DNA from: Bacteroidota bacterium
GTDB taxonomy: Bacteria > Bacteroidota > Bacteroidia > Sphingobacteriales > Sphingobacteriaceae
Assembly: GCA_013287375.1 (NCBI GenBank)
Contig: JABDDX010000001.1
Span: 1 to 64,000, forward strand
DNA: 64,000 nt
Reading direction: 5' to 3'
Shown here: positions 1 through 64,000 of the stretch, one piece after another
Position numbering within the stretch: the stretch's first letter is position 1
Layout: every line of letters starts with the position of its first letter
Notes under the pieces: generated by a model
Databases searched by the model: none
The model's input: only the letters and a program-made list of their open reading frames with translations
Told to the model about the DNA's origin: nothing
Position numbers and translations under genes: made by a program

Positions 1-409
1 GCCATTAAGTCAGATCGGTAACGTAAACACGCCTGATGCACGTACCATTGTGGTACAGCCGTGGGAAAAGAATATGCTAGGCCCTATCGAAAAAGCGATA
101 ATGGAAGCCAATCTGGGTTTAAACCCTCAGAACGACGGTGTAATTATCCGTTTAAATGTTCCGCCTTTAACAGAGGAACGTCGTCGTGATTTAGTAAAAA
201 GAGCTAAGGGCGAGGCAGAAACAGGAAAGATCGCTATTCGTAACTTGCGTAAGGATGCGAACGAAAAAATTAGAAAACTAAAAACAGAAGGTGTATCAGA
301 AGATGAAATGAAGGTAGGCGAAGCCGAGATTCAAAAGCTTACTGATGCCTATATTATTAAGGTTGAGCAGCATTCTGAAGCTAAGGAAAAAGATATTATG
401 ACGGTGTAA
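1..409 (+). CDS. frr: Ribosome recycling factor, 3' part
   Basis: This is the C-terminal part of ribosome recycling factor, which with EF-G splits the post-termination ribosome so it can be reused. The reading frame is open from base 2 and shows about 135 residues; the family is normally about 185 residues, so roughly the first 50 are outside the window. Typical RRF text is visible: NVNTPDARTIVVQPWEKNML, then RLNVPPLTEERRRDLVK, then the helical coiled arm rich in Lys and Glu that ends the protein. An intrinsic terminator follows directly. In most bacteria frr lies beside pyrH; that neighbour would lie upstream. The identification is secure. Confidence 0.97.
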   Translation, partial: PLSQIGNVNTPDARTIVVQPWEKNMLGPIEKAIMEANLGLNPQNDGVIIRLNVPPLTEERRRDLVKRAKGEAETGKIAIRNLRKDANEKIRKLKTEGVSEDEMKVGEAEIQKLTDAYIIKVEQHSEAKEKDIMTV

Positions 410-430
410 ATACCAACTTAATGTCAAATT

Positions 431-466
431 AAAGGGAATGAGCTACTTAGCCATTCCCTTTTTTTA
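431..466 (+). terminator. Intrinsic terminator after frr
   Basis: A 10-bp stem (AAAGGGAATG pairing with CATTCCCTTT) with an 11-nt loop is followed by a run of T. It lies 22 bp after the frr stop and before the next gene, so it should end the frr transcript. Confidence 0.85.
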
Positions 467-480
467 TTTTTGCATCAAGC

Positions 481-2235
481 ATGAAAATACTCTTATCATA
501 TCTTAAAAAACATCGCTGGATAGTAGCTTCCGCATTGTTATTTGCAGCGATTAACATCGGTTTTTCTTTACTTGATCCATATATTTCCGGTCGAATTTTC
601 GACACAGTGATCAACCAGCATAATAAACTCGATTACCATGTGTATCTTTTTAGGGCGCTTAAACTGGTAGGTTTAGCTATTGGCGTTGCGATGGTATCGC
701 GTATAGCAAAAAACTTTCAGGATTATTTTACCAATATCATCACCCAAAAAACAGGTGCAGAAATGTATGCTGATGGCTTAAAGCGTTCGCTTGAATTACC
801 TTACCAGGTTTTTGAAGATCAGCGCAGCGGCGAAACTTTGGGTATCCTGCAAAAAGTACGTTTAGATTGCGAAGCATTTATTACTTCGTTTATCGGGGTG
901 CTTTTTGTGAGTATTACAGGTATGACGTTTGTTATCGTGTACTCGCTGTTCGTGAGTTACAAAGTAACATTGGTATATGTTGCCGCTATTCCAATTATCA
1001 CATTTGTGAGCGTTGCGCTTAGCCGTAGGATCAAAAAGATTCAACGCAGTATTCTTTCTGAAACAACCGCTTTGGCGGGTTCAACAACCGAATCATTAAG
1101 AAATATCGAGTTAGTGAAGAGCTTGGGTTTGGTTAAACAGGAGATCAATCGCCTAAACAATACCACCTATAAAATATTAGGCCTCGAGCTTAAAAAGGTG
1201 AAGTACGTGCGCAGCATGAGCTTTGTGCAGGGTACAACCGTGAACTTTGTAAGAAGCACAATGGTGGTGGTATTATTGTTGCTGATCTTCGGGCAAACGA
1301 TCACGCCCGGTCAATATATCAGCTTATTATTCTACTCTTTCTTTTTGTTTAACCCCTTACAGGAACTTGGTAATGTAATTGTTGCCTGGCGCGAGGCAGA
1401 GGTTTCTTTAGGTAATTTCGAAAAGATCTTGAATACCCCGGTTGATGAAAAACCTGAAAAACCTGTTCTGTTAGAAACCGTTAATAAGCTGGCTTTTGAT
1501 AACGTAAGCTTTAAACACCTAACCGCCAATCGCAACGCGCTTAACCACATCAGCTTTGAAACTAATATTGGTGAAACCATCGCTTTTGTTGGTCCATCAG
1601 GCTCGGGTAAAACTACCTTGGTGAAATTGCTGGTAGGTCTATATCAGCCGTTAGAAGGCGATATCTTATACAATAACGTATTAAGCAAGGATATTGATCT
1701 TGACCAATTGCGTGAAAAGATTGGTTTCGTAACACAGGATACCCAACTATTCTCGGGAACTATACGCGAAAACTTATTATTTGTACGCCCCAATGCTACC
1801 GATGCTGAATGTATGCAAGCTTTAGAAAAAGCTGCTTGTCAAACGCTGCTAGCTCGTGCCGACCGTGGTTTAGATACCGTAATAGGTGAGGGTGGTGTAA
1901 AAGTATCTGGTGGCGAAAAACAACGTCTATCCATAGCCCGTGCTTTGCTGCGCAGGCCTGATATTTTAGTGTTTGATGAGGCTACTTCTTCGCTCGATTC
2001 ATTAACCGAGGAAGAGATTACCGAAACCATTAAGGATGTATCTGTATTCGGCGATCATATTACAATACTGATAGCACATCGCTTATCAACCATTATGCAT
2101 GCCGACAGAGTTTATGTACTGGAAAAAGGCAACATCATCGAATCCGGCAAACATGCCGACCTGCTAGCCCAAAAAGGCCTTTACTACGCCATGTGGAGGC
2201 AACAGATAGGTGAGAAGGATGTTGTAGAAGCGTAA
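481..2235 (+). CDS. ABC exporter half-transporter (MsbA/MDR type)
   Basis: This 584-residue protein has the layout of a type IV ABC exporter: an N-terminal six-helix membrane domain (about residues 15-310) followed by a nucleotide-binding domain. Walker A GPSGSGKT lies at residues 371-378, the signature VSGGEKQ near 475, Walker B ILVFDEAT near 495 with catalytic Glu 500, and the H-loop in IAHRLST. It should work as a homodimer in the inner membrane, pumping out a lipid, drug or peptide; the substrate cannot be read from sequence. A possible -7 box TATTTTTG (465-472) overlaps the T-tract of the frr terminator, so it is probably transcribed alone. It differs clearly from the second MsbA-like gene at 11725. 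Confidence 0.92.
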   Translation: MKILLSYLKKHRWIVASALLFAAINIGFSLLDPYISGRIFDTVINQHNKLDYHVYLFRALKLVGLAIGVAMVSRIAKNFQDYFTNIITQKTGAEMYADGLKRSLELPYQVFEDQRSGETLGILQKVRLDCEAFITSFIGVLFVSITGMTFVIVYSLFVSYKVTLVYVAAIPIITFVSVALSRRIKKIQRSILSETTALAGSTTESLRNIELVKSLGLVKQEINRLNNTTYKILGLELKKVKYVRSMSFVQGTTVNFVRSTMVVVLLLLIFGQTITPGQYISLLFYSFFLFNPLQELGNVIVAWREAEVSLGNFEKILNTPVDEKPEKPVLLETVNKLAFDNVSFKHLTANRNALNHISFETNIGETIAFVGPSGSGKTTLVKLLVGLYQPLEGDILYNNVLSKDIDLDQLREKIGFVTQDTQLFSGTIRENLLFVRPNATDAECMQALEKAACQTLLARADRGLDTVIGEGGVKVSGGEKQRLSIARALLRRPDILVFDEATSSLDSLTEEEITETIKDVSVFGDHITILIAHRLSTIMHADRVYVLEKGNIIESGKHADLLAQKGLYYAMWRQQIGEKDVVEA

Positions 2236-2262
2236 ATAAAGAATATCTTTCGAATCCGTGCT

Positions 2263-2337
2263 TGTCATTCTGAGCATAGCGAAGAATCTGTAAAGTAGTT
2301 TACACCGTACAGATTCTTCGCTATGCTCAGAATGACA
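2263..2337. repeat. REP-like palindromic repeat, 30-bp perfect arms
   Basis: Two arms, 2263-2292 and 2308-2337, are perfect reverse complements over 30 bp with a 15-bp loop. The arm begins TGTCATTCTGAGCATAGCG. It sits in the gap after the ABC exporter, between genes whose 3' ends converge. It resembles the dispersed intergenic palindromes seen in many Bacteroidota genomes. As RNA it would form a long hairpin and could stop transcription or protect 3' ends, but it has no T-tract. Confidence 0.85.
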
Positions 2338-2356
2338 ATTTTATTTTACAAGGAAA

Positions 2357-2450
2357 TGTCATGCTGAACTTGTTTCAGCACCCCACAGGATAAGTCTAAA
2401 ATGCGTAAATCACTTAGCATAAGAGATGCCGAAATAAATTCGGCATGATG
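2357..2450. repeat. Second REP-like element, imperfect inverted pair
   Basis: The left unit (2357-2384, core TCATGCTGAACTTGTTTCAGC) and right unit (2425-2450, core GCCGAAATAAATTCGGCATGA) are imperfect reverse complements, and each also folds alone (TGCTGAA/TTCAGCA and GCCGAA/TTCGGC). It lies directly next to the perfect palindrome at 2263-2337 and looks like a separate repeat family. Confidence 0.65.
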
Positions 2451-2456
2451 ATCTAT

Positions 2457-2530
2457 TAATCTGCCGTCTCAGTTCCGCCCTTTGTTGGTGTTGTCACCAA
2501 CAAAGAATAACTAATCTGCCGTCTCAGTTC
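2457..2530. repeat. 19-bp direct repeats bracketing a perfect hairpin
   Basis: The 19-mer TAATCTGCCGTCTCAGTTC occurs at 2457-2475 and again at 2512-2530. The second copy is the last codons of the MFS gene on the minus strand. Between them is a perfect 11-bp hairpin at 2480-2505 (CTTTGTTGGTG, loop TTGT, CACCAACAAAG). The hairpin may end the MFS transcript, though it lacks a T-tract. The duplicated gene end suggests a palindrome-linked slippage or insertion event. Confidence 0.75.
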
Positions 2531-3791
2531 TGTTAATATCCTCTAGTCCCAGCGGTATCAAATTCTTAGTTTTGAAGTAAGTAACAGTCACCACTGTTAA
2601 CGTAACACATCCGCCGAAGATTACCGCAGGAATTAAGCCCAAAATACTTGCAGCAGTACCTGATTCAAAATCACCAAGCTCATTTGACGATCCAATAAAC
2701 ATGGAATTTACTGCCGATACCCTACCCCGCATCTGGTCGGGGGTAAGCAATTGCATAATGGTACCACGAATAATCACACTTACGCTATCAAATGCACCTT
2801 CGATAAACAGGAAGAATAGTGATAGGTAAAAATTACGCGAAAGCCCAAAGCAAATAATAGATGCGCCAAAGCCGGTAACAGCAATCAATAAATTACGCCA
2901 AGGCCTGTTCATAGGTGAAAACCGCGACATGGCCAGCATGGTCAATACTGCCCCCGCCGAACCTACCGCACGCATAATTCCCAATCCTTCGGGGCCTACT
3001 TTTAGTATCACGTTGGCAAAGGCAGGCAATAAAGCCACCACGCCGCCAAAGAATACCGAGAATAGATCCAGACTCATGGCCCCCAGCATCATCTTGTTTT
3101 TAAAAACAAAGTTTATTCCCTCGCCAAGGCTGGTCCAAATATTTTCTTTTGGTTTGAACACGGCGGGGTATTGCTTCAGGAAATACACTAATATTAACGC
3201 TATCACTATAAAAAGCAGGATAACATAAAACGTTGCCGTAATACCGGCAAAGCCATAAATTAAACCACCCGCTGCCGGGCCCAATATGGATGCTATTTGC
3301 CAGCTTGAGCTACTCCAGGTACTGCCGTTAGGGTAAAGTTCTTTGGGGATGCTATGGGCGTAAATAGTAAATGTTGCCGGGCCAAAAAAAGCTCGGGCCA
3401 CACCATTGCAAAATATCATGCTGTATATAATGGGTACTATCCAGCCCGCATGTATGTATGCTCCCATGCTTTTAAGCGTAACAGTAAACATCACTGCCGA
3501 GGATAAAAATACGCCGGTATATATCCACAAAAGCATTTTTCTTTTTTCAGATTTATCAGCGATGTAACCACCATATAAAGCGATTCCTACTGCCGGGATT
3601 GCCTCACTGAGGCCAAGCATGCCTAAGGCAAATACACTTTTGGTTAACTGGTAAATATAAAAACCGATAACAACGGTTTGCATTTGGTAAGCGAAGGTAA
3701 AAAAGAAGCGCATGCCAATGTATGCGCGAAAATCCTTGTATCGTAAGGCTGCAAATGAATCTTTTTTGGGTTGACTGACTGGGTCGGGCAC
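2511..3791 (-). CDS. MFS transporter, EntS/MFS_3-like
   Basis: This 426-residue protein reads as a 12-helix major facilitator. The loop between helices 2 and 3 carries GGYIADKSEKRKML, a form of MFS motif A, and the overall pattern (short cytosolic N-terminus beginning MPDPVSQPKKDS, then FAALRYKDFRAY) matches the EntS/MFS_3 group of exporters for siderophores and drugs. It should act in the inner membrane using the proton gradient; the substrate is unknown. It starts 88 bp from the recG stop and is read in the same direction, so read-through from recG is possible. Its last codons are duplicated just downstream (see 2457-2530). Confidence 0.85.
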   Translation of the reverse strand: MPDPVSQPKKDSFAALRYKDFRAYIGMRFFFTFAYQMQTVVIGFYIYQLTKSVFALGMLGLSEAIPAVGIALYGGYIADKSEKRKMLLWIYTGVFLSSAVMFTVTLKSMGAYIHAGWIVPIIYSMIFCNGVARAFFGPATFTIYAHSIPKELYPNGSTWSSSSWQIASILGPAAGGLIYGFAGITATFYVILLFIVIALILVYFLKQYPAVFKPKENIWTSLGEGINFVFKNKMMLGAMSLDLFSVFFGGVVALLPAFANVILKVGPEGLGIMRAVGSAGAVLTMLAMSRFSPMNRPWRNLLIAVTGFGASIICFGLSRNFYLSLFFLFIEGAFDSVSVIIRGTIMQLLTPDQMRGRVSAVNSMFIGSSNELGDFESGTAASILGLIPAVIFGGCVTLTVVTVTYFKTKNLIPLGLEDINRTETAD

Positions 3792-3879
3792 TATATTGTT
3801 TGGGTTGATGTGTCGTAAAATTACTATTTATACAGCAATTTCTAGTGGTTGAATAGATATTATCACCGTAAAATTACAT

Positions 3880-5982
3880 TTAGGATATTTTATCCCAGCT
3901 TAAACCCTGCTCTTTTGATTGCAGCGAATGATGCAAAATCTGATGCTCCGGATTTACCAGCTGCGGGTCAGCTTCAAAAATACCTTCCACAATTTTACGC
4001 ACTTGTATTAATAATTGCTGGTCGGTTGCCAGGTTTGCCATTTTTAAATCAAGTACACCACTTTGCTCGGTGCCCTCAATATTGCCAGGGCCACGTAATT
4101 CGAGGTCTATCTCTGCAATCTCGAAGCCATTGTTAGTTTTAACCATTGTATTGAGCCTTTTGCGGCCATCGTGGCTCAGTTTATGGTTACTCATGAGTAT
4201 ACAGTAGGATTGTTCGGCTCCACGCCCTACACGGCCCCGTAGCTGGTGAAGCTGCGATAAGCCAAACCGTTCAGCATTCTCGATGATCATTACTGAAGCA
4301 TTGGGTACATTAACACCTACCTCAATCACTGTGGTAGCCACCATAATATGAGTTTCGCCTTTAATAAAACGCTTCATCTCGTAATCTTTGTCAGCAGCCT
4401 TCAATTTGCCGTGAACAATACTAAGCTGATAATCAGGCACCGGAAACTCATGGCTCATTGTATTAATGCCATCCTCCAGGTTTTTCAGGTCGAGTTTCTC
4501 GCTCTCTTTTATCAACGGGTACACTACATAGATCTGCCTGCCCAGGGCTATCTCCTGTTTCATAAAACCGAACATCCGCAAGCGCTGGTTCTCATAAAAA
4601 TGAACAGTTTTTATAGGCTTACGCCCTGCCGGTAATTCATCAATTACCGATATATCCAAATCGCCATATAAAGTCATGGCTAAGGTGCGGGGGATAGGTG
4701 TGGCTGTCATCACCAAAATATGTGGTGGAATAACATTCTTCCGCCACAGTTTGGCGCGTTGTTCCACACCAAAGCGGTGCTGTTCATCAATTACAACAAG
4801 CCCCAGATTTTTGTATTGAACTTTATCTTCGATGAGCGCATGTGTGCCGATCAGTATTTTTAACTCACCGCTTTCTAGCCGCTGATGTAAAACCTTTCTG
4901 GCCTTTTGTGGGGTTGAGCCGGTAAGCAGGGCCACTTCAACAAAATCATCGCCTACCAAATCTTTTATGGTTTGGTAATGCTGATTAGCCAATATTTCCG
5001 TCGGCGCCATAATACAGGTTTGGAAACCGTTGTCAATGGCTATCAGCATGCTCATTAAAGCCACCACAGTTTTGCCGCTGCCCACGTCGCCTTGCAGCAG
5101 CCGGTTCATTTGTACCCCTCGTTGGGTGTCTTGTCGAATCTCTTTTAAAACCCGTTTCTGCGCGTTAGTTAGCGGGAAGGGGAGCTTATGCTCATAAAAA
5201 TCGTTAAATATAGTACCAACCGTGCCAAATATATTCCCCTTAAACTTTAAGGTACGATGCATCTTGCTTTTCAGCATCCGCAGTTGCAATAAAAATAACT
5301 CTTCAAATTTTAAGTGGTGCTGCGCTTCATTCAATGCGGCAGCATCCGCCGGGAAGTGGATATTGCGATATGCGGTAGCTTTATCAACTAACCGGTATTT
5401 ATTGATGATGTATTGCGGCAGATTTTCATGAATATCCTTAGCGCATTGATCCAGCAGTGTAGCGACCAGTTTTTGCAGACCTTTGCTATCCAGCATAAAC
5501 TGCTTTAGCTTTTCGGTAGAGCTGTAAGCTGGTTGTAGAGTTAAGTTGCCATTTCGAGCTGGGTTAGCCGGCGAGTAGAGCTCCATTTCCGGATGCGCCA
5601 TTTGGGCCTTGCCATTAAAAAAGCCGGGTTTACCAAATATCACATAAGCCTTGCCGGGTATCAGCGTTTTCTCCATCCACTTAATCCCCTGGAACCATAC
5701 CAACTCCATCACGCCGGTATCGTCCTGCGCCTGGATCACCAATCGCTTGGTACGCTTATCGCCTAAAAGTTCTTTACTGGTGATTCGGGCAATAACCTGT
5801 ACGTAGGGCAATTCGGGTTCAATCTCGCGTATTTTATAAAACCGGGTACGGTCAATATACTTATAAGGAAAATGCCTGAGCAGGTCCTCAAAAGTAGCCA
5901 GCCCTAATTCTTTTTTCAAAACACCCGCACGGGAAAGGCCTACGCCTTTTAAATACTCAATGGGTGTTTGAAAAGGGTTCAA
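3880..5982 (-). CDS. recG: ATP-dependent DNA helicase RecG
   Basis: RecG is the branch-migrating helicase that remodels stalled replication forks and Holliday junctions. The 700-residue protein has the expected order: an N-terminal wedge/OB domain (about 60-170), then helicase domains with Walker A GDVGSGKT at 298-305, the Walker B form DEQH at 399-402 (followed by RFG), motif III MTATPIPRTLAMT, motif VI QLRGRVGRG, and a C-terminal TRG-like region. Length and motifs are normal for the family. It lies 36 bp downstream of ridA on the same strand and probably shares its transcript. Confidence 0.97.
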   Translation of the reverse strand: MNPFQTPIEYLKGVGLSRAGVLKKELGLATFEDLLRHFPYKYIDRTRFYKIREIEPELPYVQVIARITSKELLGDKRTKRLVIQAQDDTGVMELVWFQGIKWMEKTLIPGKAYVIFGKPGFFNGKAQMAHPEMELYSPANPARNGNLTLQPAYSSTEKLKQFMLDSKGLQKLVATLLDQCAKDIHENLPQYIINKYRLVDKATAYRNIHFPADAAALNEAQHHLKFEELFLLQLRMLKSKMHRTLKFKGNIFGTVGTIFNDFYEHKLPFPLTNAQKRVLKEIRQDTQRGVQMNRLLQGDVGSGKTVVALMSMLIAIDNGFQTCIMAPTEILANQHYQTIKDLVGDDFVEVALLTGSTPQKARKVLHQRLESGELKILIGTHALIEDKVQYKNLGLVVIDEQHRFGVEQRAKLWRKNVIPPHILVMTATPIPRTLAMTLYGDLDISVIDELPAGRKPIKTVHFYENQRLRMFGFMKQEIALGRQIYVVYPLIKESEKLDLKNLEDGINTMSHEFPVPDYQLSIVHGKLKAADKDYEMKRFIKGETHIMVATTVIEVGVNVPNASVMIIENAERFGLSQLHQLRGRVGRGAEQSYCILMSNHKLSHDGRKRLNTMVKTNNGFEIAEIDLELRGPGNIEGTEQSGVLDLKMANLATDQQLLIQVRKIVEGIFEADPQLVNPEHQILHHSLQSKEQGLSWDKIS

Positions 5983-6018
5983 TAAAAAATAGTTTGGCTG
6001 TGGTGGTTAAATTAAATA

Positions 6019-6399
6019 TCAGGATTTTAACGCGGTAACGGAAATCTCCACATTTACATTTTTAGGTAAACCTGCAACTGCCACAGTTTCACGTGCCGGG
6101 AATTTATCGGTAAAGTATGAGCCGTAAACCTCATTCACTTGCGCAAAATTCTGCATATCGGTTAAAAAGATAGTGGTTTTAACAATATGCCCGAAACCGA
6201 TACCCGCCTCAGTTAATATCGCCTTGATGTTTTCCATCACCTTGGTTGTTTCGGTTTTTATATCATCCAAAACCAACTCACCGGTAGCAGCGTCAATAGC
6301 CACCTGGCCTGATACAAAAATAAAATCACCGGCAATAATAGCCTGGTTGTATGGGCCTATGGGGGCAGGGGCATTAACGGTATTAATTACGGTTTTCAT
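6019..6399 (-). CDS. ridA: RidA family enamine/imine deaminase
   Basis: RidA hydrolyses reactive 2-aminoacrylate and related enamines made by PLP enzymes, releasing keto acids and ammonia. The 126-residue protein has full family length and the hallmark texts APAPIGPYNQA, VSGQVAID and FPARETVAV; Arg103 in the last one is the substrate-carboxylate-binding residue known in the family. It would form a cytosolic trimer. It is read in the same direction as recG and as the small membrane-protein gene upstream, so these three may form an operon. Confidence 0.95.
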   Translation of the reverse strand: MKTVINTVNAPAPIGPYNQAIIAGDFIFVSGQVAIDAATGELVLDDIKTETTKVMENIKAILTEAGIGFGHIVKTTIFLTDMQNFAQVNEVYGSYFTDKFPARETVAVAGLPKNVNVEISVTALKS

Positions 6400-6452
6400 G
6401 TATGTGTAGTAAATTTATGATTTAAGATAGATGGTAATTATTAGTACGATGA

Positions 6453-6596
6453 CTAATGTTTTAGTATAAACATATCGATAAGTTTCCAGATGATGCCCAG
6501 CACAAAAACAGTAATAGCGATGGCATTAATAGTATGCATCACCTTAAGGTTGAAGCTGGTTGGCCGGTTAGGATCTTTTTTTCTGAAAAAGTACAT
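6453..6596 (-). CDS. Small membrane protein, 47 residues
   Basis: On the minus strand an ATG at 6594-6596 opens a 47-codon frame ending in TAG. The protein starts MYFFRKKDPNRPTSFNLKVM and continues with one hydrophobic helix (AIAITVFVLGIIWKLIDMFI), ending in a short basic tail. It resembles a family of short single-helix proteins of Bacteroidota (I think DUF6728, from memory and not certain). It is 53 bp upstream of ridA and read in the same direction. The function is unknown. Evidence that it is real: a clear helix, a tidy start after a non-coding gap, and gene context. Confidence 0.7.
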   Translation of the reverse strand: MYFFRKKDPNRPTSFNLKVMHTINAIAITVFVLGIIWKLIDMFILKH

Positions 6597-6667
6597 ATAC
6601 AAATATAAGCAGAAGCAAAAAGATTTATGCAAATAAAAATGCGCTCATTGTCAAAATGTAGCGCAAC

Positions 6668-6700
6668 AAAAAAGCCTTCCGAAACTCGGAAGGCTTTTTT
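6668..6700 (-). terminator. Intrinsic terminator after the OmpA-family gene
   Basis: A 15-bp perfect stem (core AAGCCTTCCGA / TCGGAAGGCTT) with a 3-nt loop has a T-run on either strand, so it can work both ways. It lies 24 bp past the OmpA-family stop. Confidence 0.9.
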
Positions 6701-6723
6701 CAATATATTATTTTATCTAATAA

Positions 6724-8061
6724 TTATTGGTGGAATTCAACACGACGGTTAGCCACGCGGCCTTCTTCAGTTGAATTGTCAGCTATTGGGTGAGTTTCAC
6801 CGTAAGCTTTGATTTTTAAATGTTTAGCTTCAACACCTGAGTTAACCAAGTAAGTTTTTACTGATTCAGCACGGTCTTTAGATAGACGCATGTTGTGAGC
6901 AGCAGTACCTTCAGATGAAGCGTAACCAGCTAAAGTGATAGTTTTACCAGAAGCACGTAGATCAGCTGAAGACGCATCTAACGCTGGGTAAGATGAGGTT
7001 CTTAATACTGAGCTATCAAATTCAAACTGGATGTTAGAGAAAGGAGATGCTTTAACTGAATCCATTTTAACTGTATCCTTAGGGAATACGATAACGCAAC
7101 CAGAACCATCAACCACGCTACCAGCAGGAGTGTTAGGGCATTTGTCAAATTGATCAGATACACCGTCACCATCAGAATCTTTCTTCAAGTCAGCAACTGC
7201 AGTTTCAACGTTAGTTACACGACCTTTTAAAGCTTCAACTTCCTGGCGTAATGCTGCATCATATAATTCATCATACATCATTGCAACTGGGTTAGCCCAA
7301 GCTAAAGCTGGTTTTGATTTGTTACCTAAAGTGAACTCTAAACCTGCGTAACCGTAAGCATAGTGATCTTTTTGTGGATAACCTGAGTTAGTTCCGTCAA
7401 AGTTGTTAGCATCAATAAAGTTCTCAGTGTAACCTAAGTTTAATGCAACAACATTAGAAAGGCGGAAATTAACACCTGCACCTGCATCAAGTACTAAGTT
7501 GCTGATGTAATGTTTGCTTCCGTCAGCATTGTCAAAATCAATTGCTGTTCCGTTAGCAAGTGTACCTGTTGGGCGGTACTGAGCTAAACCTGCACCACCT
7601 TTTAAGTAAAAATTTACTGTTCTTTGGCGATGTAAGTAGTCCATATCAATGCTTGCAAAGTTATAGCTACCGTTTAAAGTTTCTTGGTAGAAATTGGTTT
7701 TGTAGGCACCTGGGTTGTTGCTACCATTGTTACCTTTAACCTGGCCACCTGTCAAATCTAATTGAGTTGACCATGATTGAGCCCATTGTTGTTTTAACGA
7801 AAGGCCGAAACCGTAATCAATAACTGCTTTTGAAAAACCGTTATTGCGGCTACCAGTTAAAAGTGCATCACCAGTAACACCACCGTTAATACCAATGCTA
7901 AATGTTCTGTACTGTTTTGCCCCGCCAAATACCTTGGCAGAAGACACGTCAGAAGATGTCTTAGTTGTATCTGTAGTTGTAGTCTGCGCGCTAGCGATTC
8001 CTACAGCCATCAAACTTACAACCGACAATGCTACTGTTTTCTTTAATGTAGAATAGTTCAT
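6724..8061 (-). CDS. OmpA family outer-membrane protein
   Basis: The ATG at 8059-8061 is the best start, because it begins the signal peptide MNYSTLKKTVALSVVSLMAV, cut after IASA; a frame 6 codons longer would need TTG. The mature protein has an N-terminal beta-barrel (about residues 30-270, rich in alternating Tyr/Asn/Gly strands), a short coiled segment (EVEALKGRVTNVETAVADL), a TSP3-like calcium motif DSDGDGVSDQFDKCP, and a C-terminal OmpA domain that binds peptidoglycan (FEFDSSVL, then YGETHPIADNSTEEGRVANR). It should tie the outer membrane to the cell wall and is probably abundant: it has its own promoter and a strong terminator. Confidence 0.93.
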   Translation of the reverse strand: MNYSTLKKTVALSVVSLMAVGIASAQTTTTDTTKTSSDVSSAKVFGGAKQYRTFSIGINGGVTGDALLTGSRNNGFSKAVIDYGFGLSLKQQWAQSWSTQLDLTGGQVKGNNGSNNPGAYKTNFYQETLNGSYNFASIDMDYLHRQRTVNFYLKGGAGLAQYRPTGTLANGTAIDFDNADGSKHYISNLVLDAGAGVNFRLSNVVALNLGYTENFIDANNFDGTNSGYPQKDHYAYGYAGLEFTLGNKSKPALAWANPVAMMYDELYDAALRQEVEALKGRVTNVETAVADLKKDSDGDGVSDQFDKCPNTPAGSVVDGSGCVIVFPKDTVKMDSVKASPFSNIQFEFDSSVLRTSSYPALDASSADLRASGKTITLAGYASSEGTAAHNMRLSKDRAESVKTYLVNSGVEAKHLKIKAYGETHPIADNSTEEGRVANRRVEFHQ

Positions 8062-8098
8062 AGTTTTAAGATTAAACAATTTAATTGTGATTTTTTTT

Positions 8099-8133
8099 CA
8101 AAATTAGTAATTATGTTTGAAACGATTACCAAA
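8099..8133 (-). promoter_or_regulatory. Promoter of the OmpA-family gene
   Basis: Reading the minus strand, a -33 box TTTG (8130-8133) and a -7 box TAATTTTG (8099-8106) are 23 bp apart. This fits the Bacteroidota promoter pattern, at the wide end of its spacing. It lies about 38 bp upstream of the chosen ATG. Confidence 0.6.
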
Positions 8134-8210
8134 TTTTGTTCCAAAAATCATATTACTTATACAAATAAAGTAAAAAGATTGTTTAAATAAAGTTTATAAA
8201 TGTACATAAT

Positions 8211-9500
8211 ATGAAATATCTACCTGTAAATCAGCAGCTTTTTCTCTATAATAGAAAAAATTTCGTTTCGGTATTAAAGCCCTTATCCATAGCTATTTTC
8301 AATGCAAATGATGAATTCCCACGTAGTGGAGACCAAACTTTTGTATTTAAACAAAATGCGGACTTTTTTTACCTCACAGGTATCGATCAGGAGCAAAGTA
8401 TATTAATTTTATTTCCCGATTGTCCTAATACACTATACAGAGAAGTACTGTTTTTAAGACAAACCAGTGAACATATTGCTGTTTGGGAAGGACATAAGTA
8501 CACTAAAGAGGAAGCAAAACAGGTATCGGGCATTAAAAGTGTATTTTGGCTGAGTGAATTTGATGCTATTTTACATAGTATTATAAACTATGCGGAGAAC
8601 ATATACATCAATACAAACGAAAATGATCGTTTTAGCTTTGACGTGCCGTATCGCGACCTTCGCATGCTGGATAAATTACGCGTACAATATCCGTTACATC
8701 ATTATCAACGATCGGCCCCAATTATGCGCGATCTGCGGGTAGTGAAATCTGAAATTGAAATTGAGCTGACTAAAAGGGCTTGCGCTATAACCCGTGATGC
8801 TTTTATCCGTACACTTAAATTTGTAAAACCCGGCGTTGCCGAATATGAAATTGAGGCCGAAGTAACACACGAGTTTTTAAGACAACGTGCAACCGGGCAT
8901 GCATACTCACCTATAATTGCATCCGGTAAAAATGCCATAGTACTGCATTATATCGACAATAACCAGGTTTGTAACGATGGCGATGTTATCTTGTTCGACT
9001 TTGGCGCCGAGTACGCGAATTACAATGCCGACATGAGCCGCTCAGTACCTGTAAGCGGCCGTTTTACAAAACGCCAGCGCCAGGTTTATGATGCAGTATT
9101 AAAAGTGATGCGCGAAGCAACAAAGCTAATTGTAGCCGGTGCCGTATGGAACGATTACCATGATGAAGTTGGTAAAATAATGACCAGTGAACTAATCGGC
9201 TTGGGTTTATTGGATAAACACGACGTTGAAAAGCAGGACCCTAAAATGCCTGCGTACAAAAAGTACTTTATGCATGGTACATCACATCACCTGGGCTTAG
9301 ATGTACATGATTTTGCCAGCAGATATAAACCTTTTGAAGTCGGGAACATTTTAACCTGCGAAACAGGTATCTACATACCACAAGAAAACTTAGGCATAAG
9401 GTTGGAGAATAATATATTAATTACCAAAGGAGGAAATATCGACCTGATGGCGGATATTCCAATTGATGGTGATGAAATTGAATCAATAATGAATACGTAA
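8211..9500 (+). CDS. pepP: Xaa-Pro aminopeptidase, M24B family
   Basis: This enzyme removes an N-terminal residue that precedes proline, using two metal ions. The 429-residue protein has an N-terminal creatinase-like domain with FPRSGDQTFVFKQNADFFYL, as in PepP, and a C-terminal pita-bread domain. All metal ligands are visible: Asp263 (FDFGAEY), Asp274 (NADMSRS), a His in GTSHHLGLDVHDF, Glu384 (CETGIYIP) and Glu399 (IRLENN). The protein has no signal peptide, so it is cytosolic. It is divergent from the OmpA-family gene. A REP-like palindrome follows its stop. Confidence 0.94.
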   Translation: MKYLPVNQQLFLYNRKNFVSVLKPLSIAIFNANDEFPRSGDQTFVFKQNADFFYLTGIDQEQSILILFPDCPNTLYREVLFLRQTSEHIAVWEGHKYTKEEAKQVSGIKSVFWLSEFDAILHSIINYAENIYINTNENDRFSFDVPYRDLRMLDKLRVQYPLHHYQRSAPIMRDLRVVKSEIEIELTKRACAITRDAFIRTLKFVKPGVAEYEIEAEVTHEFLRQRATGHAYSPIIASGKNAIVLHYIDNNQVCNDGDVILFDFGAEYANYNADMSRSVPVSGRFTKRQRQVYDAVLKVMREATKLIVAGAVWNDYHDEVGKIMTSELIGLGLLDKHDVEKQDPKMPAYKKYFMHGTSHHLGLDVHDFASRYKPFEVGNILTCETGIYIPQENLGIRLENNILITKGGNIDLMADIPIDGDEIESIMNT

Positions 9501-9515
9501 TTTTTGTTATTCCGT

Positions 9516-9605
9516 TGTCATTTCGACCGGAGGGAGAAATCTTCTACACCAGGCATAATCGCTTTGCAAGCTATAGAAGATTTCTCCCTCTGGTCGAAAT
9601 GACAA
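9516..9605. repeat. REP-like palindromic repeat
   Basis: Arms 9516-9546 and 9574-9605 are reverse complements over about 31 bp with one mismatch (core TTTCGACCGGAGGGAGAAAT). The element fills the gap between two convergent genes (pepP and meaB) and touches the meaB stop. As RNA it forms a long hairpin that could serve both transcripts as a 3' end. Confidence 0.85.
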
Positions 9606-10490
9606 TTAATAATACTCTTCCAAAAACTTATACAGGTTAAATTCGGGATCAACTAAAGCTTTGGCAATATTTTGCTGAAGCTTTTTTTTATCGACATCAG
9701 TCATCCGTTTTTGCTGAATCAGCTTGTAGGCTTTATCAGCAAGTAACATTTCCTTACGCTGATGTTTTATTTGCGGTACCGAAGTAATAAAATTTATAAT
9801 CGCGCCAACCCCATCCGCCTGTGATGCTACACTCTTAAAAACCGGAACCTGGTCAGTTAGTTTTTTAAGGTTATTGGCAAAAATATCTGCGCCATCACGG
9901 TCAGCTTTATTAACAATAAAGGCATCTGCAATCTCCATCAGGCCCGATTTAATGTTTTGTATCTCATCGCCACTCTCCGGCACTAATACTACTAAGGTAA
10001 CATCAGCAAGGCCGGCAATCTCCACTTCACTTTGGCCAACGCCAACGGTCTCCACAAAAATATAATCAAACCCGGCGGCACGTAGCACATCGGTCATCTC
10101 AATTGTTTTTGCTGATAATCCGCCTAATGACCCACGTGTAGCAAGTGAACGTATATAAACTCTAGGATGATTAAAATAAGCCGACATCCGTATTCTGTCG
10201 CCCAATAAAGATCCGAAGTTAAAAGGAGAGGTGGGATCAATAGCTAAAACAGCTACTTTATTATTTTGGGCGATAAGGTCACCGATTAGCGCGTTAACCA
10301 GGGTGCTTTTGCCTGCCCCCGGAGGCCCTGTTATACCTATAATAGGTGTGGGATTAATAAAGCGCAGGCCTTTTAAAAGCTCATCGGCACCATGGAGTCC
10401 ATTTTCAACAATGGTTAAAGCCCTGGCAACCGATTTAAAGTTATCGCTGTTTAAAGATGATAAAATATCGGAAGCGTTTTTTGATGCCAT
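9606..10490 (-). CDS. meaB: MeaB/ArgK-type P-loop GTPase
   Basis: MeaB is the G-protein chaperone that protects and reloads adenosylcobalamin-dependent methylmalonyl-CoA mutase. The 294-residue protein has P-loop GPPGAGKST at 55-63, then VLAIDPTSPF, the Switch text FVETVGVGQSEVEIA, and NKAD for guanine recognition. All are diagnostic of the MeaB branch. It is slightly shorter than the usual 320 or so residues. The mutase genes are not in this window, so it stands alone here. It is cytosolic. Confidence 0.93.
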   Translation of the reverse strand: MASKNASDILSSLNSDNFKSVARALTIVENGLHGADELLKGLRFINPTPIIGITGPPGAGKSTLVNALIGDLIAQNNKVAVLAIDPTSPFNFGSLLGDRIRMSAYFNHPRVYIRSLATRGSLGGLSAKTIEMTDVLRAAGFDYIFVETVGVGQSEVEIAGLADVTLVVLVPESGDEIQNIKSGLMEIADAFIVNKADRDGADIFANNLKKLTDQVPVFKSVASQADGVGAIINFITSVPQIKHQRKEMLLADKAYKLIQQKRMTDVDKKKLQQNIAKALVDPEFNLYKFLEEYY

Positions 10491-10598
10491 TGCAGTGCAA
10501 ATGAAAATAAATTACCACAAGATATTTAATTATTTGCCCGAAAATTATTTGTTTAGATAAAAAAGCGAATATTTACAGGATCAATACATATTAATATA

Positions 10599-11657
10599 GT
10601 GTCAAAACCATCCATACTGCTCACCTTCGATTCCATGAAATATCCAAACTCGGGTTTTTTCTCCTTCGGGAAAAGCCTGGGCGATGCGATATTGACTCAG
10701 AATAAAGCTCGTTACAAGTTGTACTACTATATACATAAAAGGTCTACATACTTATTTAACCGAAAGGTAAGCCTTGTATACCTGTCAAAACTTCACAAGC
10801 TATTTTTCCCTGAGCCGAAACGGTTTGAATTGATCCATTTTACCGATCAGTATTGTAGGTTAAAGCCGCAAAAGGTTAAAGGCAAAAAAGTATTGACAAT
10901 ACACGATATTAATCCGGTACATGAGCAAATTAAATCATCAAAGAAAATAGAAAAACATCTTAATAAATTAAGAGGCTATATAAATGTTTGCGATAAGATT
11001 GTAACCATATCGCATTTTGTAGCTAAGGATATTTTACAATACTTTCCGGAAGCTGAAGGTAAAGTAAGCGTGATATACAATGGTGCCGATCAATTACAGG
11101 TTATTGAAGGCCACACGCCAAATTATCAGCCTAAAAAAGCATTTTTATATACTATAGGCTTTGTAGCTGCCAAAAAGAATTTCCATGTATTGCCGCCTTT
11201 ATTGGTAGGCAACGATTATGAACTGATTATAGCGGGTATAGAAACGCCTTATAAAAGTGTAATAATGGAACAAGCACAAAAGTTTGGCGTTGCAGATAGG
11301 GTGAAAATCACGGGGCCGATAAGTGAGGAGGATAAAGCCTGGTATTATAAAAACTGCGAAGCTTTTGTATTCCCATCCATAGCCGAAGGGTTTGGGTTAC
11401 CGGTTATTGAGGCTATGCACTTTGGTAAGCCGGTATTCCTGTCAACCCATACCTCACTACCCGAAATTGGTGGCGATGCTGCCTTCTACTTTGAAAATTT
11501 TGAACCGGAAACCATGCAAAATGCTTTCGCTAAAGGTATGGAAACGTTTAAAACCAATAATATGCAGCAAAAGGTTATTGCCCATGCCATGCAATTTGAC
11601 TGGCAGGAAACGGCCCGCCAATACCTGAAATTATACGACGAATGCCTCGGTTTATAA
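10599..11657 (+). CDS. Glycosyltransferase family 4
   Basis: This 352-residue protein is a GT-B fold transferase of the GT4 type. The C-terminal donor domain holds GFVAAKKNFHVLPPLL, then PSIAEGFGLPVIEAM, which is the conserved E-x7-E region that binds the sugar nucleotide. The start is taken at GTG 10599, because SILLTFDSMKYPNSGFFSFG directly after it reads as a proper N-terminal strand and loop; an ATG 12 codons later is the alternative. It should add a sugar to a lipid-linked glycan at the inner face of the membrane. The next gene is an MsbA-like exporter read in the same direction, which suggests work on lipid A or a related glycolipid. Confidence 0.85.
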   Translation: MSKPSILLTFDSMKYPNSGFFSFGKSLGDAILTQNKARYKLYYYIHKRSTYLFNRKVSLVYLSKLHKLFFPEPKRFELIHFTDQYCRLKPQKVKGKKVLTIHDINPVHEQIKSSKKIEKHLNKLRGYINVCDKIVTISHFVAKDILQYFPEAEGKVSVIYNGADQLQVIEGHTPNYQPKKAFLYTIGFVAAKKNFHVLPPLLVGNDYELIIAGIETPYKSVIMEQAQKFGVADRVKITGPISEEDKAWYYKNCEAFVFPSIAEGFGLPVIEAMHFGKPVFLSTHTSLPEIGGDAAFYFENFEPETMQNAFAKGMETFKTNNMQQKVIAHAMQFDWQETARQYLKLYDECLGL

Positions 11658-11724
11658 TGACAAATTAATTATAGCGTTAATTAGCTAATTACTTTAGATT
11701 TGCATTCTTTTATTTAATTATTTG

Positions 11725-13554
11725 ATGAAGACATATTTCAGGCTACTCTCTTTTGCAAAACCCATCGAGAAGTACGCCATACCATACATTATATTTACCC
11801 TGCTTTATGTAGTTTTCAGCACAACGGTGTTTACCTTGTTAACACCGCTTATGAATACGCTTTTTTCTGCAGATAGTAATGCAACTCATGTTGTACACGC
11901 TATGCCAAAAAGCACTTTAGATGTTACCGGTTGGTTTAACTATTACATGGACTACTTTATACGTACGCATGGTGCCTGGGGCGCATTGCAGTTTGTATGT
12001 ATAACGCTTATAGTAACCATATTTTTAGGTAACTTTTTCAGATACCTGTCTGCCCGTACTATGGAAAATCTGCGGGTGCATACACTGTTAAATCTGCGTC
12101 GCAGGGTTTTTAATAATGTGATGGATATGCACCTGGGTTTTTTTAATAACGAACGTAAGGGCGATATCATATCAAAAATAGCCTCAGATGTACAGGTGGT
12201 ACAATACTCGGTTACCGGCACATTGCAGGTAATATTTAAGGAGCCAATCACCCTGATCGCATTTATGGTAATGCTGTTTATTTATTCGGCTAAGCTTACC
12301 TTTTATTCATTAATGGTGGTGCCTGTTTCGGCTTTCATCATCTCCAAAATAGTTAAAAAGCTTAAATCACAAGCGATAGCGGCGCAGCAAACTTATGGTA
12401 ACATGATCAGTTATCTTGACGAGGCGCTATCGGGCGTAAGGATCATAAAAGCGTTTAATGCCACCAATTTCATCAAAAATCGCTTTGATAATGAGAACGT
12501 AAAATATTCAAAGATAATGCGTTCAATGGCCAGGCGACAGCAATCTGCTTCGCCGGTCTCCGAGGCACTATCAGTAACCATGATCTCCTGTATAGTGTTA
12601 TATGGTGGTTATCTTATCCTCAACCATAAATCAGATCTTAACGCTGGGCAGTTTATTGCCTACATAGCTATATTCTCACAAGTAATGCGCCCGGCAAAAG
12701 CTATTTCCGACTCCTTTAGCGGCATACACTCAGGCATAGCGGCAGGCGAACGCGTGTTAGCACTTTTAGACGAAAAACCATCTATTGTAGATGTTCCTAA
12801 TGCTAAACCTATCGGCGAGTTTAAAGAAGAGATCCGATTTGAAGATGTTTGTTTTGCCTATGGCGATAGAAAAGTTTTGCAAAACATTAATATAACCGTT
12901 CCCAAAGGTAAAACCATTGCATTGGTTGGCCCGTCGGGTGGGGGTAAATCTACTTTGATTGACCTGATACCTCGTTTCATCGTGCCACAATCTGGGCAGG
13001 TATTAATTGATGGAGTTGATATAGCCACCGTTACTGTTGATTCGGTAAGAGGTTTACTGGGTATAGTAAACCAGGAATCGATATTATTTAACGACTCTAT
13101 TTTTGGTAATATAGCTTTCGGTAAAACCGATGCCACAATGGAACAGGTAATAGCAGCTGCCAAAATAGCCAATGCCCATAACTTCATTATCGAAACCGAA
13201 AAAGGTTACGAAACTAATATCGGCGATCGTGGTACCAAACTATCGGGTGGTCAAAAGCAGCGTATTTGTATAGCCCGGGCCGTGCTGGCTAATCCGCCGA
13301 TTATGTTGTTGGATGAGGCTACCTCGGCACTGGATACCGAATCAGAAAAATTAGTGCAGGATGCCTTAAACAACCTGATGAAAAACCGTACCTCGTTAAT
13401 TATTGCGCACCGTTTAAGCACCATACAAAACGCGGATTTGATTTTGGTATTGGAGAGTGGTCAAGTTGTGCAGCAGGGTACTCACCAGGAATTGTTAAAT
13501 CAGGATGGTTTGTACAAAAGACTCATCAATATGCAAACCTTTAACGGGGACTGA
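11725..13554 (+). CDS. MsbA-like lipid exporter, ABC half-transporter
   Basis: This 609-residue protein has a six-helix membrane domain with a long first periplasmic loop, and a nucleotide-binding domain with Walker A GPSGGGKS from residue 402, signature LSGGQKQR, Walker B IMLLDEATSALD and the H-loop IAHRLST. Overall it reads like MsbA, the flippase for lipid A-core. ATG 11725 is chosen over a TTG one codon upstream. A -7 box TAGATTTG lies at 11695-11702. Placed among glycosyltransferases, it probably moves a glycolipid across the inner membrane. Its last 14 bp overlap the 3' end of the convergent glycosyltransferase gene. Confidence 0.9.
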   Translation: MKTYFRLLSFAKPIEKYAIPYIIFTLLYVVFSTTVFTLLTPLMNTLFSADSNATHVVHAMPKSTLDVTGWFNYYMDYFIRTHGAWGALQFVCITLIVTIFLGNFFRYLSARTMENLRVHTLLNLRRRVFNNVMDMHLGFFNNERKGDIISKIASDVQVVQYSVTGTLQVIFKEPITLIAFMVMLFIYSAKLTFYSLMVVPVSAFIISKIVKKLKSQAIAAQQTYGNMISYLDEALSGVRIIKAFNATNFIKNRFDNENVKYSKIMRSMARRQQSASPVSEALSVTMISCIVLYGGYLILNHKSDLNAGQFIAYIAIFSQVMRPAKAISDSFSGIHSGIAAGERVLALLDEKPSIVDVPNAKPIGEFKEEIRFEDVCFAYGDRKVLQNINITVPKGKTIALVGPSGGGKSTLIDLIPRFIVPQSGQVLIDGVDIATVTVDSVRGLLGIVNQESILFNDSIFGNIAFGKTDATMEQVIAAAKIANAHNFIIETEKGYETNIGDRGTKLSGGQKQRICIARAVLANPPIMLLDEATSALDTESEKLVQDALNNLMKNRTSLIIAHRLSTIQNADLILVLESGQVVQQGTHQELLNQDGLYKRLINMQTFNGD

Positions 13555-14788
13555 TATAATCAATAGCTTTTTTGTATTTCTCGATAGTAACCGGCCAGCT
13601 ATAATTATCGGCAACATACCTTTTGGCATTTTCGCTTAAAGTGGTGGTATTAAAATCAGGGTGGAGAATGGTATTTAATGAGTTTTTGAAGCTATCATAA
13701 TCATTAAATAAAAATCCGGCATTACTGTTATTAATGTGATCCTTCAGTACCTCACATTGCTCATTGGCTATAACCGGCACGCCATAAACCATGCTCTCTA
13801 ATGTTACCAACGACAAGCTTTCGTACAACGATGGGATAACTAAAGCCTTAGCTTTTAAAAGCAACGAGGTTTTAATATCATCAGCCACAAAGCCGGTTAA
13901 TATAATATCAGGATTGGCGGGGGCATCCATAAATAGCTCGCCAACAACAACCAGCTTTAAATTGCTATCCGAAGTTTTTTTATAGGCCGAAAAATAATCA
14001 AACAGTATACCGCAACCTTTTGATGGATCAACGCGGCCTATGTATATCAAAAACGGATCTCCGGGTTTTACTATATCATCAATACTTTGCGGTGCTATCT
14101 CTTTCGGTGGATCGATCCCCACACCAACAATTTCTGAAAATATAGCTTCGTTATGAAATTGCTGATTCACAAAATGTTGCTCGCTTAAAGTGTTATAAAG
14201 TATAGCCGCTGGCTTTTTAAAAAATTCCTTAAATATATTCAGATAAATAGGTGGTTCATCGTGTGCTGTTGGTACCAAAATTGATTTCTGTGGGGCCACG
14301 TCCATCCCAAATACCGTAGGGTAATATAAATAGGTGAAAAAAATCAGGGCGTCGTATTTGGCGTGATTTTCCGTAAGATAATTGATAAGAGTTGGTACAT
14401 TAGGTCCCTGGCACTTTATCCACTCTTCTTCTTTTTTGGGGATAGAATCAATGGGTTGCAATTTTTCAAAGGCATTTAACAAACCAAACAGGCGTAAGGC
14501 TTTTTGATATAATCTTCGTTTACCAATTAGCTGCCGGCTTAACGAGTTGAATGTCTTCCAGTTTCTTGATTCCTCTACTGCAAACCTGCGTACGGTTATG
14601 CCATTTACAATACTAATACCTTCGGCATACTCATTCTTCCACGATAAATAGTCTTTGGCGCATGAGGTAAGCACCTCCACATCATAAATATCTTTTAATT
14701 TTTCAGCTATAATGCGACAGTGATATTCGGCGCCGCCGTTAACTTTCAAACCATAACGCTGTACAATAAAGGCTATTTTCTTTCTCAA
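13541..14788 (-). CDS. Glycosyltransferase family 4
   Basis: This is a 415-residue GT-B transferase. It begins MRKKIAFIVQRYGLKVNGGAEYH cut short here at the glycine-rich acceptor loop, and the donor domain contains IYIGRVDPSKGCGILFDYF and PSLYESLSLVTLESM, the E-x7-E type motif of GT4. It is probably cytosolic and acts on surface glycan intermediates. It is the last gene of a minus-strand run with the two GT2 genes upstream (27-bp gap). Its stop lies inside the convergent exporter gene, a 14-bp tail overlap with no terminator between them. Confidence 0.87.
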   Translation of the reverse strand: MRKKIAFIVQRYGLKVNGGAEYHCRIIAEKLKDIYDVEVLTSCAKDYLSWKNEYAEGISIVNGITVRRFAVEESRNWKTFNSLSRQLIGKRRLYQKALRLFGLLNAFEKLQPIDSIPKKEEEWIKCQGPNVPTLINYLTENHAKYDALIFFTYLYYPTVFGMDVAPQKSILVPTAHDEPPIYLNIFKEFFKKPAAILYNTLSEQHFVNQQFHNEAIFSEIVGVGIDPPKEIAPQSIDDIVKPGDPFLIYIGRVDPSKGCGILFDYFSAYKKTSDSNLKLVVVGELFMDAPANPDIILTGFVADDIKTSLLLKAKALVIPSLYESLSLVTLESMVYGVPVIANEQCEVLKDHINNSNAGFLFNDYDSFKNSLNTILHPDFNTTTLSENAKRYVADNYSWPVTIEKYKKAIDYISPR

Positions 14789-14815
14789 AATTTATCTGGT
14801 CGTTGTACTTGTTGC

Positions 14816-15463
14816 TTATGTAGCAATAGTATCGTAAAAATTGTTTTGTAATACCTGTTTGTTAATATCCTTAATATGTATCAGGCAATAATCTTCGTTT
14901 TTTGATGGCAGGTAAAAATGCTTTTTATAACCGATCACTTCTTCGTGTACGGCATTTTTCCATTTTATTACCCCATTTAATTTAAATATCCTGAATTGAT
15001 AATCCGGGAAGTTTACACGATTGTTCTCGTCAATATTCCACTTCCATTGGTTTATATGCTCGGTGGTTAGCCCATTCACAATATTTATTCTCGGCACCAA
15101 AAAACAGTCGCGCTTACTTTTTTGCCTTAGTATCTTTTTAATCTGCCTCACTAAAGTCTCCTTCGGTATCTCATCCGCATCAATCTGAAACAAGTAATCG
15201 CCTTTGGCATGTGCTATAAGCTTGTTTTTAAACGTAGCGAAATCATTGTTCAGCTTGGCCTCAACAACAACCAACTTGTCCTTGTAATTATCAATTACTT
15301 CGGTAGTACGGGCATCCTTATTAGTTACATCCTGCAAAATAATAATCTCATCATCCTCATCAATAATGGGGATTAGCATAGTAAGTAGTTTACTCAGTTC
15401 AACCGCTTCGTTACAAACGGTAATGCCGTATGATATTCTTATTTTTTTTCGTGTAAAAAACAT
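14816..15463 (-). CDS. Glycosyltransferase family 2, short form
   Basis: The 215-residue protein has a GT-A fold: RISYGITVCNEAVELSKLL at the start for the nucleotide-binding strand, then DYLFQIDADEIPKE, which contains the DxD metal site, then FRIFKLNGVIKWKNAVHEEV, as in many GT2 transferases for lipopolysaccharide or capsule cores. There is no membrane helix. It is translationally coupled to the gene upstream: the stop of that gene and this start share one base (TAATG). It should add a sugar to the same surface glycan as its neighbours. Confidence 0.85.
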   Translation of the reverse strand: MFFTRKKIRISYGITVCNEAVELSKLLTMLIPIIDEDDEIIILQDVTNKDARTTEVIDNYKDKLVVVEAKLNNDFATFKNKLIAHAKGDYLFQIDADEIPKETLVRQIKKILRQKSKRDCFLVPRINIVNGLTTEHINQWKWNIDENNRVNFPDYQFRIFKLNGVIKWKNAVHEEVIGYKKHFYLPSKNEDYCLIHIKDINKQVLQNNFYDTIAT

Positions 15464-16650
15464 TATTGTGGGGTATTAATAAGTTGCTTTTCGTGAGTTG
15501 CGGGTTTAAGTATCCGGATGGTAAAAATGCTGAATTTAAATTTAAACCTGTCTTTTTTAAATAACTTTTCAAAAAAAGTGACAGGCGCGTTTATTTGTTT
15601 GGTAATGATTTCATTAATATTCTGAAGCTTATTGAGTGCTTTTTCGTTAACATCATTGCCATTAAGCGTTATTAGAACATCATTATTTTTAGCCGAATTT
15701 AGGGGTTTGATCCTATTTTTTAGATTGATCTTCGTGTTTGGTTGCTCCTTGTTGATATAATCCGAAGCATCAACATCAATATATATTACCGAGCACCATG
15801 GCTCTAGTTTTGCAAGCAAATTTTCATTGCCGTTTTGTACCACCAGGCCAATATCATATTTGTTTTTTATGGGCGATGAGTTTTTAAATCCCCACTTGCG
15901 CACAAAGTTTTTATTGGAGTTTGCTTCAATTTGTGCTGTTCTGTTTTGATATTCCTCCGAAAAGCGTGAAGTTTTACTCACAAAGTGATAGCAAATAGCA
16001 TCAAGCAGGGTAAACGTTTTTAACCCGGATAACCGTAACCTTAAAATCAAGTCATCATCCTCGCAAAACATCGGGTTGTACAAAGGGTCGAGGCCGCCAA
16101 TAGTTAACAGCAGCTGCCTGTTGGCGCATAAAAAAAATGATGTGCCAGCATCTGGAATAATAACATCTTTATTTTTCTGCTGTATCTCAAGCGCGAATTG
16201 ATATAAGCCGTTTTTATCCAATGTTTCAACATCCGCGCCAAAATCCCTGACAATTTTTCCCGGTCGCTCATCGCCCGAAAATATAGGTGGTTCAATAGTG
16301 GTGTAATAAATTACTAATTGCTCGGCAACATGCTTTTCCAGGTTCTCGATAAATCCGGGTGTAAGTACCACATCATTATGTGCAAAAGCCACATATTCGC
16401 GGGTTGCCAGTTGTGTGCATTTATTAAACGTATCCGAAAAGGTTTTGTCTTCGGTAGAAATGTAATAAATAAGATTTTTATCCTGTAATGAATTTAGCCA
16501 TTCATGTGTGCCATCGGTACTGTTATAGCTTGTAAATACAATTTCAACATCGGGGTATAATTCGCGTGTGGTATAATAAAAGTTCTTGCTGTATTCCAGG
16601 TTATTTTTTAACCCAACCAATAAAGAGATATTGTTTTTTATTGAATTCAT
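15463..16650 (-). CDS. Glycosyltransferase family 2
   Basis: This is a 395-residue GT-A transferase. Near the N-terminus it has SLLVGLKNNLEYSKNF and FTSYNSTDGTHEWL; the metal site region reads YVAFAHNDVVLTPGFIENL; further on comes MFCEDDDLILRLRLSG, with the ED acid pair usual for GT2. The last 120 or so residues look like an extra domain of unknown role. It is the first gene of a minus-strand run (this gene, a short GT2, then a GT4) and overlaps the next start by one base. Confidence 0.85.
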   Translation of the reverse strand: MNSIKNNISLLVGLKNNLEYSKNFYYTTRELYPDVEIVFTSYNSTDGTHEWLNSLQDKNLIYYISTEDKTFSDTFNKCTQLATREYVAFAHNDVVLTPGFIENLEKHVAEQLVIYYTTIEPPIFSGDERPGKIVRDFGADVETLDKNGLYQFALEIQQKNKDVIIPDAGTSFFLCANRQLLLTIGGLDPLYNPMFCEDDDLILRLRLSGLKTFTLLDAICYHFVSKTSRFSEEYQNRTAQIEANSNKNFVRKWGFKNSSPIKNKYDIGLVVQNGNENLLAKLEPWCSVIYIDVDASDYINKEQPNTKINLKNRIKPLNSAKNNDVLITLNGNDVNEKALNKLQNINEIITKQINAPVTFFEKLFKKDRFKFKFSIFTIRILKPATHEKQLINTPQ

Positions 16651-16766
16651 TGGCTGTTTAACTAAATTGAGCCGTATTTTTATTGTGAATAAGCTCTAAT
16701 TGTAAATCTTTCGATGCAAAGATAAGTACTTGTTTACGTAAGCCCTATTTTAGCAGGTATTATACA

Positions 16767-17570
16767 ATGGAAAAAAAAGTAGCCGTAATAATACCCTTTT
16801 ATAAGGATGAATTGTTATACCACGAAAGTGTAGCGCTACGGCAATGTTTTAAAATATTAGGCAACCATACCATCATCGCCATAAAACCTGAGCGGCTGGA
16901 TTTACCTGCCACCATTACTCAATACCCTTTTTTTAAGATCACTACTTTTAATAACAGCTTTTTTGCTGATGTACAAGGTTACAACAGGCTAATGCTTTCT
17001 GCTGAGTTTTATGAGGCTTTTATTGATTACGAGTATGTTTTAATATATCAGTTAGATGCATTTGTTTTTAAAGATGAGTTGCTTTATTGGTGTAACCAGG
17101 GCTTTGATTATATAGGCGCACCATGGATAAAGCCATATGTTTTCCCCAATATTTTTGAAATTGTCAGATCAAAATTACAATCACATTATTATACTCGTTT
17201 TAATGTACGGGTTAATGGATTGCCAAGCCTTAAACAGTTTAATTATAAAGTTGGTAATGGTGGTTTCTCCCTGAGGAAGACAGCGGTTCTCCACGATTTA
17301 TGTGTCAAATTAAATGCTAAAATCGAGGAGTATAACAACCAGGAAAGCCATTTATTTAATGAAGATGTGTTTTGGAGTGTTGAGGTTAACCGCAGGCGCA
17401 AAATATTAAAAATACCCAAATACAGAAAAGCACTACAGTTTTCGTTTGAGTTTCATCCTAAAATAGCTTTACAAATTAATAATAACCGTTTGCCGTTCGG
17501 CTGCCATGCATGGGATCTGAAATTAGAATTCTGGAAGCCGATATTTAAAGAAGCGGGGTACGATATTTAA
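16767..17570 (+). CDS. DUF5672 family protein, probable glycan-related
   Basis: The 267-residue protein carries the DUF5672 signature: YVLIYQLDAFVFKDELLYWC, then GFDYIGAPWIKP, then KVGNGGFSLRKTAVL and HLFNEDVFWSV. These four blocks are laid out like a GT-A transferase fold, with QLDAF in the place of a DxD site. Such genes are regularly found among glycosyltransferases, as here. There is no signal peptide. The exact reaction is unknown. Its stop and that of the next gene share four bases (TTAA), so the two messages end tail to tail. Confidence 0.85.
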   Translation: MEKKVAVIIPFYKDELLYHESVALRQCFKILGNHTIIAIKPERLDLPATITQYPFFKITTFNNSFFADVQGYNRLMLSAEFYEAFIDYEYVLIYQLDAFVFKDELLYWCNQGFDYIGAPWIKPYVFPNIFEIVRSKLQSHYYTRFNVRVNGLPSLKQFNYKVGNGGFSLRKTAVLHDLCVKLNAKIEEYNNQESHLFNEDVFWSVEVNRRRKILKIPKYRKALQFSFEFHPKIALQINNNRLPFGCHAWDLKLEFWKPIFKEAGYDI

Positions 17571-18445
17571 GCTTTCGCGTATTTTTTCAGGATAATGAAA
17601 TATAGCTTGAAAAATAATTTAGGTGAAAGTTTTAAAAAACTGTTGTTATAGTAAAGCATCTCACAGGCAACCCATCTGGGGAATTTTAAAAGAATAAGCT
17701 GATCTATAAAAAACTTAAATGTCGCCTTCTCTGCATAAAGCATTTGCTTTTTTGAAGCAGGTTTCAGGTTAACGGGCAAACGGGAATTCCATTTTTTATG
17801 CAGATCAAGTGTCGCTGCTATCCATTCAGCGTTATAGCTGCCTTCAGAAAAGTGATCTATCAAAATATCAAACGTAACACCGATTTTATAATTTTGACCA
17901 ATGCTTAATGAAAAATCAAGATCATAAGCATGGAAGCCTTTAAAGTTAATTTCATCAAACATTACTTCTGCGGCTATCGCTTTCGGCGTACAGAACCATA
18001 CGCCATCAATACAGGCTACTTCGGCAAATTCTTTTTTGCCCGGGTTTTTGTAATAATGGAATGGCTCCTGTTGCTTGTATTTAAAACGTTGTATCAGGTT
18101 AATATAGGCAGTTTCAATTCCGGTTGGGTTCCAACCTGATGGCGCAAGCGATTTATATTCGCTGCCGGCAATACCTAACAAGCCATAGTCGTGATGGGAT
18201 GTAAAAAAGTTTAAAACACGGTTACCCCAATCATAGGTTTTAATTAATATATCCTCATGCATAAAGCAAAGCATATTATACCTGGCTTGTTGTATGCCGC
18301 TGTTATAAATTTCGCAAATGCCTTTGCTGCCATCGCTGTTATTGATCGCTATTATTTCAAAGGGTACGCCAATAGTGATCTCAATATTTTCGGAAACCTG
18401 TTGTAATTGGTCGGGATCAGCCGAAGCGATTATTATAGAGATCAT
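17567..18445 (-). CDS. Glycosyltransferase-like protein, GT2 type
   Basis: This 292-residue protein begins MISIIIASADPDQLQQVSEN and reads as a GT-A fold: FEIIAINNSDGSKGICEIYN, then MLCFMHEDILIKTYDWG in place of the DxD segment, then ACIDGVWFCTPKAIA and FHAYDLDFSLSI, then HFSEGSYNAEWI. This set matches a family often called glycosyltransferase-like (PF13712 type). It is probably cytosolic. It is convergent with the DUF5672 gene, with a 4-bp overlap. Its acceptor is unknown; the context suggests a surface glycan. Confidence 0.8.
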   Translation of the reverse strand: MISIIIASADPDQLQQVSENIEITIGVPFEIIAINNSDGSKGICEIYNSGIQQARYNMLCFMHEDILIKTYDWGNRVLNFFTSHHDYGLLGIAGSEYKSLAPSGWNPTGIETAYINLIQRFKYKQQEPFHYYKNPGKKEFAEVACIDGVWFCTPKAIAAEVMFDEINFKGFHAYDLDFSLSIGQNYKIGVTFDILIDHFSEGSYNAEWIAATLDLHKKWNSRLPVNLKPASKKQMLYAEKATFKFFIDQLILLKFPRWVACEMLYYNNSFLKLSPKLFFKLYFIILKKYAKA

Positions 18446-18709
18446 TTATTTAAAGGCAGATTTATGCCTGCAAATATAATGATCAATAAAATAGCAGACC
18501 GAACCACATCGGGCATAAAAAAATGGAGATTAGAGATCGGGTTATAAAATAAAAGCTATCATCAAACACAAATTCAACAACACCAGCCTTTAAATATAAA
18601 ACCCTACCCTCTAAGCTCCATCAAAGACTAGCAGATCAGGATTTAAAGCTCTTATCTCACAACACCCAAACCAAGCTTTATAATCCTAATCACTAATCTG
18701 AAATCTTGT

Positions 18710-19390
18710 TTAATCAAACTTAATACCTAAGCCAATTTGAAATACCTGGTTGCGGTAATCAGGTACATACGAATCGCCGTAACCGTCACCCTGGTTAAAG
18801 TCTATAGTATAACGTGCACGTAACTCAACATTCTGGTTAAGGTCAAAACTAACGCCAATCACACCATCAAGAAAAGTGTTGTTGCCATTATTATTGTTTT
18901 GATGATCTTGCTCTGTAATGGTAAAGCCGCTGCTGTAGGTGTTAGTAGTATTGGTTAAGAATGATAATTGTGGGCCAATCAGGAAGTTAAATCCTGGCGC
19001 TAAATGAAACTTAGCTAACAATGGCACGTCAATAAAATCTTCACGCGAGGTAAAATGTCCGTCAGGTGTGTTTGCACTGTATCCCTTTTGTGAGTATAAA
19101 ACTTCCGGCTCGAATGATAGCGGATAGATCAATGGTACATCAAGAAATAAACCAGCGTTAAAACCAGCAATTGTACCGGTGCTAACTTGATTATCATAAC
19201 CAGCTACTGTATTTGCAAGATTTAAACCACCGGTAATACCTACCCTTACACGATTAAAATCGTCGTGATTGTCTTCTTCTCTTCTGTGGTGCCTAACTAC
19301 CACCCTGCGTGGGCCATAATAATATTCCTGCGCGCTAACCGAACCTGCAAACATGAGGCCCATTGCTAATAGTAAAAGAACTTTTTTCAT
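18710..19390 (-). CDS. Outer-membrane beta-barrel protein (PorT-like)
   Basis: The ATG at 19388-19390 gives a clean signal peptide (MKKVLLLLAMGLMFAGSVSA, cut before QEYYY); a frame nine codons longer is less likely. After a basic, His/Arg-rich linker (RRVVVRHHRREEDNHDD), the mature chain of about 205 residues alternates short strands typical of an eight-stranded barrel: RVGITGGLNLANTV, GFNAGLFLDVPL, SFEPEVLYSQKGY, DVPLLAKFHLAPGFNFLIG, and a C-terminal strand ending in GLGIKFD. It fits the outer-membrane barrel families OMP_b-brl_2/PorT. The role is unknown. Confidence 0.85.
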   Translation of the reverse strand: MKKVLLLLAMGLMFAGSVSAQEYYYGPRRVVVRHHRREEDNHDDFNRVRVGITGGLNLANTVAGYDNQVSTGTIAGFNAGLFLDVPLIYPLSFEPEVLYSQKGYSANTPDGHFTSREDFIDVPLLAKFHLAPGFNFLIGPQLSFLTNTTNTYSSGFTITEQDHQNNNNGNNTFLDGVIGVSFDLNQNVELRARYTIDFNQGDGYGDSYVPDYRNQVFQIGLGIKFD

Positions 19391-19518
19391 TTCGTAAATA
19401 GTTTTAATATAATGCATAGAGTAATAATTTATCCAAAGGTTTATTTTAAGGTTAATTTTTTTTACAAGCTTGACCTAAAACCGTGCCATACAATTTAAGT
19501 TTTACCTACATTTGAACC

Positions 19519-21243
19519 ATGGCCACTATCAGGAAAAGCTTTATTTATAGCTTATTGTTAACCTTGAATTTTATTACCATTCGTGCATTCGCACAAAAAG
19601 AAAGCTATATACAATCATTAAATAAGCAAAACCATTGGGTCGATTCGGTATTTAAAAAACTTAACCGGAGACAAAAAGTGGCGCAATTATTTTTTGTGCG
19701 CGCGCATACCAACCTGGGGTTGGCTTATGAAGACTCAGTGGCAAATGTCATAAAAAATGAACAGGTTGGGGGCTTAGTGTTTTTTCAGGGAGGACCGGTG
19801 CGGCAGGCGGAGTTAATTAACCGCTATCAAAAAATATCAAGGGTGCCATTAATTATTGCGCAGGATGGTGAATGGGGTTTAGGCATGCGCCTGGATTCAA
19901 CCATATCATACCCTTATCAAATGACTTTGGGTGCGATACAGGATAATACCCTCATCTATAAAATGGGGCAAATGGTAGCTTATGATTTTAAGCGCATGGG
20001 CATGCAAATGAATTTCGGCCCCGATATGGACATCAACAATAATCCGGATAACCCAGTGATTGGTTATCGTTCATTTGGTGATAATAAATATAATGTAGCC
20101 GCTAAAGGCATAGCCTATTTTACCGGTATGCAAAGTGAGGGCTTACTTACTACGGCAAAGCATTTCCCCGGCCACGGTGATACCAATGTAGATTCGCACT
20201 TTGACCTGCCGTTACTACCTTTCAGCAGGGAACGTTTAGACACTTTAGAAGAATACCCCTTCCGCGAAGCGATAAAAGCCGGGATAAGCGGCATTATGAT
20301 AGCCCATATGGATATTCCATCGTTAGATAGTACTAAACATTTGCCATCAACCTTATCCCGCAAAATAGTAACCGACATTTTAAAGGATTCGCTGGGCTTT
20401 AAAGGGTTGGTAGTTTCTGACGCGATGGAAATGAGGGGCGTTGTGAAATATTTTCCAAATGGGGATGCGGATGTTCGTGCATTTTTAGCGGGAAATGACG
20501 TTTTAGAATTATCGCCAAACTCAAATTTGGCTATCAAAAAAATCAGGAAAGCAATTCGCAACGATCAGATCAGCCAGGAAGAATTTGATGCGAAAGTTAA
20601 AAAAGTACTGGCGGCAAAATATTGGGCAGGCCTGAATAACTATCACGAAACGCCAATAAACAATTTAGTGGCCGAGTTAAATCGCCCGGCAGCTAAAGAA
20701 CTTGTGGCCCAGTTAAGCGATGCCGCTATTACGCTTTTAAAAGGCAATGCCGCCTCGTTGCAACTTAACCCAATTATTAAAACCGCGATAATAAGCATAG
20801 GGGGTATGCAGCCGACCGTATTTCAGCAGGATTTGACGCACTGGTACGTAAACAGCCGGATTTTTATGATCAGTAAAAACGAATCTGCCAGTGATGTGAA
20901 GAGTCTTTTAACCGTATTAAAAAACTACGGACAGGTTTATATCAGTATTCACGATACCCGTATTCGCCCCCAAAGCAAACTGGATTATAATGTATATGTT
21001 AAGCAACTCATCACCGACCTTGCGTCACGCAGGAACACTGTGATAAGTGTTTTTGCTAATGCCTATAGTATTGCCGGTTTGCCGGGTATCGAAAAAGCAG
21101 GTGCCTTAATTGTTGCTTATCAAAACAGCGACTACCTGCAACACTCAGCAGTTAAGGTTATTACCCAGCGCTTAAAACCAAGTGGCAAACTATCAGTTAG
21201 TATAAATGAGTACTTTAAAAACGGTGCAGGCATAAGTTTGTAA
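19519..21243 (+). CDS. Glycoside hydrolase family 3 (NagZ-like)
   Basis: This 574-residue protein has a signal peptide (ends AFA|QKE) and a GH3 barrel. The NagZ-type signature KHFPGHGDTNVDSH starts at residue 214, and the nucleophile is Asp301 in VVSDAMEM. Those two features point to a beta-N-acetylglucosaminidase acting on peptidoglycan fragments or other GlcNAc glycans. The C-terminal part (from about 380) is an alpha/beta domain; the serine hydrolase domain fused to many Bacteroidota homologues is absent. A TACATTTG box ends four bases before the ATG, which hints at a leaderless message. Confidence 0.88.
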   Translation: MATIRKSFIYSLLLTLNFITIRAFAQKESYIQSLNKQNHWVDSVFKKLNRRQKVAQLFFVRAHTNLGLAYEDSVANVIKNEQVGGLVFFQGGPVRQAELINRYQKISRVPLIIAQDGEWGLGMRLDSTISYPYQMTLGAIQDNTLIYKMGQMVAYDFKRMGMQMNFGPDMDINNNPDNPVIGYRSFGDNKYNVAAKGIAYFTGMQSEGLLTTAKHFPGHGDTNVDSHFDLPLLPFSRERLDTLEEYPFREAIKAGISGIMIAHMDIPSLDSTKHLPSTLSRKIVTDILKDSLGFKGLVVSDAMEMRGVVKYFPNGDADVRAFLAGNDVLELSPNSNLAIKKIRKAIRNDQISQEEFDAKVKKVLAAKYWAGLNNYHETPINNLVAELNRPAAKELVAQLSDAAITLLKGNAASLQLNPIIKTAIISIGGMQPTVFQQDLTHWYVNSRIFMISKNESASDVKSLLTVLKNYGQVYISIHDTRIRPQSKLDYNVYVKQLITDLASRRNTVISVFANAYSIAGLPGIEKAGALIVAYQNSDYLQHSAVKVITQRLKPSGKLSVSINEYFKNGAGISL

Positions 21244-21247
21244 TATT

Positions 21248-21931
21248 ATGGACAAAAAAATCAAGGTAATAGTAACGGGTGCAACCGGCATGGTAGGCGA
21301 GGGCGTAATGCACGAGTGTTTACTCAACCCGCAGATTGAACAGGTATTGATCGTGAACCGGAAACCATCCGGCTTTACTCATTCCAAGCTTAAAGAAATT
21401 ATACATGCTGATTTCTTTGATTTGTCGCCCATTGCCGAGCAGCTTGCGGGATATGATGCTTGTTACTTTTGTCTCGGCGTTTCCTCAATAGGTATGAAAG
21501 AGCCTGAATATTATAAACTAACCTATACGCTCACCATGAACTTCGCCCAAACCTTGGTTACACAAAATGCCAATATGGAATTCTGCTACATATCCGGTGC
21601 AGGCACTGATAGCACCGAAAAAGGCAACTCGATGTGGGCACGTGTAAAAGGGAAGACAGAGAATGATTTGACGAAACTACCTTTTAAGGCAGTATACAAT
21701 TTCAGGCCTGGTGGCATGCTGGCCACTAAGGGATTAAAAAATACGTTGCCTTATTACAAGTACTTTAGCTGGTTATACCCATTCATGCGTAAATTCTTCC
21801 CAAAAACGGTTAGCACCCTTGCCGAATTAGGCCAGGCCATGATCAATAGCACATTGATTGGTTATGATAAGCATGTTTTAGAAGTGCTGGATATTGTGAA
21901 ACTGGCGCATGAGGGTGAGGTGAAAAATTGA
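21248..21931 (+). CDS. NAD(P)-binding Rossmann-fold epimerase-like protein
   Basis: The 227-residue protein starts with the nucleotide-binding turn VIVTGATGMVGEGVMHECL and is an atypical short-chain reductase/epimerase-like protein. It has YISGAGTDSTEKG where a catalytic Ser would sit and WARVKGKTENDL with Lys, but no clear YxxxK. It begins four bases after the GH3 stop, so the two are probably co-transcribed. Its substrate is unknown. Confidence 0.75.
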   Translation: MDKKIKVIVTGATGMVGEGVMHECLLNPQIEQVLIVNRKPSGFTHSKLKEIIHADFFDLSPIAEQLAGYDACYFCLGVSSIGMKEPEYYKLTYTLTMNFAQTLVTQNANMEFCYISGAGTDSTEKGNSMWARVKGKTENDLTKLPFKAVYNFRPGGMLATKGLKNTLPYYKYFSWLYPFMRKFFPKTVSTLAELGQAMINSTLIGYDKHVLEVLDIVKLAHEGEVKN

Positions 21932-21968
21932 AGGAATTATAGTAAATTTGATTTATAAATTTTACGAT

Positions 21969-22133
21969 ATGGTACTGGTATTAAAAAAAGGAGCGAATAA
22001 AAAAGAAATGGATAATATTTCCGCTAAGCTTCAAGTCTCAAAAGGAGTTGATACTAAGAAGTATTGTGGTTCTATTAAGTTAAAAGAAGATCCTTTAGTT
22101 ATACAAAAGCAAATGAGGGATGAGTGGGAATAG
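21969..22133 (+). CDS. VapB-like antitoxin
   Basis: The 54-residue frame starts at ATG 21969 (a TTG seven codons upstream is less likely). It begins MVLVLKKGANKKEMDNISAK and ends KEDPLVIQKQMRDEWE, a layout I recognise from small antitoxins placed before PIN-domain toxins in Bacteroidota. Its stop overlaps the start of the toxin gene by 14 bp, which is typical of coupled toxin-antitoxin pairs. It should bind and neutralise the toxin and repress their shared promoter; a clear operator was not seen, only AT-rich text. Confidence 0.8.
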   Translation: MVLVLKKGANKKEMDNISAKLQVSKGVDTKKYCGSIKLKEDPLVIQKQMRDEWE

Positions 22134-22491
22134 TTTTTTGTTAGATACAAATGCAGTATTGTATGTATTAAACGGAGATGAAACACTCGCTGATTTTTTA
22201 TTTGAAAAAGAGTTATATCTCTCCGTAATTTCAGAAATGGAATTGTTAAGCTATAAGAATATAACAGAGGAAGAAAAGAAATCAATTAAGCATTTTTTAA
22301 ATGAATTTGTCATTATCAATATTGACGAAAGAATTAAGCAAAATGCCATAGAAATAAAAAAGGTAACCAACCTTAAATTGCCAGATAGTATTATAGCGGC
22401 AACTTCGCTATCGTTAAAGTTACCACTTATTACATCCGATAAAAATTTTAAGCATGTCGGAAAGCTAAATCTTGTTTACTACGAGAAATAA
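22120..22491 (+). CDS. VapC-like PIN-domain toxin
   Basis: This 123-residue PIN-domain RNase has the expected acidic residues: Asp in SFLLDTNAVLYVL, Glu in ISEMELLSY, Asp in LKLPDSIIAATSL and Asp in LITSDKNFKHV. These bind the metal ions that cut RNA; VapC enzymes usually cut tRNA or rRNA. It overlaps the antitoxin gene by 14 bp. The pair sits between an epimerase-like gene and a helicase gene, with no mobile element visible, so it is an isolated chromosomal VapBC module. Confidence 0.87.
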   Translation: MSGNSFLLDTNAVLYVLNGDETLADFLFEKELYLSVISEMELLSYKNITEEEKKSIKHFLNEFVIINIDERIKQNAIEIKKVTNLKLPDSIIAATSLSLKLPLITSDKNFKHVGKLNLVYYEK

Positions 22492-22545
22492 TTATTTAAG
22501 ATCATCTCTTCTTAAGTAATATTTTCCTATGCGATTCTTACAACT

Positions 22546-25500
22546 ATGCAATCATCCGCCAATAAATACAACGAGAAATTTCAAGAAGCATTAGCCAACC
22601 TTAACCCCGAGCAATTGGCCGCGGTTAACAAAATGGATGGGCCGGTACTGGTGGTTGCAGGGCCCGGTACGGGTAAAACGCAGATATTGGCGGCACGTAT
22701 AGGTAAGATATTAACTGATACCGATGCCCTGCCAAACGAAATACTTTGCCTTACCTATACCGATGCGGGCGCAATTGCCATGCGCAAGCGGTTGTTTGAT
22801 TTTATTGGGCCGGATGCATACCGGGTTAACATTTATACCTTCCATGCTTTTTGTAACGAGATCATTCAGGAAAACCTGGAGTATTTTGGCAAATTGAATT
22901 TGGAACCATTGTCAGAATTGGATGGCGCTATGCTGTTCCGCGAGTTGGTGGATGAGTTCCCGAATGAGCATTTATTAAAGCGTTTTACCGGTGATGTTTA
23001 TTTTGATGCACCAAGATTAAAACGCCTGTTCTCCACCATGAAAAGCGAAGGCTGGAGCGAAGAATCTATCGCCGTAGCCGTAAAAGAATATTTAGACGAC
23101 CTGCCCAACCGGGAAGAATTCATCTACAAAAGAGCCAATGCCAAAGCGGGTATACAAATAGGCGATCCGAAGCAAAAAGATATTGATAAAGTTGCCGAAG
23201 CCATGCAAAAGCTGATGGCTGCCGTAGGTGAGTATAAAAACTACGCCGGCAAAATGGCCACCAATAACTGGTATGATTATGACGACATGATCATCTGGGT
23301 GCTGAAAGCTTTCCGCGAGAATGAAGAAATTTTGCGCAAGTACCAGGAGCGTTATCAATACATTTTGGTTGATGAGTTTCAGGATACCAGCGGTTCTCAA
23401 AATGAGCTGTTGAAGTTCCTGTTGAATTATTGGGAAGTCCCTAACGTGTTTGTTGTGGGCGATGATGATCAGTCGATATTCAAATTCCAGGGTGCTAACA
23501 TGAAGAATATCCTTGATTTTGCGAACGATTATGTGAGCACCTTGCACACCGTAGTGCTTAAACATAACTATCGATCAAACCAGGAAATCCTTGATATTTC
23601 AAAGGCGCTTATTAATAACAATAACGAGCGTTTAACCAGTCAGCTTGCACTGGATAAAGATTTAAGGGCATCGCATCCTCGTTTCGGTGAGCTAACTGTT
23701 CAGCCCACCATTCGCGAATATGAAAACCCCGGCAAAGAGGTAGTTGATGTAGCCATGCAGATCAAAAAACTGATTGAGAAAGGCACACAGCCAAACGAAA
23801 TCGCGGTAATATACCGTAACCACAGTCAGGTTGAGGAATTGCTGCAATATTTGGACGTTGAGAAAATAGCCGTTAACACCAAACGGAAAATTGATATACT
23901 GGAGCAGCCTTTCGGCGAAAAGATTATTACCATTTTGCGTTATCTCGCTATGGAAATGGATTCGCCTTATAGCGGCGATGAATTGCTGTTCGAGATCATG
24001 CATTATGATTTTTTCGGTATAGCGCCGATTGAGGTTGCCAAGGCCAGTATCGCGGTAGCAAAAGAAAACTATGCTACAGCATCCAATAATCAGCCTAAAA
24101 CATCCTTACGTCGGTACGTAAGTGAAATGCGCACTCCGGCGCAGCCGGGCTTATTTGATCAGGTGCAGAATGTGGAAATGAAATTCCTCATCAACAATAT
24201 CGATTTCCTACTGAAGGAATCGGTTAGCGTTACGCTGCAACAGTTCTTTCAGCAGGTGATCGGTAAAATGGGTATCCTGCGTTATATCATGCATCAGCAG
24301 GACAAAGGCACGTACATGCAAATGCTAACCAGCTTTTTTGATTTTCTGAAAGATGAAAGCCGCAAGAATCCCGAGATAAAACTAAGCGACCTGATATTGA
24401 CTATCGACCTGATGAAAAAGAACAATATCCGTTTGAGCTTGAATCAAATGATATTCTCTGAAAAAGGAATCAACTTTTTAACTGCGCACGGCTCAAAAGG
24501 ATTGGAATACGAATATGTGTTCTTCATCGGTTGCGATAAAAAAACATGGGACAGTAAAGGCCGAAATACAGGCTTCAGCTATCCGGATACATTAACACAA
24601 ACTAAAGGTGATGACATCGCCCAAAAAGAAGAATCGCGCAGGTTGTTTTATGTGGCGCTTACCCGGGCCAAACAATGCCTCATGATATCTTACGCCAGCA
24701 CCGATAAAAACGGCAAGGATCAGGAATCGTCGCAATTTGTAGGAGAGATTTTGGCTGATACGCATTTACAGGTTGAGCATCCGCAGGTGAATGAAGAGGA
24801 TATGATCGGTTTTTATGCGACGCAATTTAATGTTGATGATAAGCCAAAAGTGGAATTACTGGATACCAATTACATTAACCAGTTGCTGCAGAATTATACT
24901 CTTTCGGTAACGCACTTAAATAATTACCTGGATTGCCCGCTGCGGTTTTATTTCCAGTGTTTAATCAGGGTGCCATCAGGTAAAAGTCCGTCGGCTACGT
25001 TTGGGCAGGCGGTACACTGGGCGCTTAACCGCACCTTCAAAAAGCTGAAGGAGTGGGGCGATGAGTTCCCGCCAACAGAGGAGTTTATGAAGGAGTTCCG
25101 TTGGTATATGTACCGCAACCGCGATTCATTTACTAAAGAAGAATTTAAACTGCGCCTGGCCTACGGCGAAAAGATAATGCCTGCCTATTACGAACAAAAT
25201 ATTACGCATTGGAACAAAGTTGCCGTAACCGAGCGTGCCATTAAAAATATTGAGATACAGGGCGTCCCAATAAAAGGTAACCTGGATAAAATAGAGTTTG
25301 AAGGTAAAAATGTAACTGTTATCGACTATAAAACCGGTAAACTTAAAAATGCCAAAGATAAACTGCTGGCCCCAACAAATGATCAGCCTAACGGCGGCGA
25401 TTACTGGCGCCAGGCGGTTTTCTACAAAATACTAATAGACCACGACCGCACAAACGATTGGCAGGTGGTGGGCACCGTATTTGATTTTGTAGAGCCGATA

Positions 25501-25710
25501 AAAGACAACGAGTATCACAAAGAAAAAATATTCATTACTCCAGAGGATACAGAAACGGTAACCGAACAGATCACCTCAGTATACAAAAAAATAATGGCAC
25601 ACGATTTTAATACCGGCTGCGGTAAAAAGGAATGCGACTGGTGTCATTTTGTAAAAAGTAACTTTAACCAGGTGGAAGGTGTTTTAGTTGAGGAGGGTGA
25701 CGAAGTTTAA
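22546..25710 (+). CDS. UvrD-family helicase with C-terminal Fe-S nuclease
   Basis: This 1054-residue protein joins a superfamily 1 helicase and a PD-(D/E)XK nuclease. The helicase part has Walker A GPGTGKT at 39-45, motif Ia LTYTDAGAIAMRKRL, motif II LVDEFQDTSG, motif III GDDDQSIFKFQGA, motif V TAHGSKGLEYEYVF, and motif VI RRLFYVALTRAKQ. The nuclease part starts LSVTHLNNYLDCPLRFYF, with VIDYKTGK (Asp927, Lys929). Cys797 and the group C1025, C1030, C1033 (CGKKECDWC) match the four-cysteine Fe-S cluster of AddB-type nucleases. It is probably a double-strand-break processing enzyme. It follows the VapBC pair with a 54-bp gap. Confidence 0.92.
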   Translation: MQSSANKYNEKFQEALANLNPEQLAAVNKMDGPVLVVAGPGTGKTQILAARIGKILTDTDALPNEILCLTYTDAGAIAMRKRLFDFIGPDAYRVNIYTFHAFCNEIIQENLEYFGKLNLEPLSELDGAMLFRELVDEFPNEHLLKRFTGDVYFDAPRLKRLFSTMKSEGWSEESIAVAVKEYLDDLPNREEFIYKRANAKAGIQIGDPKQKDIDKVAEAMQKLMAAVGEYKNYAGKMATNNWYDYDDMIIWVLKAFRENEEILRKYQERYQYILVDEFQDTSGSQNELLKFLLNYWEVPNVFVVGDDDQSIFKFQGANMKNILDFANDYVSTLHTVVLKHNYRSNQEILDISKALINNNNERLTSQLALDKDLRASHPRFGELTVQPTIREYENPGKEVVDVAMQIKKLIEKGTQPNEIAVIYRNHSQVEELLQYLDVEKIAVNTKRKIDILEQPFGEKIITILRYLAMEMDSPYSGDELLFEIMHYDFFGIAPIEVAKASIAVAKENYATASNNQPKTSLRRYVSEMRTPAQPGLFDQVQNVEMKFLINNIDFLLKESVSVTLQQFFQQVIGKMGILRYIMHQQDKGTYMQMLTSFFDFLKDESRKNPEIKLSDLILTIDLMKKNNIRLSLNQMIFSEKGINFLTAHGSKGLEYEYVFFIGCDKKTWDSKGRNTGFSYPDTLTQTKGDDIAQKEESRRLFYVALTRAKQCLMISYASTDKNGKDQESSQFVGEILADTHLQVEHPQVNEEDMIGFYATQFNVDDKPKVELLDTNYINQLLQNYTLSVTHLNNYLDCPLRFYFQCLIRVPSGKSPSATFGQAVHWALNRTFKKLKEWGDEFPPTEEFMKEFRWYMYRNRDSFTKEEFKLRLAYGEKIMPAYYEQNITHWNKVAVTERAIKNIEIQGVPIKGNLDKIEFEGKNVTVIDYKTGKLKNAKDKLLAPTNDQPNGGDYWRQAVFYKILIDHDRTNDWQVVGTVFDFVEPIKDNEYHKEKIFITPEDTETVTEQITSVYKKIMAHDFNTGCGKKECDWCHFVKSNFNQVEGVLVEEGDEV

Positions 25711-25735
25711 TATATTTACATTACAACACCTCATT

Positions 25736-27088
25736 ATGAAATATTTACTTTTTGTTATCCCCGCAATTTTTGCGCTGCAGGTATCGGCACAAATCACTAT
25801 TAAGCAGGATACAGCCATTAAACAGATGGTTGATGAAGTATCATCAAAAAATATAGAGGCTAACATACGCAAACTGGTGAGTTTTAAAACACGCCATACA
25901 TTAAGCGATACCACAAGCAAAACGGAAGGCAGCGGAGCAGCACGTAACTGGATAAAAGCGACGCTTGAAAAATATGCACTCGAATCCCGCGGCAGGATGG
26001 TTGTACAGTTTGATACTTTTACCCAGCCAAAAGGCGAAAGGATAGATAAACCGGTTAAACTCAAAAATGTATTAGCTATTTTAAAAGGGACTGATCCAAC
26101 TGACACCAGGATATACATCGTATCGGGCCATTATGATTCGCGGGTGAATGATGTGATGAACCCTAACGCTGTTGAGCCGGGCGCAAATGATGATGCCAGC
26201 GGTACAGCAGTTTCTATGGAATTGGCAAGGGTAATGTCGACACGTTCCTTCCCCGCAACAATAATTTTTATGTCAGTAGTGGGTGAAGAGCAGGGTTTGT
26301 ACGGTTCTACCAATGTGGCTAAACGCGCAAAAGACGAAAACTGGAATGTTGATGCTATGCTGAATAATGATATTGTCGGTAATACCCACGGTATGGAAAC
26401 CGACCTTAAAGATAACCGTAGTGTGCGTGTATTTAGCGAAGGTGTACCTTCAGTTGCTGCTGCCAATGCAAAGCAGGTAGCAAGCCTGATAGGTTTAGGT
26501 GGCGAAAATGATAGTCCCTCGCGCGAGCTGGCCCGCTATGTGAAAGAAGTTGCGGAGCGTTATGTTGACCAATTGGATGTAAAACTAATTTACCGCCGTG
26601 ATAGGTACCTGCGAAGCGGCGACCATGTGCCGTTTTTAATGCAAGGGTTTACCGCGGTAAGATTTACTGAAATGAATGAAGATTTTAATCGCCAGCACCA
26701 GGATGTACGCACCGCAAATGGTGTTGATTATGGCGACCTTCCTGACTTTGTAGATTACAACTATGTACAAAAGGTTGCCCGTATGAACCTTTCGGTTTTA
26801 GCGAATTTAGCCATGGCTCCCGCTGAACCTCAAAATGTTGGTGTAGTTACCAGCGACCTCACTAATAAAACTGTTTTAAAATGGGATGCTCCAAAAACAG
26901 GGAAAAAGCCTACCGGCTATTATGTGCTTATGCGCGAAACGATCAGCCCGTACTGGCAGGAAAAATATTACGTTACTGATACCACCGCCACGCTGTATTA
27001 CTCAAAGGATAACTACTTTTTTGCTGTACAATCGTTAGATGCGGATGGACATGAGAGTCTGCCGGTATTTCCAAAGCCAATACGGTAG
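25736..27088 (+). CDS. Secreted M28 family metallopeptidase
   Basis: The ATG at 25736 starts the signal peptide MKYLLFVIPAIFALQVSA|QI. A frame 16 codons longer would overlap the helicase gene and is not preferred. The 450-residue protein has the di-zinc M28 site: His in VSGHYDSRV, Asp in GANDDASGTA, Glu in VVGEEQGLYG, Asp in NNDIVGN, and a late His in SGDHVPF. A Gly-rich C-terminal segment (PTGYYVLMRETISPYW) resembles an Fn3 fold. It would act as an aminopeptidase in the periplasm or outside the cell. Confidence 0.9.
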   Translation: MKYLLFVIPAIFALQVSAQITIKQDTAIKQMVDEVSSKNIEANIRKLVSFKTRHTLSDTTSKTEGSGAARNWIKATLEKYALESRGRMVVQFDTFTQPKGERIDKPVKLKNVLAILKGTDPTDTRIYIVSGHYDSRVNDVMNPNAVEPGANDDASGTAVSMELARVMSTRSFPATIIFMSVVGEEQGLYGSTNVAKRAKDENWNVDAMLNNDIVGNTHGMETDLKDNRSVRVFSEGVPSVAAANAKQVASLIGLGGENDSPSRELARYVKEVAERYVDQLDVKLIYRRDRYLRSGDHVPFLMQGFTAVRFTEMNEDFNRQHQDVRTANGVDYGDLPDFVDYNYVQKVARMNLSVLANLAMAPAEPQNVGVVTSDLTNKTVLKWDAPKTGKKPTGYYVLMRETISPYWQEKYYVTDTTATLYYSKDNYFFAVQSLDADGHESLPVFPKPIR

Positions 27089-27138
27089 TACAATTTGTTT
27101 TTAATGTTTATGACATTGCCATTACCACTTAAATCCGC

Positions 27139-27212
27139 TTGATACAAAACGTATCATTCTTTCCCACTTCTGTATAAATCCACCCCGTGGATTGCCCATA
27201 GTTTTGTATCAA
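27139..27212. promoter_or_regulatory. Inverted repeats over the SDR promoter
   Basis: TTGATACAAAAC (27139-27150) and GTTTTGTATCAA (27201-27212) are a perfect 12-bp inverted pair. The left arm is also part of a palindrome GATAC-AAAAC-GTATC (27141-27155). The right arm overlaps a -7 box TAGTTTTG (27199-27206). This layout suggests a looped operator, perhaps for the AraC-type regulator encoded after the SDR gene. Confidence 0.6.
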
Positions 27213-27230
27213 CATTAAAAAAACAAAGCA

Positions 27231-28049
27231 ATGGCAAAAACAATTTTTATTACAGGAGCTTCCCGTGGATTCGGGAAAATATGGGCAGAAGCATTTTTAA
27301 AACGTGGCGATAAAGTAGCCGCAACTGCAAGAAATTTAGATACGTTAAATGATTTGGTAGCCACTTATGGTGATGCCATATTACCGATACAATTAGATGT
27401 AAACGACAGAGCAGCTGGCTTTGCCGCTGTTAAAAAAGCAAAGGAAGCATTTGGGAGTATTGATGTGCTGATCAACAATGCAGGCTTTGGTTTATTTGGC
27501 GCGATTGAGGAAACAACAGAAGAACAAGCCCGCCAACAGATAGAAACCAATGTATTCGGCTTATTATGGATAACCCAGGCTGTATTGCCGATTATGCGCG
27601 AGCAAGGCCATGGCCACATTATCCAGGTATCAAGTGTATTGGGTGTGGCTACTTTACCGGTATTGGGTATCTACAATGCATCCAAATTCGCGGTTGAGGG
27701 TTTAAGTGAGACATTGGCTGCCGAAGTAAAAGGTTTCGGCATTAAAGTTTCATTGATAGAGCCTAATGGATTTTCAACTGATTGGGCAGGCGCATCGTCA
27801 TCTCAAACTGAGCCAATTGAAGCTTATGCAGGTGTTAAAGCAGCCTTCCAGGCAGGGCTTACCGATGATGCATTCGGTAAGCCTGAAGCAACAACCCCGG
27901 CAGTTTTAAAATTGGTTGATAGCGAAAATCCTCCGCTTAGGTTGTTTTTAGGCAAGGTTGCTTATCCATGGGTGAAACAATTGTACGCAAGCCGTTTAGC
28001 CGAATGGGAAGAATGGAGCGAAGTAGCAACTGCAGCTCACGGCCACTAA
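27231..28049 (+). CDS. SDR family NAD(P)-dependent oxidoreductase
   Basis: The 272-residue protein is a classical short-chain dehydrogenase: cofactor loop TGASRGFG (8-15), NNAG (82-85), catalytic Ser135, Tyr148 and Lys152 (IYNASKF). Substrate is not evident. It reads like the group of AraC-linked SDR enzymes that respond to toxic aldehydes or quinones; that is inference. The gene is followed after 67 bp by an AraC-type regulator, with a hairpin between them, and is preceded by the inverted-repeat promoter at 27139-27212. Confidence 0.9.
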   Translation: MAKTIFITGASRGFGKIWAEAFLKRGDKVAATARNLDTLNDLVATYGDAILPIQLDVNDRAAGFAAVKKAKEAFGSIDVLINNAGFGLFGAIEETTEEQARQQIETNVFGLLWITQAVLPIMREQGHGHIIQVSSVLGVATLPVLGIYNASKFAVEGLSETLAAEVKGFGIKVSLIEPNGFSTDWAGASSSQTEPIEAYAGVKAAFQAGLTDDAFGKPEATTPAVLKLVDSENPPLRLFLGKVAYPWVKQLYASRLAEWEEWSEVATAAHGH

Positions 28050-28069
28050 TTAAATTCTATTTTATCGTG

Positions 28070-28106
28070 ACAAACCTATGCCGATTTCGGTGTAGGTTTG
28101 TTTAAT
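28070..28106 (+). terminator. Hairpin, probable terminator after the SDR gene
   Basis: ACAAACCTA (28070-28078) pairs with TAGGTTTGT (28093-28101), with inner pairing CCGA/CGG, followed by a T-rich tail. It lies between the SDR gene and the AraC-type gene and probably lowers read-through. Confidence 0.65.
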
Positions 28107-28116
28107 TTATAACATC

Positions 28117-29004
28117 ATGAAACACTTCACCAGCATTGCCGAACTACATAAATACAACGGTTTCCCACCGCCTGAGCACCCGCTGATCAGCCTTTTTCAA
28201 TGTAATAAGACTTGCAATATCGGGGATCGGGAGTTTACCTCTGATTTTTATATGATCGGTTCCAAAAAATTGAAATCGGGCGTGGTTTTATATGGCCGTA
28301 CTAAGTATGACCATGGCAATGGCTCCATGTCGTTTTATAAACCGAGACAAGTGGTTGAGTTCAGGAATTTGGAGTTTGAGGAAGATGGCTTCCTGATTTT
28401 TATTCACGAGGATTTACTAAACGGACATGTGCTGCATCATGAAATAAAAAAGTATGGTTTCTTTGATTATGAAGCAAATGAAGCATTGCACTTATCGCCC
28501 AGGGAAGAAGAAATAGTGTGGGATTTATTTCACAAAATACAAACCGAATACAACAGCAACCCCGATGAATACAGCCGCGATATTATGTTAACACATATCG
28601 ATTCTATATTAAAATATTCGCAGCGTTTTTATAACAGGCAGTTTATCAACCGTACCGAATTATCAGGCAAAACGGTTTCTAAATTCAATAAATCACTGGC
28701 AACTTATTTTTCAAATGGTGGATTAGCCAAGGGTTTACCTACAGTAAATTATATGGCCGAGCAGCTTAACCTTTCATCAAGGTATTTAAGTGACCTGTTA
28801 AAAAAGGAAACCGGCAAAACCGCACTTGAGCTGATCCATATTTATTTAATATCGGAAGCAAAGAACTTGCTAATGGTAGCTGATCAAAGCGTATCCGAAA
28901 TAGCCTATACTTTAGGTTTTGAAAACTTGCCTTACTTTTCAAGGCTGTTTAAAAGGGAAGTAGGCATCAGCCCCAATCAGTTTAAAAAGCAGCTTTATAA
29001 TTAA
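28117..29004 (+). CDS. AraC family transcriptional regulator
   Basis: The 295-residue protein has a cupin-like N-terminal sensing region (about 1-170) and a C-terminal pair of helix-turn-helix motifs: AEQLNLSSRYLSDLLKKETG, then SVSEIAYTLGFENLPYFSRL, which ends with the diagnostic FKREVGISPNQFKK. The family binds long, partly direct repeats and usually controls the neighbouring gene; the best candidate here is the SDR gene upstream. Its stop overlaps the 3' end of the convergent exporter gene by four bases. Confidence 0.92.
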   Translation: MKHFTSIAELHKYNGFPPPEHPLISLFQCNKTCNIGDREFTSDFYMIGSKKLKSGVVLYGRTKYDHGNGSMSFYKPRQVVEFRNLEFEEDGFLIFIHEDLLNGHVLHHEIKKYGFFDYEANEALHLSPREEEIVWDLFHKIQTEYNSNPDEYSRDIMLTHIDSILKYSQRFYNRQFINRTELSGKTVSKFNKSLATYFSNGGLAKGLPTVNYMAEQLNLSSRYLSDLLKKETGKTALELIHIYLISEAKNLLMVADQSVSEIAYTLGFENLPYFSRLFKREVGISPNQFKKQLYN

Positions 29005-30548
29005 TGATCTGATGATGGGATCACTACTTTCTTGGTCTTATCGCGTTTAGCAACAAATAATAGTAGCGGTAATACAATCGCGAAGAAGGAACCGATCAGG
29101 AAAAAGCCATCCAAATAACTGGAAAACGAGGACTGTTTAACTACCACCAGCTCAATTAACTGCATGGCTTTTTGCTTAGCATCCAGCAAGCCAAAACCCT
29201 TTTGCTGAAATAGTTGGGTATAACCGCTAATGCGCGCAATCGAAATTGGGTTATCCGAAGTGATATGCGTAATTAGATCCATCCGATGCGAGGCGATACG
29301 CCGGGCAACATAGGTATTGATGATGGAGATACCGAATGAGCCGCCCAACTGCCGCATCATGTTATTTAACGCCGTGCCTTGCGGCATATCTTTTGCTTCC
29401 AACGATGAAACGGCAAGTGTACCTAACGGTACGGTTAATAAAGCCATGCCTATCGCCCTAAAAATTAAATTCAAAGTAATATCTGCTGCCGGTGTTTGCA
29501 GGTTGATCCTCGACATTGACCAGTTAAAGTAGATAAAACATAAAAAGCCCAATAAAACAATTAATGCCGGTGATACACCCTTTTGCAGCAACTTGCCGGT
29601 TATAATGAGCGCCAAAACGGCTACGATAGATCCGGGTAGTAATAGCAAGCCCGATTGTGTAGGTGTAAAGCCCAGTAAACGTTGCGCTACAACAGGAGTT
29701 AAGTAGATGGAGGTATACATCCCCATCCCCGTAATAAAAGTGAGTACAGCGGCAATGCTTAATGACCTGAACCTTAAAATATGCAGGTTGACTACCGGGT
29801 TTTTGGTATGCAGCTCCCAGATGATAAAAGCAGTAAGGGATAGCGTTGCCAGCACGGTTAAAAAAGTGATATAACCTGCCGCAAACCAGTCGTCGGTTTG
29901 GCCGCGCTCAAGTACTACCTGTAAGGAGCCGATGCCGACAATTAATAACATAATACCCAGCCAGTCTATCTCCCTGATCTTTTGTTTGATCGGTTCGTAC
30001 AAAAAGAACATACAGGAAACCGCCGCGGCTATTCCGATAGGTACATTAATGTAAAATATCCATGGCCATGAGTAATTCTCGGTAATGTAACCACCTAAAG
30101 TTGGGCCAATGGTTGGGCCGATAAAAATACCGATTCCGAATAAGGCGCTTGCAGTTGCTTGTTTTTCCTTCGGGAATAACTCATAAACTACTGTTGCCGA
30201 TACAGATAATAATGCACCACCACCCAAACCCTGTAAAAACCTGAATGCCACCAACTCCCAAATACTCGTGGCATTGCCACACATAAATGAGCAAACGGTA
30301 AACAGTATAATTGAACCAATATAATAATTACGCCGCCCCAGGTTATTGGCTAAAAAGCTAGTCATGGGGATGATGATCACATTGGCTATGGCGTAGGAGG
30401 TAATTACCCAGGATGTGTCCTCCAAAGTTGCGCCCAAATTACCGCTCATGTAATTAAGGGCTACGTTTACTATGGAAGTATCAATCAGTTCCATAATTGC
30501 GGCGGCAATTACAGTGATGAGGAGGATTTGTCTTTTTATCGGGCTCAT
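29001..30548 (-). CDS. DHA2 family drug exporter, 14 TM
   Basis: This 515-residue transporter has the 14-helix DHA2 layout of EmrB/QacA. Visible family texts include DTSIVNVALNYMSGNL in helix 1, LGRRNYYIGS as motif A, FRFLQGLGGGALLSVS, and FIGPTIGPTLGGYITENYSW, the antiporter motif C. It should export toxic compounds in exchange for protons. Its promoter is covered by two palindromic sites of TetR type (30555-30634), but no tetR gene is near, so the repressor must act from elsewhere. No EmrA-type partner is visible. Confidence 0.92.
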   Translation of the reverse strand: MSPIKRQILLITVIAAAIMELIDTSIVNVALNYMSGNLGATLEDTSWVITSYAIANVIIIPMTSFLANNLGRRNYYIGSIILFTVCSFMCGNATSIWELVAFRFLQGLGGGALLSVSATVVYELFPKEKQATASALFGIGIFIGPTIGPTLGGYITENYSWPWIFYINVPIGIAAAVSCMFFLYEPIKQKIREIDWLGIMLLIVGIGSLQVVLERGQTDDWFAAGYITFLTVLATLSLTAFIIWELHTKNPVVNLHILRFRSLSIAAVLTFITGMGMYTSIYLTPVVAQRLLGFTPTQSGLLLLPGSIVAVLALIITGKLLQKGVSPALIVLLGFLCFIYFNWSMSRINLQTPAADITLNLIFRAIGMALLTVPLGTLAVSSLEAKDMPQGTALNNMMRQLGGSFGISIINTYVARRIASHRMDLITHITSDNPISIARISGYTQLFQQKGFGLLDAKQKAMQLIELVVVKQSSFSSYLDGFFLIGSFFAIVLPLLLFVAKRDKTKKVVIPSSDH

Positions 30549-30554
30549 ATATAT

Positions 30555-30570
30555 TATACCAATCGGTATA
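30555..30570. promoter_or_regulatory. Operator 2 of the DHA2 exporter
   Basis: TATACCAATCGGTATA is a 16-bp palindrome with one mismatched pair. It lies six bases upstream of the exporter ATG, so a bound protein would block early transcription. Its core is the same as the perfect site at 30613-30634. Confidence 0.75.
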
Positions 30571-30611
30571 TTTTAAAATGTGATTTTGCATAGATATTTC
30601 TACCCAGCTCA

Positions 30612-30641
30612 CAAATATACCAATTGGTATATTTTAACAAA
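30612..30641 (-). promoter_or_regulatory. Promoter and operator 1 of the DHA2 exporter
   Basis: A 22-bp perfect palindrome at 30613-30634 (each arm 11 bp, core TATACCAATTGGTATA) covers the promoter on the minus strand. The -33 box TTTG (30638-30641) and -7 box TATATTTG (30612-30619) are 18 bp apart, and the palindrome lies in the spacer and over the -7 box. This is the layout of a TetR-type repressor site. Confidence 0.8.
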
Positions 30642-30891
30642 AGATAATGGATGTCAAATGACGTAGCAATGGCAATGAACTCTGTTTATTCTCAAAAAAA
30701 CAGATTCAATACGTATCATGTGCTTCCTCGATTTAGCTTTTTTGTAATAATGTGGTGATAATGTAAAAATCGCATTAAATTTAGCCCGCTGTTACGCATT
30801 TATAAGATACATTATAATATAATTGCACCTTATATAACTGACACGTATTACCCCTATTAATTAATAAGGGATCTCCCTTAAATTTACATTG

Positions 30892-33168
30892 ATGAAAAAA
30901 ACACTCATTATTATTTTCGCCTGCTTGCCGCTATTCACTTTTGCACAAGTTGTTAAACAAGCCGATTTGGTTGAATATATAAACCCGCTGATGGGTACGG
31001 CATCTAAACCCATCATGTCAAACGGTAATACCTATCCTGCTGTTGCTGTTCCCTGGGGGATGAATTTTTGGACAGCCCAAACCGGTAAAATGGGAAGCGG
31101 TTGGCAATACACCTATGATGCGGATAAAATACGCGGCTTTAAACAAACGCATCAGCCTTCGCCCTGGATGAATGATTACGGCATGTTTTCTGTATTTCCT
31201 GAAACGGGGAAAGTGATCATCGACGAAAATAAACGCGCCAGTTGGTTCTCGCACAAAGCCGAAACAGCAAAGCCTTATTATTACAGCGTTTATCTGGCGG
31301 ACTATAACGTAACAACCGAAATTACACCTACCGAGCGTACTGCAAATTTCAGGTTCACATTTCCTAAAAGTGATAGCTCACATATTTTGATCGATGCTTT
31401 TGATAAAGGATCGTACGTAAAGATCATCCCTGAGAAACACGAAATAATAGGCTATAGCACTAAGAATAGCGATGCTGTACCGGCAAATTTTAAAGATTAT
31501 TTTGTTATATATATCGATAAAGATTTTACTGCTACTACCTGGCATGATACTGTAACAGACAAAAACTCATTAGAGTATAAAGGTAATCATGCGGGTGCCA
31601 TTATCAGCTTTAAGACTATAGATGGCGAAAAGGTACATATGCGCGTGGCTTCATCCTTCATCAGCATTGAGCAAGCCGAACTCAATTTAAAACGTGAACT
31701 TGGGAACGATAGCTTTGATGTTACCGAACAAAAAGCAAAAGCCATCTGGAACAAAACCTTGAACAATGTGCAGGTTGAGGGCGGCACTATCGATCAGATG
31801 CGCACTTTTTATTCCTGCCTGTATCGCATGCTTTTCTTCCCTAACCGTATGTATGAGGTTGATGCCAAAGGGCAGACTGTACATTACAGCGTTTACAATG
31901 GCAAAATTATGCCGGGCTACCTGTTTGCAGGCACCGGTTTTTGGGATACCTTCAGGGCTTTATATCCATTCCTGAATATGGTTTACCCGTCCATCGTTAA
32001 AGAAATGCAGATGGGCCTGGTTAATGATTATAAAGAGGGTGGCTGGCTGCCGGAATGGTCGAGTCCGGGTTATGCCGATTGTATGGTGGGTAATAATTCC
32101 GCATCAATAGTGGCAGAATCATATGTGAAGGGACTTCGCGGATATGATATTGAAACCTTGTACAAAGCATTAATACACGGGGCTAACAATACCGGGCCAA
32201 ACGCTACCGGCCGTATCGGGGTGGATTATTACAACACATTGGGTTATGTGCCTTATGATGTAAATATTCATGAAAACGCAGCACGTACCTTAGAATATGC
32301 TTATGACGATTTTTCAATTTATACATTAGGTAAAGCGCTTGGCAAACCGGCATCAGAGATCGACATCTACAAAAAACGGGCTATGAACTACAAAAACCTG
32401 TTCGACCCTAGTATAAGGTTAATGCGTGGTAAAAATAAAGATGGTTCGTGGGAAACACCTTTTAACCCGTTTAAATGGGGTGATGCCTTTACCGAAGGTA
32501 ATAGCTGGCACTATACCTGGGGCGTTTTTCAGGATGTTCAAGGCTTGATTAATTTAATTGGCGGAAAGCAAAACTTTGTTGCCAAACTTGATTCGGTATT
32601 TACCCTGCCACCAATATTTGACGATAGCTATTATGGCTACACTATACACGAAATACGCGAAATGCAGGTAGCTGATATGGGCCAGTACGCGCATGGTAAT
32701 CAGCCTATACAACACATGATCTATTTATATGGTTATGCAGGTGAACCCTGGAAAACTCAATACTGGGCACGCGAAACAATGAACCGCATGTATAGGGCAA
32801 CACCTGATGGTTATTGCGGCGATGAAGATAATGGCCAAACATCGGCATGGTATGTGTTTTCGGCAATAGGTTTTTACCCGGTATGCCCGGTTAGCGGGCA
32901 GTATGTGCTAGGTGCTCCATTGTTTAAAAAGATCACCATTAATTTGGAGAATGGTAAAAAACTTATCATCAATTCGCCAAAAAACAATGCCGATAACAAA
33001 TACGTTAATAGCATGACTTATAACGGCAAACCGTATGACTTAAACTGGGTTAGTCACCTGGCTTTAATGCAGGGGGCGGTTATCAATATGGATATGTCCG
33101 CGACACCCAATAAAGTGCGTGGAATAAAAGCTTCGGATGTGCCTTATTCATTATCAAATGATAAATAA
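30892..33168 (+). CDS. GH92 alpha-mannosidase, secreted
   Basis: GH92 enzymes are calcium-dependent alpha-mannosidases that trim N-glycan-like or yeast mannan chains. The roughly 758-residue protein starts with a signal peptide (MKKTLIIIFACLPLFTFA|QV). Family text is plain: VEYINPLMGT near the N-terminus, WGMNFWTAQTGKMGSGWQY, GTGFWDTFRALYPFLNM, YTIHEIREMQVADMGQYAHG, and GDEDNGQTSAWYVFSAIGFYP, with the acidic residues that act in catalysis. It stands alone, with no SusCD partner in the same direction, and is convergent with the hydroxylase gene beyond a strong terminator. Confidence 0.93.
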   Translation: MKKTLIIIFACLPLFTFAQVVKQADLVEYINPLMGTASKPIMSNGNTYPAVAVPWGMNFWTAQTGKMGSGWQYTYDADKIRGFKQTHQPSPWMNDYGMFSVFPETGKVIIDENKRASWFSHKAETAKPYYYSVYLADYNVTTEITPTERTANFRFTFPKSDSSHILIDAFDKGSYVKIIPEKHEIIGYSTKNSDAVPANFKDYFVIYIDKDFTATTWHDTVTDKNSLEYKGNHAGAIISFKTIDGEKVHMRVASSFISIEQAELNLKRELGNDSFDVTEQKAKAIWNKTLNNVQVEGGTIDQMRTFYSCLYRMLFFPNRMYEVDAKGQTVHYSVYNGKIMPGYLFAGTGFWDTFRALYPFLNMVYPSIVKEMQMGLVNDYKEGGWLPEWSSPGYADCMVGNNSASIVAESYVKGLRGYDIETLYKALIHGANNTGPNATGRIGVDYYNTLGYVPYDVNIHENAARTLEYAYDDFSIYTLGKALGKPASEIDIYKKRAMNYKNLFDPSIRLMRGKNKDGSWETPFNPFKWGDAFTEGNSWHYTWGVFQDVQGLINLIGGKQNFVAKLDSVFTLPPIFDDSYYGYTIHEIREMQVADMGQYAHGNQPIQHMIYLYGYAGEPWKTQYWARETMNRMYRATPDGYCGDEDNGQTSAWYVFSAIGFYPVCPVSGQYVLGAPLFKKITINLENGKKLIINSPKNNADNKYVNSMTYNGKPYDLNWVSHLALMQGAVINMDMSATPNKVRGIKASDVPYSLSNDK

Positions 33169-33186
33169 ACAAGGTATCTACTAAAC

Positions 33187-33219
33187 AAAAAAAGCTTGCT
33201 GATTCAGCAAGCTTTTTTT
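33187..33219. terminator. Bidirectional intrinsic terminator
   Basis: A 14-bp perfect stem with a 5-nt loop (core AAAGCTTGCT / AGCAAGCTTT) and T-runs on both strands. It lies between the convergent GH92 and hydroxylase genes and should end both transcripts. Confidence 0.92.
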
Positions 33220-33238
33220 GTTTAGTATTAATTACAAG

Positions 33239-34198
33239 TTAATTGTAAGCATGATTTACCTCTGATGATGCTAATTGTATCTCAGGTATTCTGCTTGCTT
33301 TTTCAGCGGGTGCTTCTTTATCAATATCAAGTCGTACAACCGGGCCATCGGCGGCAAGCTCACTGCCGGGAACTTTTGATTTAAATATAGGCCAAAGCAA
33401 TTGAGCATACCATTGGTCGCCTTCGTAATGAGAGATACCGTAAGCTTTTGGATATTGGCGGGAAATTAACGCTGTACCAAAGGTAATATCCCACAAGAAA
33501 AACATATTCCCAAAATTGCCTTTATAGTAGCCTACGCCATCATCAGTAGTTGCCGCGTGATGCGCATGATGTGTTGCAGGGGTTGATATTAAACGTTCCA
33601 GCACCCAGGCAATAGGATGTAATACTTTGTATTTGTAGAAAGGCTTATCCCACGGAATACTAGAGTGGGCAAGCGTAGTAATAGTTGATTTAATTACCCT
33701 TACCGCGATAGCAGGTATACCCAAACCAAGGTAAACTAATGCTGATGTTAAATATACCTGCGAAAAGAAGAGGGTATAAATAAGATTCTGACGGCTTGCC
33801 ATTGCCATACCCATATAACTGGCCGAGTGATGGGTACGGTGAAAACGCCACAACCACGGGATCTCATGATGCAGGCGGTGATACCAGTATTGGGTTAAAT
33901 CGTCGGCAATAGCAATAATGGCGAAGCCCCACAAAAAGGGTACCCATGTAAATACATTTTTAAATCCGGGTAATACAAACGGTAAAAAGTGCAGCGCAAA
34001 GAAAGCGAATACCGGCTGTATAACCAACCGTGGCAATGCAAAGCAGGTAATATCCACCCATCTTTCGTTTTTGGGCCACTTTCTTTTATATAACCCGAAT
34101 GAAAATTCGAGTACGCCGATAAAAAATACCAGGAATGGAAATCCAAACCCATTCAGATTCTCCACTATTTTTTTAATGAACTCAATCGTTGCTTCCAT
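33239..34198 (-). CDS. Membrane di-iron hydroxylase (sterol desaturase family), locus 1
   Basis: This 319-residue integral membrane protein has the histidine boxes of the fatty acid hydroxylase/sterol desaturase superfamily: HRLHH at 107-111, HRTHH at 120-124, and HHAHH at 210-214. They bind the two irons that activate oxygen, and three or four helices come before and between. It is the last gene of a minus-strand operon: leader peptide, SusC, SusD, two small proteins, this gene. It has a close relative in locus 2 (61152). The substrate is unknown; being tied to an outer-membrane importer suggests that it acts on the imported compound. Confidence 0.9.
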   Translation of the reverse strand: MEATIEFIKKIVENLNGFGFPFLVFFIGVLEFSFGLYKRKWPKNERWVDITCFALPRLVIQPVFAFFALHFLPFVLPGFKNVFTWVPFLWGFAIIAIADDLTQYWYHRLHHEIPWLWRFHRTHHSASYMGMAMASRQNLIYTLFFSQVYLTSALVYLGLGIPAIAVRVIKSTITTLAHSSIPWDKPFYKYKVLHPIAWVLERLISTPATHHAHHAATTDDGVGYYKGNFGNMFFLWDITFGTALISRQYPKAYGISHYEGDQWYAQLLWPIFKSKVPGSELAADGPVVRLDIDKEAPAEKASRIPEIQLASSEVNHAYN

Positions 34199-34382
34199 TG
34201 TTCAAATTGATTTTGTTGGTTACTGATTTTGTGTTAGCTGCTTTTGGGGTTTTCTTTTCCCATGGTCTTTGGCCGGTTATTGTAAATGTTAAAAACATTA
34301 ATGCGATCGGCAGCAGATAGATAAACAGGCTCAGCGCCACGTTTCTTGCTATCCGCTCTTTGGTAGCTTGTTCAATTTTCAT
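34182..34382 (-). CDS. Small membrane protein of locus 1 (66 residues)
   Basis: The 66-residue protein begins MKIEQATKERIARNVALS and has a single hydrophobic helix (LFIYLLPIALMFLTFTI), then a charged tail (KTPKAANTKS). Its start shares four bases with the stop of the 57-residue gene before it (ATGA), and its last 17 bases overlap the hydroxylase gene. These overlaps are strong evidence that it is translated. No family is recognised. Locus 2 has no copy of it. It may be a partner for the hydroxylase or the SusCD pair. Confidence 0.72.
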   Translation of the reverse strand: MKIEQATKERIARNVALSLFIYLLPIALMFLTFTITGQRPWEKKTPKAANTKSVTNKINLNNGSND

Positions 34383-34552
34383 GGTTTATTAGTTTTATTA
34401 GTTTTTGAAATTTGTTGCTGTGGCTTTGGATCGCCACCTAACGCTTTTTGTGTGACCCATAGGCCACCCGCGATAATGATAAAAGGCACCAGGGTGATAA
34501 TAATACCAACCAGGATTTTTTTGCCTAAAATGGATACATCTGATAGTGTCAT
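34379..34552 (-). CDS. Small membrane protein of locus 1 (57 residues)
   Basis: An ATG at 34550-34552 starts a 57-residue protein: MTLSDVSILGKKILVGII, then a hydrophobic helix (IITLVPFIIIAGGLWV), then a Gln/Lys/Asn-rich tail. The TGA stop overlaps the next start (ATGA). It lies 28 bp after the SusD stop on the same strand, so it belongs to the operon. No family is recognised. It looks like the 66-residue neighbour in size and layout, and may be its partner. Confidence 0.72.
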   Translation of the reverse strand: MTLSDVSILGKKILVGIIITLVPFIIIAGGLWVTQKALGGDPKPQQQISKTNKTNKP

Positions 34553-34580
34553 ATATAAATTAGTTTTAATGGTTTATGAT

Positions 34581-36065
34581 TTAGTTATAGCCGGGATTTT
34601 GTTTCAGTTTTGCATTCTGCTGTATTTCTACCAGCGGAATTGGGAATAAGGTGTTTTTTGAAGTAGCTGCTGATTTTGCAGAAATTTTATGCAAGGCATC
34701 AACCAAAACTGTACCGCCCTGGCGTACCAGGTCGAACCAGCGGTGCCCTTCCTGTATAAATTCTTTTCTTCTTTCCAGAAAAACCGAATCCCTGAAAGCA
34801 GCTTGGTTTAACCCTGACGTTAAGTTGGCTATTTGGGCACGTGTTCGTACCTGGTTTATCGCGTTATAAGCATCGCTGGTTGGCCCACCGTTTATTTCAT
34901 TTAGGGCTTCTGCTTTCATTAATAATACATCCGCATAGCGCAAAACAGGGTAATTAACACCGCTAAGGGATTGTGATGATAATGGGCTAAGGCTATAATC
35001 AACAAACTTGTTAAAGTATGGCGTGTAAGCATTATTAAAAACCACATTTTGCCCTGTAGCCGCGTTATAAACGGTATTGTAAAAAGTAACCGCTCTGCGG
35101 GTGTCTTTGGCACTAAATAGGTTATATAGACTGGTATCTACAGGTATATCAATAGGGAAGGTGCCGGTGTTGAATGATGTGAAACTTTCACTCAGGTATT
35201 GTGTGCTGTTTGCTTCGCCTAAGTTGGTTTCAAACTGTACCGAGAAAATGTGTTCAACCCCATTCTTGGTTGCTTTTTGAAAAGCATCGTAATAATTAGG
35301 GAACAGTGCATAGCCATATCCACCGTTTATAACCAGATTCAGCTGTGTAAGCGCATCCGGCCAATCCTGTTGCGTTAAGTATACCTTAGCTAATAAAGTG
35401 TGCGCGGCACCCGAGGTTGCACGGCCTAAATCGGTAGCACTATATGATTTAGGCAGATTGGTAGCATCTTCTAAATCGGTAATAATCTGCGAATAAACCT
35501 GAGCAGCAGGCGTGCGTGCAGTCAGTAAATTATCAATATTGGTACTGTTAGGGTTGTGCAGTACCAGAGGCACATCGCCATACAGCCGTACAAGATTAAA
35601 ATACAGTAAGGCCCTGATAAATTTAGACTCCCTTACCAAACGCGCACGTAATGTAGTGTCCATTTGTATTGTCGGAACATTATCTATAGCGATATTGGCG
35701 CGGTTAATGCCATAATATAGCTGCTGCCAAACCTTTTGCACACGACTGTTTGCCGATATGTAGGTTTCAGTACCCAATGCTCTTACATCGGGGTTGGTAT
35801 TGCTTGGGCTATACAATTGGTTATCGCTGGCGTTTTCAACTAATAGATTTAATTGCCTGCCATATAACGGAAAGTCGCCTGCGGGATCGCTGTTTAATGT
35901 GCTGTAAACAGCATTTACAGCTGATGTAGCATCCGACGTGGTTTGATAAAACTGAGAGGATACGATAACTGATTTTGGGTCCTCCGATAATTTATTGCAG
36001 GATGTTAGCCCAGCTACTGCACCTGCCAGTAATAATAGGATTTTATATGATGATATATTTTTCAT
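34581..36065 (-). CDS. SusD/RagB family outer-membrane lipoprotein, locus 1
   Basis: The 494-residue protein has a lipobox (GLTSC, Cys23) and the layout of SusD proteins, which bind a solute and sit as a lid on the SusC channel. Visible texts: RVQKVWQQLYYGINRANIAID, then RALLYFNLVRLYGDVPLVL, then GRATSGAAHTLLAKVYLTQ, then NFPVLRYADVLLMKAEAL-like text (NYPVLRYADVLLM), and ERRKEFIQEGHRWFDLVRQG at the C-terminal end. It follows SusC by 21 bp on the same strand. It is the paralogue of the SusD at 59680. Confidence 0.95.
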   Translation of the reverse strand: MKNISSYKILLLLAGAVAGLTSCNKLSEDPKSVIVSSQFYQTTSDATSAVNAVYSTLNSDPAGDFPLYGRQLNLLVENASDNQLYSPSNTNPDVRALGTETYISANSRVQKVWQQLYYGINRANIAIDNVPTIQMDTTLRARLVRESKFIRALLYFNLVRLYGDVPLVLHNPNSTNIDNLLTARTPAAQVYSQIITDLEDATNLPKSYSATDLGRATSGAAHTLLAKVYLTQQDWPDALTQLNLVINGGYGYALFPNYYDAFQKATKNGVEHIFSVQFETNLGEANSTQYLSESFTSFNTGTFPIDIPVDTSLYNLFSAKDTRRAVTFYNTVYNAATGQNVVFNNAYTPYFNKFVDYSLSPLSSQSLSGVNYPVLRYADVLLMKAEALNEINGGPTSDAYNAINQVRTRAQIANLTSGLNQAAFRDSVFLERRKEFIQEGHRWFDLVRQGGTVLVDALHKISAKSAATSKNTLFPIPLVEIQQNAKLKQNPGYN

Positions 36066-36086
36066 TTTGTTGTGTTATGGATTTAA

Positions 36087-39000
36087 TTAAAAAGTGACAT
36101 CAACTCCCGCTAAAAATGTGCGCACAGCAGGGTAGGTGCCATAGTCAATTCCCTGTTTAGTATTGTCGTTGTCGTAAAAGTTTACTTCCGGATCTAACCC
36201 GCTGTATTTGGTTATGGTTAATAGGTTTTGGCCCGATATATAGATCCTTAATTTCTTAGCTCCAATTTTTGAAGCAAGGTTGTTGGTAAACGTGTAGCCT
36301 AATGATGCATTTTTAAGTTTTAAGTATGATCCGTTTTCTATATAACGGTCGGTTACCTGTGGCACCGGCGAGTCCGTAGCGCGTGCAACTGTACCATTTG
36401 GATTTGTCGGGCTCCATCTGTTTAATAAAGTGGCTGAGGCGTTTTGGGTAAGTGTTGGGCGTTCTAAAGTTTGCTGCAACAGGTTGAATATTTTATTGCC
36501 GTATGATCCCTGGAAGAATACTGAAAGATCAAACTGGTTGTAAGAAAACGTATTGGTGATACTACCTGTAAACTTAGGTTGGGCGCTGCCGAGGCTGTGT
36601 TTATCGGCTGTGGTAATTACCCCGTCATGGTTATAATCAACATATTTGGTATCACCTACTTTTTGTGGTACGCCATTTAAAAGCGGTACGCCTTTAGCAA
36701 TATCAGCAGCGGTTAATAAGCCCTGGGTTGAGTATCCCCAAAAAGTACCAACCGGCGAACCGACTTGTACAATTACCGGTGATACCTGCCCCGTTGGTGC
36801 TACCGGAAAATAACTGCTAACACCCGGGCCCAGGCTTAATACCTTGTTACGGTTTTCGGCAAACTCTATATTAGTTTTCCACGAAAAGTGATCTGTTTTT
36901 ACGTTATCAGTATTGATGCCTAGTTCAATACCTTTATTTTCAACACTACCTACGTTTTCTAACTCACTTGCATAGCCTGAGTATAATGGCAATGGTACAT
37001 TAAGTAAAAGATCGGTTGTTTTTTTGTAATAAGCGTCGAACGTTAGGTTAACCCGGCTATTAAATAAACCAAGATCAAGGCCGGCATCATATTGTGTAGT
37101 AGTTTCCCATTTAAGGTTTGGGTTATCTATTTGTACTGGTGATATACCGGTTACCAATTTGCTGCCAAAATAATAATTGGTTGGTGCTAATGCGGCTAAT
37201 GAGCTATATGGCGGTACCTCTGAGTTACCAGTTTGCCCAGCACTTACTCTTAGTTTTAAACTGCTGATGTCCTGTGCCAGTGGTTTAAAAAAATCGTTCC
37301 TGTCAATGTTCCATGAAAAACCTGCTGATGGGAAATAGCCCCATTTATTGTTGGCGCCTAATTTGGATGAACCATCAGCCCGTGCAGAAACAGTTAAATT
37401 ATAAATGTGCAGATAAGAGTAGTTAACCCTCGCCAAATAAGAATCTAAAGCCTGGCTGGCAAAACTTGATGTTGGCAAATTGGCCACACCTGCATAAGAA
37501 AGATTATTGTAAGAGGTTAAATCATTCGGAAATTTTTGTGCTGATGCTGTTGACGATGAAAAACGAGTGTATTGAGTGGTATAACCCGCCAGTATGTTTA
37601 AAAAGTTGGTGTTGTTAAAGGTATGATCATAAGTAAGCGTGTTCTCATTTAACCAGCTTAACTCATTACCATTTCCTATCGATGCGTAACCTTGATCGGC
37701 ATAGCCACCGGAGGTGTTCGATGGCGCATAGTAATCCTGAACGGTATTTAATATATCAACGCCTGCGGTTACCTTTAAGGTAAGGTCGGTTAATAACTTA
37801 TATTCACCGGCAACATTTCCTAATACACGTGTTAATGTGGTAGTGTTGGTTGTTTCGGTGATGTCCTGTAATGGGTTAGTTGGTGTGGGAATGTAGGGAC
37901 TATTGGTATAGTAGCTGCCATCTGGATTTGTTATTGGCGACGTCGGTGGGGTTAGTAATAAGGTTGCAAAAGCATTGCTAAAGTTAATGCTGTTGTATGC
38001 ACTGCCTACAAGCTTGTTTTCTATCGACTGACTACCAAAAACGTTGGTTGATATTTTAAACTTATCGGTTACGTTTTTTTCATAATTAACGCGTGCAGAA
38101 TACCTTTTGAACCCGGTATTTAAAATGGTACCCTCCTGATTAAAATAATTACCTGAAACCAGGTAACGGGATTTTTCATCACCGCCGGATATAGACAACT
38201 CTCCGTTATACTCAGGTGCATTCCTAAGCGCGGCATTTTGCCAGTTTGATCCGGTACCTAAAGCAGCTAATTGTGCCGGGGTGTAAGTTGGTGCAACACC
38301 ATCGCTTAAGTTTATATCATTTACTAATGATCCCCATTGTGTGGCATTTAAAAGGTCGAGTTTTTTAGCGATGGTCTGATCGCCAAAATAGCTGCTGAAG
38401 TTAACATTGTTGGTACCCTTCTTTCCTTTTTTGGTGGTGATGATAACCACACCATTGGCGCCATGCGAGCCATAAATAGCGGTTGCCGAAGCATCCTTTA
38501 ATACTTCGATGGATTCAATATCACTCGGGTTGATGGTAGATAACGCGTTTACACTGGTGCCGTTTGAACCAACATTCGCATAGTCGTTATCATTATAAAT
38601 AATAAAACCATCTATTACATAAAGCGGAGCATTACCAAAAGAAATAGAGTTACCGCCGCGCACCCTGATGGTAGCGCTACTGCCCGGCTGCCCGGAATTT
38701 TGTGTAACAGCTACGCCAGATACCGCACCTTGCAACAAATTATCAAATGAGGCGGCAGGCTGATTTAAGATGTTTTTGGGTACTGAGCCGATAGCGCCTG
38801 TTAAATCGCTTTTCTTCTGTGTACCGTAACCTACTACAACTACATCATTCAGTTGGGCAATGTTTTCGGCAAGTTGTATATTAACCGGCGTGCCGTTGGC
38901 AACAACTTCTTTTGTTTTATAGCCAATAAAGCTTACTACTAAAGTGTAAGGCAATTTCTGACCGGTAACAAATATAAAGTGGCCATTTGAGCCTGTAGTT

Positions 39001-39200
39001 ACCTCATGCGTAACGTTTTTTATACGTAGGGTAACACCTGCAATTGGTTGCCTGGTAACGCTATCAACAACGGTACCTTCAATCCTGGAGTTAATAACGG
39101 GTACATCTTTTTGCGCGAAGGCAGAGAAAGGTATAATTAAGAATAAAAGGGCTTTTAAAAACTTATTTAGTACGTGTTTTGCATGGATATATATTTCCAT
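36087..39200 (-). CDS. SusC/RagA family TonB-dependent transporter, locus 1
   Basis: This 1037-residue outer-membrane channel starts MEIYIHAKHVLNKFLKAL, with a signal peptide ending SAFA|QK. It then has a carboxypeptidase-regulatory-like domain (EGTVVDSVTRQPIAGVTLRI), the TonB box-near text NDVVVVGYGTQKKSDLTGA, a plug with LYVIDGFIIYNDND and SIEVLKDASATAIYGS, and a 22-strand barrel ending VDVTF. It imports a ligand with SusD at the cost of TonB energy. The ligand is not a clear polysaccharide: no glycosidase is in the operon. It is preceded by a conserved structured leader and a poly-Cys ORF. Confidence 0.96.
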   Translation of the reverse strand: MEIYIHAKHVLNKFLKALLFLIIPFSAFAQKDVPVINSRIEGTVVDSVTRQPIAGVTLRIKNVTHEVTTGSNGHFIFVTGQKLPYTLVVSFIGYKTKEVVANGTPVNIQLAENIAQLNDVVVVGYGTQKKSDLTGAIGSVPKNILNQPAASFDNLLQGAVSGVAVTQNSGQPGSSATIRVRGGNSISFGNAPLYVIDGFIIYNDNDYANVGSNGTSVNALSTINPSDIESIEVLKDASATAIYGSHGANGVVIITTKKGKKGTNNVNFSSYFGDQTIAKKLDLLNATQWGSLVNDINLSDGVAPTYTPAQLAALGTGSNWQNAALRNAPEYNGELSISGGDEKSRYLVSGNYFNQEGTILNTGFKRYSARVNYEKNVTDKFKISTNVFGSQSIENKLVGSAYNSINFSNAFATLLLTPPTSPITNPDGSYYTNSPYIPTPTNPLQDITETTNTTTLTRVLGNVAGEYKLLTDLTLKVTAGVDILNTVQDYYAPSNTSGGYADQGYASIGNGNELSWLNENTLTYDHTFNNTNFLNILAGYTTQYTRFSSSTASAQKFPNDLTSYNNLSYAGVANLPTSSFASQALDSYLARVNYSYLHIYNLTVSARADGSSKLGANNKWGYFPSAGFSWNIDRNDFFKPLAQDISSLKLRVSAGQTGNSEVPPYSSLAALAPTNYYFGSKLVTGISPVQIDNPNLKWETTTQYDAGLDLGLFNSRVNLTFDAYYKKTTDLLLNVPLPLYSGYASELENVGSVENKGIELGINTDNVKTDHFSWKTNIEFAENRNKVLSLGPGVSSYFPVAPTGQVSPVIVQVGSPVGTFWGYSTQGLLTAADIAKGVPLLNGVPQKVGDTKYVDYNHDGVITTADKHSLGSAQPKFTGSITNTFSYNQFDLSVFFQGSYGNKIFNLLQQTLERPTLTQNASATLLNRWSPTNPNGTVARATDSPVPQVTDRYIENGSYLKLKNASLGYTFTNNLASKIGAKKLRIYISGQNLLTITKYSGLDPEVNFYDNDNTKQGIDYGTYPAVRTFLAGVDVTF

Positions 39201-39322
39201 ATATTTAAATGTTTTATGTTAATGATTCAATTCGTTCGTAAAACTTTGATGATCAGTGTGTGATTCGCAGTCGTTGCTGATCCATCATGTAATTAACCGG
39301 CAAGGCTTCCTTGCCGGTTTGT
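39183..39322 (-). promoter_or_regulatory. Conserved structured leader of SusC, locus 1
   Basis: This block is almost identical to 56421-56561 in front of the second SusC. It has a perfect 10-bp hairpin (ACCGGCAAGG, loop AAG, CCTTGCCGGT; 39296-39318), then TGATGGATCAG pairing with CTGATCATCA, then a stem (TATGGA with TCCATG) that holds the SusC start codon. Two copies kept alike in an otherwise divergent gap argue for an RNA-level function. Confidence 0.75.
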
Positions 39323-39383
39323 TTTTATAGGTAAATTTAAAGGGCCATTTGTGTTTTTTTTAATTGTAAGGGATATAAACCGC

Positions 39384-39416
39384 ACATGACATTGCCTATG
39401 CAACTCGCACTCATGT
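39384..39416 (-). promoter_or_regulatory. Candidate RNA stem between leader peptide and SusC, locus 1
   Basis: ACATGA (minus strand, 39416-39411) pairs with TCATGT (39389-39384) around the segment AGGCAAT (39397-39391). Locus 2 has AGGCAAT within a stem made of different bases (56326-56356). A changed stem around a fixed loop suggests a folded RNA, but two copies are weak evidence. Confidence 0.4.
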
Positions 39417-39452
39417 AACAATCAATAAATTTCAAGGTGAAGGTTGATTGTT

Positions 39453-39545
39453 TTAGCAACAACAACACGCACAACACATTCGCTGTACCGGGGCGATACT
39501 CAAAGCGGTTAATGTATTCATGTGAAAATGTAAAAAAGCTTTCAT
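39453..39545 (-). CDS. Poly-Cys leader peptide, locus 1
   Basis: A 30-codon frame begins at ATG 39543-39545 (MKAFLHFHMNTLTALSIAP) and ends with MCCACCCC before TAA: six of the last seven codons are Cys (TGT TGT GCG TGT TGT TGT TGC). An ATG eight codons later gives a 22-residue form; the longer one is preferred because its distance from the -7 box (18 bp) equals that of locus 2. No other gene feature explains the frame. As in amino-acid attenuators, stalling at the Cys run could change folding of the SusC leader. That role is inference. Confidence 0.75.
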   Translation of the reverse strand: MKAFLHFHMNTLTALSIAPVQRMCCACCCC

Positions 39546-39563
39546 TGCGTTTGTTCTACACGG

Positions 39564-39616
39564 CGAATATATAAAATAATCTACATATTCTACTAAATAT
39601 GTAGATTTTATAGAAT
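39564..39616 (-). promoter_or_regulatory. Promoter and palindromic site of the locus 1 leader
   Basis: On the minus strand, a -7 box TATATTCG (39571-39564) stands 18 bp before the leader ATG. The site TCTACATATTTAGTAGA (39605-39589) ends 17 bp upstream of the box. A second half-site makes it part of a 30-bp inverted array (39587-39616). No -33 TTTG is present, so activation may depend on the bound protein; a repressor is equally possible. Confidence 0.7.
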
Positions 39617-39730
39617 ATTTGAAATTTAAAACGATAATCCTCAATAAAATTCAACTATAAAGGGGCAAAACAGTATTAAATTTATATTTTGTTTATACCT
39701 ATTTTTAGCTCATCAATTTATAAGCCTAAA

Positions 39731-40546
39731 ATGAAACTGATAAAATATGTAATGCTATTGGTTATGCTGTTTGCGATGCAAATAACAATGGCGCAAACCG
39801 ATAATACATGGAATGGTAAAAAATGCGCGGTTGTACTCACCTATGATGATGCGATTAACGTTGATTTAGACAATGTTATCCCAGCGCTGGATTCACTGGG
39901 TTTTAAAGCGACATTTTACCTGATAGGTTCATCGCCGGTGGTAAACCTAAGGGTTAACGAATGGCGGGCGGCGGCAATGCACGGGCACGAATTGGGTAAT
40001 CATTCGCTTTTTCACCCATGCGATGGTAGCTTGCCAGGGCGTGGGTTTGTGACCCCGGATAATGATTTAAGCAAATACACAGTAACCCGGGCCGTGAATG
40101 AGATCAGGGTAAATAACACCTTGCTGAAAGCCATTGACGGTAAGGATTTGAGGACATTTGCTTATCCATGTGGCGACTTGTCTGTAGGCGGACAATACTT
40201 TTATGACCAACTGGCAAATGAATTTGCCGGCGCGCGTGGGGTAATGCCGGGATTACAAACCATAGATGAGGTAAACCTTACGAATATTGAATGCTATGGT
40301 ATCAACGGACAATCTGCCGGTTATATGATTGATCTGGTAAAGAAAGCAATGGAAACACATACGCTGCTTGTTTTCCTCTTTCATGGCGTTGGCGGCGGGC
40401 ATAGTATAAATGTGTCCCTTAGCGCCCACAGTGCCCTTCTGCATTATTTGAATCAAAACAAAAAGAATATATGGATAGCACCTATGGTACAGGTAGCATC
40501 ATATATAAAAAACCATCAGACTGTAGCCTCAAACAAAGCGAAATAA
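39731..40546 (+). CDS. Secreted polysaccharide deacetylase family protein
   Basis: The ATG at 39731 begins a signal peptide (MKLIKYVMLLVMLFAMQITM, cut after AMA|Q region), better than a start 14 codons earlier. The 271-residue protein has the NodB-fold acid motif LTYDDAIN, the His pair in HGHELGNHSLFHP, then FAYPCGDL and LFHGVGGGH, as in carbohydrate esterase family 4. It should remove acetyl groups from GlcNAc polymers or other glycans. It lies divergent from the poly-Cys leader; whether the site at 39587-39616 affects it is not clear. Confidence 0.88.
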   Translation: MKLIKYVMLLVMLFAMQITMAQTDNTWNGKKCAVVLTYDDAINVDLDNVIPALDSLGFKATFYLIGSSPVVNLRVNEWRAAAMHGHELGNHSLFHPCDGSLPGRGFVTPDNDLSKYTVTRAVNEIRVNNTLLKAIDGKDLRTFAYPCGDLSVGGQYFYDQLANEFAGARGVMPGLQTIDEVNLTNIECYGINGQSAGYMIDLVKKAMETHTLLVFLFHGVGGGHSINVSLSAHSALLHYLNQNKKNIWIAPMVQVASYIKNHQTVASNKAK

Positions 40547-40614
40547 ATATTTTTATTAGTTAGTATTAAAAAATATAAAAATGCTTAACTTAGTATTATA
40601 CCAATTATAATACT

Positions 40615-41067
40615 ATGACTACGCTCGAAAAAATAAAATTTTGGGGTGATCATCATAATCCCAAATGGCTGGTGTTTTTTAGAATCGCACTTGGCCTGGC
40701 ACTGATTTGGAAAGGCATCGCGTTTATCTTAAATTTAAATGTGCTGGCCGATTTCCTACACGATACTGGTTTAACGGAAAGTATAAGTGCTTCGGTATCT
40801 ATCTCAGTATTAGCAGATTTGATTATAGCGCTGCATCTAATCGGAGGTATTTGTATTGCTTTCGGTTTGCGTACCCGCTTGTTTTGTTTACTTAACTTAC
40901 CCGTCTTATTAGGAGCCGTATTTTTGATCAGCTTAAAACAAAGTGTTTTAAAACCCTATTCCGAAGTATGGTTATCCATAATAGTGCTTGTGGCAATTAT
41001 TGGATTTCTGATCGAAGGTAACGGGCAATTTGCGGTTGAACACGATGTGCAGGAAACAACTAGCTAA
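40615..41067 (+). CDS. DoxX-like membrane protein
   Basis: The 150-residue protein has four hydrophobic helices and text typical of the DoxX family: PKWLVFFRIALGLALIWKG, then SISVLADLIIALHLIGGICI AFG as a broken pair of helices, then LRTRLFCLLNLPVLLGAVF. Members sit in the inner membrane, and some help terminal oxidases or redox defence. The precise role here is unknown. It is 68 bp after the deacetylase gene and is followed by a terminator. Confidence 0.8.
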   Translation: MTTLEKIKFWGDHHNPKWLVFFRIALGLALIWKGIAFILNLNVLADFLHDTGLTESISASVSISVLADLIIALHLIGGICIAFGLRTRLFCLLNLPVLLGAVFLISLKQSVLKPYSEVWLSIIVLVAIIGFLIEGNGQFAVEHDVQETTS

Positions 41068-41103
41068 ATCACCACTTTAAACCCGGTAAATCTCATCATT
41101 TTG

Positions 41104-41137
41104 AAAGGTCTTTTTCCGTGAGAATAAGACCTTTTTT
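41104..41137 (+). terminator. Intrinsic terminator after the DoxX-like gene
   Basis: AAAGGTCTT (41104-41112) pairs with AAGACCTTT, with inner TTTC/AGAA pairing, and runs into a T-tract ending at 41137. Confidence 0.85.
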
Positions 41138-41163
41138 ATGCCTTAAAATTCCAATGCGGCCGT

Positions 41164-41369
41164 GCTGTACCACAGTATAAGTGGAACAGATGGTACACTT
41201 TTCGCCCCAAAAACACCCAAAATGATCCTCAAATGGAAGCTTTTAGGGTGGTTTTTGGCTGATAAAAACCTGTTTTAGGCTTAAAAACGATTGAAAAACA
41301 TCGCTTTTTGCTAATTTTTGATGGAAAATTGTAGGTTTTTATAGCTTTTGGATTGGGTTTTGGTACAGC
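41164..41369. other. 206-bp segment bounded by 9-bp inverted repeats
   Basis: GCTGTACCA (41164-41172) and TGGTACAGC (41361-41369) bound an AT-rich segment with no coding frame and one inner TGGTAC. This could be a small non-autonomous element, but no target duplication is evident at its edges. Confidence 0.3.
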
Positions 41370-41444
41370 TTGAAACTTTGAATATGGTAAAAGCATAGAT
41401 TCTAAATACGTTAAACTAATCTCTAATCAACCGTTTTGATTATG

Positions 41445-41532
41445 GTCGGTGTTTTCACCGCACCATCGTTTGATTAGCGTAACACAGCAAGTCATTTAGC
41501 TATTCCGCAGTGGTGCGGTGAAAAACACCGAC
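41445..41532. repeat. Intergenic palindromic repeat
   Basis: The left arm GTCGGTGTTTTCACCGCACC (41445-41464, plus one base) and right arm (41511-41532) are reverse complements except for one inserted A. Each arm also folds on itself (CGGTG/CACCG). A half copy lies at 43063-43081 (GGTGTTTTCACCGTACCAC). The rest of 41138-41768 shows no gene that I can support. Confidence 0.7.
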
Positions 41533-41768
41533 TACTGGCTGAGATCATTAACAGATGATTAAGATCTGAGTTACTAAGTTGTGAAAAAAGTAATAATTTC
41601 TCTGTAGCTTTATAAATAACCAATTCTTACCTAAGAAGAATGCAACTTTATAAACAAATATAACCTGTAAGCGTTTTTGGCAATAGTAAGATGCTTCGTT
41701 AAGCTGTTTTTTTTGTATTAGCTTACTAAACAAATAGTTACACCAATAATTAACCTAAATAAAGCTTT

Positions 41769-42983
41769 ATGAACAATTTTAAGCGTATCGGTATAGCCAT
41801 TGCCGGGGTTATACTACAAATCGCACTAGGCTCGGTATATGCATGGAGCGTGTTCAGGGTACCGCTGGCCAAACAATTTCACTGGACAAATCCACAAGTT
41901 ACATTAACCTTTACCATTGCTATAATGGCTTTGGGCTTCGCCTCGTTTTTTGGCGGATTATGGCTTAAAAAAGTCGGCCCGCGGGTTGTTGCCATAACGG
42001 GTGGCTTTCTTTACGGAGCCGGTGTATTCTTAGCCAGCTTTTCTGATCACGGATTGTGGTGGCTTTATATAAGCTACGGGATAATCGGCGGTATAGGGCT
42101 GGGCTTTTCATATATCATTCCTATTTCAGTATTGGTAAAATGGTTCCCTGATAAACGCGGACTGATGACTGGAATTGCTGTTGGCGGCTTTGGCATTGGC
42201 GCACTAATTACCGCGCCCGTTGCAACGCGCCTTATTCAAAGCGTGGGTGTTTTACACACATTTGCCTACCTGGGTATAGCCTACATGATTACAGCTGTAA
42301 CAGCCGCGTACTTTATGCAAAACCCACCCGACGGATGGGCGCCTGCAGGCTGGGATAAAGGGGCTGCCCAAAAAGCGCAAAAAACCACTGCGGACTTTAC
42401 GCTGAAGCAGTCCTTAAAAACCTGGCAATGGTGGGGCTTATGGCTATTACTTTTCCTTAACACCACTGCTGGTATTTCCATCATTTCGCAGGAATCACCA
42501 ATGTTTCAGGAGTTTGCTAAAGTAAATGCTATTGTAGCCGCCGGTATGGTGGGAATAGTGAGCATAGGGAATGCGCTTGGACGTGTTTTTTGGGCATGGA
42601 CGTCGGATTTTTTAGGCCGTAAGGGAACTTTTGCCGTAATGTTTATTGTGCAGGTCTTACTATTCTGGCTATTGCCTAATTTTCATACAACCACAAGCAT
42701 TACCGTATTGGTATTTCTGATATTGATGTGCTACGGTGGTGGTTTCGGAACCATGCCAGCCTTCGCCGCCGATTATTTTGGCTCGGCGAATGTGGGCTCA
42801 ATTTATGGGTTGATATTAACCGCATGGGGCTTTGCCAGTGCATTCGGGCCGTTGCTTATCGCCAATTTAAGGCAGTCGAGCGGTTCATTTGCGGGCGGCC
42901 TGCATATTATTGCCATACTAATGGCCATATCGGTAGTATTGCCGCTGCTGCTCAAAAAGCCTTCGGCGCCAGTCACTCATTAA
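41769..42983 (+). CDS. OFA family MFS transporter
   Basis: The 404-residue, 12-helix major facilitator belongs to the oxalate:formate antiporter group. Diagnostic texts are LGSVYAWSVFRVPLAKQF in helix 1, YGIIGGIGLGFSYIIPISVL, and KWFPDKRGLMTGIAVGGFG. It should exchange a small carboxylic acid across the inner membrane; oxalate and formate are only the family's namesake substrates. No oxalate-degrading gene is near. The 700-bp gap upstream is full of palindromes. Confidence 0.9.
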   Translation: MNNFKRIGIAIAGVILQIALGSVYAWSVFRVPLAKQFHWTNPQVTLTFTIAIMALGFASFFGGLWLKKVGPRVVAITGGFLYGAGVFLASFSDHGLWWLYISYGIIGGIGLGFSYIIPISVLVKWFPDKRGLMTGIAVGGFGIGALITAPVATRLIQSVGVLHTFAYLGIAYMITAVTAAYFMQNPPDGWAPAGWDKGAAQKAQKTTADFTLKQSLKTWQWWGLWLLLFLNTTAGISIISQESPMFQEFAKVNAIVAAGMVGIVSIGNALGRVFWAWTSDFLGRKGTFAVMFIVQVLLFWLLPNFHTTTSITVLVFLILMCYGGGFGTMPAFAADYFGSANVGSIYGLILTAWGFASAFGPLLIANLRQSSGSFAGGLHIIAILMAISVVLPLLLKKPSAPVTH

Positions 42984-43003
42984 AATATAGCTTTTTAGTT
43001 TTC

Positions 43004-43029
43004 GGAGGGTTTTCTGAAAGAGATCCTCC
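43004..43029. repeat. Hairpin with TTTCTGAAAGAG loop
   Basis: GGAGG (43004-43008) pairs with CCTCC (43025-43029) around a loop containing TTTCTGAAAGAG, with outer AGTTTT/AAAAACT pairing. A second copy of the loop with a different stem is at 45288-45317. It lies between convergent genes and may end transcription in both directions. Confidence 0.65.
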
Positions 43030-43117
43030 AAAAACTGATAGGTTCATCTTCATTCATCCTATGGTGTTTTCACCGTACCACTTTTATAATTCCCTGCGAA
43101 AACTGAATTCGATCTCA

Positions 43118-43582
43118 TTATTTCAATTTAAGTTTCATTCCCTCGTGAGTAGGGCTGAAGCCTATGGATTTATAAAACCGGATCGCATCACTTCTTTTTT
43201 TATCGGTAGTAAGCTGAACTAAATCGCAATCCTGCTCTTTTGCACGCCTAATAATGTATTGAAATACTTGGGTGCCGATACCTTGGCCACGGTATTTAGA
43301 ATCCGTTCTTACCGCCTCAACCTGGGCCCTGAGGCCGCCGCTATAATTCAGGTACTGGATAAAAGTCAGGTGAAATGTTGCCACTTTTTCACCGTTTAAT
43401 TCAACTATAGTTAACTCTTGATTAGGGTCGCTATCAATCCGTTTAAAAGCATGCAAAATTTTTTCGGACAGCACGCCCTGTATATTTTCACGCTTCGCAC
43501 CAAGCACATCATCGGCAAGCATTCTAATAATGTCGTGAAGATCGTCTTGAGTAGCCAGTCTGAATTTAAGTTCTGAGTTCAT
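43118..43582 (-). CDS. GNAT family N-acetyltransferase
   Basis: The 154-residue protein has the GNAT fold: an N-terminal strand-helix (FRLATQDDLHDIIRML), the acetyl-CoA loop RTDSKYRGQGIGTQVFQY (RGQGIG), and the C-terminal DAIRFYKSIGFSPTHEGMKL. The substrate is unknown; the GF-x-x-THEGMK ending is common in small amine acetylases. It follows the FAD dehydrogenase by 17 bp on the same strand, so they probably share a transcript. Confidence 0.9.
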   Translation of the reverse strand: MNSELKFRLATQDDLHDIIRMLADDVLGAKRENIQGVLSEKILHAFKRIDSDPNQELTIVELNGEKVATFHLTFIQYLNYSGGLRAQVEAVRTDSKYRGQGIGTQVFQYIIRRAKEQDCDLVQLTTDKKRSDAIRFYKSIGFSPTHEGMKLKLK

Positions 43583-43599
43583 TGATTATTTAATGGAAA

Positions 43600-45255
43600 T
43601 TACAAAGAGCTGGCTATATTCTGTCCAGTTATTTTTCCCGAAAACAAGCATCCTCCCAGGAATGTTCCTTCTAATGCGCTATAGCCATGCATACCGCCAC
43701 CACCAAATCCCGCTGCCTCACCCGCGGCAAATAAACCCTCAATTACCTGTCCTTCCGCATTTAGCACACGTCCTTGTAAATCCGTTTCTATCCCGCCAAG
43801 CGTTTTACGAGTAAGAATACGCAGCCTTACCGCTATCAGCGGGCCCGCTGAAGGATCGAGTAGTTTATGTACAGGAGCGGTGCGTATTAGTTTGTCTCCC
43901 CAATATTTTCTTGCGCCGCGAATAGCCGTAATCTGTAAATCCTTGCTAAATGTATTTTCTGTTTCCCTGTCCCGTGCTGTAACTTCCTGGCGGATAACCT
44001 CAAAATCAAGAAGTGGTTTTGCCGTAATTGCATTCATCCCATCTACCAGGTCTTTCAGGTTATCCTTTACAATAAAATCTTCGCCATACTGCTTAAATGC
44101 CTCAACAGGACCAGTTGCTTTGCTCCCCACTGCTCTCCCTAGTACCATGCGCCAGTCCTTACCGGTAAGGTCGGGGTTTTGTTCTGAACCGGATAGGGCG
44201 AATTCTTTACGAATAATTTTTTGGTTTAAAATAAACCAGGTGTAATCATACCCGGTATGCATAATATGATTAAGTGTTCCCAGCGTATCAAAACCCGGGA
44301 ACAATGGTACAGGGAGCCGCCTGCCTGCCGCATCGAGCCATAAAGATGAAGGGCCCGGCAAAATTCGGATACCATGGTTTTTCCATATAGGGTTCCAGTT
44401 CTTTATCCCTTCGGTATAATGCCACATCCGGTCAGGATTAATTACGTTGCCCCCAGCATCTTTTACAATACCTATCATACGCCCATCCACATGCTCAGGA
44501 ACCCCTGAAAGCATATTGTCTGGAGCCTTTCCTAAACGTTCCGGCCAGTTTTTCTTGACCAATTCATGGTTAGCACCTATACCACCTGATGTTACCACTA
44601 CCACCGGAGCGTTAATTGTAAAATCACCTACAACACTATCGCTGCTTTTCTCCCCTCGCTGTACACTACTTGCCGCTAAAACTTCACCGCTAACTCCTTT
44701 TACAGATCCATTTACTACTATCAATTCTTTAACCCTGTGCCTGAATTTTAACTGCACCAAACCCGCTGAAGATGCGGCCTTTATCCTGTCTGTAAAAGGC
44801 TGTAAAACACCTGGTCCGGTACCCCAGGTAATATGAAAGCGCGGTACGGAATTTCCGTGCCCTATAGCTCCATAACCGCCACGTTCGGCCCACCCAACTA
44901 CGGGAAAGAATTTGATACCCAACTGTTTTAGCCACGTGTATTTTTCGCCTGCAGCCCATGCCACATATGCTTCTGCCCATTTTCTGGGCCAATGATCCTC
45001 TTGCCTGTCAAACTGTGCGGTGCCCATCCAATCTTGCAGGGCAAGTTCATAACTATCTTTGATACCCATTCGCCTTTGCAAGGGCGAATCGACCAGGAAT
45101 AAGCCACCTAATGACCAGAATGCCTGGCCCCCCAGATTTTGCTCCGGCTCCTGGTCGAGGATTACAATGCGCGAGCCTTTATTGATTAATTCATTTGCCG
45201 CGACAAGACCCGCCAGGCCAGCCCCTATAATGACAACATCAGCATCTATAATCAT
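43600..45255 (-). CDS. FAD-binding dehydrogenase (KsdD/fumarate reductase-like)
   Basis: The 551-residue protein starts with the FAD-binding loop VVIIGAGLAGLVAANELINK and a downstream acidic residue (VILDQEPE). A second part of the FAD site is near the end: GLFAAGEAAGFGGGGMHGYS, then LEGTFLGGCLFSG. This is the layout of the FAD_binding_2 family, which includes 3-ketosteroid dehydrogenases and fumarate reductases; this branch is usually labelled just FAD-binding dehydrogenase. No signal peptide is visible. The substrate is unknown. It is read into the GNAT gene. Confidence 0.88.
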   Translation of the reverse strand: MIIDADVVIIGAGLAGLVAANELINKGSRIVILDQEPEQNLGGQAFWSLGGLFLVDSPLQRRMGIKDSYELALQDWMGTAQFDRQEDHWPRKWAEAYVAWAAGEKYTWLKQLGIKFFPVVGWAERGGYGAIGHGNSVPRFHITWGTGPGVLQPFTDRIKAASSAGLVQLKFRHRVKELIVVNGSVKGVSGEVLAASSVQRGEKSSDSVVGDFTINAPVVVVTSGGIGANHELVKKNWPERLGKAPDNMLSGVPEHVDGRMIGIVKDAGGNVINPDRMWHYTEGIKNWNPIWKNHGIRILPGPSSLWLDAAGRRLPVPLFPGFDTLGTLNHIMHTGYDYTWFILNQKIIRKEFALSGSEQNPDLTGKDWRMVLGRAVGSKATGPVEAFKQYGEDFIVKDNLKDLVDGMNAITAKPLLDFEVIRQEVTARDRETENTFSKDLQITAIRGARKYWGDKLIRTAPVHKLLDPSAGPLIAVRLRILTRKTLGGIETDLQGRVLNAEGQVIEGLFAAGEAAGFGGGGMHGYSALEGTFLGGCLFSGKITGQNIASSL

Positions 45256-45287
45256 GGAATAAATTTAGTTATTGTTTGATTCCGTCC

Positions 45288-45317
45288 CCGCAGGGCTTTC
45301 TGAAAGAGCACCTGCGG
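45288..45317. repeat. Hairpin with TTTCTGAAAGAG loop, second copy
   Basis: CCGCAGG (45288-45294) pairs with CCTGCGG (45311-45317) around the same TTTCTGAAAGAG loop as at 43004-43029. The stem differs, so only the loop is shared. It lies between two minus-strand genes. Confidence 0.65.
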
Positions 45318-45324
45318 CTCATCC

Positions 45325-46167
45325 TCATTTCTTCGCCTCCACCAAAACCTCCGTATTTAAACGAACATATTCGGGAGTTTTAGCTGTCTGCGCTGCCGCG
45401 ATGCCTTCCTGTGCTGCCTTTATGGCGGCAGCCTTATCGCCAAGTCGTAGTTCCACTCTTGCCAGCCATAATTTAACAACCATAGGCGGGAAACCGGGTG
45501 CTGTTTGCAGGGCCTGTGCCCATGGTAAAGCTTTAGTCATATCCTTATTATTATTCCAGTAATAAATAATGGCGTCATAATAAGGTTTTTTGTTGGTTTG
45601 CATGGCCGAGTCTATCCGGGCCATCACTCTTGCATCAATATCCGTGGTCAGATGGATGGCAAGCGCGGTATGCTCCCATGAAAGGTTTAGGTCGGCGCTG
45701 GTTGGGAACACATTAGTGAATTGCAAAGTGAGGGTTTCCACGTTCTCCGGTATTTTAATAGCCTTCACCGTAAAACGCAGGTAATCGTCGGCAGCGTTAT
45801 AATCATAGGCGCCCCACTGCCTGGCTTTTTTGTTTAAGATGATGGTCCACTCATTCTCACCGGGGATACTGAACAGGCCATAAGTGCCAGCGGCAACTTT
45901 ATGCCCCTCCAGCGTTACATCATCGGTAAAAGTGATGGTGGTGGCTGCATTTGCTCCGGTACGCCATACCGCGTTGTAAGGCTCGGTATAACCAAATATT
46001 TTACGGCCCTTTACGTTAGGGCGCGAATAGGTTAAGGTAATTTTACCCAGACCAAAATCCTGTATAATAGTTTGGGTTGAGCTTGGCGCAGGGGTAAGCT
46101 GGGCAAAGCTATTATAGCTGAATAACAGGCATGCTATTGTAAAAAGCAGCAATAGGTTCTTTTTCAT
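45325..46167 (-). CDS. DUF2911 domain protein, exported
   Basis: The 280-residue protein has a signal peptide (MKKNLLLLFTIACLLFSYNS, cut after SFA|Q) and the DUF2911 domain: ITLTYSRPNVKGRKIFG, then YNAVWRTGANAATTITF, then GTYGLFSIPGENEWTIILNK. The last part (about 190-280) has TPR-like helices (ALPWAQALQTAPG). DUF2911 proteins are common and uncharacterised in Bacteroidota. It probably acts in the periplasm. No operon partner is evident; a hairpin separates it from the FAD dehydrogenase. Confidence 0.92.
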   Translation of the reverse strand: MKKNLLLLFTIACLLFSYNSFAQLTPAPSSTQTIIQDFGLGKITLTYSRPNVKGRKIFGYTEPYNAVWRTGANAATTITFTDDVTLEGHKVAAGTYGLFSIPGENEWTIILNKKARQWGAYDYNAADDYLRFTVKAIKIPENVETLTLQFTNVFPTSADLNLSWEHTALAIHLTTDIDARVMARIDSAMQTNKKPYYDAIIYYWNNNKDMTKALPWAQALQTAPGFPPMVVKLWLARVELRLGDKAAAIKAAQEGIAAAQTAKTPEYVRLNTEVLVEAKK

Positions 46168-46350
46168 GTTGAAAAGGTTTTTGTGATTTTAAATAAAATT
46201 ACGGTTTACTAATGTAAAAAGGCCTCGTCACAAAACAAATAATTCCGCTCATGCATAACGCCGCCCGCAAGACCCTGACCCCCCACAAACATTCATGGCA
46301 TCTCCAGGGTAAATCGCCTTTAAGAATTTTAAGCACTTTGTAAGATGGCT

Positions 46351-46429
46351 TTAATCGCCAAAAATGTAAAATGCCGGCCCTGTGCGATACCTTTCCCTGG
46401 AATAGGGAAAGGAGGAGAATAGGGTAAAA
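46351..46429. repeat. Dispersed intergenic repeat, copy 1
   Basis: This shares about 50 near-identical bases with 56050-56129, including CCCTGTGCGATACCTTTCCC and AGGGAAAGGAGGA, plus the flank CCAAAAAT. Its centre folds (CTTTCCCT with AGGGAAAG). The rest of the 46168-46564 gap holds a small palindrome (TACTCCTAAAAGGAGTA) and a possible -7 box TATTTTTG (46538-46545) before the next gene; no other gene is supported. Confidence 0.75.
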
Positions 46430-46564
46430 TATGCAACTGGTTTTAAAAGCGATTTTACTGTACCCTATCCTCAAAAGCAAATAAATACTCCTAAAAGGAG
46501 TAAATTGCCCCATTCAGCTATCATTAGCAACATTTACTATTTTTGTGCGTAGAAAATTGTCGGC

Positions 46565-47161
46565 ATGAAAAAAACATTGGTAATCATATGGCTAATATTG
46601 TTACTTGGGGTAATCGGGACACTATTTTGGTATAACGAACTTCAATATCAATTGCCTACTCCCGTACCGCAAAATTACAAGGCGGTAAATCCCGGTGAGC
46701 TGATTAAATTAAATGCTAAACTGAAAACAAACGGCACTAAGCCACTCTTTTTGCATTTTTTTAATCCGGTGTGCCCATGTTCAAGGTTTAATATCAAAAT
46801 GTTTAAATCGTTGGTTACCCAATACGGCCAAAAAGTCAACTTTGTCATAGTAGTCATCAGCGATAGAACTTATACCGCAAAGGAAATTCAGGATAAATTT
46901 GATCTGGATATTCCCGTAACATTTGATCAATCTATAGCGCTTGCATGCGGAGTATACTCCACGCCGCAGGTGGCTCTTATTGATAATAAAGGAAAGTTAT
47001 ATTACCGTGGTAATTACAACATCAGCCGTTATTGTACCGACGAAAAAACAAATTATGCTCAGCAAGCAATCAACGGGTTGCTTGATAATAATAAAAAACT
47101 GTTTTTCAGTAAGCTGGCGCTAACCTCTTATGGTTGCCGGTTAGCAAACTGTAAATATTAA
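46565..47161 (+). CDS. Membrane-anchored thioredoxin-fold protein
   Basis: The 198-residue protein has an N-terminal membrane anchor ([16 protein letters not shown]) and a thioredoxin-like domain: [19 protein letters not shown] with the Cys-Pro-Cys at 70-72, and the cis-Pro loop [18 protein letters not shown] pair is not the usual CxxC. It resembles a family I recall as DUF6436 (uncertain). The C-terminal tail has two more Cys (YGCRLANC). It should face the periplasm and may handle thiols. The hybrid kinase begins 23 bp after its stop, so the two may be linked. Confidence 0.75.
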
Positions 47162-47184
47162 GTGCCGATCTAATTCAATATCAT

Positions 47185-49434
47185 TTGCAAGCAACATTAA
47201 CACAAAACCTGATATTTCAATCCGAAGTTAAGGAACGTTCTGATAAGCTCATAAACTACTTCCTGGCTTTTTATTTTTTGGTGGGCCTGGGTCTGGCATC
47301 TTTTTACGATACCTGGTTAATTGCTATTGGCGTAGGTGGTATTTGCGTATTGGCTTATTATTCTACCAAGTTATTATTGCCCGCATCATCGTTGTATCAG
47401 TATGTATTGAGTGCCGTATTGGGCATATTTATGGCTCAGTTTATTTACCAGATGCATGGTATGTTCGAAATGCATTTTTTTGCATTTATCAGCAGCGCTA
47501 TACTCATTACTTATCAAAAATGGAAGCTGCAATTACCCTTGCTTATCGTAGTGGTCATACATCATGCTACATTTAGCTATTTGCAGGATATAGGTGTCGG
47601 CGGTATTTATTTTACGCAGTTGAATTACTTCGATCTGCAAACATTTATCATACACGTTTTATTAACCGGTGTAATCATGTTTACCTGCGGCTTATGGTCG
47701 TATCAACTCCGGAAATACAGCGAACAGCAGGTTGTACAAACCATGCAAATGGCCGAATTACAACAAGAGGCAATGCTGTCCTTAGAGCGGAAGCAGAATC
47801 AGGAACTACTGGAACATTCCAACCAGCAATTACTGTCATCAAACAAGGAGTTGCTGGAGGCCAGGCAGGCCGCTGAACAGGCCAATCAGGAAAAAAGCAT
47901 CTTCCTGGCCACCATGAGCCACGAGATACGCACGCCTATGAACGGTGTTATCGGTATGTCGTCCCTCCTTAACGAAACTGCTTTGAATGATGAGCAGCGC
48001 ATGTTTACCGATACCATCATCAATTGCGGCGAAACATTGATCCATGTGATTAATAACATACTTGATTTCTCCAAGATAGAATCGGGAAGCCTGGAGCTGG
48101 AGAGCGACGACTTTAGCCTGCGCCAATCTATCGAGGATGTATTGGATATGTTCGCGGTTAAAGCCGCGCAGCTAAAGCTGGACCTGGTTTATGAAATTGC
48201 CGAAGATGTGCCGCCAAACATCATGGGCGACCCGTTGCGGCTTAAGCAGGTGCTGATAAACCTGATGAGCAATGCTATTAAATTTACCGAAAAGGGCGAA
48301 ATAGGTATAAAGGTAGACATCCATAAAATTGGCGTAGATGGAAACATGACATTGCGTTTTGATGTTTGGGACACAGGTATCGGCATACCGGAAGATAAAT
48401 TACACCGGCTTTTCAAAGCATTCTCGCAGGTTGATTCTTCCACTACGCGTAAATATGGCGGTACTGGCTTAGGCCTTGCCATCTGCGAAAAACTGGTACA
48501 CTTGATGAATGGCGAGATCAACGTGGAAAGCAAAGATGGCGAAGGATCGTCATTCTACTTCACCATTAATACCATGGCTGGTATAAATAATACCGTTGAG
48601 GCAAATAATTGTAATATAGACGACCTGAGAGGCAAAAAAATATTGGTGGTGGATGATAATCAAACTAACCTTGCCATTTTAAAACGACAGTTCGAAAACT
48701 GGAACCTTCGTCCAATATTGACCAGTTCAGGTGCCGAAGCACTTGTGGCCTTACAAAAAGACAAGCAAGTCGACCTGGTGATTACCGATATGGAGATGCC
48801 GGTAATGGATGGCATGATGCTGGCCAAACTAATCAAGGAAAGCTATCCGCAATTGCCAATTATTTTGCTTAGCTCCATCGGCGAAGAGTTTAAAAGCGAT
48901 GATCGCAAGCTGTTTATCTCCATCATGAACAAACCGATAAAACAACAAATACTAAGCAAGCAGGTATTCACAGCTTTAAGAAACAGATCGGCAAAACAGG
49001 AAGAGGTGACCGTTAAGAGCAAACTCTCGGCAGATTTTTGTGATCAATACCCATTCAATATTTTAATTGCCGAAGATAACGAGGTAAACCAGCATGTTAT
49101 CAAACACATCCTCAACAAAATGGGTTACCAACCGCATATAGTTAGCAACGGTAAAGAAGCGGTTAAAGTGATGCAGGAAGGGCTGTATAGCCTGATACTG
49201 ATGGATATGCAAATGCCAATAATAGATGGCCTTGAGGCTACAAGAATGATCAGGGCGATAAATATAAAGCAACCCGTAATTATAGCCCTTACCGCAAACG
49301 CCATGGATACCGACCAGCAACTATGCCTCCAGGCCGGTATGGATGATTATATATCCAAACCCGTAAAACTAGACGAACTGATGAATAAACTAAGCAAGTG
49401 GCATACCATCAGTTTGAAACCGCTTTACGACTAG
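47185..49434 (+). CDS. Hybrid histidine kinase with two receiver domains
   Basis: The 749-residue protein has an N-terminal membrane part of about six helices (1-170), a coiled segment (about 185-240), a HisKA domain with His246 in [13 protein letters not shown], and an HATPase domain with [19 protein letters not shown] and GTGLGLAI. Two receiver domains follow, with Asp535 ([12 protein letters not shown]) and Asp674 ([12 protein letters not shown]). No output domain is present, so phosphate must go to another protein. The start is TTG; no in-frame ATG exists between the previous gene and the first helix. The signal is unknown, and the thioredoxin-like gene upstream may be related. Confidence 0.9.
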
Positions 49435-49885
49435 TTTTATATTTAAAGGGCGTTCCCGCCGGTAGAAGCGGCCCGGGCTATCCACTCATACACCTACAGG
49501 CCTTAAGCGTGAAGGCCGGTATCCATTCCTATCCCTAACGCAGGGGTTATACCCTCACCATCATGTCATTGCGAGGAAAGAACCGTGCAACGCAAAAGCA
49601 CAACCCCATCGTTAACCGCCCAAAACCGGCATCGTCTGGTTCGGCACCCACACCAGAAGTAGCAGCACTAACCTTCAAAGAAGCAGGCGCAGCCGGGAGT
49701 TTTCTTTGGTTACTTTCTTTTGCGGAAAAAGAAAGTGACGCCTTAGCGGCTAGCGATACCAACAGACAAGCAATCATGCATATCGACCTGTAAAGTCGGG
49801 GATTGCCACGCTACCGTTCGCAATGACGCTAGCAGAAGCACAACACCTTCCCACCCACAAATCATCACACTAAAAACTTATTATA
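49435..49885. other. Intergenic region with nested repeat elements
   Basis: This gap carries a small hairpin (GGCCTT/AAGGCC at 49499-49517) and a segment bounded by TGTCATTGCGAGGAAAGAAC (49564 on) and a matching inverted end near 49800-49830 (GTTCGCAATGACG on the plus strand). The right end is related to 55850-55885. Two overlapping frames of 76 codons at 49547-49793, one per strand, have repeat-like composition and are not called as genes. Confidence 0.55.
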
Positions 49886-49919
49886 AATTAAACTTTCAAT
49901 ATATTTTGAAAGTTTAATT
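49886..49919. promoter_or_regulatory. 34-bp palindromic operator before the GbsR gene
   Basis: Two perfect 14-bp arms (AATTAAACTTTCAA and TTGAAAGTTTAATT) flank TATATT. The palindrome ends 19 bp before the regulator ATG, so it is a likely site for self-regulation. A weaker copy lies before the next gene (50462-50486). Confidence 0.75.
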
Positions 49920-49938
49920 TTAATTACTTCCTTTGTAC

Positions 49939-50445
49939 ATGGAATTACCTGAAGCAAAACAAAAATTCATCGAGGCCTGGGGCAAACTGGGGTCGGAGTG
50001 GGGCGTTAACCGCACCATGGCGCAGGTACATGCTTTGCTGTTGATAAGTCCGGATGCACTCACTACTGAGGACATCATGGAGTCGTTAAGCATTTCCCGT
50101 GGTAACGCCAACATGACCCTCCGCGAATTAATGAGCTGGGGACTGGTAGAGAAACAACTGAAGGCAGGCGAGCGTAAAGAATATTTTTTCGCTGATAAAG
50201 ATACCTGGAACATTGCCCGCCAGGTAGCCAAAGAACGCCGTAAACGCGAACTCGACCCCATCATCAAAATACTGGACGAGCTAACCAAAGTAGAAGGGGA
50301 TAAGAAAGATCCGGCTTATCAAACGTTCAACAAGTCGGTAACCGACATTAATAAACTGGCTAAAAATGTAGATAAAACTTTAGAGACCATGTTAAAAGCC
50401 GACGAAAACTGGTTTTGGGGCTCTATTCTAAAAATCTTTAAGTAG
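49939..50445 (+). CDS. GbsR/MarR family transcriptional regulator
   Basis: The ATG at 49939 is chosen over a TTG two codons before. The 168-residue protein has a winged helix-turn-helix of the GbsR type: WGVNRTMAQVHALLLISPDA, then TEDIMESLSISRGNANMTLR, then LMSWGLVEKQLKAGERKEYF, with a C-terminal helical dimer part. Family members often sense small molecules and act as repressors. A strong palindrome before it and a weaker one after it suggest self-control and control of the next four genes. Confidence 0.9.
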   Translation: MELPEAKQKFIEAWGKLGSEWGVNRTMAQVHALLLISPDALTTEDIMESLSISRGNANMTLRELMSWGLVEKQLKAGERKEYFFADKDTWNIARQVAKERRKRELDPIIKILDELTKVEGDKKDPAYQTFNKSVTDINKLAKNVDKTLETMLKADENWFWGSILKIFK

Positions 50446-50461
50446 ATTTTTTTTATGATTC

Positions 50462-50486
50462 AAACTTTCAATTATTACTGAAATTT
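50462..50486. promoter_or_regulatory. Second, weaker operator copy before the DCC gene
   Basis: AAACTTTCAA (50462-50471) followed by TGAAATTT (50479-50486) copies the core of the palindrome at 49886-49919 with one changed base in the second arm. It lies in the 48-bp gap before the next gene. Confidence 0.6.
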
Positions 50487-50493
50487 CAATATT

Positions 50494-51312
50494 ATGAATA
50501 CGCTTAAAAACTACCTGATACTTTACGATGCCGAATGCCCAATGTGCAGCATCTACACCAAAGCTTTTGTAAATACTGGCCTGTTGGAACTAAACGGCAG
50601 GGCATCATACCAGGAAACACCCGAAACCGCTTGTCCGTTGGTCGACAGGCAACGGGCTGTTAACGAGATCGCCCTCGTAAACCAAACAACCGGCGAAGTA
50701 AGCTATGGGATCCAAAGTTTATTTAAAGTATTTGCGGTAGCGGTACCTTTTCTTAAACCGGTATTTGAGTATAAACCATTTTTATGGCTGATGAGCAAAG
50801 TATATGCATTCATCTCTTACAACCGCCGTGTAATTATACCCGCCGCCAGCGAGCAGTATGCTTATCAACCAACGTTTAAACTAAACTATCGCGTAGCCTA
50901 TCTGCTGTTTACCTGTGTACTTACCGCTTACATCCTTACCGCTTATGTGCATTTTATGTATGGCCTGTTGCCTGTTGGCACAAGTTACCGTGAGTATGTG
51001 GTTTGTGGTGGCCAAATATTTTTCCAGGGTGTCATCGTGAGCATCATCGCCAAAACAAAAAAATGGGCTTACCTGGGCAATGTGATGACCATCTCTTTTG
51101 CCGGGGCGCTATTACTGTTGCCCGGCTTGGTTATTGCTGCCTGTGTTAGTCTGCCGCCGCTGTTTTATGTGTGTTACTTTATGGGTGTGGCAGGTTTAAT
51201 GTTCCTGGAACACATCCGTAGAACAAAACTCCTGCAACTGGGCTGGACTTTAACCATTAGCTGGGCTTGCTATCGTTTACTGGTTCTTTTACTTATCTTT
51301 TTAAACAGATAA
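50494..51312 (+). CDS. DCC (DUF393) domain plus membrane domain
   Basis: The 272-residue protein has an N-terminal thiol-disulfide oxidoreductase-like DCC domain (LYDAECPMC, Cys15 and Cys18) and a C-terminal part of about five helices from residue 130 on. DCC proteins are thioredoxin-like. The fusion to a membrane domain suggests redox work at the inner membrane. It is the first structural gene of a tight operon behind the GbsR-type regulator; the next ATG follows its stop by two bases. Confidence 0.8.
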   Translation: MNTLKNYLILYDAECPMCSIYTKAFVNTGLLELNGRASYQETPETACPLVDRQRAVNEIALVNQTTGEVSYGIQSLFKVFAVAVPFLKPVFEYKPFLWLMSKVYAFISYNRRVIIPAASEQYAYQPTFKLNYRVAYLLFTCVLTAYILTAYVHFMYGLLPVGTSYREYVVCGGQIFFQGVIVSIIAKTKKWAYLGNVMTISFAGALLLLPGLVIAACVSLPPLFYVCYFMGVAGLMFLEHIRRTKLLQLGWTLTISWACYRLLVLLLIFLNR

Positions 51313-51314
51313 TC

Positions 51315-52244
51315 ATGAAATATCAAAAAATCATCCTCGCAGGCGGCAACGGTTATGTGGGTACTGTGCTGGCTAATTATTATAGGGATTTAGCGAAAGA
51401 AATTATCATCCTCGCCCGCACCCCCAAAGATCAGGATGGCAATATAAAAACCCTTGTTTGGGATGGCAAAACACAAGGCGCGTGGGTTAAGGAGCTACCG
51501 GGTGCCGATATGCTTATCAACCTTTGTGGCAAAAACGTTAATTGCCGCTATACCGAAAAAAATAAAGCGGCCATTATTGCTTCAAGAGTATTGCCAACTA
51601 CTGTTTTGGGCGAAGTTATTGCCGGGCTAACCAATCCGCCAGCCTTATGGATCAATGTTACCTCTGCTACCATCTACCGCCATGCGGAAGACCGTCCGCA
51701 GGATGAAGAAACCGGCGAGATTGGGACAGGCTTTTCTATAGACGTTTGCCGCAAATGGGAGGAAACATTTTTTAATACCGATACCCCTAAAACCCGTAAA
51801 ATCGCCTTACGCATGAGTATCGTTATGGGCGCTGCCGATGGCGCATTCCCACGCCTGCTTAACCTGGTAAAACTTGGCCTCGGCGGTATGCAAGGTAACG
51901 GACAGCAATATGTATCATGGGTACACGAGCAGGATACCGCGCGCTGCACCGAATGGCTGTTTGATCATCCTGAAATGGATGGTGTGATCAACTGTACCGC
52001 GCCAACACCTATAAAGAATAAAGTGTTTATGAGTTATATCCGCCAGGCGTGTCGAATGCCCTTCGGGCTACCCGCCCCGAAATGGCTGCTGAAAATAGGC
52101 GCTATAGTAATCGGTACCGAAACAGAGTTGATCCTAAAAAGCAGGTGGGTTTTACCCAAACGATTAACCGATGCCGGGTTTGTTTTCGCTTTTCCGGAAG
52201 CAAAGGCTGCTATCGAAAATATCCTGAAAAAAAGAACTAATTAG
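51315..52244 (+). CDS. TIGR01777 family epimerase-like protein
   Basis: The ATG at 51315 gives a 309-residue protein; a longer frame would overlap the previous gene. The N-terminal loop KIILAGGNGYVGTVLANYYR is a Rossmann dinucleotide site; later come INLCGKNVNCRYTEKNKAAI, SATIYRHAEDRPQDEETG and YVSWVHEQDTARCTEWLFDH, all typical of the TIGR01777/YfcH group. The C-terminal DUF1731-like end has PAPKWLLKIGAIVIGTETEL. The reaction is unknown. It is a cytosolic member of the GbsR operon. Confidence 0.9.
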   Translation: MKYQKIILAGGNGYVGTVLANYYRDLAKEIIILARTPKDQDGNIKTLVWDGKTQGAWVKELPGADMLINLCGKNVNCRYTEKNKAAIIASRVLPTTVLGEVIAGLTNPPALWINVTSATIYRHAEDRPQDEETGEIGTGFSIDVCRKWEETFFNTDTPKTRKIALRMSIVMGAADGAFPRLLNLVKLGLGGMQGNGQQYVSWVHEQDTARCTEWLFDHPEMDGVINCTAPTPIKNKVFMSYIRQACRMPFGLPAPKWLLKIGAIVIGTETELILKSRWVLPKRLTDAGFVFAFPEAKAAIENILKKRTN

Positions 52245-52252
52245 CCAAAGCC

Positions 52253-52678
52253 ATGCCTAATTCAATACAACAATGCATCTATTTTGCCGGGCTTGCACAA
52301 ATTACTTTGGCGATAGGCAGTTTGGCCATCCCACCAATATTAAACTGGAGAACCGAACTGGCAAAAGTTCAACCATTAATCAAACAAATGTTCTGGACTT
52401 ATGCCGGATACATCTTTGCAATCAATCTATCTTTCGGCTTACTTTCTGTGTTTGATTTTAAAGAGCTAACTAATGGTTCAACGTTAACCATGCTGGTTAC
52501 CGGTTTTATTGCTCTATATTGGATCTCGCGGATTCTGATACAGTTTTTATATTTCGACAGGTCGAACTTCCCAGCAGGGTTTTGGAATGTAATGGCAGAA
52601 ATAACCCTGGTAACTCTTTTTATATCTTTAAGCGTAATATATAGCCTCGCTTTTTATTTCAACTATCAACACAACTGA
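52253..52678 (+). CDS. Membrane protein, four helices, unknown
   Basis: The 141-residue protein has four hydrophobic helices, near CIYFAGLAQITLAIGSLAIP, AGYIFAINLSFGLLSV, TLTMLVTGFIALYWISR and AEITLVTLFISLSVIYS. The operon position (8 bp after one gene, 2 bp before the next) shows it is a real gene. No family is recognised. Confidence 0.75.
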   Translation: MPNSIQQCIYFAGLAQITLAIGSLAIPPILNWRTELAKVQPLIKQMFWTYAGYIFAINLSFGLLSVFDFKELTNGSTLTMLVTGFIALYWISRILIQFLYFDRSNFPAGFWNVMAEITLVTLFISLSVIYSLAFYFNYQHN

Positions 52679-52680
52679 TT

Positions 52681-53655
52681 ATGAAAACCTTATTGCTTCA
52701 CATAATATATTTCGTAGGCATTAACCTTTTGGTTCTGCTGCTGGGTTATGAGTTGGTTAAACGCAAAATGGTTTTCGCAGGCTGGATGCTGATGATCATT
52801 GCCATACTTGCAGTCTATTTTATCTTTTTGCATGATCATCCAATAATCAGGATGCTATCCATCATCGCGACCACATTTTCTGCTATGAAGGTCATCGCGG
52901 CAACCGAAAGTTATAAAACCAAACCGTTAACCCTCACCTTTAAGCAATGGTTCACCTTTGCCGGGGGATGGGCAGGCATGCGCGCCGAACCATTCGAAAA
53001 GTTAGGAAGCGTGCCGGTTCCAGGTGGATGGGCGATGGTAAGGATGGGCATTACACGGGTTTTAGCGGGTTTGATATTGATATTTATCGGCCATAAGTTG
53101 CTATTACTCAATCTTGATAAAGAACTAACCTACATCCTCGTTAGCGGATGCTTATTAGTAGGGTTAAGCTTAATACTGCATTTTGGGATGCTAAGTATCA
53201 GTGCGGGCATGTGGCACTTTTCAGGCGTTAATACTTATTTATTATTCAGGCAACCAGTTAAAGCATCCAGCCTTACCGAGTTTTGGAGCAAACGATGGAA
53301 TATCGCTTTTAGCGAGATGACCTCCGTAGCCATATTTCGTCCCCTGAAAAATAAAATCGGAAGTGCTGCCGCGCTCATGTTAGCCTTTATGTTTTCAGGC
53401 CTATTGCACGAGCTTGCACTTAGCGTACCGGTAAATAGTGGTTATGGGCTGCCGTTGCTTTACTTTATTATACAGGGCAGCGTTGTACTATTTGAAAAAT
53501 TGATGATAAGCCGTAAAATAAGGTTCCTGCAAAACAAGATAACCGAAACCACTTGGGTACTCTTTTGGGTAGTAGTGCCCATGCCTCTGCTTTTTCATGC
53601 TGAATTTATCAAACATATTGTGTGGCCATTGGCGGGGTTAGGCCCAATTCATTAA
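52681..53655 (+). CDS. MBOAT/wax synthase-like acyltransferase
   Basis: The 324-residue protein has eight or so membrane helices and the motifs of the wax synthase group: SLTEFWSKRWNIAFSEM, which is the conserved FW-x-RRW type segment, and FMFSGLLHELALSVP with the His of the MBOAT active site. It may transfer a fatty acyl group to an alcohol at the membrane. It is the last gene of a five-gene unit (GbsR regulator, DCC, epimerase-like, membrane protein, this gene), which suggests a shared lipid pathway. Confidence 0.82.
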   Translation: MKTLLLHIIYFVGINLLVLLLGYELVKRKMVFAGWMLMIIAILAVYFIFLHDHPIIRMLSIIATTFSAMKVIAATESYKTKPLTLTFKQWFTFAGGWAGMRAEPFEKLGSVPVPGGWAMVRMGITRVLAGLILIFIGHKLLLLNLDKELTYILVSGCLLVGLSLILHFGMLSISAGMWHFSGVNTYLLFRQPVKASSLTEFWSKRWNIAFSEMTSVAIFRPLKNKIGSAAALMLAFMFSGLLHELALSVPVNSGYGLPLLYFIIQGSVVLFEKLMISRKIRFLQNKITETTWVLFWVVVPMPLLFHAEFIKHIVWPLAGLGPIH

Positions 53656-53715
53656 GTTAAGCCTAAACCCCCGTAGGGGTTATACGTTGGTAGAAAAATA
53701 AAACGAAATAAATAC

Positions 53716-53761
53716 CGTGCCGTAGGTACGTGACCCAGCAACGTTGTGTACCTACGGCACG
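53716..53761. repeat. REP-like palindromic repeat
   Basis: CGTGCCGTAGGTAC (53716-53729) and GTACCTACGGCACG (53748-53761) are perfect 14-bp inverted arms. Just before it is another hairpin, AACCCC/GGGGTT (53666-53681), which may end the lipid operon, though it has no T-tract. A TGCTCC/GGAGCA hairpin follows near 53805-53820. Confidence 0.8.
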
Positions 53762-53889
53762 CCAAATGGTTTAAAATGCTATCTGCTACCCATATTTTGC
53801 TCCTATGGAGCATTGTTGAAATTACATTTACTATAACTTAATGATATTGGGCCTGGCTACCAGTTATAATTTTATTAGATCAAAAAAAG

Positions 53890-53930
53890 TCTACTAAATT
53901 TGTAGAGTATTTAAAAAATTATTACATTTG
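53890..53930 (+). promoter_or_regulatory. Promoter and palindromic site of leader 3
   Basis: TCTACTAAATTTGTAGA (53890-53906) ends 16 bp before a -7 box TACATTTG (53923-53930). This matches the layout at the two SusC loci and at 55652-55695. The box ends four bases before the leader ATG, so the message may be leaderless. Confidence 0.75.
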
Positions 53931-53934
53931 TGCC

Positions 53935-53973
53935 ATGATTACGTCCCCAAAAAAATGTTATTGTTGTCTTTAA
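53935..53973 (+). CDS. Short Cys-rich leader peptide 3
   Basis: A 12-codon frame reads MITSPKKCYCCL, with three Cys (TGT) among the last five codons. It lies between the palindromic promoter and the papain-like gene (39 bp further). It is shorter and less rich in Cys than the SusC leaders but has the same place and end composition. No attenuator hairpin is seen in the 39 bp that follow. Confidence 0.55.
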   Translation: MITSPKKCYCCL

Positions 53974-54012
53974 GCCACCCCTCGCTTACACAATTTCATT
54001 TTTTTAAAGCCC

Positions 54013-55026
54013 ATGAATTTTCGATTTAACTTCCTTTTTCTTATTGTACTGATTATTTGCCTTTCTGGCCAGATAGCCTCAGCGCAATCACCTGTTTATT
54101 TAACGTCAGTTAACGAACACCCCAGGCATAGCGGCAATGTTATTGAGGCTGAAATAAAGTTAAATACGAATTTAACCAAGGCAGAGCAAAGAAAACAGCT
54201 CATTACTTACCTGAAAGATGTGGAGACAGGTAATGTCAATTATAATCCGGCGAGGATTAAACGCCTGTATTACCTGGCCAATTTATTAACCCGGCTAAGG
54301 CTTTACCCGCTGGCAATGAAATGCTTTTTTAAAACGATGCAGCCGGAGACTGACAGTCTCGCTACAGCTGATCTTCCTATCACTTTAAAAGATGATTCTT
54401 TGCTTGAGAAACAAGAAAATTTACTTGGTGCCGATACGGATAAAGAAATCAGCAGTAAGCCCATCAGCAATGAAAAGATCAGCGAAACATTTGATGATGG
54501 TAAAACCGCTATCGCTTATGCGCTGGTTTTTCATGTTAAACAACCTGTTCGCGGCAAACCCAAAATTTTCAAACTGGCTAATACGGGTCACACCTTTATT
54601 ACCCTTATCAAATATAATTCCGACTCTACCTATGCGGCTATTTCCTACGGATTTTACCCTAAAAAGGATAACCCGCTTTCGGCCACACCGCTTATTCCTT
54701 CAACGTCTTCTACATTCAAAGATGACTCGGAACATGCCTGGGATGAGGTTTTGGGTAAATTTATTTCCAAACGTCGTTTTAATAAAATATTGGCGCTCAC
54801 CCGGCAATATCATAACATCGCTTACCATCTTAGTAAAAATAACTGTACCGACTTTGGTTTAAAGGCAGCTGCGCTGGCAGGGCTCAAGGTTTGGGATACC
54901 AAAGGCAGCTGGCCATTGGGTAGTGGTAATAATCCCGGTGTCACCGGGCAAAGCTTGCTCGAAGGCAAGTTTGATAATACCGATACCGGCGACAGACAAA
55001 ATTTATTGATCACCAACAGGAATTAG
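54013..55026 (+). CDS. Exported protein with permuted papain-like fold
   Basis: The 337-residue protein has a signal peptide (ends IASA|QSP). The key residues come as His193 in NTGHTFITLIKY first and Cys278 in NNCTDFGLKAAALAG later. That order, His before Cys, is typical of circularly permuted NlpC/P60 (LRAT/YaeF-like) cysteine hydrolases. The linker contains acidic and Lys-rich text of no clear type. It may cut amide or ester bonds in the periplasm. It lies behind the Cys-rich leader 3 and its palindromic promoter, so it seems to be controlled with the SusCD-hydroxylase loci. Confidence 0.65.
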   Translation: MNFRFNFLFLIVLIICLSGQIASAQSPVYLTSVNEHPRHSGNVIEAEIKLNTNLTKAEQRKQLITYLKDVETGNVNYNPARIKRLYYLANLLTRLRLYPLAMKCFFKTMQPETDSLATADLPITLKDDSLLEKQENLLGADTDKEISSKPISNEKISETFDDGKTAIAYALVFHVKQPVRGKPKIFKLANTGHTFITLIKYNSDSTYAAISYGFYPKKDNPLSATPLIPSTSSTFKDDSEHAWDEVLGKFISKRRFNKILALTRQYHNIAYHLSKNNCTDFGLKAAALAGLKVWDTKGSWPLGSGNNPGVTGQSLLEGKFDNTDTGDRQNLLITNRN

Positions 55027-55068
55027 GTATTTATCCGTTTAGCTTAAATATAACTAATAATAAAACAT

Positions 55069-55245
55069 ATGGAAAATTATAATAATTTAAAGGAGCTGAT
55101 TGCTTTAGCTGATAAAGATGCGGTTGCGTTTTTCGAAAAAGGTAATAGTACAGCCGGAATACGTTTGCGCCGTACACTGCAACAAGTTAAAATTTCAGCA
55201 ACCGCTGTACGCCAGGAAATATCAGAAAAGAAGAAGAGAAAGTAA
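55069..55245 (+). CDS. Histone H1-like DNA-binding protein
   Basis: The 58-residue protein starts MENYNNLKELIALADKDAVA and ends EISEKKKRK. It is a short helical basic protein like the Hc1-type histone H1 proteins of Bacteroidota (FFEKGNSTAGIRLRRTL is the family core). It should bind DNA and help compact the nucleoid. Its stop shares one base with the start of the sigma-like gene (TAATG), so the two are translationally coupled. Confidence 0.85.
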   Translation: MENYNNLKELIALADKDAVAFFEKGNSTAGIRLRRTLQQVKISATAVRQEISEKKKRK

Positions 55246-55529
55246 TGGATAGCGATTTTTTTGACACCCTTTTTGAAAAACACTGGCAACAGGTATACAA
55301 CTCTGCGTTCAAACGTGTAGCTAATACAGAGACGGCTACGGAAGTAACGCAGGAAGCATTTTTTCAACTATGGTTGAATAAAGATCGGGCGAACAAAGAA
55401 AATATCTTAGACTTTCTACTGGCTGCTGTACACGACGAAATATTCAAACTAATAGAAAAAGAGTGCCTCGATATTGTTAATCCACCTGGTAAAATATTTG
55501 AGCATCTGGAGTTCCCCGGAGCTAATTAA
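55245..55529 (+). CDS. Sigma-70 region 2-like protein, no region 4
   Basis: The 94-residue protein reads as the first part of an ECF sigma factor: FFDTLFEKHWQQVYNSAFKR, then TATEVTQEAFFQLWLNKDRA, the region 2 helix that touches the -10 DNA. The C-terminal region 4 needed for -35 binding is absent, and no continuation is seen in the 1 kb after it. It may be a truncated sigma factor or a small protein that keeps only region 2. It overlaps the histone H1-like gene by one base. Confidence 0.6.
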   Translation: MDSDFFDTLFEKHWQQVYNSAFKRVANTETATEVTQEAFFQLWLNKDRANKENILDFLLAAVHDEIFKLIEKECLDIVNPPGKIFEHLEFPGAN

Positions 55530-55651
55530 TAGCGCAATTTTAAATAGAATAAATAAATATATATGTTTATTGAGAAAAACGATTTAGTAATTAACTTTTT
55601 TGTAGCTGTATATCAGTGTTTTGTAATGGTTGAGGAATAGTAATTGCAAAT

Positions 55652-55695
55652 ATTCTATTAAATCTATAGATTTAATAGAATATTTTATATATTTG
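55652..55695 (+). promoter_or_regulatory. Orphan promoter with 30-bp perfect palindrome
   Basis: A 30-bp perfect palindrome (55652-55681; arm ATTCTATTAAATCTA) contains TCTATTAAATCTATAGA (55654-55670), which ends 17 bp before a -7 box TATATTTG (55688-55695). It is the cleanest copy of the site found at both SusC leaders and at leader 3. Confidence 0.8.
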
Positions 55696-55700
55696 TATCA

Positions 55701-55806
55701 GGTAATTGAAAATTTTTATTTGACTGACCTCATAATAATTGTCTTCTCATCTAGGTTTATAATTGGTTGTAAAGAGTTCCTGCCCATCAGGAGCTCTTTC
55801 TTTTTT
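55701..55806 (+). ncRNA. Candidate small RNA, about 105 nt
   Basis: Transcription from the -7 box at 55688-55695 would start near 55701 and stop at the intrinsic terminator 55771-55806. No ORF with a proper start is found in it. A stretch ACTGACCT followed by AATTG and TCTCA is shared in order with the locus 2 leader near 56309-56335, so it may be a leader whose gene was lost, or a regulatory RNA. Confidence 0.5.
55771..55806 (+). terminator. Intrinsic terminator of the orphan RNA
   Basis: A 12-bp stem (AAAGAGTTCCTG with CAGGAGCTCTTT, one G-U pair) has a 5-nt loop and is followed by CTTTTTTT. No gene lies between the promoter at 55688-55695 and this terminator. Confidence 0.88.
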
Positions 55807-55907
55807 ATGTTGATATAAGAAAGTACTCCTTAAAATCTGTTTAAAACTATCGTCACTTGCGAGCGAAGCATGGCAATCCCCGACTATATAGATGTAAAAC
55901 TATGTTA

Positions 55908-55977
55908 TTGCGAGGAACGAAGCAATCGCACGCAGAAACCCACCTTGCAAAGTTCGCGATTGCTTCGTTCCTCGCAA
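55908..55977. repeat. REP-like palindromic repeat
   Basis: TTGCGAGGAACGAAGCAATC (55908 on, 22-bp arm) and its reverse complement (55956-55977) form a perfect inverted pair. A degenerate relative precedes it at about 55850-55885 (GGCAATCCCCGACT) and matches the element near 49800. This is the GCGAGGAACGAAGCAATC family common in Bacteroidota. Confidence 0.85.
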
Positions 55978-56049
55978 TGACACTTGATTTTTTGTGTTTA
56001 TATATAAAAGCAACATTCAATCATTTTTAAACAACTTCTTGGATGTCTT

Positions 56050-56129
56050 AAATCACCAAAAATATAAAAATGGGGGGCCCTGTGCGATACCTTTCCCTAG
56101 AATAGGGAAAGGAGGAGGATAGGGTAAAA
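56050..56129. repeat. Dispersed intergenic repeat, copy 2
   Basis: It shares about 50 near-identical bases with 46351-46429 (CCCTGTGCGATACCTTTCCC and AGGGAAAGGAGGA). It lies between the REP element and the leader promoter of locus 2. Confidence 0.75.
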
Positions 56130-56144
56130 GCTTAATTCTTTTAT

Positions 56145-56196
56145 ATTCTATAATTCCTATATATATTATAGAATATAAAAAGAAATTATATATTTG
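56145..56196 (+). promoter_or_regulatory. Promoter and palindromic site of the locus 2 leader
   Basis: ATTCTATAA (56145-56153) and TTATAGAAT (56166-56174) are the ends of a 30-bp inverted array. Its 17-bp core (56156-56172, CCTATATATATTATAGA) ends 16 bp before a -7 box TATATTTG (56189-56196). The fit to the other sites is weaker in the core but equal in layout. The box ends 18 bp before the leader ATG, as in locus 1. Confidence 0.65.
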
Positions 56197-56214
56197 CGGC
56201 GGAAAAACAAACAA

Positions 56215-56289
56215 ATGACAACATTTTTACGTCACCCCCTTTCTTTTGTTCATGTTGCTCAGCAGAACTGCTGTACCTGTTGTTGTTAA
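56215..56289 (+). CDS. Poly-Cys leader peptide, locus 2
   Basis: A 24-codon frame begins MTTFLRHPLSFVHVAQQ and ends NCCTCCC: five Cys codons (TGC TGT, then TGT TGT TGT) in the last six. The place, start distance and Cys tail match the locus 1 leader, while the rest of the peptide differs. This is what is expected if only translation through the Cys codons matters. The SusC start follows 253 bp later. Confidence 0.78.
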   Translation: MTTFLRHPLSFVHVAQQNCCTCCC

Positions 56290-56325
56290 TTAAACGACAC
56301 ACCCCCCACTGACCTTTAACGAATT

Positions 56326-56356
56326 GGTATCTCAGGTATTAGGCAATCCTCATACC
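56326..56356 (+). promoter_or_regulatory. Candidate RNA stem between leader peptide and SusC, locus 2
   Basis: GGTAT (56326-56330) pairs with ATACC (56352-56356) around AGGCAAT (56341-56347). The same loop segment occurs in a stem of different bases at locus 1 (39384-39416). Confidence 0.4.
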
Positions 56357-56420
56357 GGTGAACCTGCAATATTAAAACCCCTAATTAATTTATACTTATG
56401 AAATTATAACAAGCAGAAAA

Positions 56421-56561
56421 GCAAACCGGCAAGGAAGCCTTGCCGGTGAATTACCTGATGGATCAGCAACGACTGCGAATCACACACTGATCATCAAAGT
56501 TTTACGAACGAATTGAATCATTAACATAAAACACTTATATATATGGAAATATATATCCATA
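56421..56561 (+). promoter_or_regulatory. Conserved structured leader of SusC, locus 2
   Basis: This is near identical to 39183-39322 (reverse strand). It has the perfect hairpin ACCGGCAAGG-AAG-CCTTGCCGGT (56425-56447), the pair TGATGGATCAG / CTGATCATCA, and TATGGA (56542-56547) with TCCATA (56556-56561), which holds the SusC ATG (56543) in a stem. Confidence 0.75.
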
Positions 56562-59500
56562 CTAAACGTTTTCTTTCCGGGATTATTGGCGTCCTGTTAT
56601 TTCTAGCCATTCCTGGTACGGTCTTCGGCCAAACAGAAGTTCCGATCATTAACTCCAGGATCGACGGTATTGTTACCGATAGCACCACCAGGCAACCCAT
56701 AACCGGCGTAGTATTACGAATTAAAGGCGTAACGCACGAGGTAGTTACCGGTTCCGACGGCCGTTTTAGTTTTGTTACCGGGCAAAAATTGCCTTATACA
56801 CTAGTGGTTAGTTTCATTGGGTATAAAACCAAAGAGGTGTATGCCACGGGCAGCCCGGTCAATATCCAATTATCAGATAAGGTATCACAACTAAACGATG
56901 TAGTTATTGTAGGTTATGGTACACAAAAGCGAAGCGATATTACAGGTGCTATATCCACGGTACCCAAATCAAATTTAAGCCAGGTTTCCTCATCGGTTGA
57001 TAACTTATTAAGAGGTGCCGCTCCGGGGGTGCAGGTTACCCAAAGTTCTGGTCAGCCGGGTGCATCCGCCAGTGTCAGGATACGTGGTGGTAACTCCATT
57101 ACCGGCGGAAACGAGCCGCTATATGTTATTGACGGATTTCCGGTATATAACGATAATACCACTATCAGCAGCAGTGCAGGTACAGGCGGCGCTGTAAATG
57201 CATTATCAACCATAAATCCTTCGGATATTGAATCGATAGAGGTGTTAAAGGATGCATCAGCAACCGCGATCTATGGTTCCAGGGGCGCAAATGGCGTTAT
57301 CATCATAACCACTAAAAAGGGTAAAAGGGGAACAAACGATGTTGCTTTTCAAACTTATTATGGCCTGCAAAAAATAAGCAAGGAAGTTCCGCTTCTAGAT
57401 GCCACACAGTGGGCTGAACTACGGAATGATATATTGGCCAGTTCTAACCAGGCCCCATCATTTACATCTGCCCAAATTGCCGCATTTGGCAAGGGAACTA
57501 ACTGGCAGGATGCCGCTTTTAGAACAGCCCCGGTAGAAAATGATGAGTTAACCTTTTCTGGCGGCGATGAAAAATCACGTTATAATATCTCCAGCAATTA
57601 TTTCAACCAGGAGGGCATTTTACTGAACACCGATTTTAAAAGGTATTCTTTAAGGTTTAATTACGATAGGGACATTTCAAAAAATTTCCACGTAGGGATT
57701 AACGCGACTACCAGTTATTCTACATCACAGGGTGCCGCATCTAACATTGCTTCCAACAGCTTAAACAGTCCTAATATTATCACCAATATATTAACTACTC
57801 CACCGGTACTTCCGGTAAAGGATGCTAATGGCAATTACGTATTGAATACCTATTCAACTACGCCATCCAATCCAATTCAGGATTTGCTATCCATTGTTAA
57901 TCAAACCAAAGTGAACAGATCATTAGGTAACCTGTTTGCCGAATATACACTGGCCCCGGGTTTAAAAGCGAAGGTTAGCCTTGGTGCCGATCTGATCAAC
58001 TCAAAGTCTAATTTTTACGCGCCGTCCTATACCGGCGATGGTTATTCAACCCTGGGTTACGCGACTGTAGGAGCAGCATCATCAAACAGCTGGCTGGATG
58101 AAAATACACTTACTTACAGCAAAACTATTAATAATGATCATGAGCTGAATATATTGGCTGGTTACACCACACAATATTTAAGCAACGAATCCCTGACCGC
58201 CGGGTCAAAAGATTTTGTGAGTAATTTAACCAGCTACAATAGTTTACAAAGTGGTTCACAAATTCTAACACCAACCTCAAACGCCTATAGCTGGGCATTG
58301 GATTCTTACCTGGCCAGGATCAACTATTCTTATCTGCATAAATATAACTTCACAGTATCAGGCAGGGCCGATGGATCATCAAGATTTGGTGCCGGCAATA
58401 AATGGGGTTATTTCCCATCAGCCGGATTTTCATGGAATGCAGGTGAAGAAGATTTCATAAAAAGTGCTCCTGTTGTAAGTAACCTTAAACTCAGGTTAAG
58501 CGCAGGTGAAACCGGAAACCAGGAAATAGGCGAATACCAATCATTAGCGCTATTCAGCCCGTTCAATTACGACTTTAATAATACACAAGTAGTAGGGCTG
58601 GCGCAAACACAGTTAGCTAACGCTGATTTAAAATGGGAGAAAACCGCGCAATACGATGGGGGTTTTGATTTAGGATTATTGGATAACAAGATAAACTTTG
58701 TTTTTGACGCTTATTACAAAAAAACTACTAACCTATTACTGGCTGTACCGGTTCCTTTATCGTCAGGATATTCTCTGTCCCTGCAAAATATTGGTAGTGT
58801 AGAAAATAAAGGGATTGAGATAGGGATAAACACCGAGAATATTAATAGCGATGGATTTGTTTGGAAAACAGCTTTAGTGTATTCTGAAAATCGAAATAAA
58901 GTACTAAGCCTCGGGAATAACGAAACCTCATTTTTTCCAACTATACCGGGTACTACTTTAGGTGTGTTACAACCTGAAATTATAAAAGTAGGATTGCCTT
59001 TGGGCACGTTCTGGGGATATAAAACTGTTGGCATATTCCAAAATGCTGCTCAAATAGCAGAATATCCGACATTGAATAGTAAGGCTAATACTAAGCCCGG
59101 CGATGTCCGTTACCAGGATACCAATAACGATGGTGTAATAACCACTGCTGATAAAACAAACCTCGGTAGTGTTCAGCCTAAATTTACCGGGAGCTTAACC
59201 AACACGTTCACCTATAAAGGGTTTGATCTGGTTGTGTTTCTGCAAGGATCATATGGTGGCAAAATTTACAATGCATTACGCCAGCAACTCGAAATCACCA
59301 ATCTTTCTCAAAATGCCTGGGGCGATGTTGCTAACCGTTGGACACCGACAAACCCAAGCAATACCATTCCACGCGCATCAAATAACCCGGTGGCCCAAAT
59401 GTCAAGTCAGTTTGTGGAAGACGCTTCTTATCTGCGCTTAAAAAACCTGGTATTAGGCTACACATTTACCAACGCGGTGTTGACAAAAATCCATGCAAAA

Positions 59501-59668
59501 CAGATCAGGCTTTATGTATCTGCCCAAAACCTGGTAACCTGGACAAAATATACCGGTTACGATCCTGAGGTAAGCAGTTTCGAGCAGAACAACACTGCAC
59601 AAGGCATCGACTATGGCGCTTACCCTAACTACAAAACCTATTTGCTTGGTTTAAACGTCACCTTTTAA
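56543..59668 (+). CDS. SusC/RagA family TonB-dependent transporter, locus 2
   Basis: This 1041-residue outer-membrane transporter is the paralogue of the locus 1 SusC. It starts MEIYIHTKRFLSGIIGVLLF, has a signal peptide ending TVFG|Q, a carboxypeptidase-regulatory-like domain (DGIVTDSTTRQPITGVVLRI), the text NDVVIVGYGTQKRSDITGA, a plug with LYVIDGFPVYNDN and SIEVLKDASATAIYGS, and a barrel that ends LGLNVTF. It should import the same kind of ligand as locus 1. It heads an operon with SusD, a di-iron hydroxylase and an arylsulfatase, so a sulfated ligand is a reasonable guess. Confidence 0.96.
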   Translation: MEIYIHTKRFLSGIIGVLLFLAIPGTVFGQTEVPIINSRIDGIVTDSTTRQPITGVVLRIKGVTHEVVTGSDGRFSFVTGQKLPYTLVVSFIGYKTKEVYATGSPVNIQLSDKVSQLNDVVIVGYGTQKRSDITGAISTVPKSNLSQVSSSVDNLLRGAAPGVQVTQSSGQPGASASVRIRGGNSITGGNEPLYVIDGFPVYNDNTTISSSAGTGGAVNALSTINPSDIESIEVLKDASATAIYGSRGANGVIIITTKKGKRGTNDVAFQTYYGLQKISKEVPLLDATQWAELRNDILASSNQAPSFTSAQIAAFGKGTNWQDAAFRTAPVENDELTFSGGDEKSRYNISSNYFNQEGILLNTDFKRYSLRFNYDRDISKNFHVGINATTSYSTSQGAASNIASNSLNSPNIITNILTTPPVLPVKDANGNYVLNTYSTTPSNPIQDLLSIVNQTKVNRSLGNLFAEYTLAPGLKAKVSLGADLINSKSNFYAPSYTGDGYSTLGYATVGAASSNSWLDENTLTYSKTINNDHELNILAGYTTQYLSNESLTAGSKDFVSNLTSYNSLQSGSQILTPTSNAYSWALDSYLARINYSYLHKYNFTVSGRADGSSRFGAGNKWGYFPSAGFSWNAGEEDFIKSAPVVSNLKLRLSAGETGNQEIGEYQSLALFSPFNYDFNNTQVVGLAQTQLANADLKWEKTAQYDGGFDLGLLDNKINFVFDAYYKKTTNLLLAVPVPLSSGYSLSLQNIGSVENKGIEIGINTENINSDGFVWKTALVYSENRNKVLSLGNNETSFFPTIPGTTLGVLQPEIIKVGLPLGTFWGYKTVGIFQNAAQIAEYPTLNSKANTKPGDVRYQDTNNDGVITTADKTNLGSVQPKFTGSLTNTFTYKGFDLVVFLQGSYGGKIYNALRQQLEITNLSQNAWGDVANRWTPTNPSNTIPRASNNPVAQMSSQFVEDASYLRLKNLVLGYTFTNAVLTKIHAKQIRLYVSAQNLVTWTKYTGYDPEVSSFEQNNTAQGIDYGAYPNYKTYLLGLNVTF

Positions 59669-59679
59669 TTCATCCAACA

Positions 59680-61122
59680 ATGAAAAAGCTATTACTATTG
59701 ATAATTACAGCAAGTATTTTAACCGCTTGCAACAAGTTGGCTGAGAATCCGACTTCATACATCACCACTACCCAATACTTTAAAACCCAGTCTGACGCTA
59801 CTGCGGGCGTAACCGCTATTTACAGCGAACTCATAAGTGATGGTACAGAACAGCCACTATACGGCAGGGAGATTAATTTTTTGGCTGATATGACAACGGA
59901 TGACCTCGCCGCAGGGCCATCGGCAATTAACCCGAATGTAAGGGCGTTAAGTTCAATAACCTACACGGCTACTGATGACAGGCTGCAGGTGATCTGGCGC
60001 CAGAATTATACTGGTATAAGCAGAGCCAATGCGGCTATCGATGCTATCCCAACCATCCAGTTTGATACCACATTAAGGTCGCGCTTAGTACGTGAATCCA
60101 AATTTTTAAGGGCCCTGTTTTACTTTAATCTGGTTCGTTTTTATGGCGATGTGCCGCTGGTGCTTCATAACCCGGCAGATGCCTCAAACCTAAGTAGCTT
60201 AAACGTTAACAGGACACCGGCAGCAACAGTATACGCGCAAATCATAGCGGATTTAACTGATGCGGAAAACCTTCCATCAAGTTATTCAGGAGCAGATATA
60301 GGGAGGGCTACGGGAGGGGCCGCGAAGTCGCTTTTGGTTAAGGTTTATTTAACCCAACAAAACTGGACGGCCACTGTAAGTAAAGCGCTGGAGGTAATTA
60401 ACGGTCCATATGGCTATGCGCTTTTCCCTAATTATGCTGATGTGTTTAATCCGGCTACAAAAAATGGTGTAGAGCATATTTTCTCTGCTCAAATATCATC
60501 AAACGGAGGGTTGGGTAACAGCAGTACCCTAATGGGGGCAAATTTTGCGGGCTTTGTTGGCAACGTACCGGCTGATATCCCGGCTGACAGCTCTGTTTAT
60601 AAACAGTTTAGTAATACTGATACGCGCAAAGCGGTTACGTTTTATACTTCATTAATTAACCCTGCAACAGGCTTGGTGTATAATTTTCCGACCTTTTATT
60701 TCGGAAAATATGTTGACAGAAGCGAACTAGCAACACCGGGACAAAGCAATATCAATTTTCCAATCCTTCGTTATGCCGATGTACTGCTAATGTACGCCGA
60801 AGCGCTAAACGAGGCTCAGGGCCCGATAGCTGCCGCATATGCCGCGCTTAACCAGGTGAGGGTTCGTGCCAATACAGGCAACCTAACTCCGGGACTTTCA
60901 CAAGCCGCATTTCGCGATTCCTTATATGCAGAACGCAGGCGCGAATTTGTACAGGAAGCCCAACGCTGGTTTGATTTGGTAAGAACCAAGCAACTGGTAC
61001 AGGCAGTATCAAAAGTTGCCTCAAAAACCAATGTCAGCACCAAGAATTACTTGTTCGCGATTCCCGCAAGTGAGATCAGCATAAACCCTGATTTAACACA
61101 AAATCCGGGCTATACCAACTAA
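59680..61122 (+). CDS. SusD/RagB family outer-membrane lipoprotein, locus 2
   Basis: The 480-residue protein has a lipobox with Cys17 (ILTAC) and SusD texts: RLQVIWRQNYTGISRANAAID, cut here to its key parts NYTGISRANAAID, then RALFYFNLVRFYGDVPLVL, then GRATGGAAKSLLVKVYLTQ, then NFPILRYADVLLMYAEAL and ERRREFVQEAQRWFDLVRT. It starts 11 bp after the SusC stop. It pairs with the locus 2 SusC and is the paralogue of the SusD at 34581. Confidence 0.95.
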   Translation: MKKLLLLIITASILTACNKLAENPTSYITTTQYFKTQSDATAGVTAIYSELISDGTEQPLYGREINFLADMTTDDLAAGPSAINPNVRALSSITYTATDDRLQVIWRQNYTGISRANAAIDAIPTIQFDTTLRSRLVRESKFLRALFYFNLVRFYGDVPLVLHNPADASNLSSLNVNRTPAATVYAQIIADLTDAENLPSSYSGADIGRATGGAAKSLLVKVYLTQQNWTATVSKALEVINGPYGYALFPNYADVFNPATKNGVEHIFSAQISSNGGLGNSSTLMGANFAGFVGNVPADIPADSSVYKQFSNTDTRKAVTFYTSLINPATGLVYNFPTFYFGKYVDRSELATPGQSNINFPILRYADVLLMYAEALNEAQGPIAAAYAALNQVRVRANTGNLTPGLSQAAFRDSLYAERRREFVQEAQRWFDLVRTKQLVQAVSKVASKTNVSTKNYLFAIPASEISINPDLTQNPGYTN

Positions 61123-61151
61123 GGTCAAATTCACACTAAAAAACAACAATT

Positions 61152-62123
61152 ATGATACATTTTATTGAAGCAATCGCTAAAAGTATAACCACCTGGGGGT
61201 TCCCTGCTTTAATCCTGTTACTCGGTGTAGTTGAATTTTCACTGGGCCTTTATGAAAAAAAGTGGACAAAAAACGAGAGCCTGCTTAATATTTTCAGCTT
61301 TGTTTTCCCACCAATTATTCTTTATCCGGTTATAGCATACCTGGGCATTAAATTTTTACCGGATGTAATACCACAATATAAAAACATATTCGCATGGGTA
61401 CCTTTTATATGGGGCTTTATTACTATAGCTATTGCTGATGATTTAACCCAATACTGGTATCACCGGCTGCATCACCAAATACCATTTTTATGGCGTTTCC
61501 ATCGTACGCACCACTCGGCGCCGTACATGGGTATGGCAATGGCCAGCAGGCAAAATATCATTTACACCTTCTTTTTTTCGCAGATATACCTTACCACCAT
61601 TTTGATATATCTTGGGTTAGGCTACCCTGCACTATTTGTTAGCGCGATAAAAATACTCATCACCACTTTTGCTCACTCAAAAATTAAGTGGGATAAGCCT
61701 TTTTATAAATATAAAATACTGCACCCGGCAGCATGGGTATTGGAAAGGCTCATATCAACCCCGGCAACGCATCATGCCCATCACTCAAGTTCAACAGATG
61801 ATGGGGTGGGTTATTACAAAGGCAACTTTGGCAATATGTTTTTTCTGTGGGATGTGATTTTCGATACCGCGCATATATCAAGGCAATACCCCGAGGCATA
61901 TGGCATCTCGCATTACGAGGGCGATGAGTGGTATGCTCAACTATTCTGGCCCATATTTAAATCCAGCAGGGAAGGCAGCGAACTGGCTAAAAGCGGACCC
62001 CCTGTACGCGAAGATATACCAGTAAAAAAAACATCGTTGGATGACTATAAGATCAAGCCGATAAAATCACAACGATTGATCTATTCCCTTACCAAAGAAT
62101 CTCTTTCAAACCCCAATAGATAA
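61152..62123 (+). CDS. Membrane di-iron hydroxylase (sterol desaturase family), locus 2
   Basis: The 323-residue protein is the close relative of the locus 1 hydroxylase. Its His boxes are HRLHH (104-108), HRTHH (117-121) and HHAHH near 207-211, and the helices are in the same order. It lies 29 bp after SusD, so it belongs to the operon. Locus 2 lacks the two small membrane proteins that come before the hydroxylase in locus 1. The substrate is unknown; a lipid-like or aliphatic imported compound is likely, given the family. Confidence 0.9.
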   Translation: MIHFIEAIAKSITTWGFPALILLLGVVEFSLGLYEKKWTKNESLLNIFSFVFPPIILYPVIAYLGIKFLPDVIPQYKNIFAWVPFIWGFITIAIADDLTQYWYHRLHHQIPFLWRFHRTHHSAPYMGMAMASRQNIIYTFFFSQIYLTTILIYLGLGYPALFVSAIKILITTFAHSKIKWDKPFYKYKILHPAAWVLERLISTPATHHAHHSSSTDDGVGYYKGNFGNMFFLWDVIFDTAHISRQYPEAYGISHYEGDEWYAQLFWPIFKSSREGSELAKSGPPVREDIPVKKTSLDDYKIKPIKSQRLIYSLTKESLSNPNR

Positions 62124-62216
62124 AGTATAAATCCTACCTACAAAGTACCCTTCGCATTTACCAGCGATTTAACTAAAGTAACATTTGAAACGCATTAAAA
62201 ATTAAACCTCACGAAA

Positions 62217-64000
62217 ATGAAAAAAACAATTGTCGCATTCCTGCTGATTACGGGATCCGTATCGCAGTTAGCCAGGGCCCAAAACATCACGCAGCAACAG
62301 CAGCCATTTAAAGGTGTTATTGGCAGAACTTTGGCGGAGTCCAAAGAATCATGGACAGATCAGATCAAAGCCCCGAAAGGCGCGCCTAACGTAGTTTGGA
62401 TAATTCTTGACGACGTTGGTTTTGGCGCGTCAAGCACCTTTGGCGGCGTAATAAACACGCCCACATTTGATAGTTTGGCAAACAATGGTTTACGTTATAC
62501 CAACTTTCATACCGCCGCGATATGCGCGCCAACCAGGGCTGCCTTGCTTACCGGCCGTAATCACCATTACGTACATATGGGCGGGTTTGCGCATACAATC
62601 ATGTCAGCAGGCTTCCCGGGTTGGGATGGTCGCATACCATCAGACAAGGGAACCGTTGCCGAAATTTTACGCGAGAACGGCTACAACACCTTTGCCGTTG
62701 GTAAATATGGTTTAACCCCCGACGAAGATGCTACAGATGCCGGTCCGTTTGACCGCTGGCCAAGTGGCAAAGGCTTTGATCACTTCTTCGGTTTTCTGGG
62801 TTCACAAACCGACCAGTATAAACCAGATCTGGTTGAAGACAATGCTCATGTTAAGCCTGACGGCAGGCACTTAAATGAGCAAATAACCGATAAAGCCATC
62901 TCATACATAACCCGTCAGCATCAGGTAGCGCCAAACAAACCGTTCTTCCTGTACTATGCGCCGGGAGCAACTCATGCCCCGCACCAGGTATCAAAAGAAT
63001 GGAGCGATTTATATAAAGGTAAATTTGATGGCGGCTGGGACGTGTTCAGGGAGCAGGTTTTTGAAAGACAAAAAAAACTGGGTATTATTCCGGCTAACGC
63101 GGTATTGCCTGCCCGTAATCCCGACATAAAAGCATGGAACACTTTAAGCCCAGACGAAAAGAAACTTTATTCCCGCTTTATGGAAGTGTATGCGGGCTAT
63201 TTAACCTATACAGATCATGAGGTTGGGCGTTTAATTGATTACCTTAAACAAAGTGGCCAGTTAGATAACACGCTGGTATTTGTGATCATTGGCGATAATG
63301 GCGCCAGTAAAGAAGGTACCCTTAACGGTGATATTGATCGCCCGCTTTTTGGTAAACCACTTAACGAGCAGGAAAATATCCAACATAATTTAGATCGCAT
63401 AGGCGAAATAGGTACTCCGGAAGCTACACAAGGTAACTACCCATTAGGTTGGGCGCAGGCCGCGAACACCCCTTTTAAATACTGGAAACAGGATGCCAAT
63501 GCCGAAGGCGGTACACGCAACCCGCTGATTGTTTTTTACCCGAAAGGGATTAAAGATAAAGGCGGCATCCGCACCCAATATGGGCATGTTAATGATGTGT
63601 TGCCTACAACTTTAGAGTTTTTAGGTATTACACCGCCGGAATACATCAGGGGTATCAAACAAGATACATTGCAGGGCACGTCGCTGGTTTATTCTTTTGA
63701 TCATCCTGATGCACCTTCGCGTCATCGTGTACAGTACTATTATATTTTCGGATCAAGATCTATTTATAAAGATGGCTGGAAAGCTGAGGTTTACCATCAC
63801 CCAAATACAATTGATGAAGGAAACTATGTAGGAGTAGGAGGTGGTAATGCACCAAAACCTTCAAGTGGTTTTGACAACGAGGTTTGGGAACTATATGACC
63901 TGAAAACCGATTTTAATGAACGTATCGATCTGTCAAAAAAATATCCGGAGAAATTAAAAGAGTTACAGGACCTATTTGATGAGCAGGCTAAAATAAACAA
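62217..64000 (+). CDS. Arylsulfatase, sulfatase family (3' end outside)
   Basis: The frame opens at ATG 62217 and is still open at the window end (594 codons). It has a signal peptide (ends LARA|QN). The metal site starts with ILDDVGFGASS (Asp65, Asp66), and the sulfatase signature CAPTR has Cys103, Pro105 and Arg107; Cys103 should become formylglycine by a maturing enzyme. A later Asp-Asn pair is in IGDNGASKEG. It should cut sulfate esters in the periplasm. It follows the hydroxylase by 93 bp in the same direction, so it is probably the fourth gene of the SusCD operon. Confidence 0.9.
   Translation, partial: MKKTIVAFLLITGSVSQLARAQNITQQQQPFKGVIGRTLAESKESWTDQIKAPKGAPNVVWIILDDVGFGASSTFGGVINTPTFDSLANNGLRYTNFHTAAICAPTRAALLTGRNHHYVHMGGFAHTIMSAGFPGWDGRIPSDKGTVAEILRENGYNTFAVGKYGLTPDEDATDAGPFDRWPSGKGFDHFFGFLGSQTDQYKPDLVEDNAHVKPDGRHLNEQITDKAISYITRQHQVAPNKPFFLYYAPGATHAPHQVSKEWSDLYKGKFDGGWDVFREQVFERQKKLGIIPANAVLPARNPDIKAWNTLSPDEKKLYSRFMEVYAGYLTYTDHEVGRLIDYLKQSGQLDNTLVFVIIGDNGASKEGTLNGDIDRPLFGKPLNEQENIQHNLDRIGEIGTPEATQGNYPLGWAQAANTPFKYWKQDANAEGGTRNPLIVFYPKGIKDKGGIRTQYGHVNDVLPTTLEFLGITPPEYIRGIKQDTLQGTSLVYSFDHPDAPSRHRVQYYYIFGSRSIYKDGWKAEVYHHPNTIDEGNYVGVGGGNAPKPSSGFDNEVWELYDLKTDFNERIDLSKKYPEKLKELQDLFDEQAKIN

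Follow-up and report, generated by a model that had tools for sequence, protein, structure and literature searches.

The palindromic 17-mers of the form TCTAYN7RTAGA that precede TAnnTTTG promoters in the stretch of DNA analysed here (64,000 nucleotides; the window) are probably operators of a candidate CymR-like repressor of the Rrf2 family, which would close the promoters when cysteine or sulfide is ample and leave them at shortage. In Mucilaginibacter-type bacteria, the 17-mer is found at two fixed spacings from the promoter box, ahead of genes whose predicted roles are the synthesis, transport or protection of cysteine and other sulfur compounds. What is likely to be new here, judging from sequence, is a predicted CymR-type regulon to which poly-Cys leaders, additional tRNA-Cys genes and a small RNA add further layers.

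Operator sites in the window

The exact pattern occurs at four places in the window (39589, 53890, 55654 and 55663) where 0.13 are expected, and 0 of 100 dinucleotide shuffles reached four. The 17-mer at 56156–56172 departs from the pattern by one mismatch (CCTAT...), and a scan allowing one mismatch returned 10 places against 5.0 expected, a result that is weak alone as 6 of 100 shuffles reached 10. A PWM trained on genus sites, with 53890 and 55654 (both among the top places) in its training set, ranked the places in the window at 27.6 (twice), 24.7, 23.6, 15.1, 15.0 and 12.6, followed by 8.7. The original prediction of a layout shared by four promoters agrees with the sequence, in that a 17-mer lies 16–17 bp from a −7 box at all four, with the one mismatch at 56156 (Table 1). 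Two of these sites had been placed in similar arrays; the arrays are present, but the number is three, as 39589, 55654 and 56156 each have a second 17-mer 9 bp off. The 55654 array is contained in a longer palindrome. The Cys-rich leaders expected behind three of the four sites were also found (MKAFLHFHMNTLTALSIAPVQRMCCACCCC, MITSPKKCYCCL and MTTFLRHPLSFVHVAQQNCCTCCC).

Across the window's own assembly (3.1 Mb), the bare 17-mer was not enriched, with 8 places compared to 14 for the reversed control, and 4 of the 8 fall in the 64-kb window; the signal thus resides in the promoter context. Two places elsewhere in this genome, C30:27811 and C85:9030 (the latter within an ORF), were judged from their surroundings to be background. 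Two further regulon promoters were seen at C42:10662–12006 (L039), one for a 1-Cys peroxiredoxin and the other for a redoxin gene behind the leader MSYNKTIISSRYFLGLQGFKKCMMCMCCCC.

Table 1 Coordinates of operators, promoter boxes, leaders, RNA features and genes in the window.
Feature	Position	Strand	Remarks
SusC paralog	36087..39200	-	followed by SusD (34581-36065) and FA_hydroxylase (33239-34198)
Hairpin CCGGCAAGG/CCTTGCCGG	39295..39319	-	matches the 56425..56447 hairpin
Poly-Cys leader ORF MKAFLHFHMNTLTALSIAPVQRMCCACCCC	39545-39453	-	behind the 39589 site
−7 box TATATTCG	39564..39571	-	17 bp from the 39589 17-mer
Operator array	39589..39614	-	exact 17-mer 39589-39605 (PWM 24.7) and weaker 39598-39614 (PWM 12.6)
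Operator 17-mer TCTACTAAATTTGTAGA	53890..53906	+	16 bp ahead of TACATTTG; PWM 23.6
−7 box TACATTTG	53923..53930	+	
Cys leader ORF MITSPKKCYCCL	53935..53973	+	behind the 53890 site
Predicted secreted protein gene	54013..55026	+	behind leader MITSPKKCYCCL
Operator array	55654..55679	+	overlapping 17-mers 55654-55670 and 55663-55679; offset 9 bp; PWM 27.6 each
−7 box TATATTTG	55688..55695	+	17 bp from the first 17-mer (55654), 8 bp from the second (55663)
Predicted small RNA	55696..55806	+	~111 nt; 3′ module TTTATAATTGGTT..CCTGCCCATCAGGA common to relatives
Intrinsic-terminator-like hairpin and T run	55771..55806	+	end of the predicted small RNA
Operator array	56147..56172	+	one-mismatch 17-mers 56147-56163 (PWM 15.0) and 56156-56172 (PWM 15.1); offset 9 bp
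−7 box TATATTTG	56189..56196	+	16 bp from the 56156 17-mer
Poly-Cys leader ORF MTTFLRHPLSFVHVAQQNCCTCCC	56215..56289	+	behind the 56156 site
Hairpin ACCGGCAAGGAAGCCTTGCCGGT	56425..56447	+	between leader MTTFLRHPLSFVHVAQQNCCTCCC and susC
SusC/RagA TonB-linked outer membrane transporter	56543..59668	+	
SusD	59680..61122	+	
Fatty-acid-hydroxylase-family protein	61152..62123	+	

The outer two sites lead into two paralogous susC-susD-FA_hydroxylase units (33239–39200 and 56543–62123), each behind a poly-Cys leader. In each unit, the CCGGCAAGG/CCTTGCCGG hairpin lies ~100 nt ahead of susC; it was also present in 5 of 8 leaders of relatives that were folded, with a paired change to CCGGTAAGG/CCTTACCGG in the G033 copy. 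The hairpin is preceded by an A-rich run, so that the opposite strand reads as terminator-like. The predicted secreted protein behind the 53890 site matched no Pfam family, and an ortholog matched Peptidase_C97 below the cut-off. The 53890 site and its leader recur in named relatives, for example Mucilaginibacter sp. L196, where the leader counterpart is MITTEKKCYCCL, and M. oryzae. Among 11 named loci carrying an ortholog of this gene, a site with a PWM score of at least 19 precedes the gene in five (L323, L324, L325, L332 and L333), all of which have a Cys leader and four of which have TAnnTTTG at 15–16 bp; the other six showed no scoring site, perhaps since the start of the match fixed the 500-bp stretch.

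Promoter spacing across the genus

The scan proposed with the original prediction, for the 17-mer followed by TAnnTTTG, was run in 61 genomes of the genus with a spacing of 7–17 bp, and its hits proved to be non-random, with mostly sulfur, thiol or Cys features downstream. It returned 119 matches in 49 of the 61 genomes compared to 14 for the reversed pattern; the window's own genome contributes 5 of the 119, the 55654 array being counted twice. The distance between the 17-mer and TAnnTTTG is bimodal, with 67 matches at 7–10 bp (near), 44 at 15–17 bp (far) and 8 at 11–14 bp (intermediate), and the last group served as an internal control for the 111 correctly spaced sites. A site lay within an open frame of at least 150 codons in 1/67 near, 1/44 far and 5/8 intermediate matches.

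With variation allowed at either terminal base of the half-site, an extra half-site was found at an offset of exactly 9 bp 24 times upstream and 11 times downstream among the 111 sites, and no other offset between 3 and 21 gave more than 3. The distances are bimodal because the operator often consists of a pair of 17-mers offset by exactly 9 bp, which is roughly the difference between the near and far distances. The half-sites at 9 bp thus indicate that the complete operator is often a 26-bp double palindrome, of which single sites take either position.

Genes and RNA features downstream of the operators

To define what the operators precede, up to 4 kb downstream of each of the 119 genus sites was inspected, a span that contig ends shortened at some of them. 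Of the ORFs of at least 100 aa, the first three found up to 3 kb from each site were clustered and ten representatives were searched against Pfam; the tally takes in these ORFs and any RNA feature up to 4 kb away, and the eight intermediate sites provide the background. A sulfur, thiol or Cys feature, a category that includes SAM riboswitches, tRNA-Cys, poly-Cys leaders and desulfurase-like and peroxiredoxin/TlpA-type genes and leaves out SusC, PIG-L, carbonic anhydrase and the small RNA, lies downstream of 86 of the 111 correctly spaced sites (55/67 near and 31/44 far) compared to 1 of the 8 intermediate ones. Class-V aminotransferases of the cysteine-desulfurase type follow 15 of the 119 sites, AhpC-type redoxins 14, 1-Cys peroxiredoxins 13, TlpA/redoxin proteins 20 and DsbD_N proteins 9, while SusC follows 25, the small RNA 11, PIG-L deacetylase 3, carbonic anhydrase 2, and sulfite reductase and an Rrf2 gene 1 each; 15 sites have no label. 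No cysD/N or sulfatase was present among the ten Pfam-annotated representative proteins.

A regular expression for SAM riboswitches matched behind 27/119 sites, and Rfam confirmed RF00162 (SAM-I) in 7 of 14 loci submitted, the remaining 7 being small-RNA loci. Of the 119 sites, 27 have a same-strand tRNA-Cys gene no more than 4 kb away, and 32 of 34 tRNA calls behind sites were Cys, two being genes recounted from an adjacent site. Poly-Cys leaders, defined as short ORFs with clustered Cys codons shortly after a predicted promoter, occur at 35/119 sites, three of them in the window; the additional control for leaders, TAnnTTTG without a site in the same loci, gave 16/475, and several of these 16 are identical leaders read from another box.

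The tRNA-Cys pattern matched in 60 of 61 genus genomes, in many more than once. About half of the extra tRNA-Cys genes have a mismatch at acceptor position 1–72. By a simple count, in which the script placed some of the 30 same-strand genes badly, a full 7-bp Watson-Crick acceptor stem was seen in 1/30 tRNA-Cys genes behind operators (e.g. L042, L071, L079 and L126), and 16/30 have the AGTCG... form with A1 opposite G or A at 72 and U73.

A predicted small RNA behind the 55654 operator

The 55654 site is the one without a Cys leader, and leads instead into a predicted small RNA (Table 1). Its 3′ module, TTTATAATTGGTT...CCTGCCCATCAGGA, was found in 39 of 61 genus genomes, with 0 control hits, and an operator with a PWM score of at least 10 lies upstream of the small RNA in 14 of 30 loci read (L293–L322). 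In relatives, the RNA has a tRNA-like 5′ domain comprising an acceptor-like stem, a D-like hairpin and a T-arm, which is absent from the copy in the window; GGTTCGA, the core of this domain, is present in 12 of the 14 operator-linked loci. The family combines a shared 3′ module with 5′ domains that vary and in some cases are tRNA-like.

In an alignment of 11 sequences, 92.7% of cells are paired in the proposed structure compared to 40–49% when it was slid, a comparison that is inflated because the structure was proposed from the same 11 sequences. Five pairs are changed on both sides, which 13 of 500 shuffles reached, and the number of pair types was not above that of shuffles (280/500 reached the same number). 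RNAalifold alone recovered the acceptor-like stem and the terminator, with inner pairs that differ from the proposed T-arm and D-like hairpin. A search with 4227 Rfam covariance models gave no match at gathering and nothing overlapping 55696–55806 at E ≤ 1, and the other family members tested likewise matched no Rfam family.

NagB, which follows some of the small-RNA sites, was left out of the targets, as it starts 528–638 nt off, past the small-RNA terminator. An imperfect inverted repeat of the ATTGCGAGGAACGAAGCAATC type is located at 55888–55997; Rfam microRNA matches there scored below gathering, overlap the repeat and were taken as spurious.

A class-A Rrf2 protein as the candidate regulator

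Of the 61 genomes of the genus, 58 gave a PF02082 (Rrf2) hit above the cut-off; the window's own assembly, at 58.5% completeness, yielded no Rrf2 gene. A class-A query assembled by eye from sequences of the genus scored 118.7 bits against TIGR00738 (cut-off 73.3) and thus belongs to the Rrf2 superfamily, while it scored 83.1 bits against the CymR model NF047409 and 70 bits against the IscR model TIGR02010, below their cut-offs of 195 and 207.55. Its solved relatives are 4cic, 3lwf, 2y75 and 3t8r. Four cysteines (91, 100, 103 and 109) are invariant in all 67 aligned rows, which comprise 66 hits (class A′ included) and the query, and their x8-x2-x5 spacing differs from the spacing that we take the [2Fe-2S] cluster ligands of IscR to have.

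The presence of class A is correlated with that of the operators. Class A (at least 118 bits) occurs in 60 of 295 phylum genomes, and correctly spaced sites (7–9 or 15–17 bp) were present in 23 of these 60 compared to 5 of the 235 others (p = 1.1e-13, relatedness ignored), a split of 23 genomes with both, 5 with sites only, 37 with Rrf2 only and 230 with neither. Wrongly spaced matches lean to class-A genomes less strongly (11/60 compared to 12/235, p = 0.002), so that part of the co-occurrence reflects relatedness or base composition. G010, the sole near-complete genus genome without an Rrf2 hit, has no site either. Of the 12 genomes in the genus that lack a strict site match, 11 still have an Rrf2 hit above the cut-off.

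Sites also lie next to the class-A gene itself. An exact site is located within ~105 bp of the gene in G206, G262 and G061, which represent three families. As the first adjacency controls were largely coding and favoured AT-rich gaps, the test was redone with dinucleotide shuffles. Among the 30 class-A loci that scored best in the phylum search, of which three belong to the genus and another four to the family, the stretch of 250 bp behind the gene reached p < 0.05 in 17/30 (combined 4e-17) and the one before it in 7/30. The corresponding numbers for 30 genus loci were 12/30 (combined 6e-8) and 10/30, and the sites are mostly degenerate, with a median PWM score of −1.35 behind and −1.75 before; the putative autoregulatory sites of the genus are individually weak and significant as a set (10/30 at p < 0.05). 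Among the genes next to class A, read from sequence, are those for sulfite reductase, cysH-like, DUF2061-like, permease and peroxiredoxin proteins. The earlier guess of an Rrf2-type (CymR/IscR-like) regulator is therefore supported by co-occurrence and adjacency, which make Rrf2 the candidate regulator of the 17-mer. Several genomes carry multiple Rrf2 types (A, A′, NsrR-like and other), so that the binder could be a paralog. One class-A′ gene (L057, G015:C15), which is divergent from another transcription unit, has its own operator upstream.

Sites outside the genus

A search of 296 phylum genomes, own included (80% completeness requested), returned 62 matches outside the own genome. Of these, 28 loci were inspected and all but L241 were parsed; 13 of the 27 parsed loci lie within genes and represent background. 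In other families, sites precede units that by eye are CysK-like (L245), CysQ-like (L253) and peroxiredoxin (L239), a SAM-riboswitch-like unit (L258) and a poly-Cys leader (L237). Within the genus and its family, they precede SAM-riboswitch-like leaders (L260 and L261), also named by eye.

Proposed mechanism and alternatives

In the mechanism that we propose, a class-A dimer would occupy each 17-mer, and the 26-bp arrays would hold two adjacent dimers. The repressor would cover the −33 region and keep the promoters shut while cysteine or sulfide is plentiful, to be released on shortage, possibly through sensing by the four cysteines via an Fe-S cluster, a metal or a thiol. Near sites presumably fall between the −7 and −33 regions and far sites cover the latter, positions that fit steric repression; it is because of the near sites that we infer repression rather than activation. 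At the three protein-coding sites of the window, stalling at the run of Cys codons may add a second layer that reports uncharged tRNA-Cys, while the 55654 operator is predicted to drive the small RNA in place of a protein gene. Passages of PMC3828012 describe CymR as a repressor that acts when cysteine is plentiful, and repression at ample cysteine would operate here by analogy.

The same Rrf2 protein could instead be an IscR-like Fe-S or oxidative-stress switch, with a regulon that follows Fe-S or redox status and not cysteine supply. This alternative, which we consider possible but doubtful, draws on the four invariant cysteines, located in the half in which IscR is taken to carry its cluster ligands, and on targets such as the 1-Cys peroxiredoxins, TlpA/DsbD_N proteins and cysteine desulfurase-like genes. 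However, the SAM riboswitches, tRNA-Cys genes, poly-Cys leaders, sulfite reductase and cysH-like neighbours indicate sulfur amino acids, and the CymR model outscores that of IscR (83 compared to 70 bits, both below cut-off). An Rrf2-type activator, whose dimer in the far position would aid RNA polymerase where a promoter lacks a good −33 box, is unlikely: the site does cover the region expected to be −33 in both distance classes, with the boxes positioned as we assume, and IscR is known to activate some promoters, but 67 of the 119 sites end 7–10 bp before the −7 box, too close for ordinary activation. The closest solved relatives, moreover, include CymR, a repressor according to passages of PMC3828012. 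We regard it as quite unlikely that a regulator of another family binds the site and that the Rrf2 link is indirect, with sulfur operons clustering with the Rrf2 gene anyway. Motif families can resemble one another, OxyR and CysB-type regulators also govern thiol genes, and the window assembly (58.5% complete) yielded no Rrf2, but against this stand the exact sites beside class-A genes in three families and the class-A′ gene with its own upstream site.

Relation to known systems

The candidate CymR-like repressor resembles CymR of Bacillus subtilis and Staphylococcus aureus in its Rrf2 relationship by sequence, with PDB 2y75 and 3t8r among the top matches, and in a regulon, predicted here from sites, of cysteine metabolism and sulfur genes. 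A CymR equivalog would also be expected to form a complex with CysK and to be released by O-acetylserine. It differs in its score (83 bits compared to a model cut-off of 195), in the four invariant cysteines, which have no Cys opposite in the two CymR chains as aligned, in the 9-bp double palindrome, and in a regulon that adds TonB transporters, tRNA-Cys and the small RNA. With IscR, RirA and NsrR, class A shares a Cys-bearing C-terminal half and a cysteine desulfurase-like target, whereas its score (70 bits compared to the IscR cut-off of 207.55), the x8-x2-x5 spacing and the mostly sulfur amino-acid and thiol targets set it apart.

Attenuators with poly-Cys leaders occur in mycobacteria and other Actinobacteria, where an operon is preceded by a short ORF with a run of Cys codons at its end. 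The leaders described here have the same arrangement, but they occur in Bacteroidota, behind an Rrf2-type operator and before susCD or redoxin genes, and a conserved hairpin often precedes susC; their attenuation is putative. The S-box (SAM-I) riboswitch RF00162 lies directly behind 7 of these operators, and here is joined to a palindromic operator, with a tRNA-Cys gene next in 6 of the 7 loci. Among the literature matches listed for Rrf2/CymR and Bacteroidetes, none describes a sulfur master regulator for Bacteroidota, and no literature joining tRNA-Cys, Bacteroidetes and riboswitch was found.

The predicted regulon is broader and has more layers than the original prediction described, and supplies a candidate protein, an operator and a geometry for sulfur regulation in Bacteroidota. 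It would tie TonB/SusCD uptake to cysteine supply and would join tRNA-Cys genes, poly-Cys leaders and an Rfam-less small-RNA family to one predicted promoter switch, and it makes tRNA-level cysteine sensing in the phylum directly testable. We tentatively raise a broader scheme, a three-tier cysteine sensor in which one Rrf2 double-palindrome operator would control thiol enzymes and TonB transporters and, in addition, the elements of the readout: the extra tRNA-Cys genes, poly-Cys leaders that would sense the charging of these tRNAs, and the Rfam-less tRNA-like small RNA family, which would relay or titrate the signal. If this were true, cysteine-tRNA would be a regulatory currency in Mucilaginibacter, beyond its role as a translation substrate.
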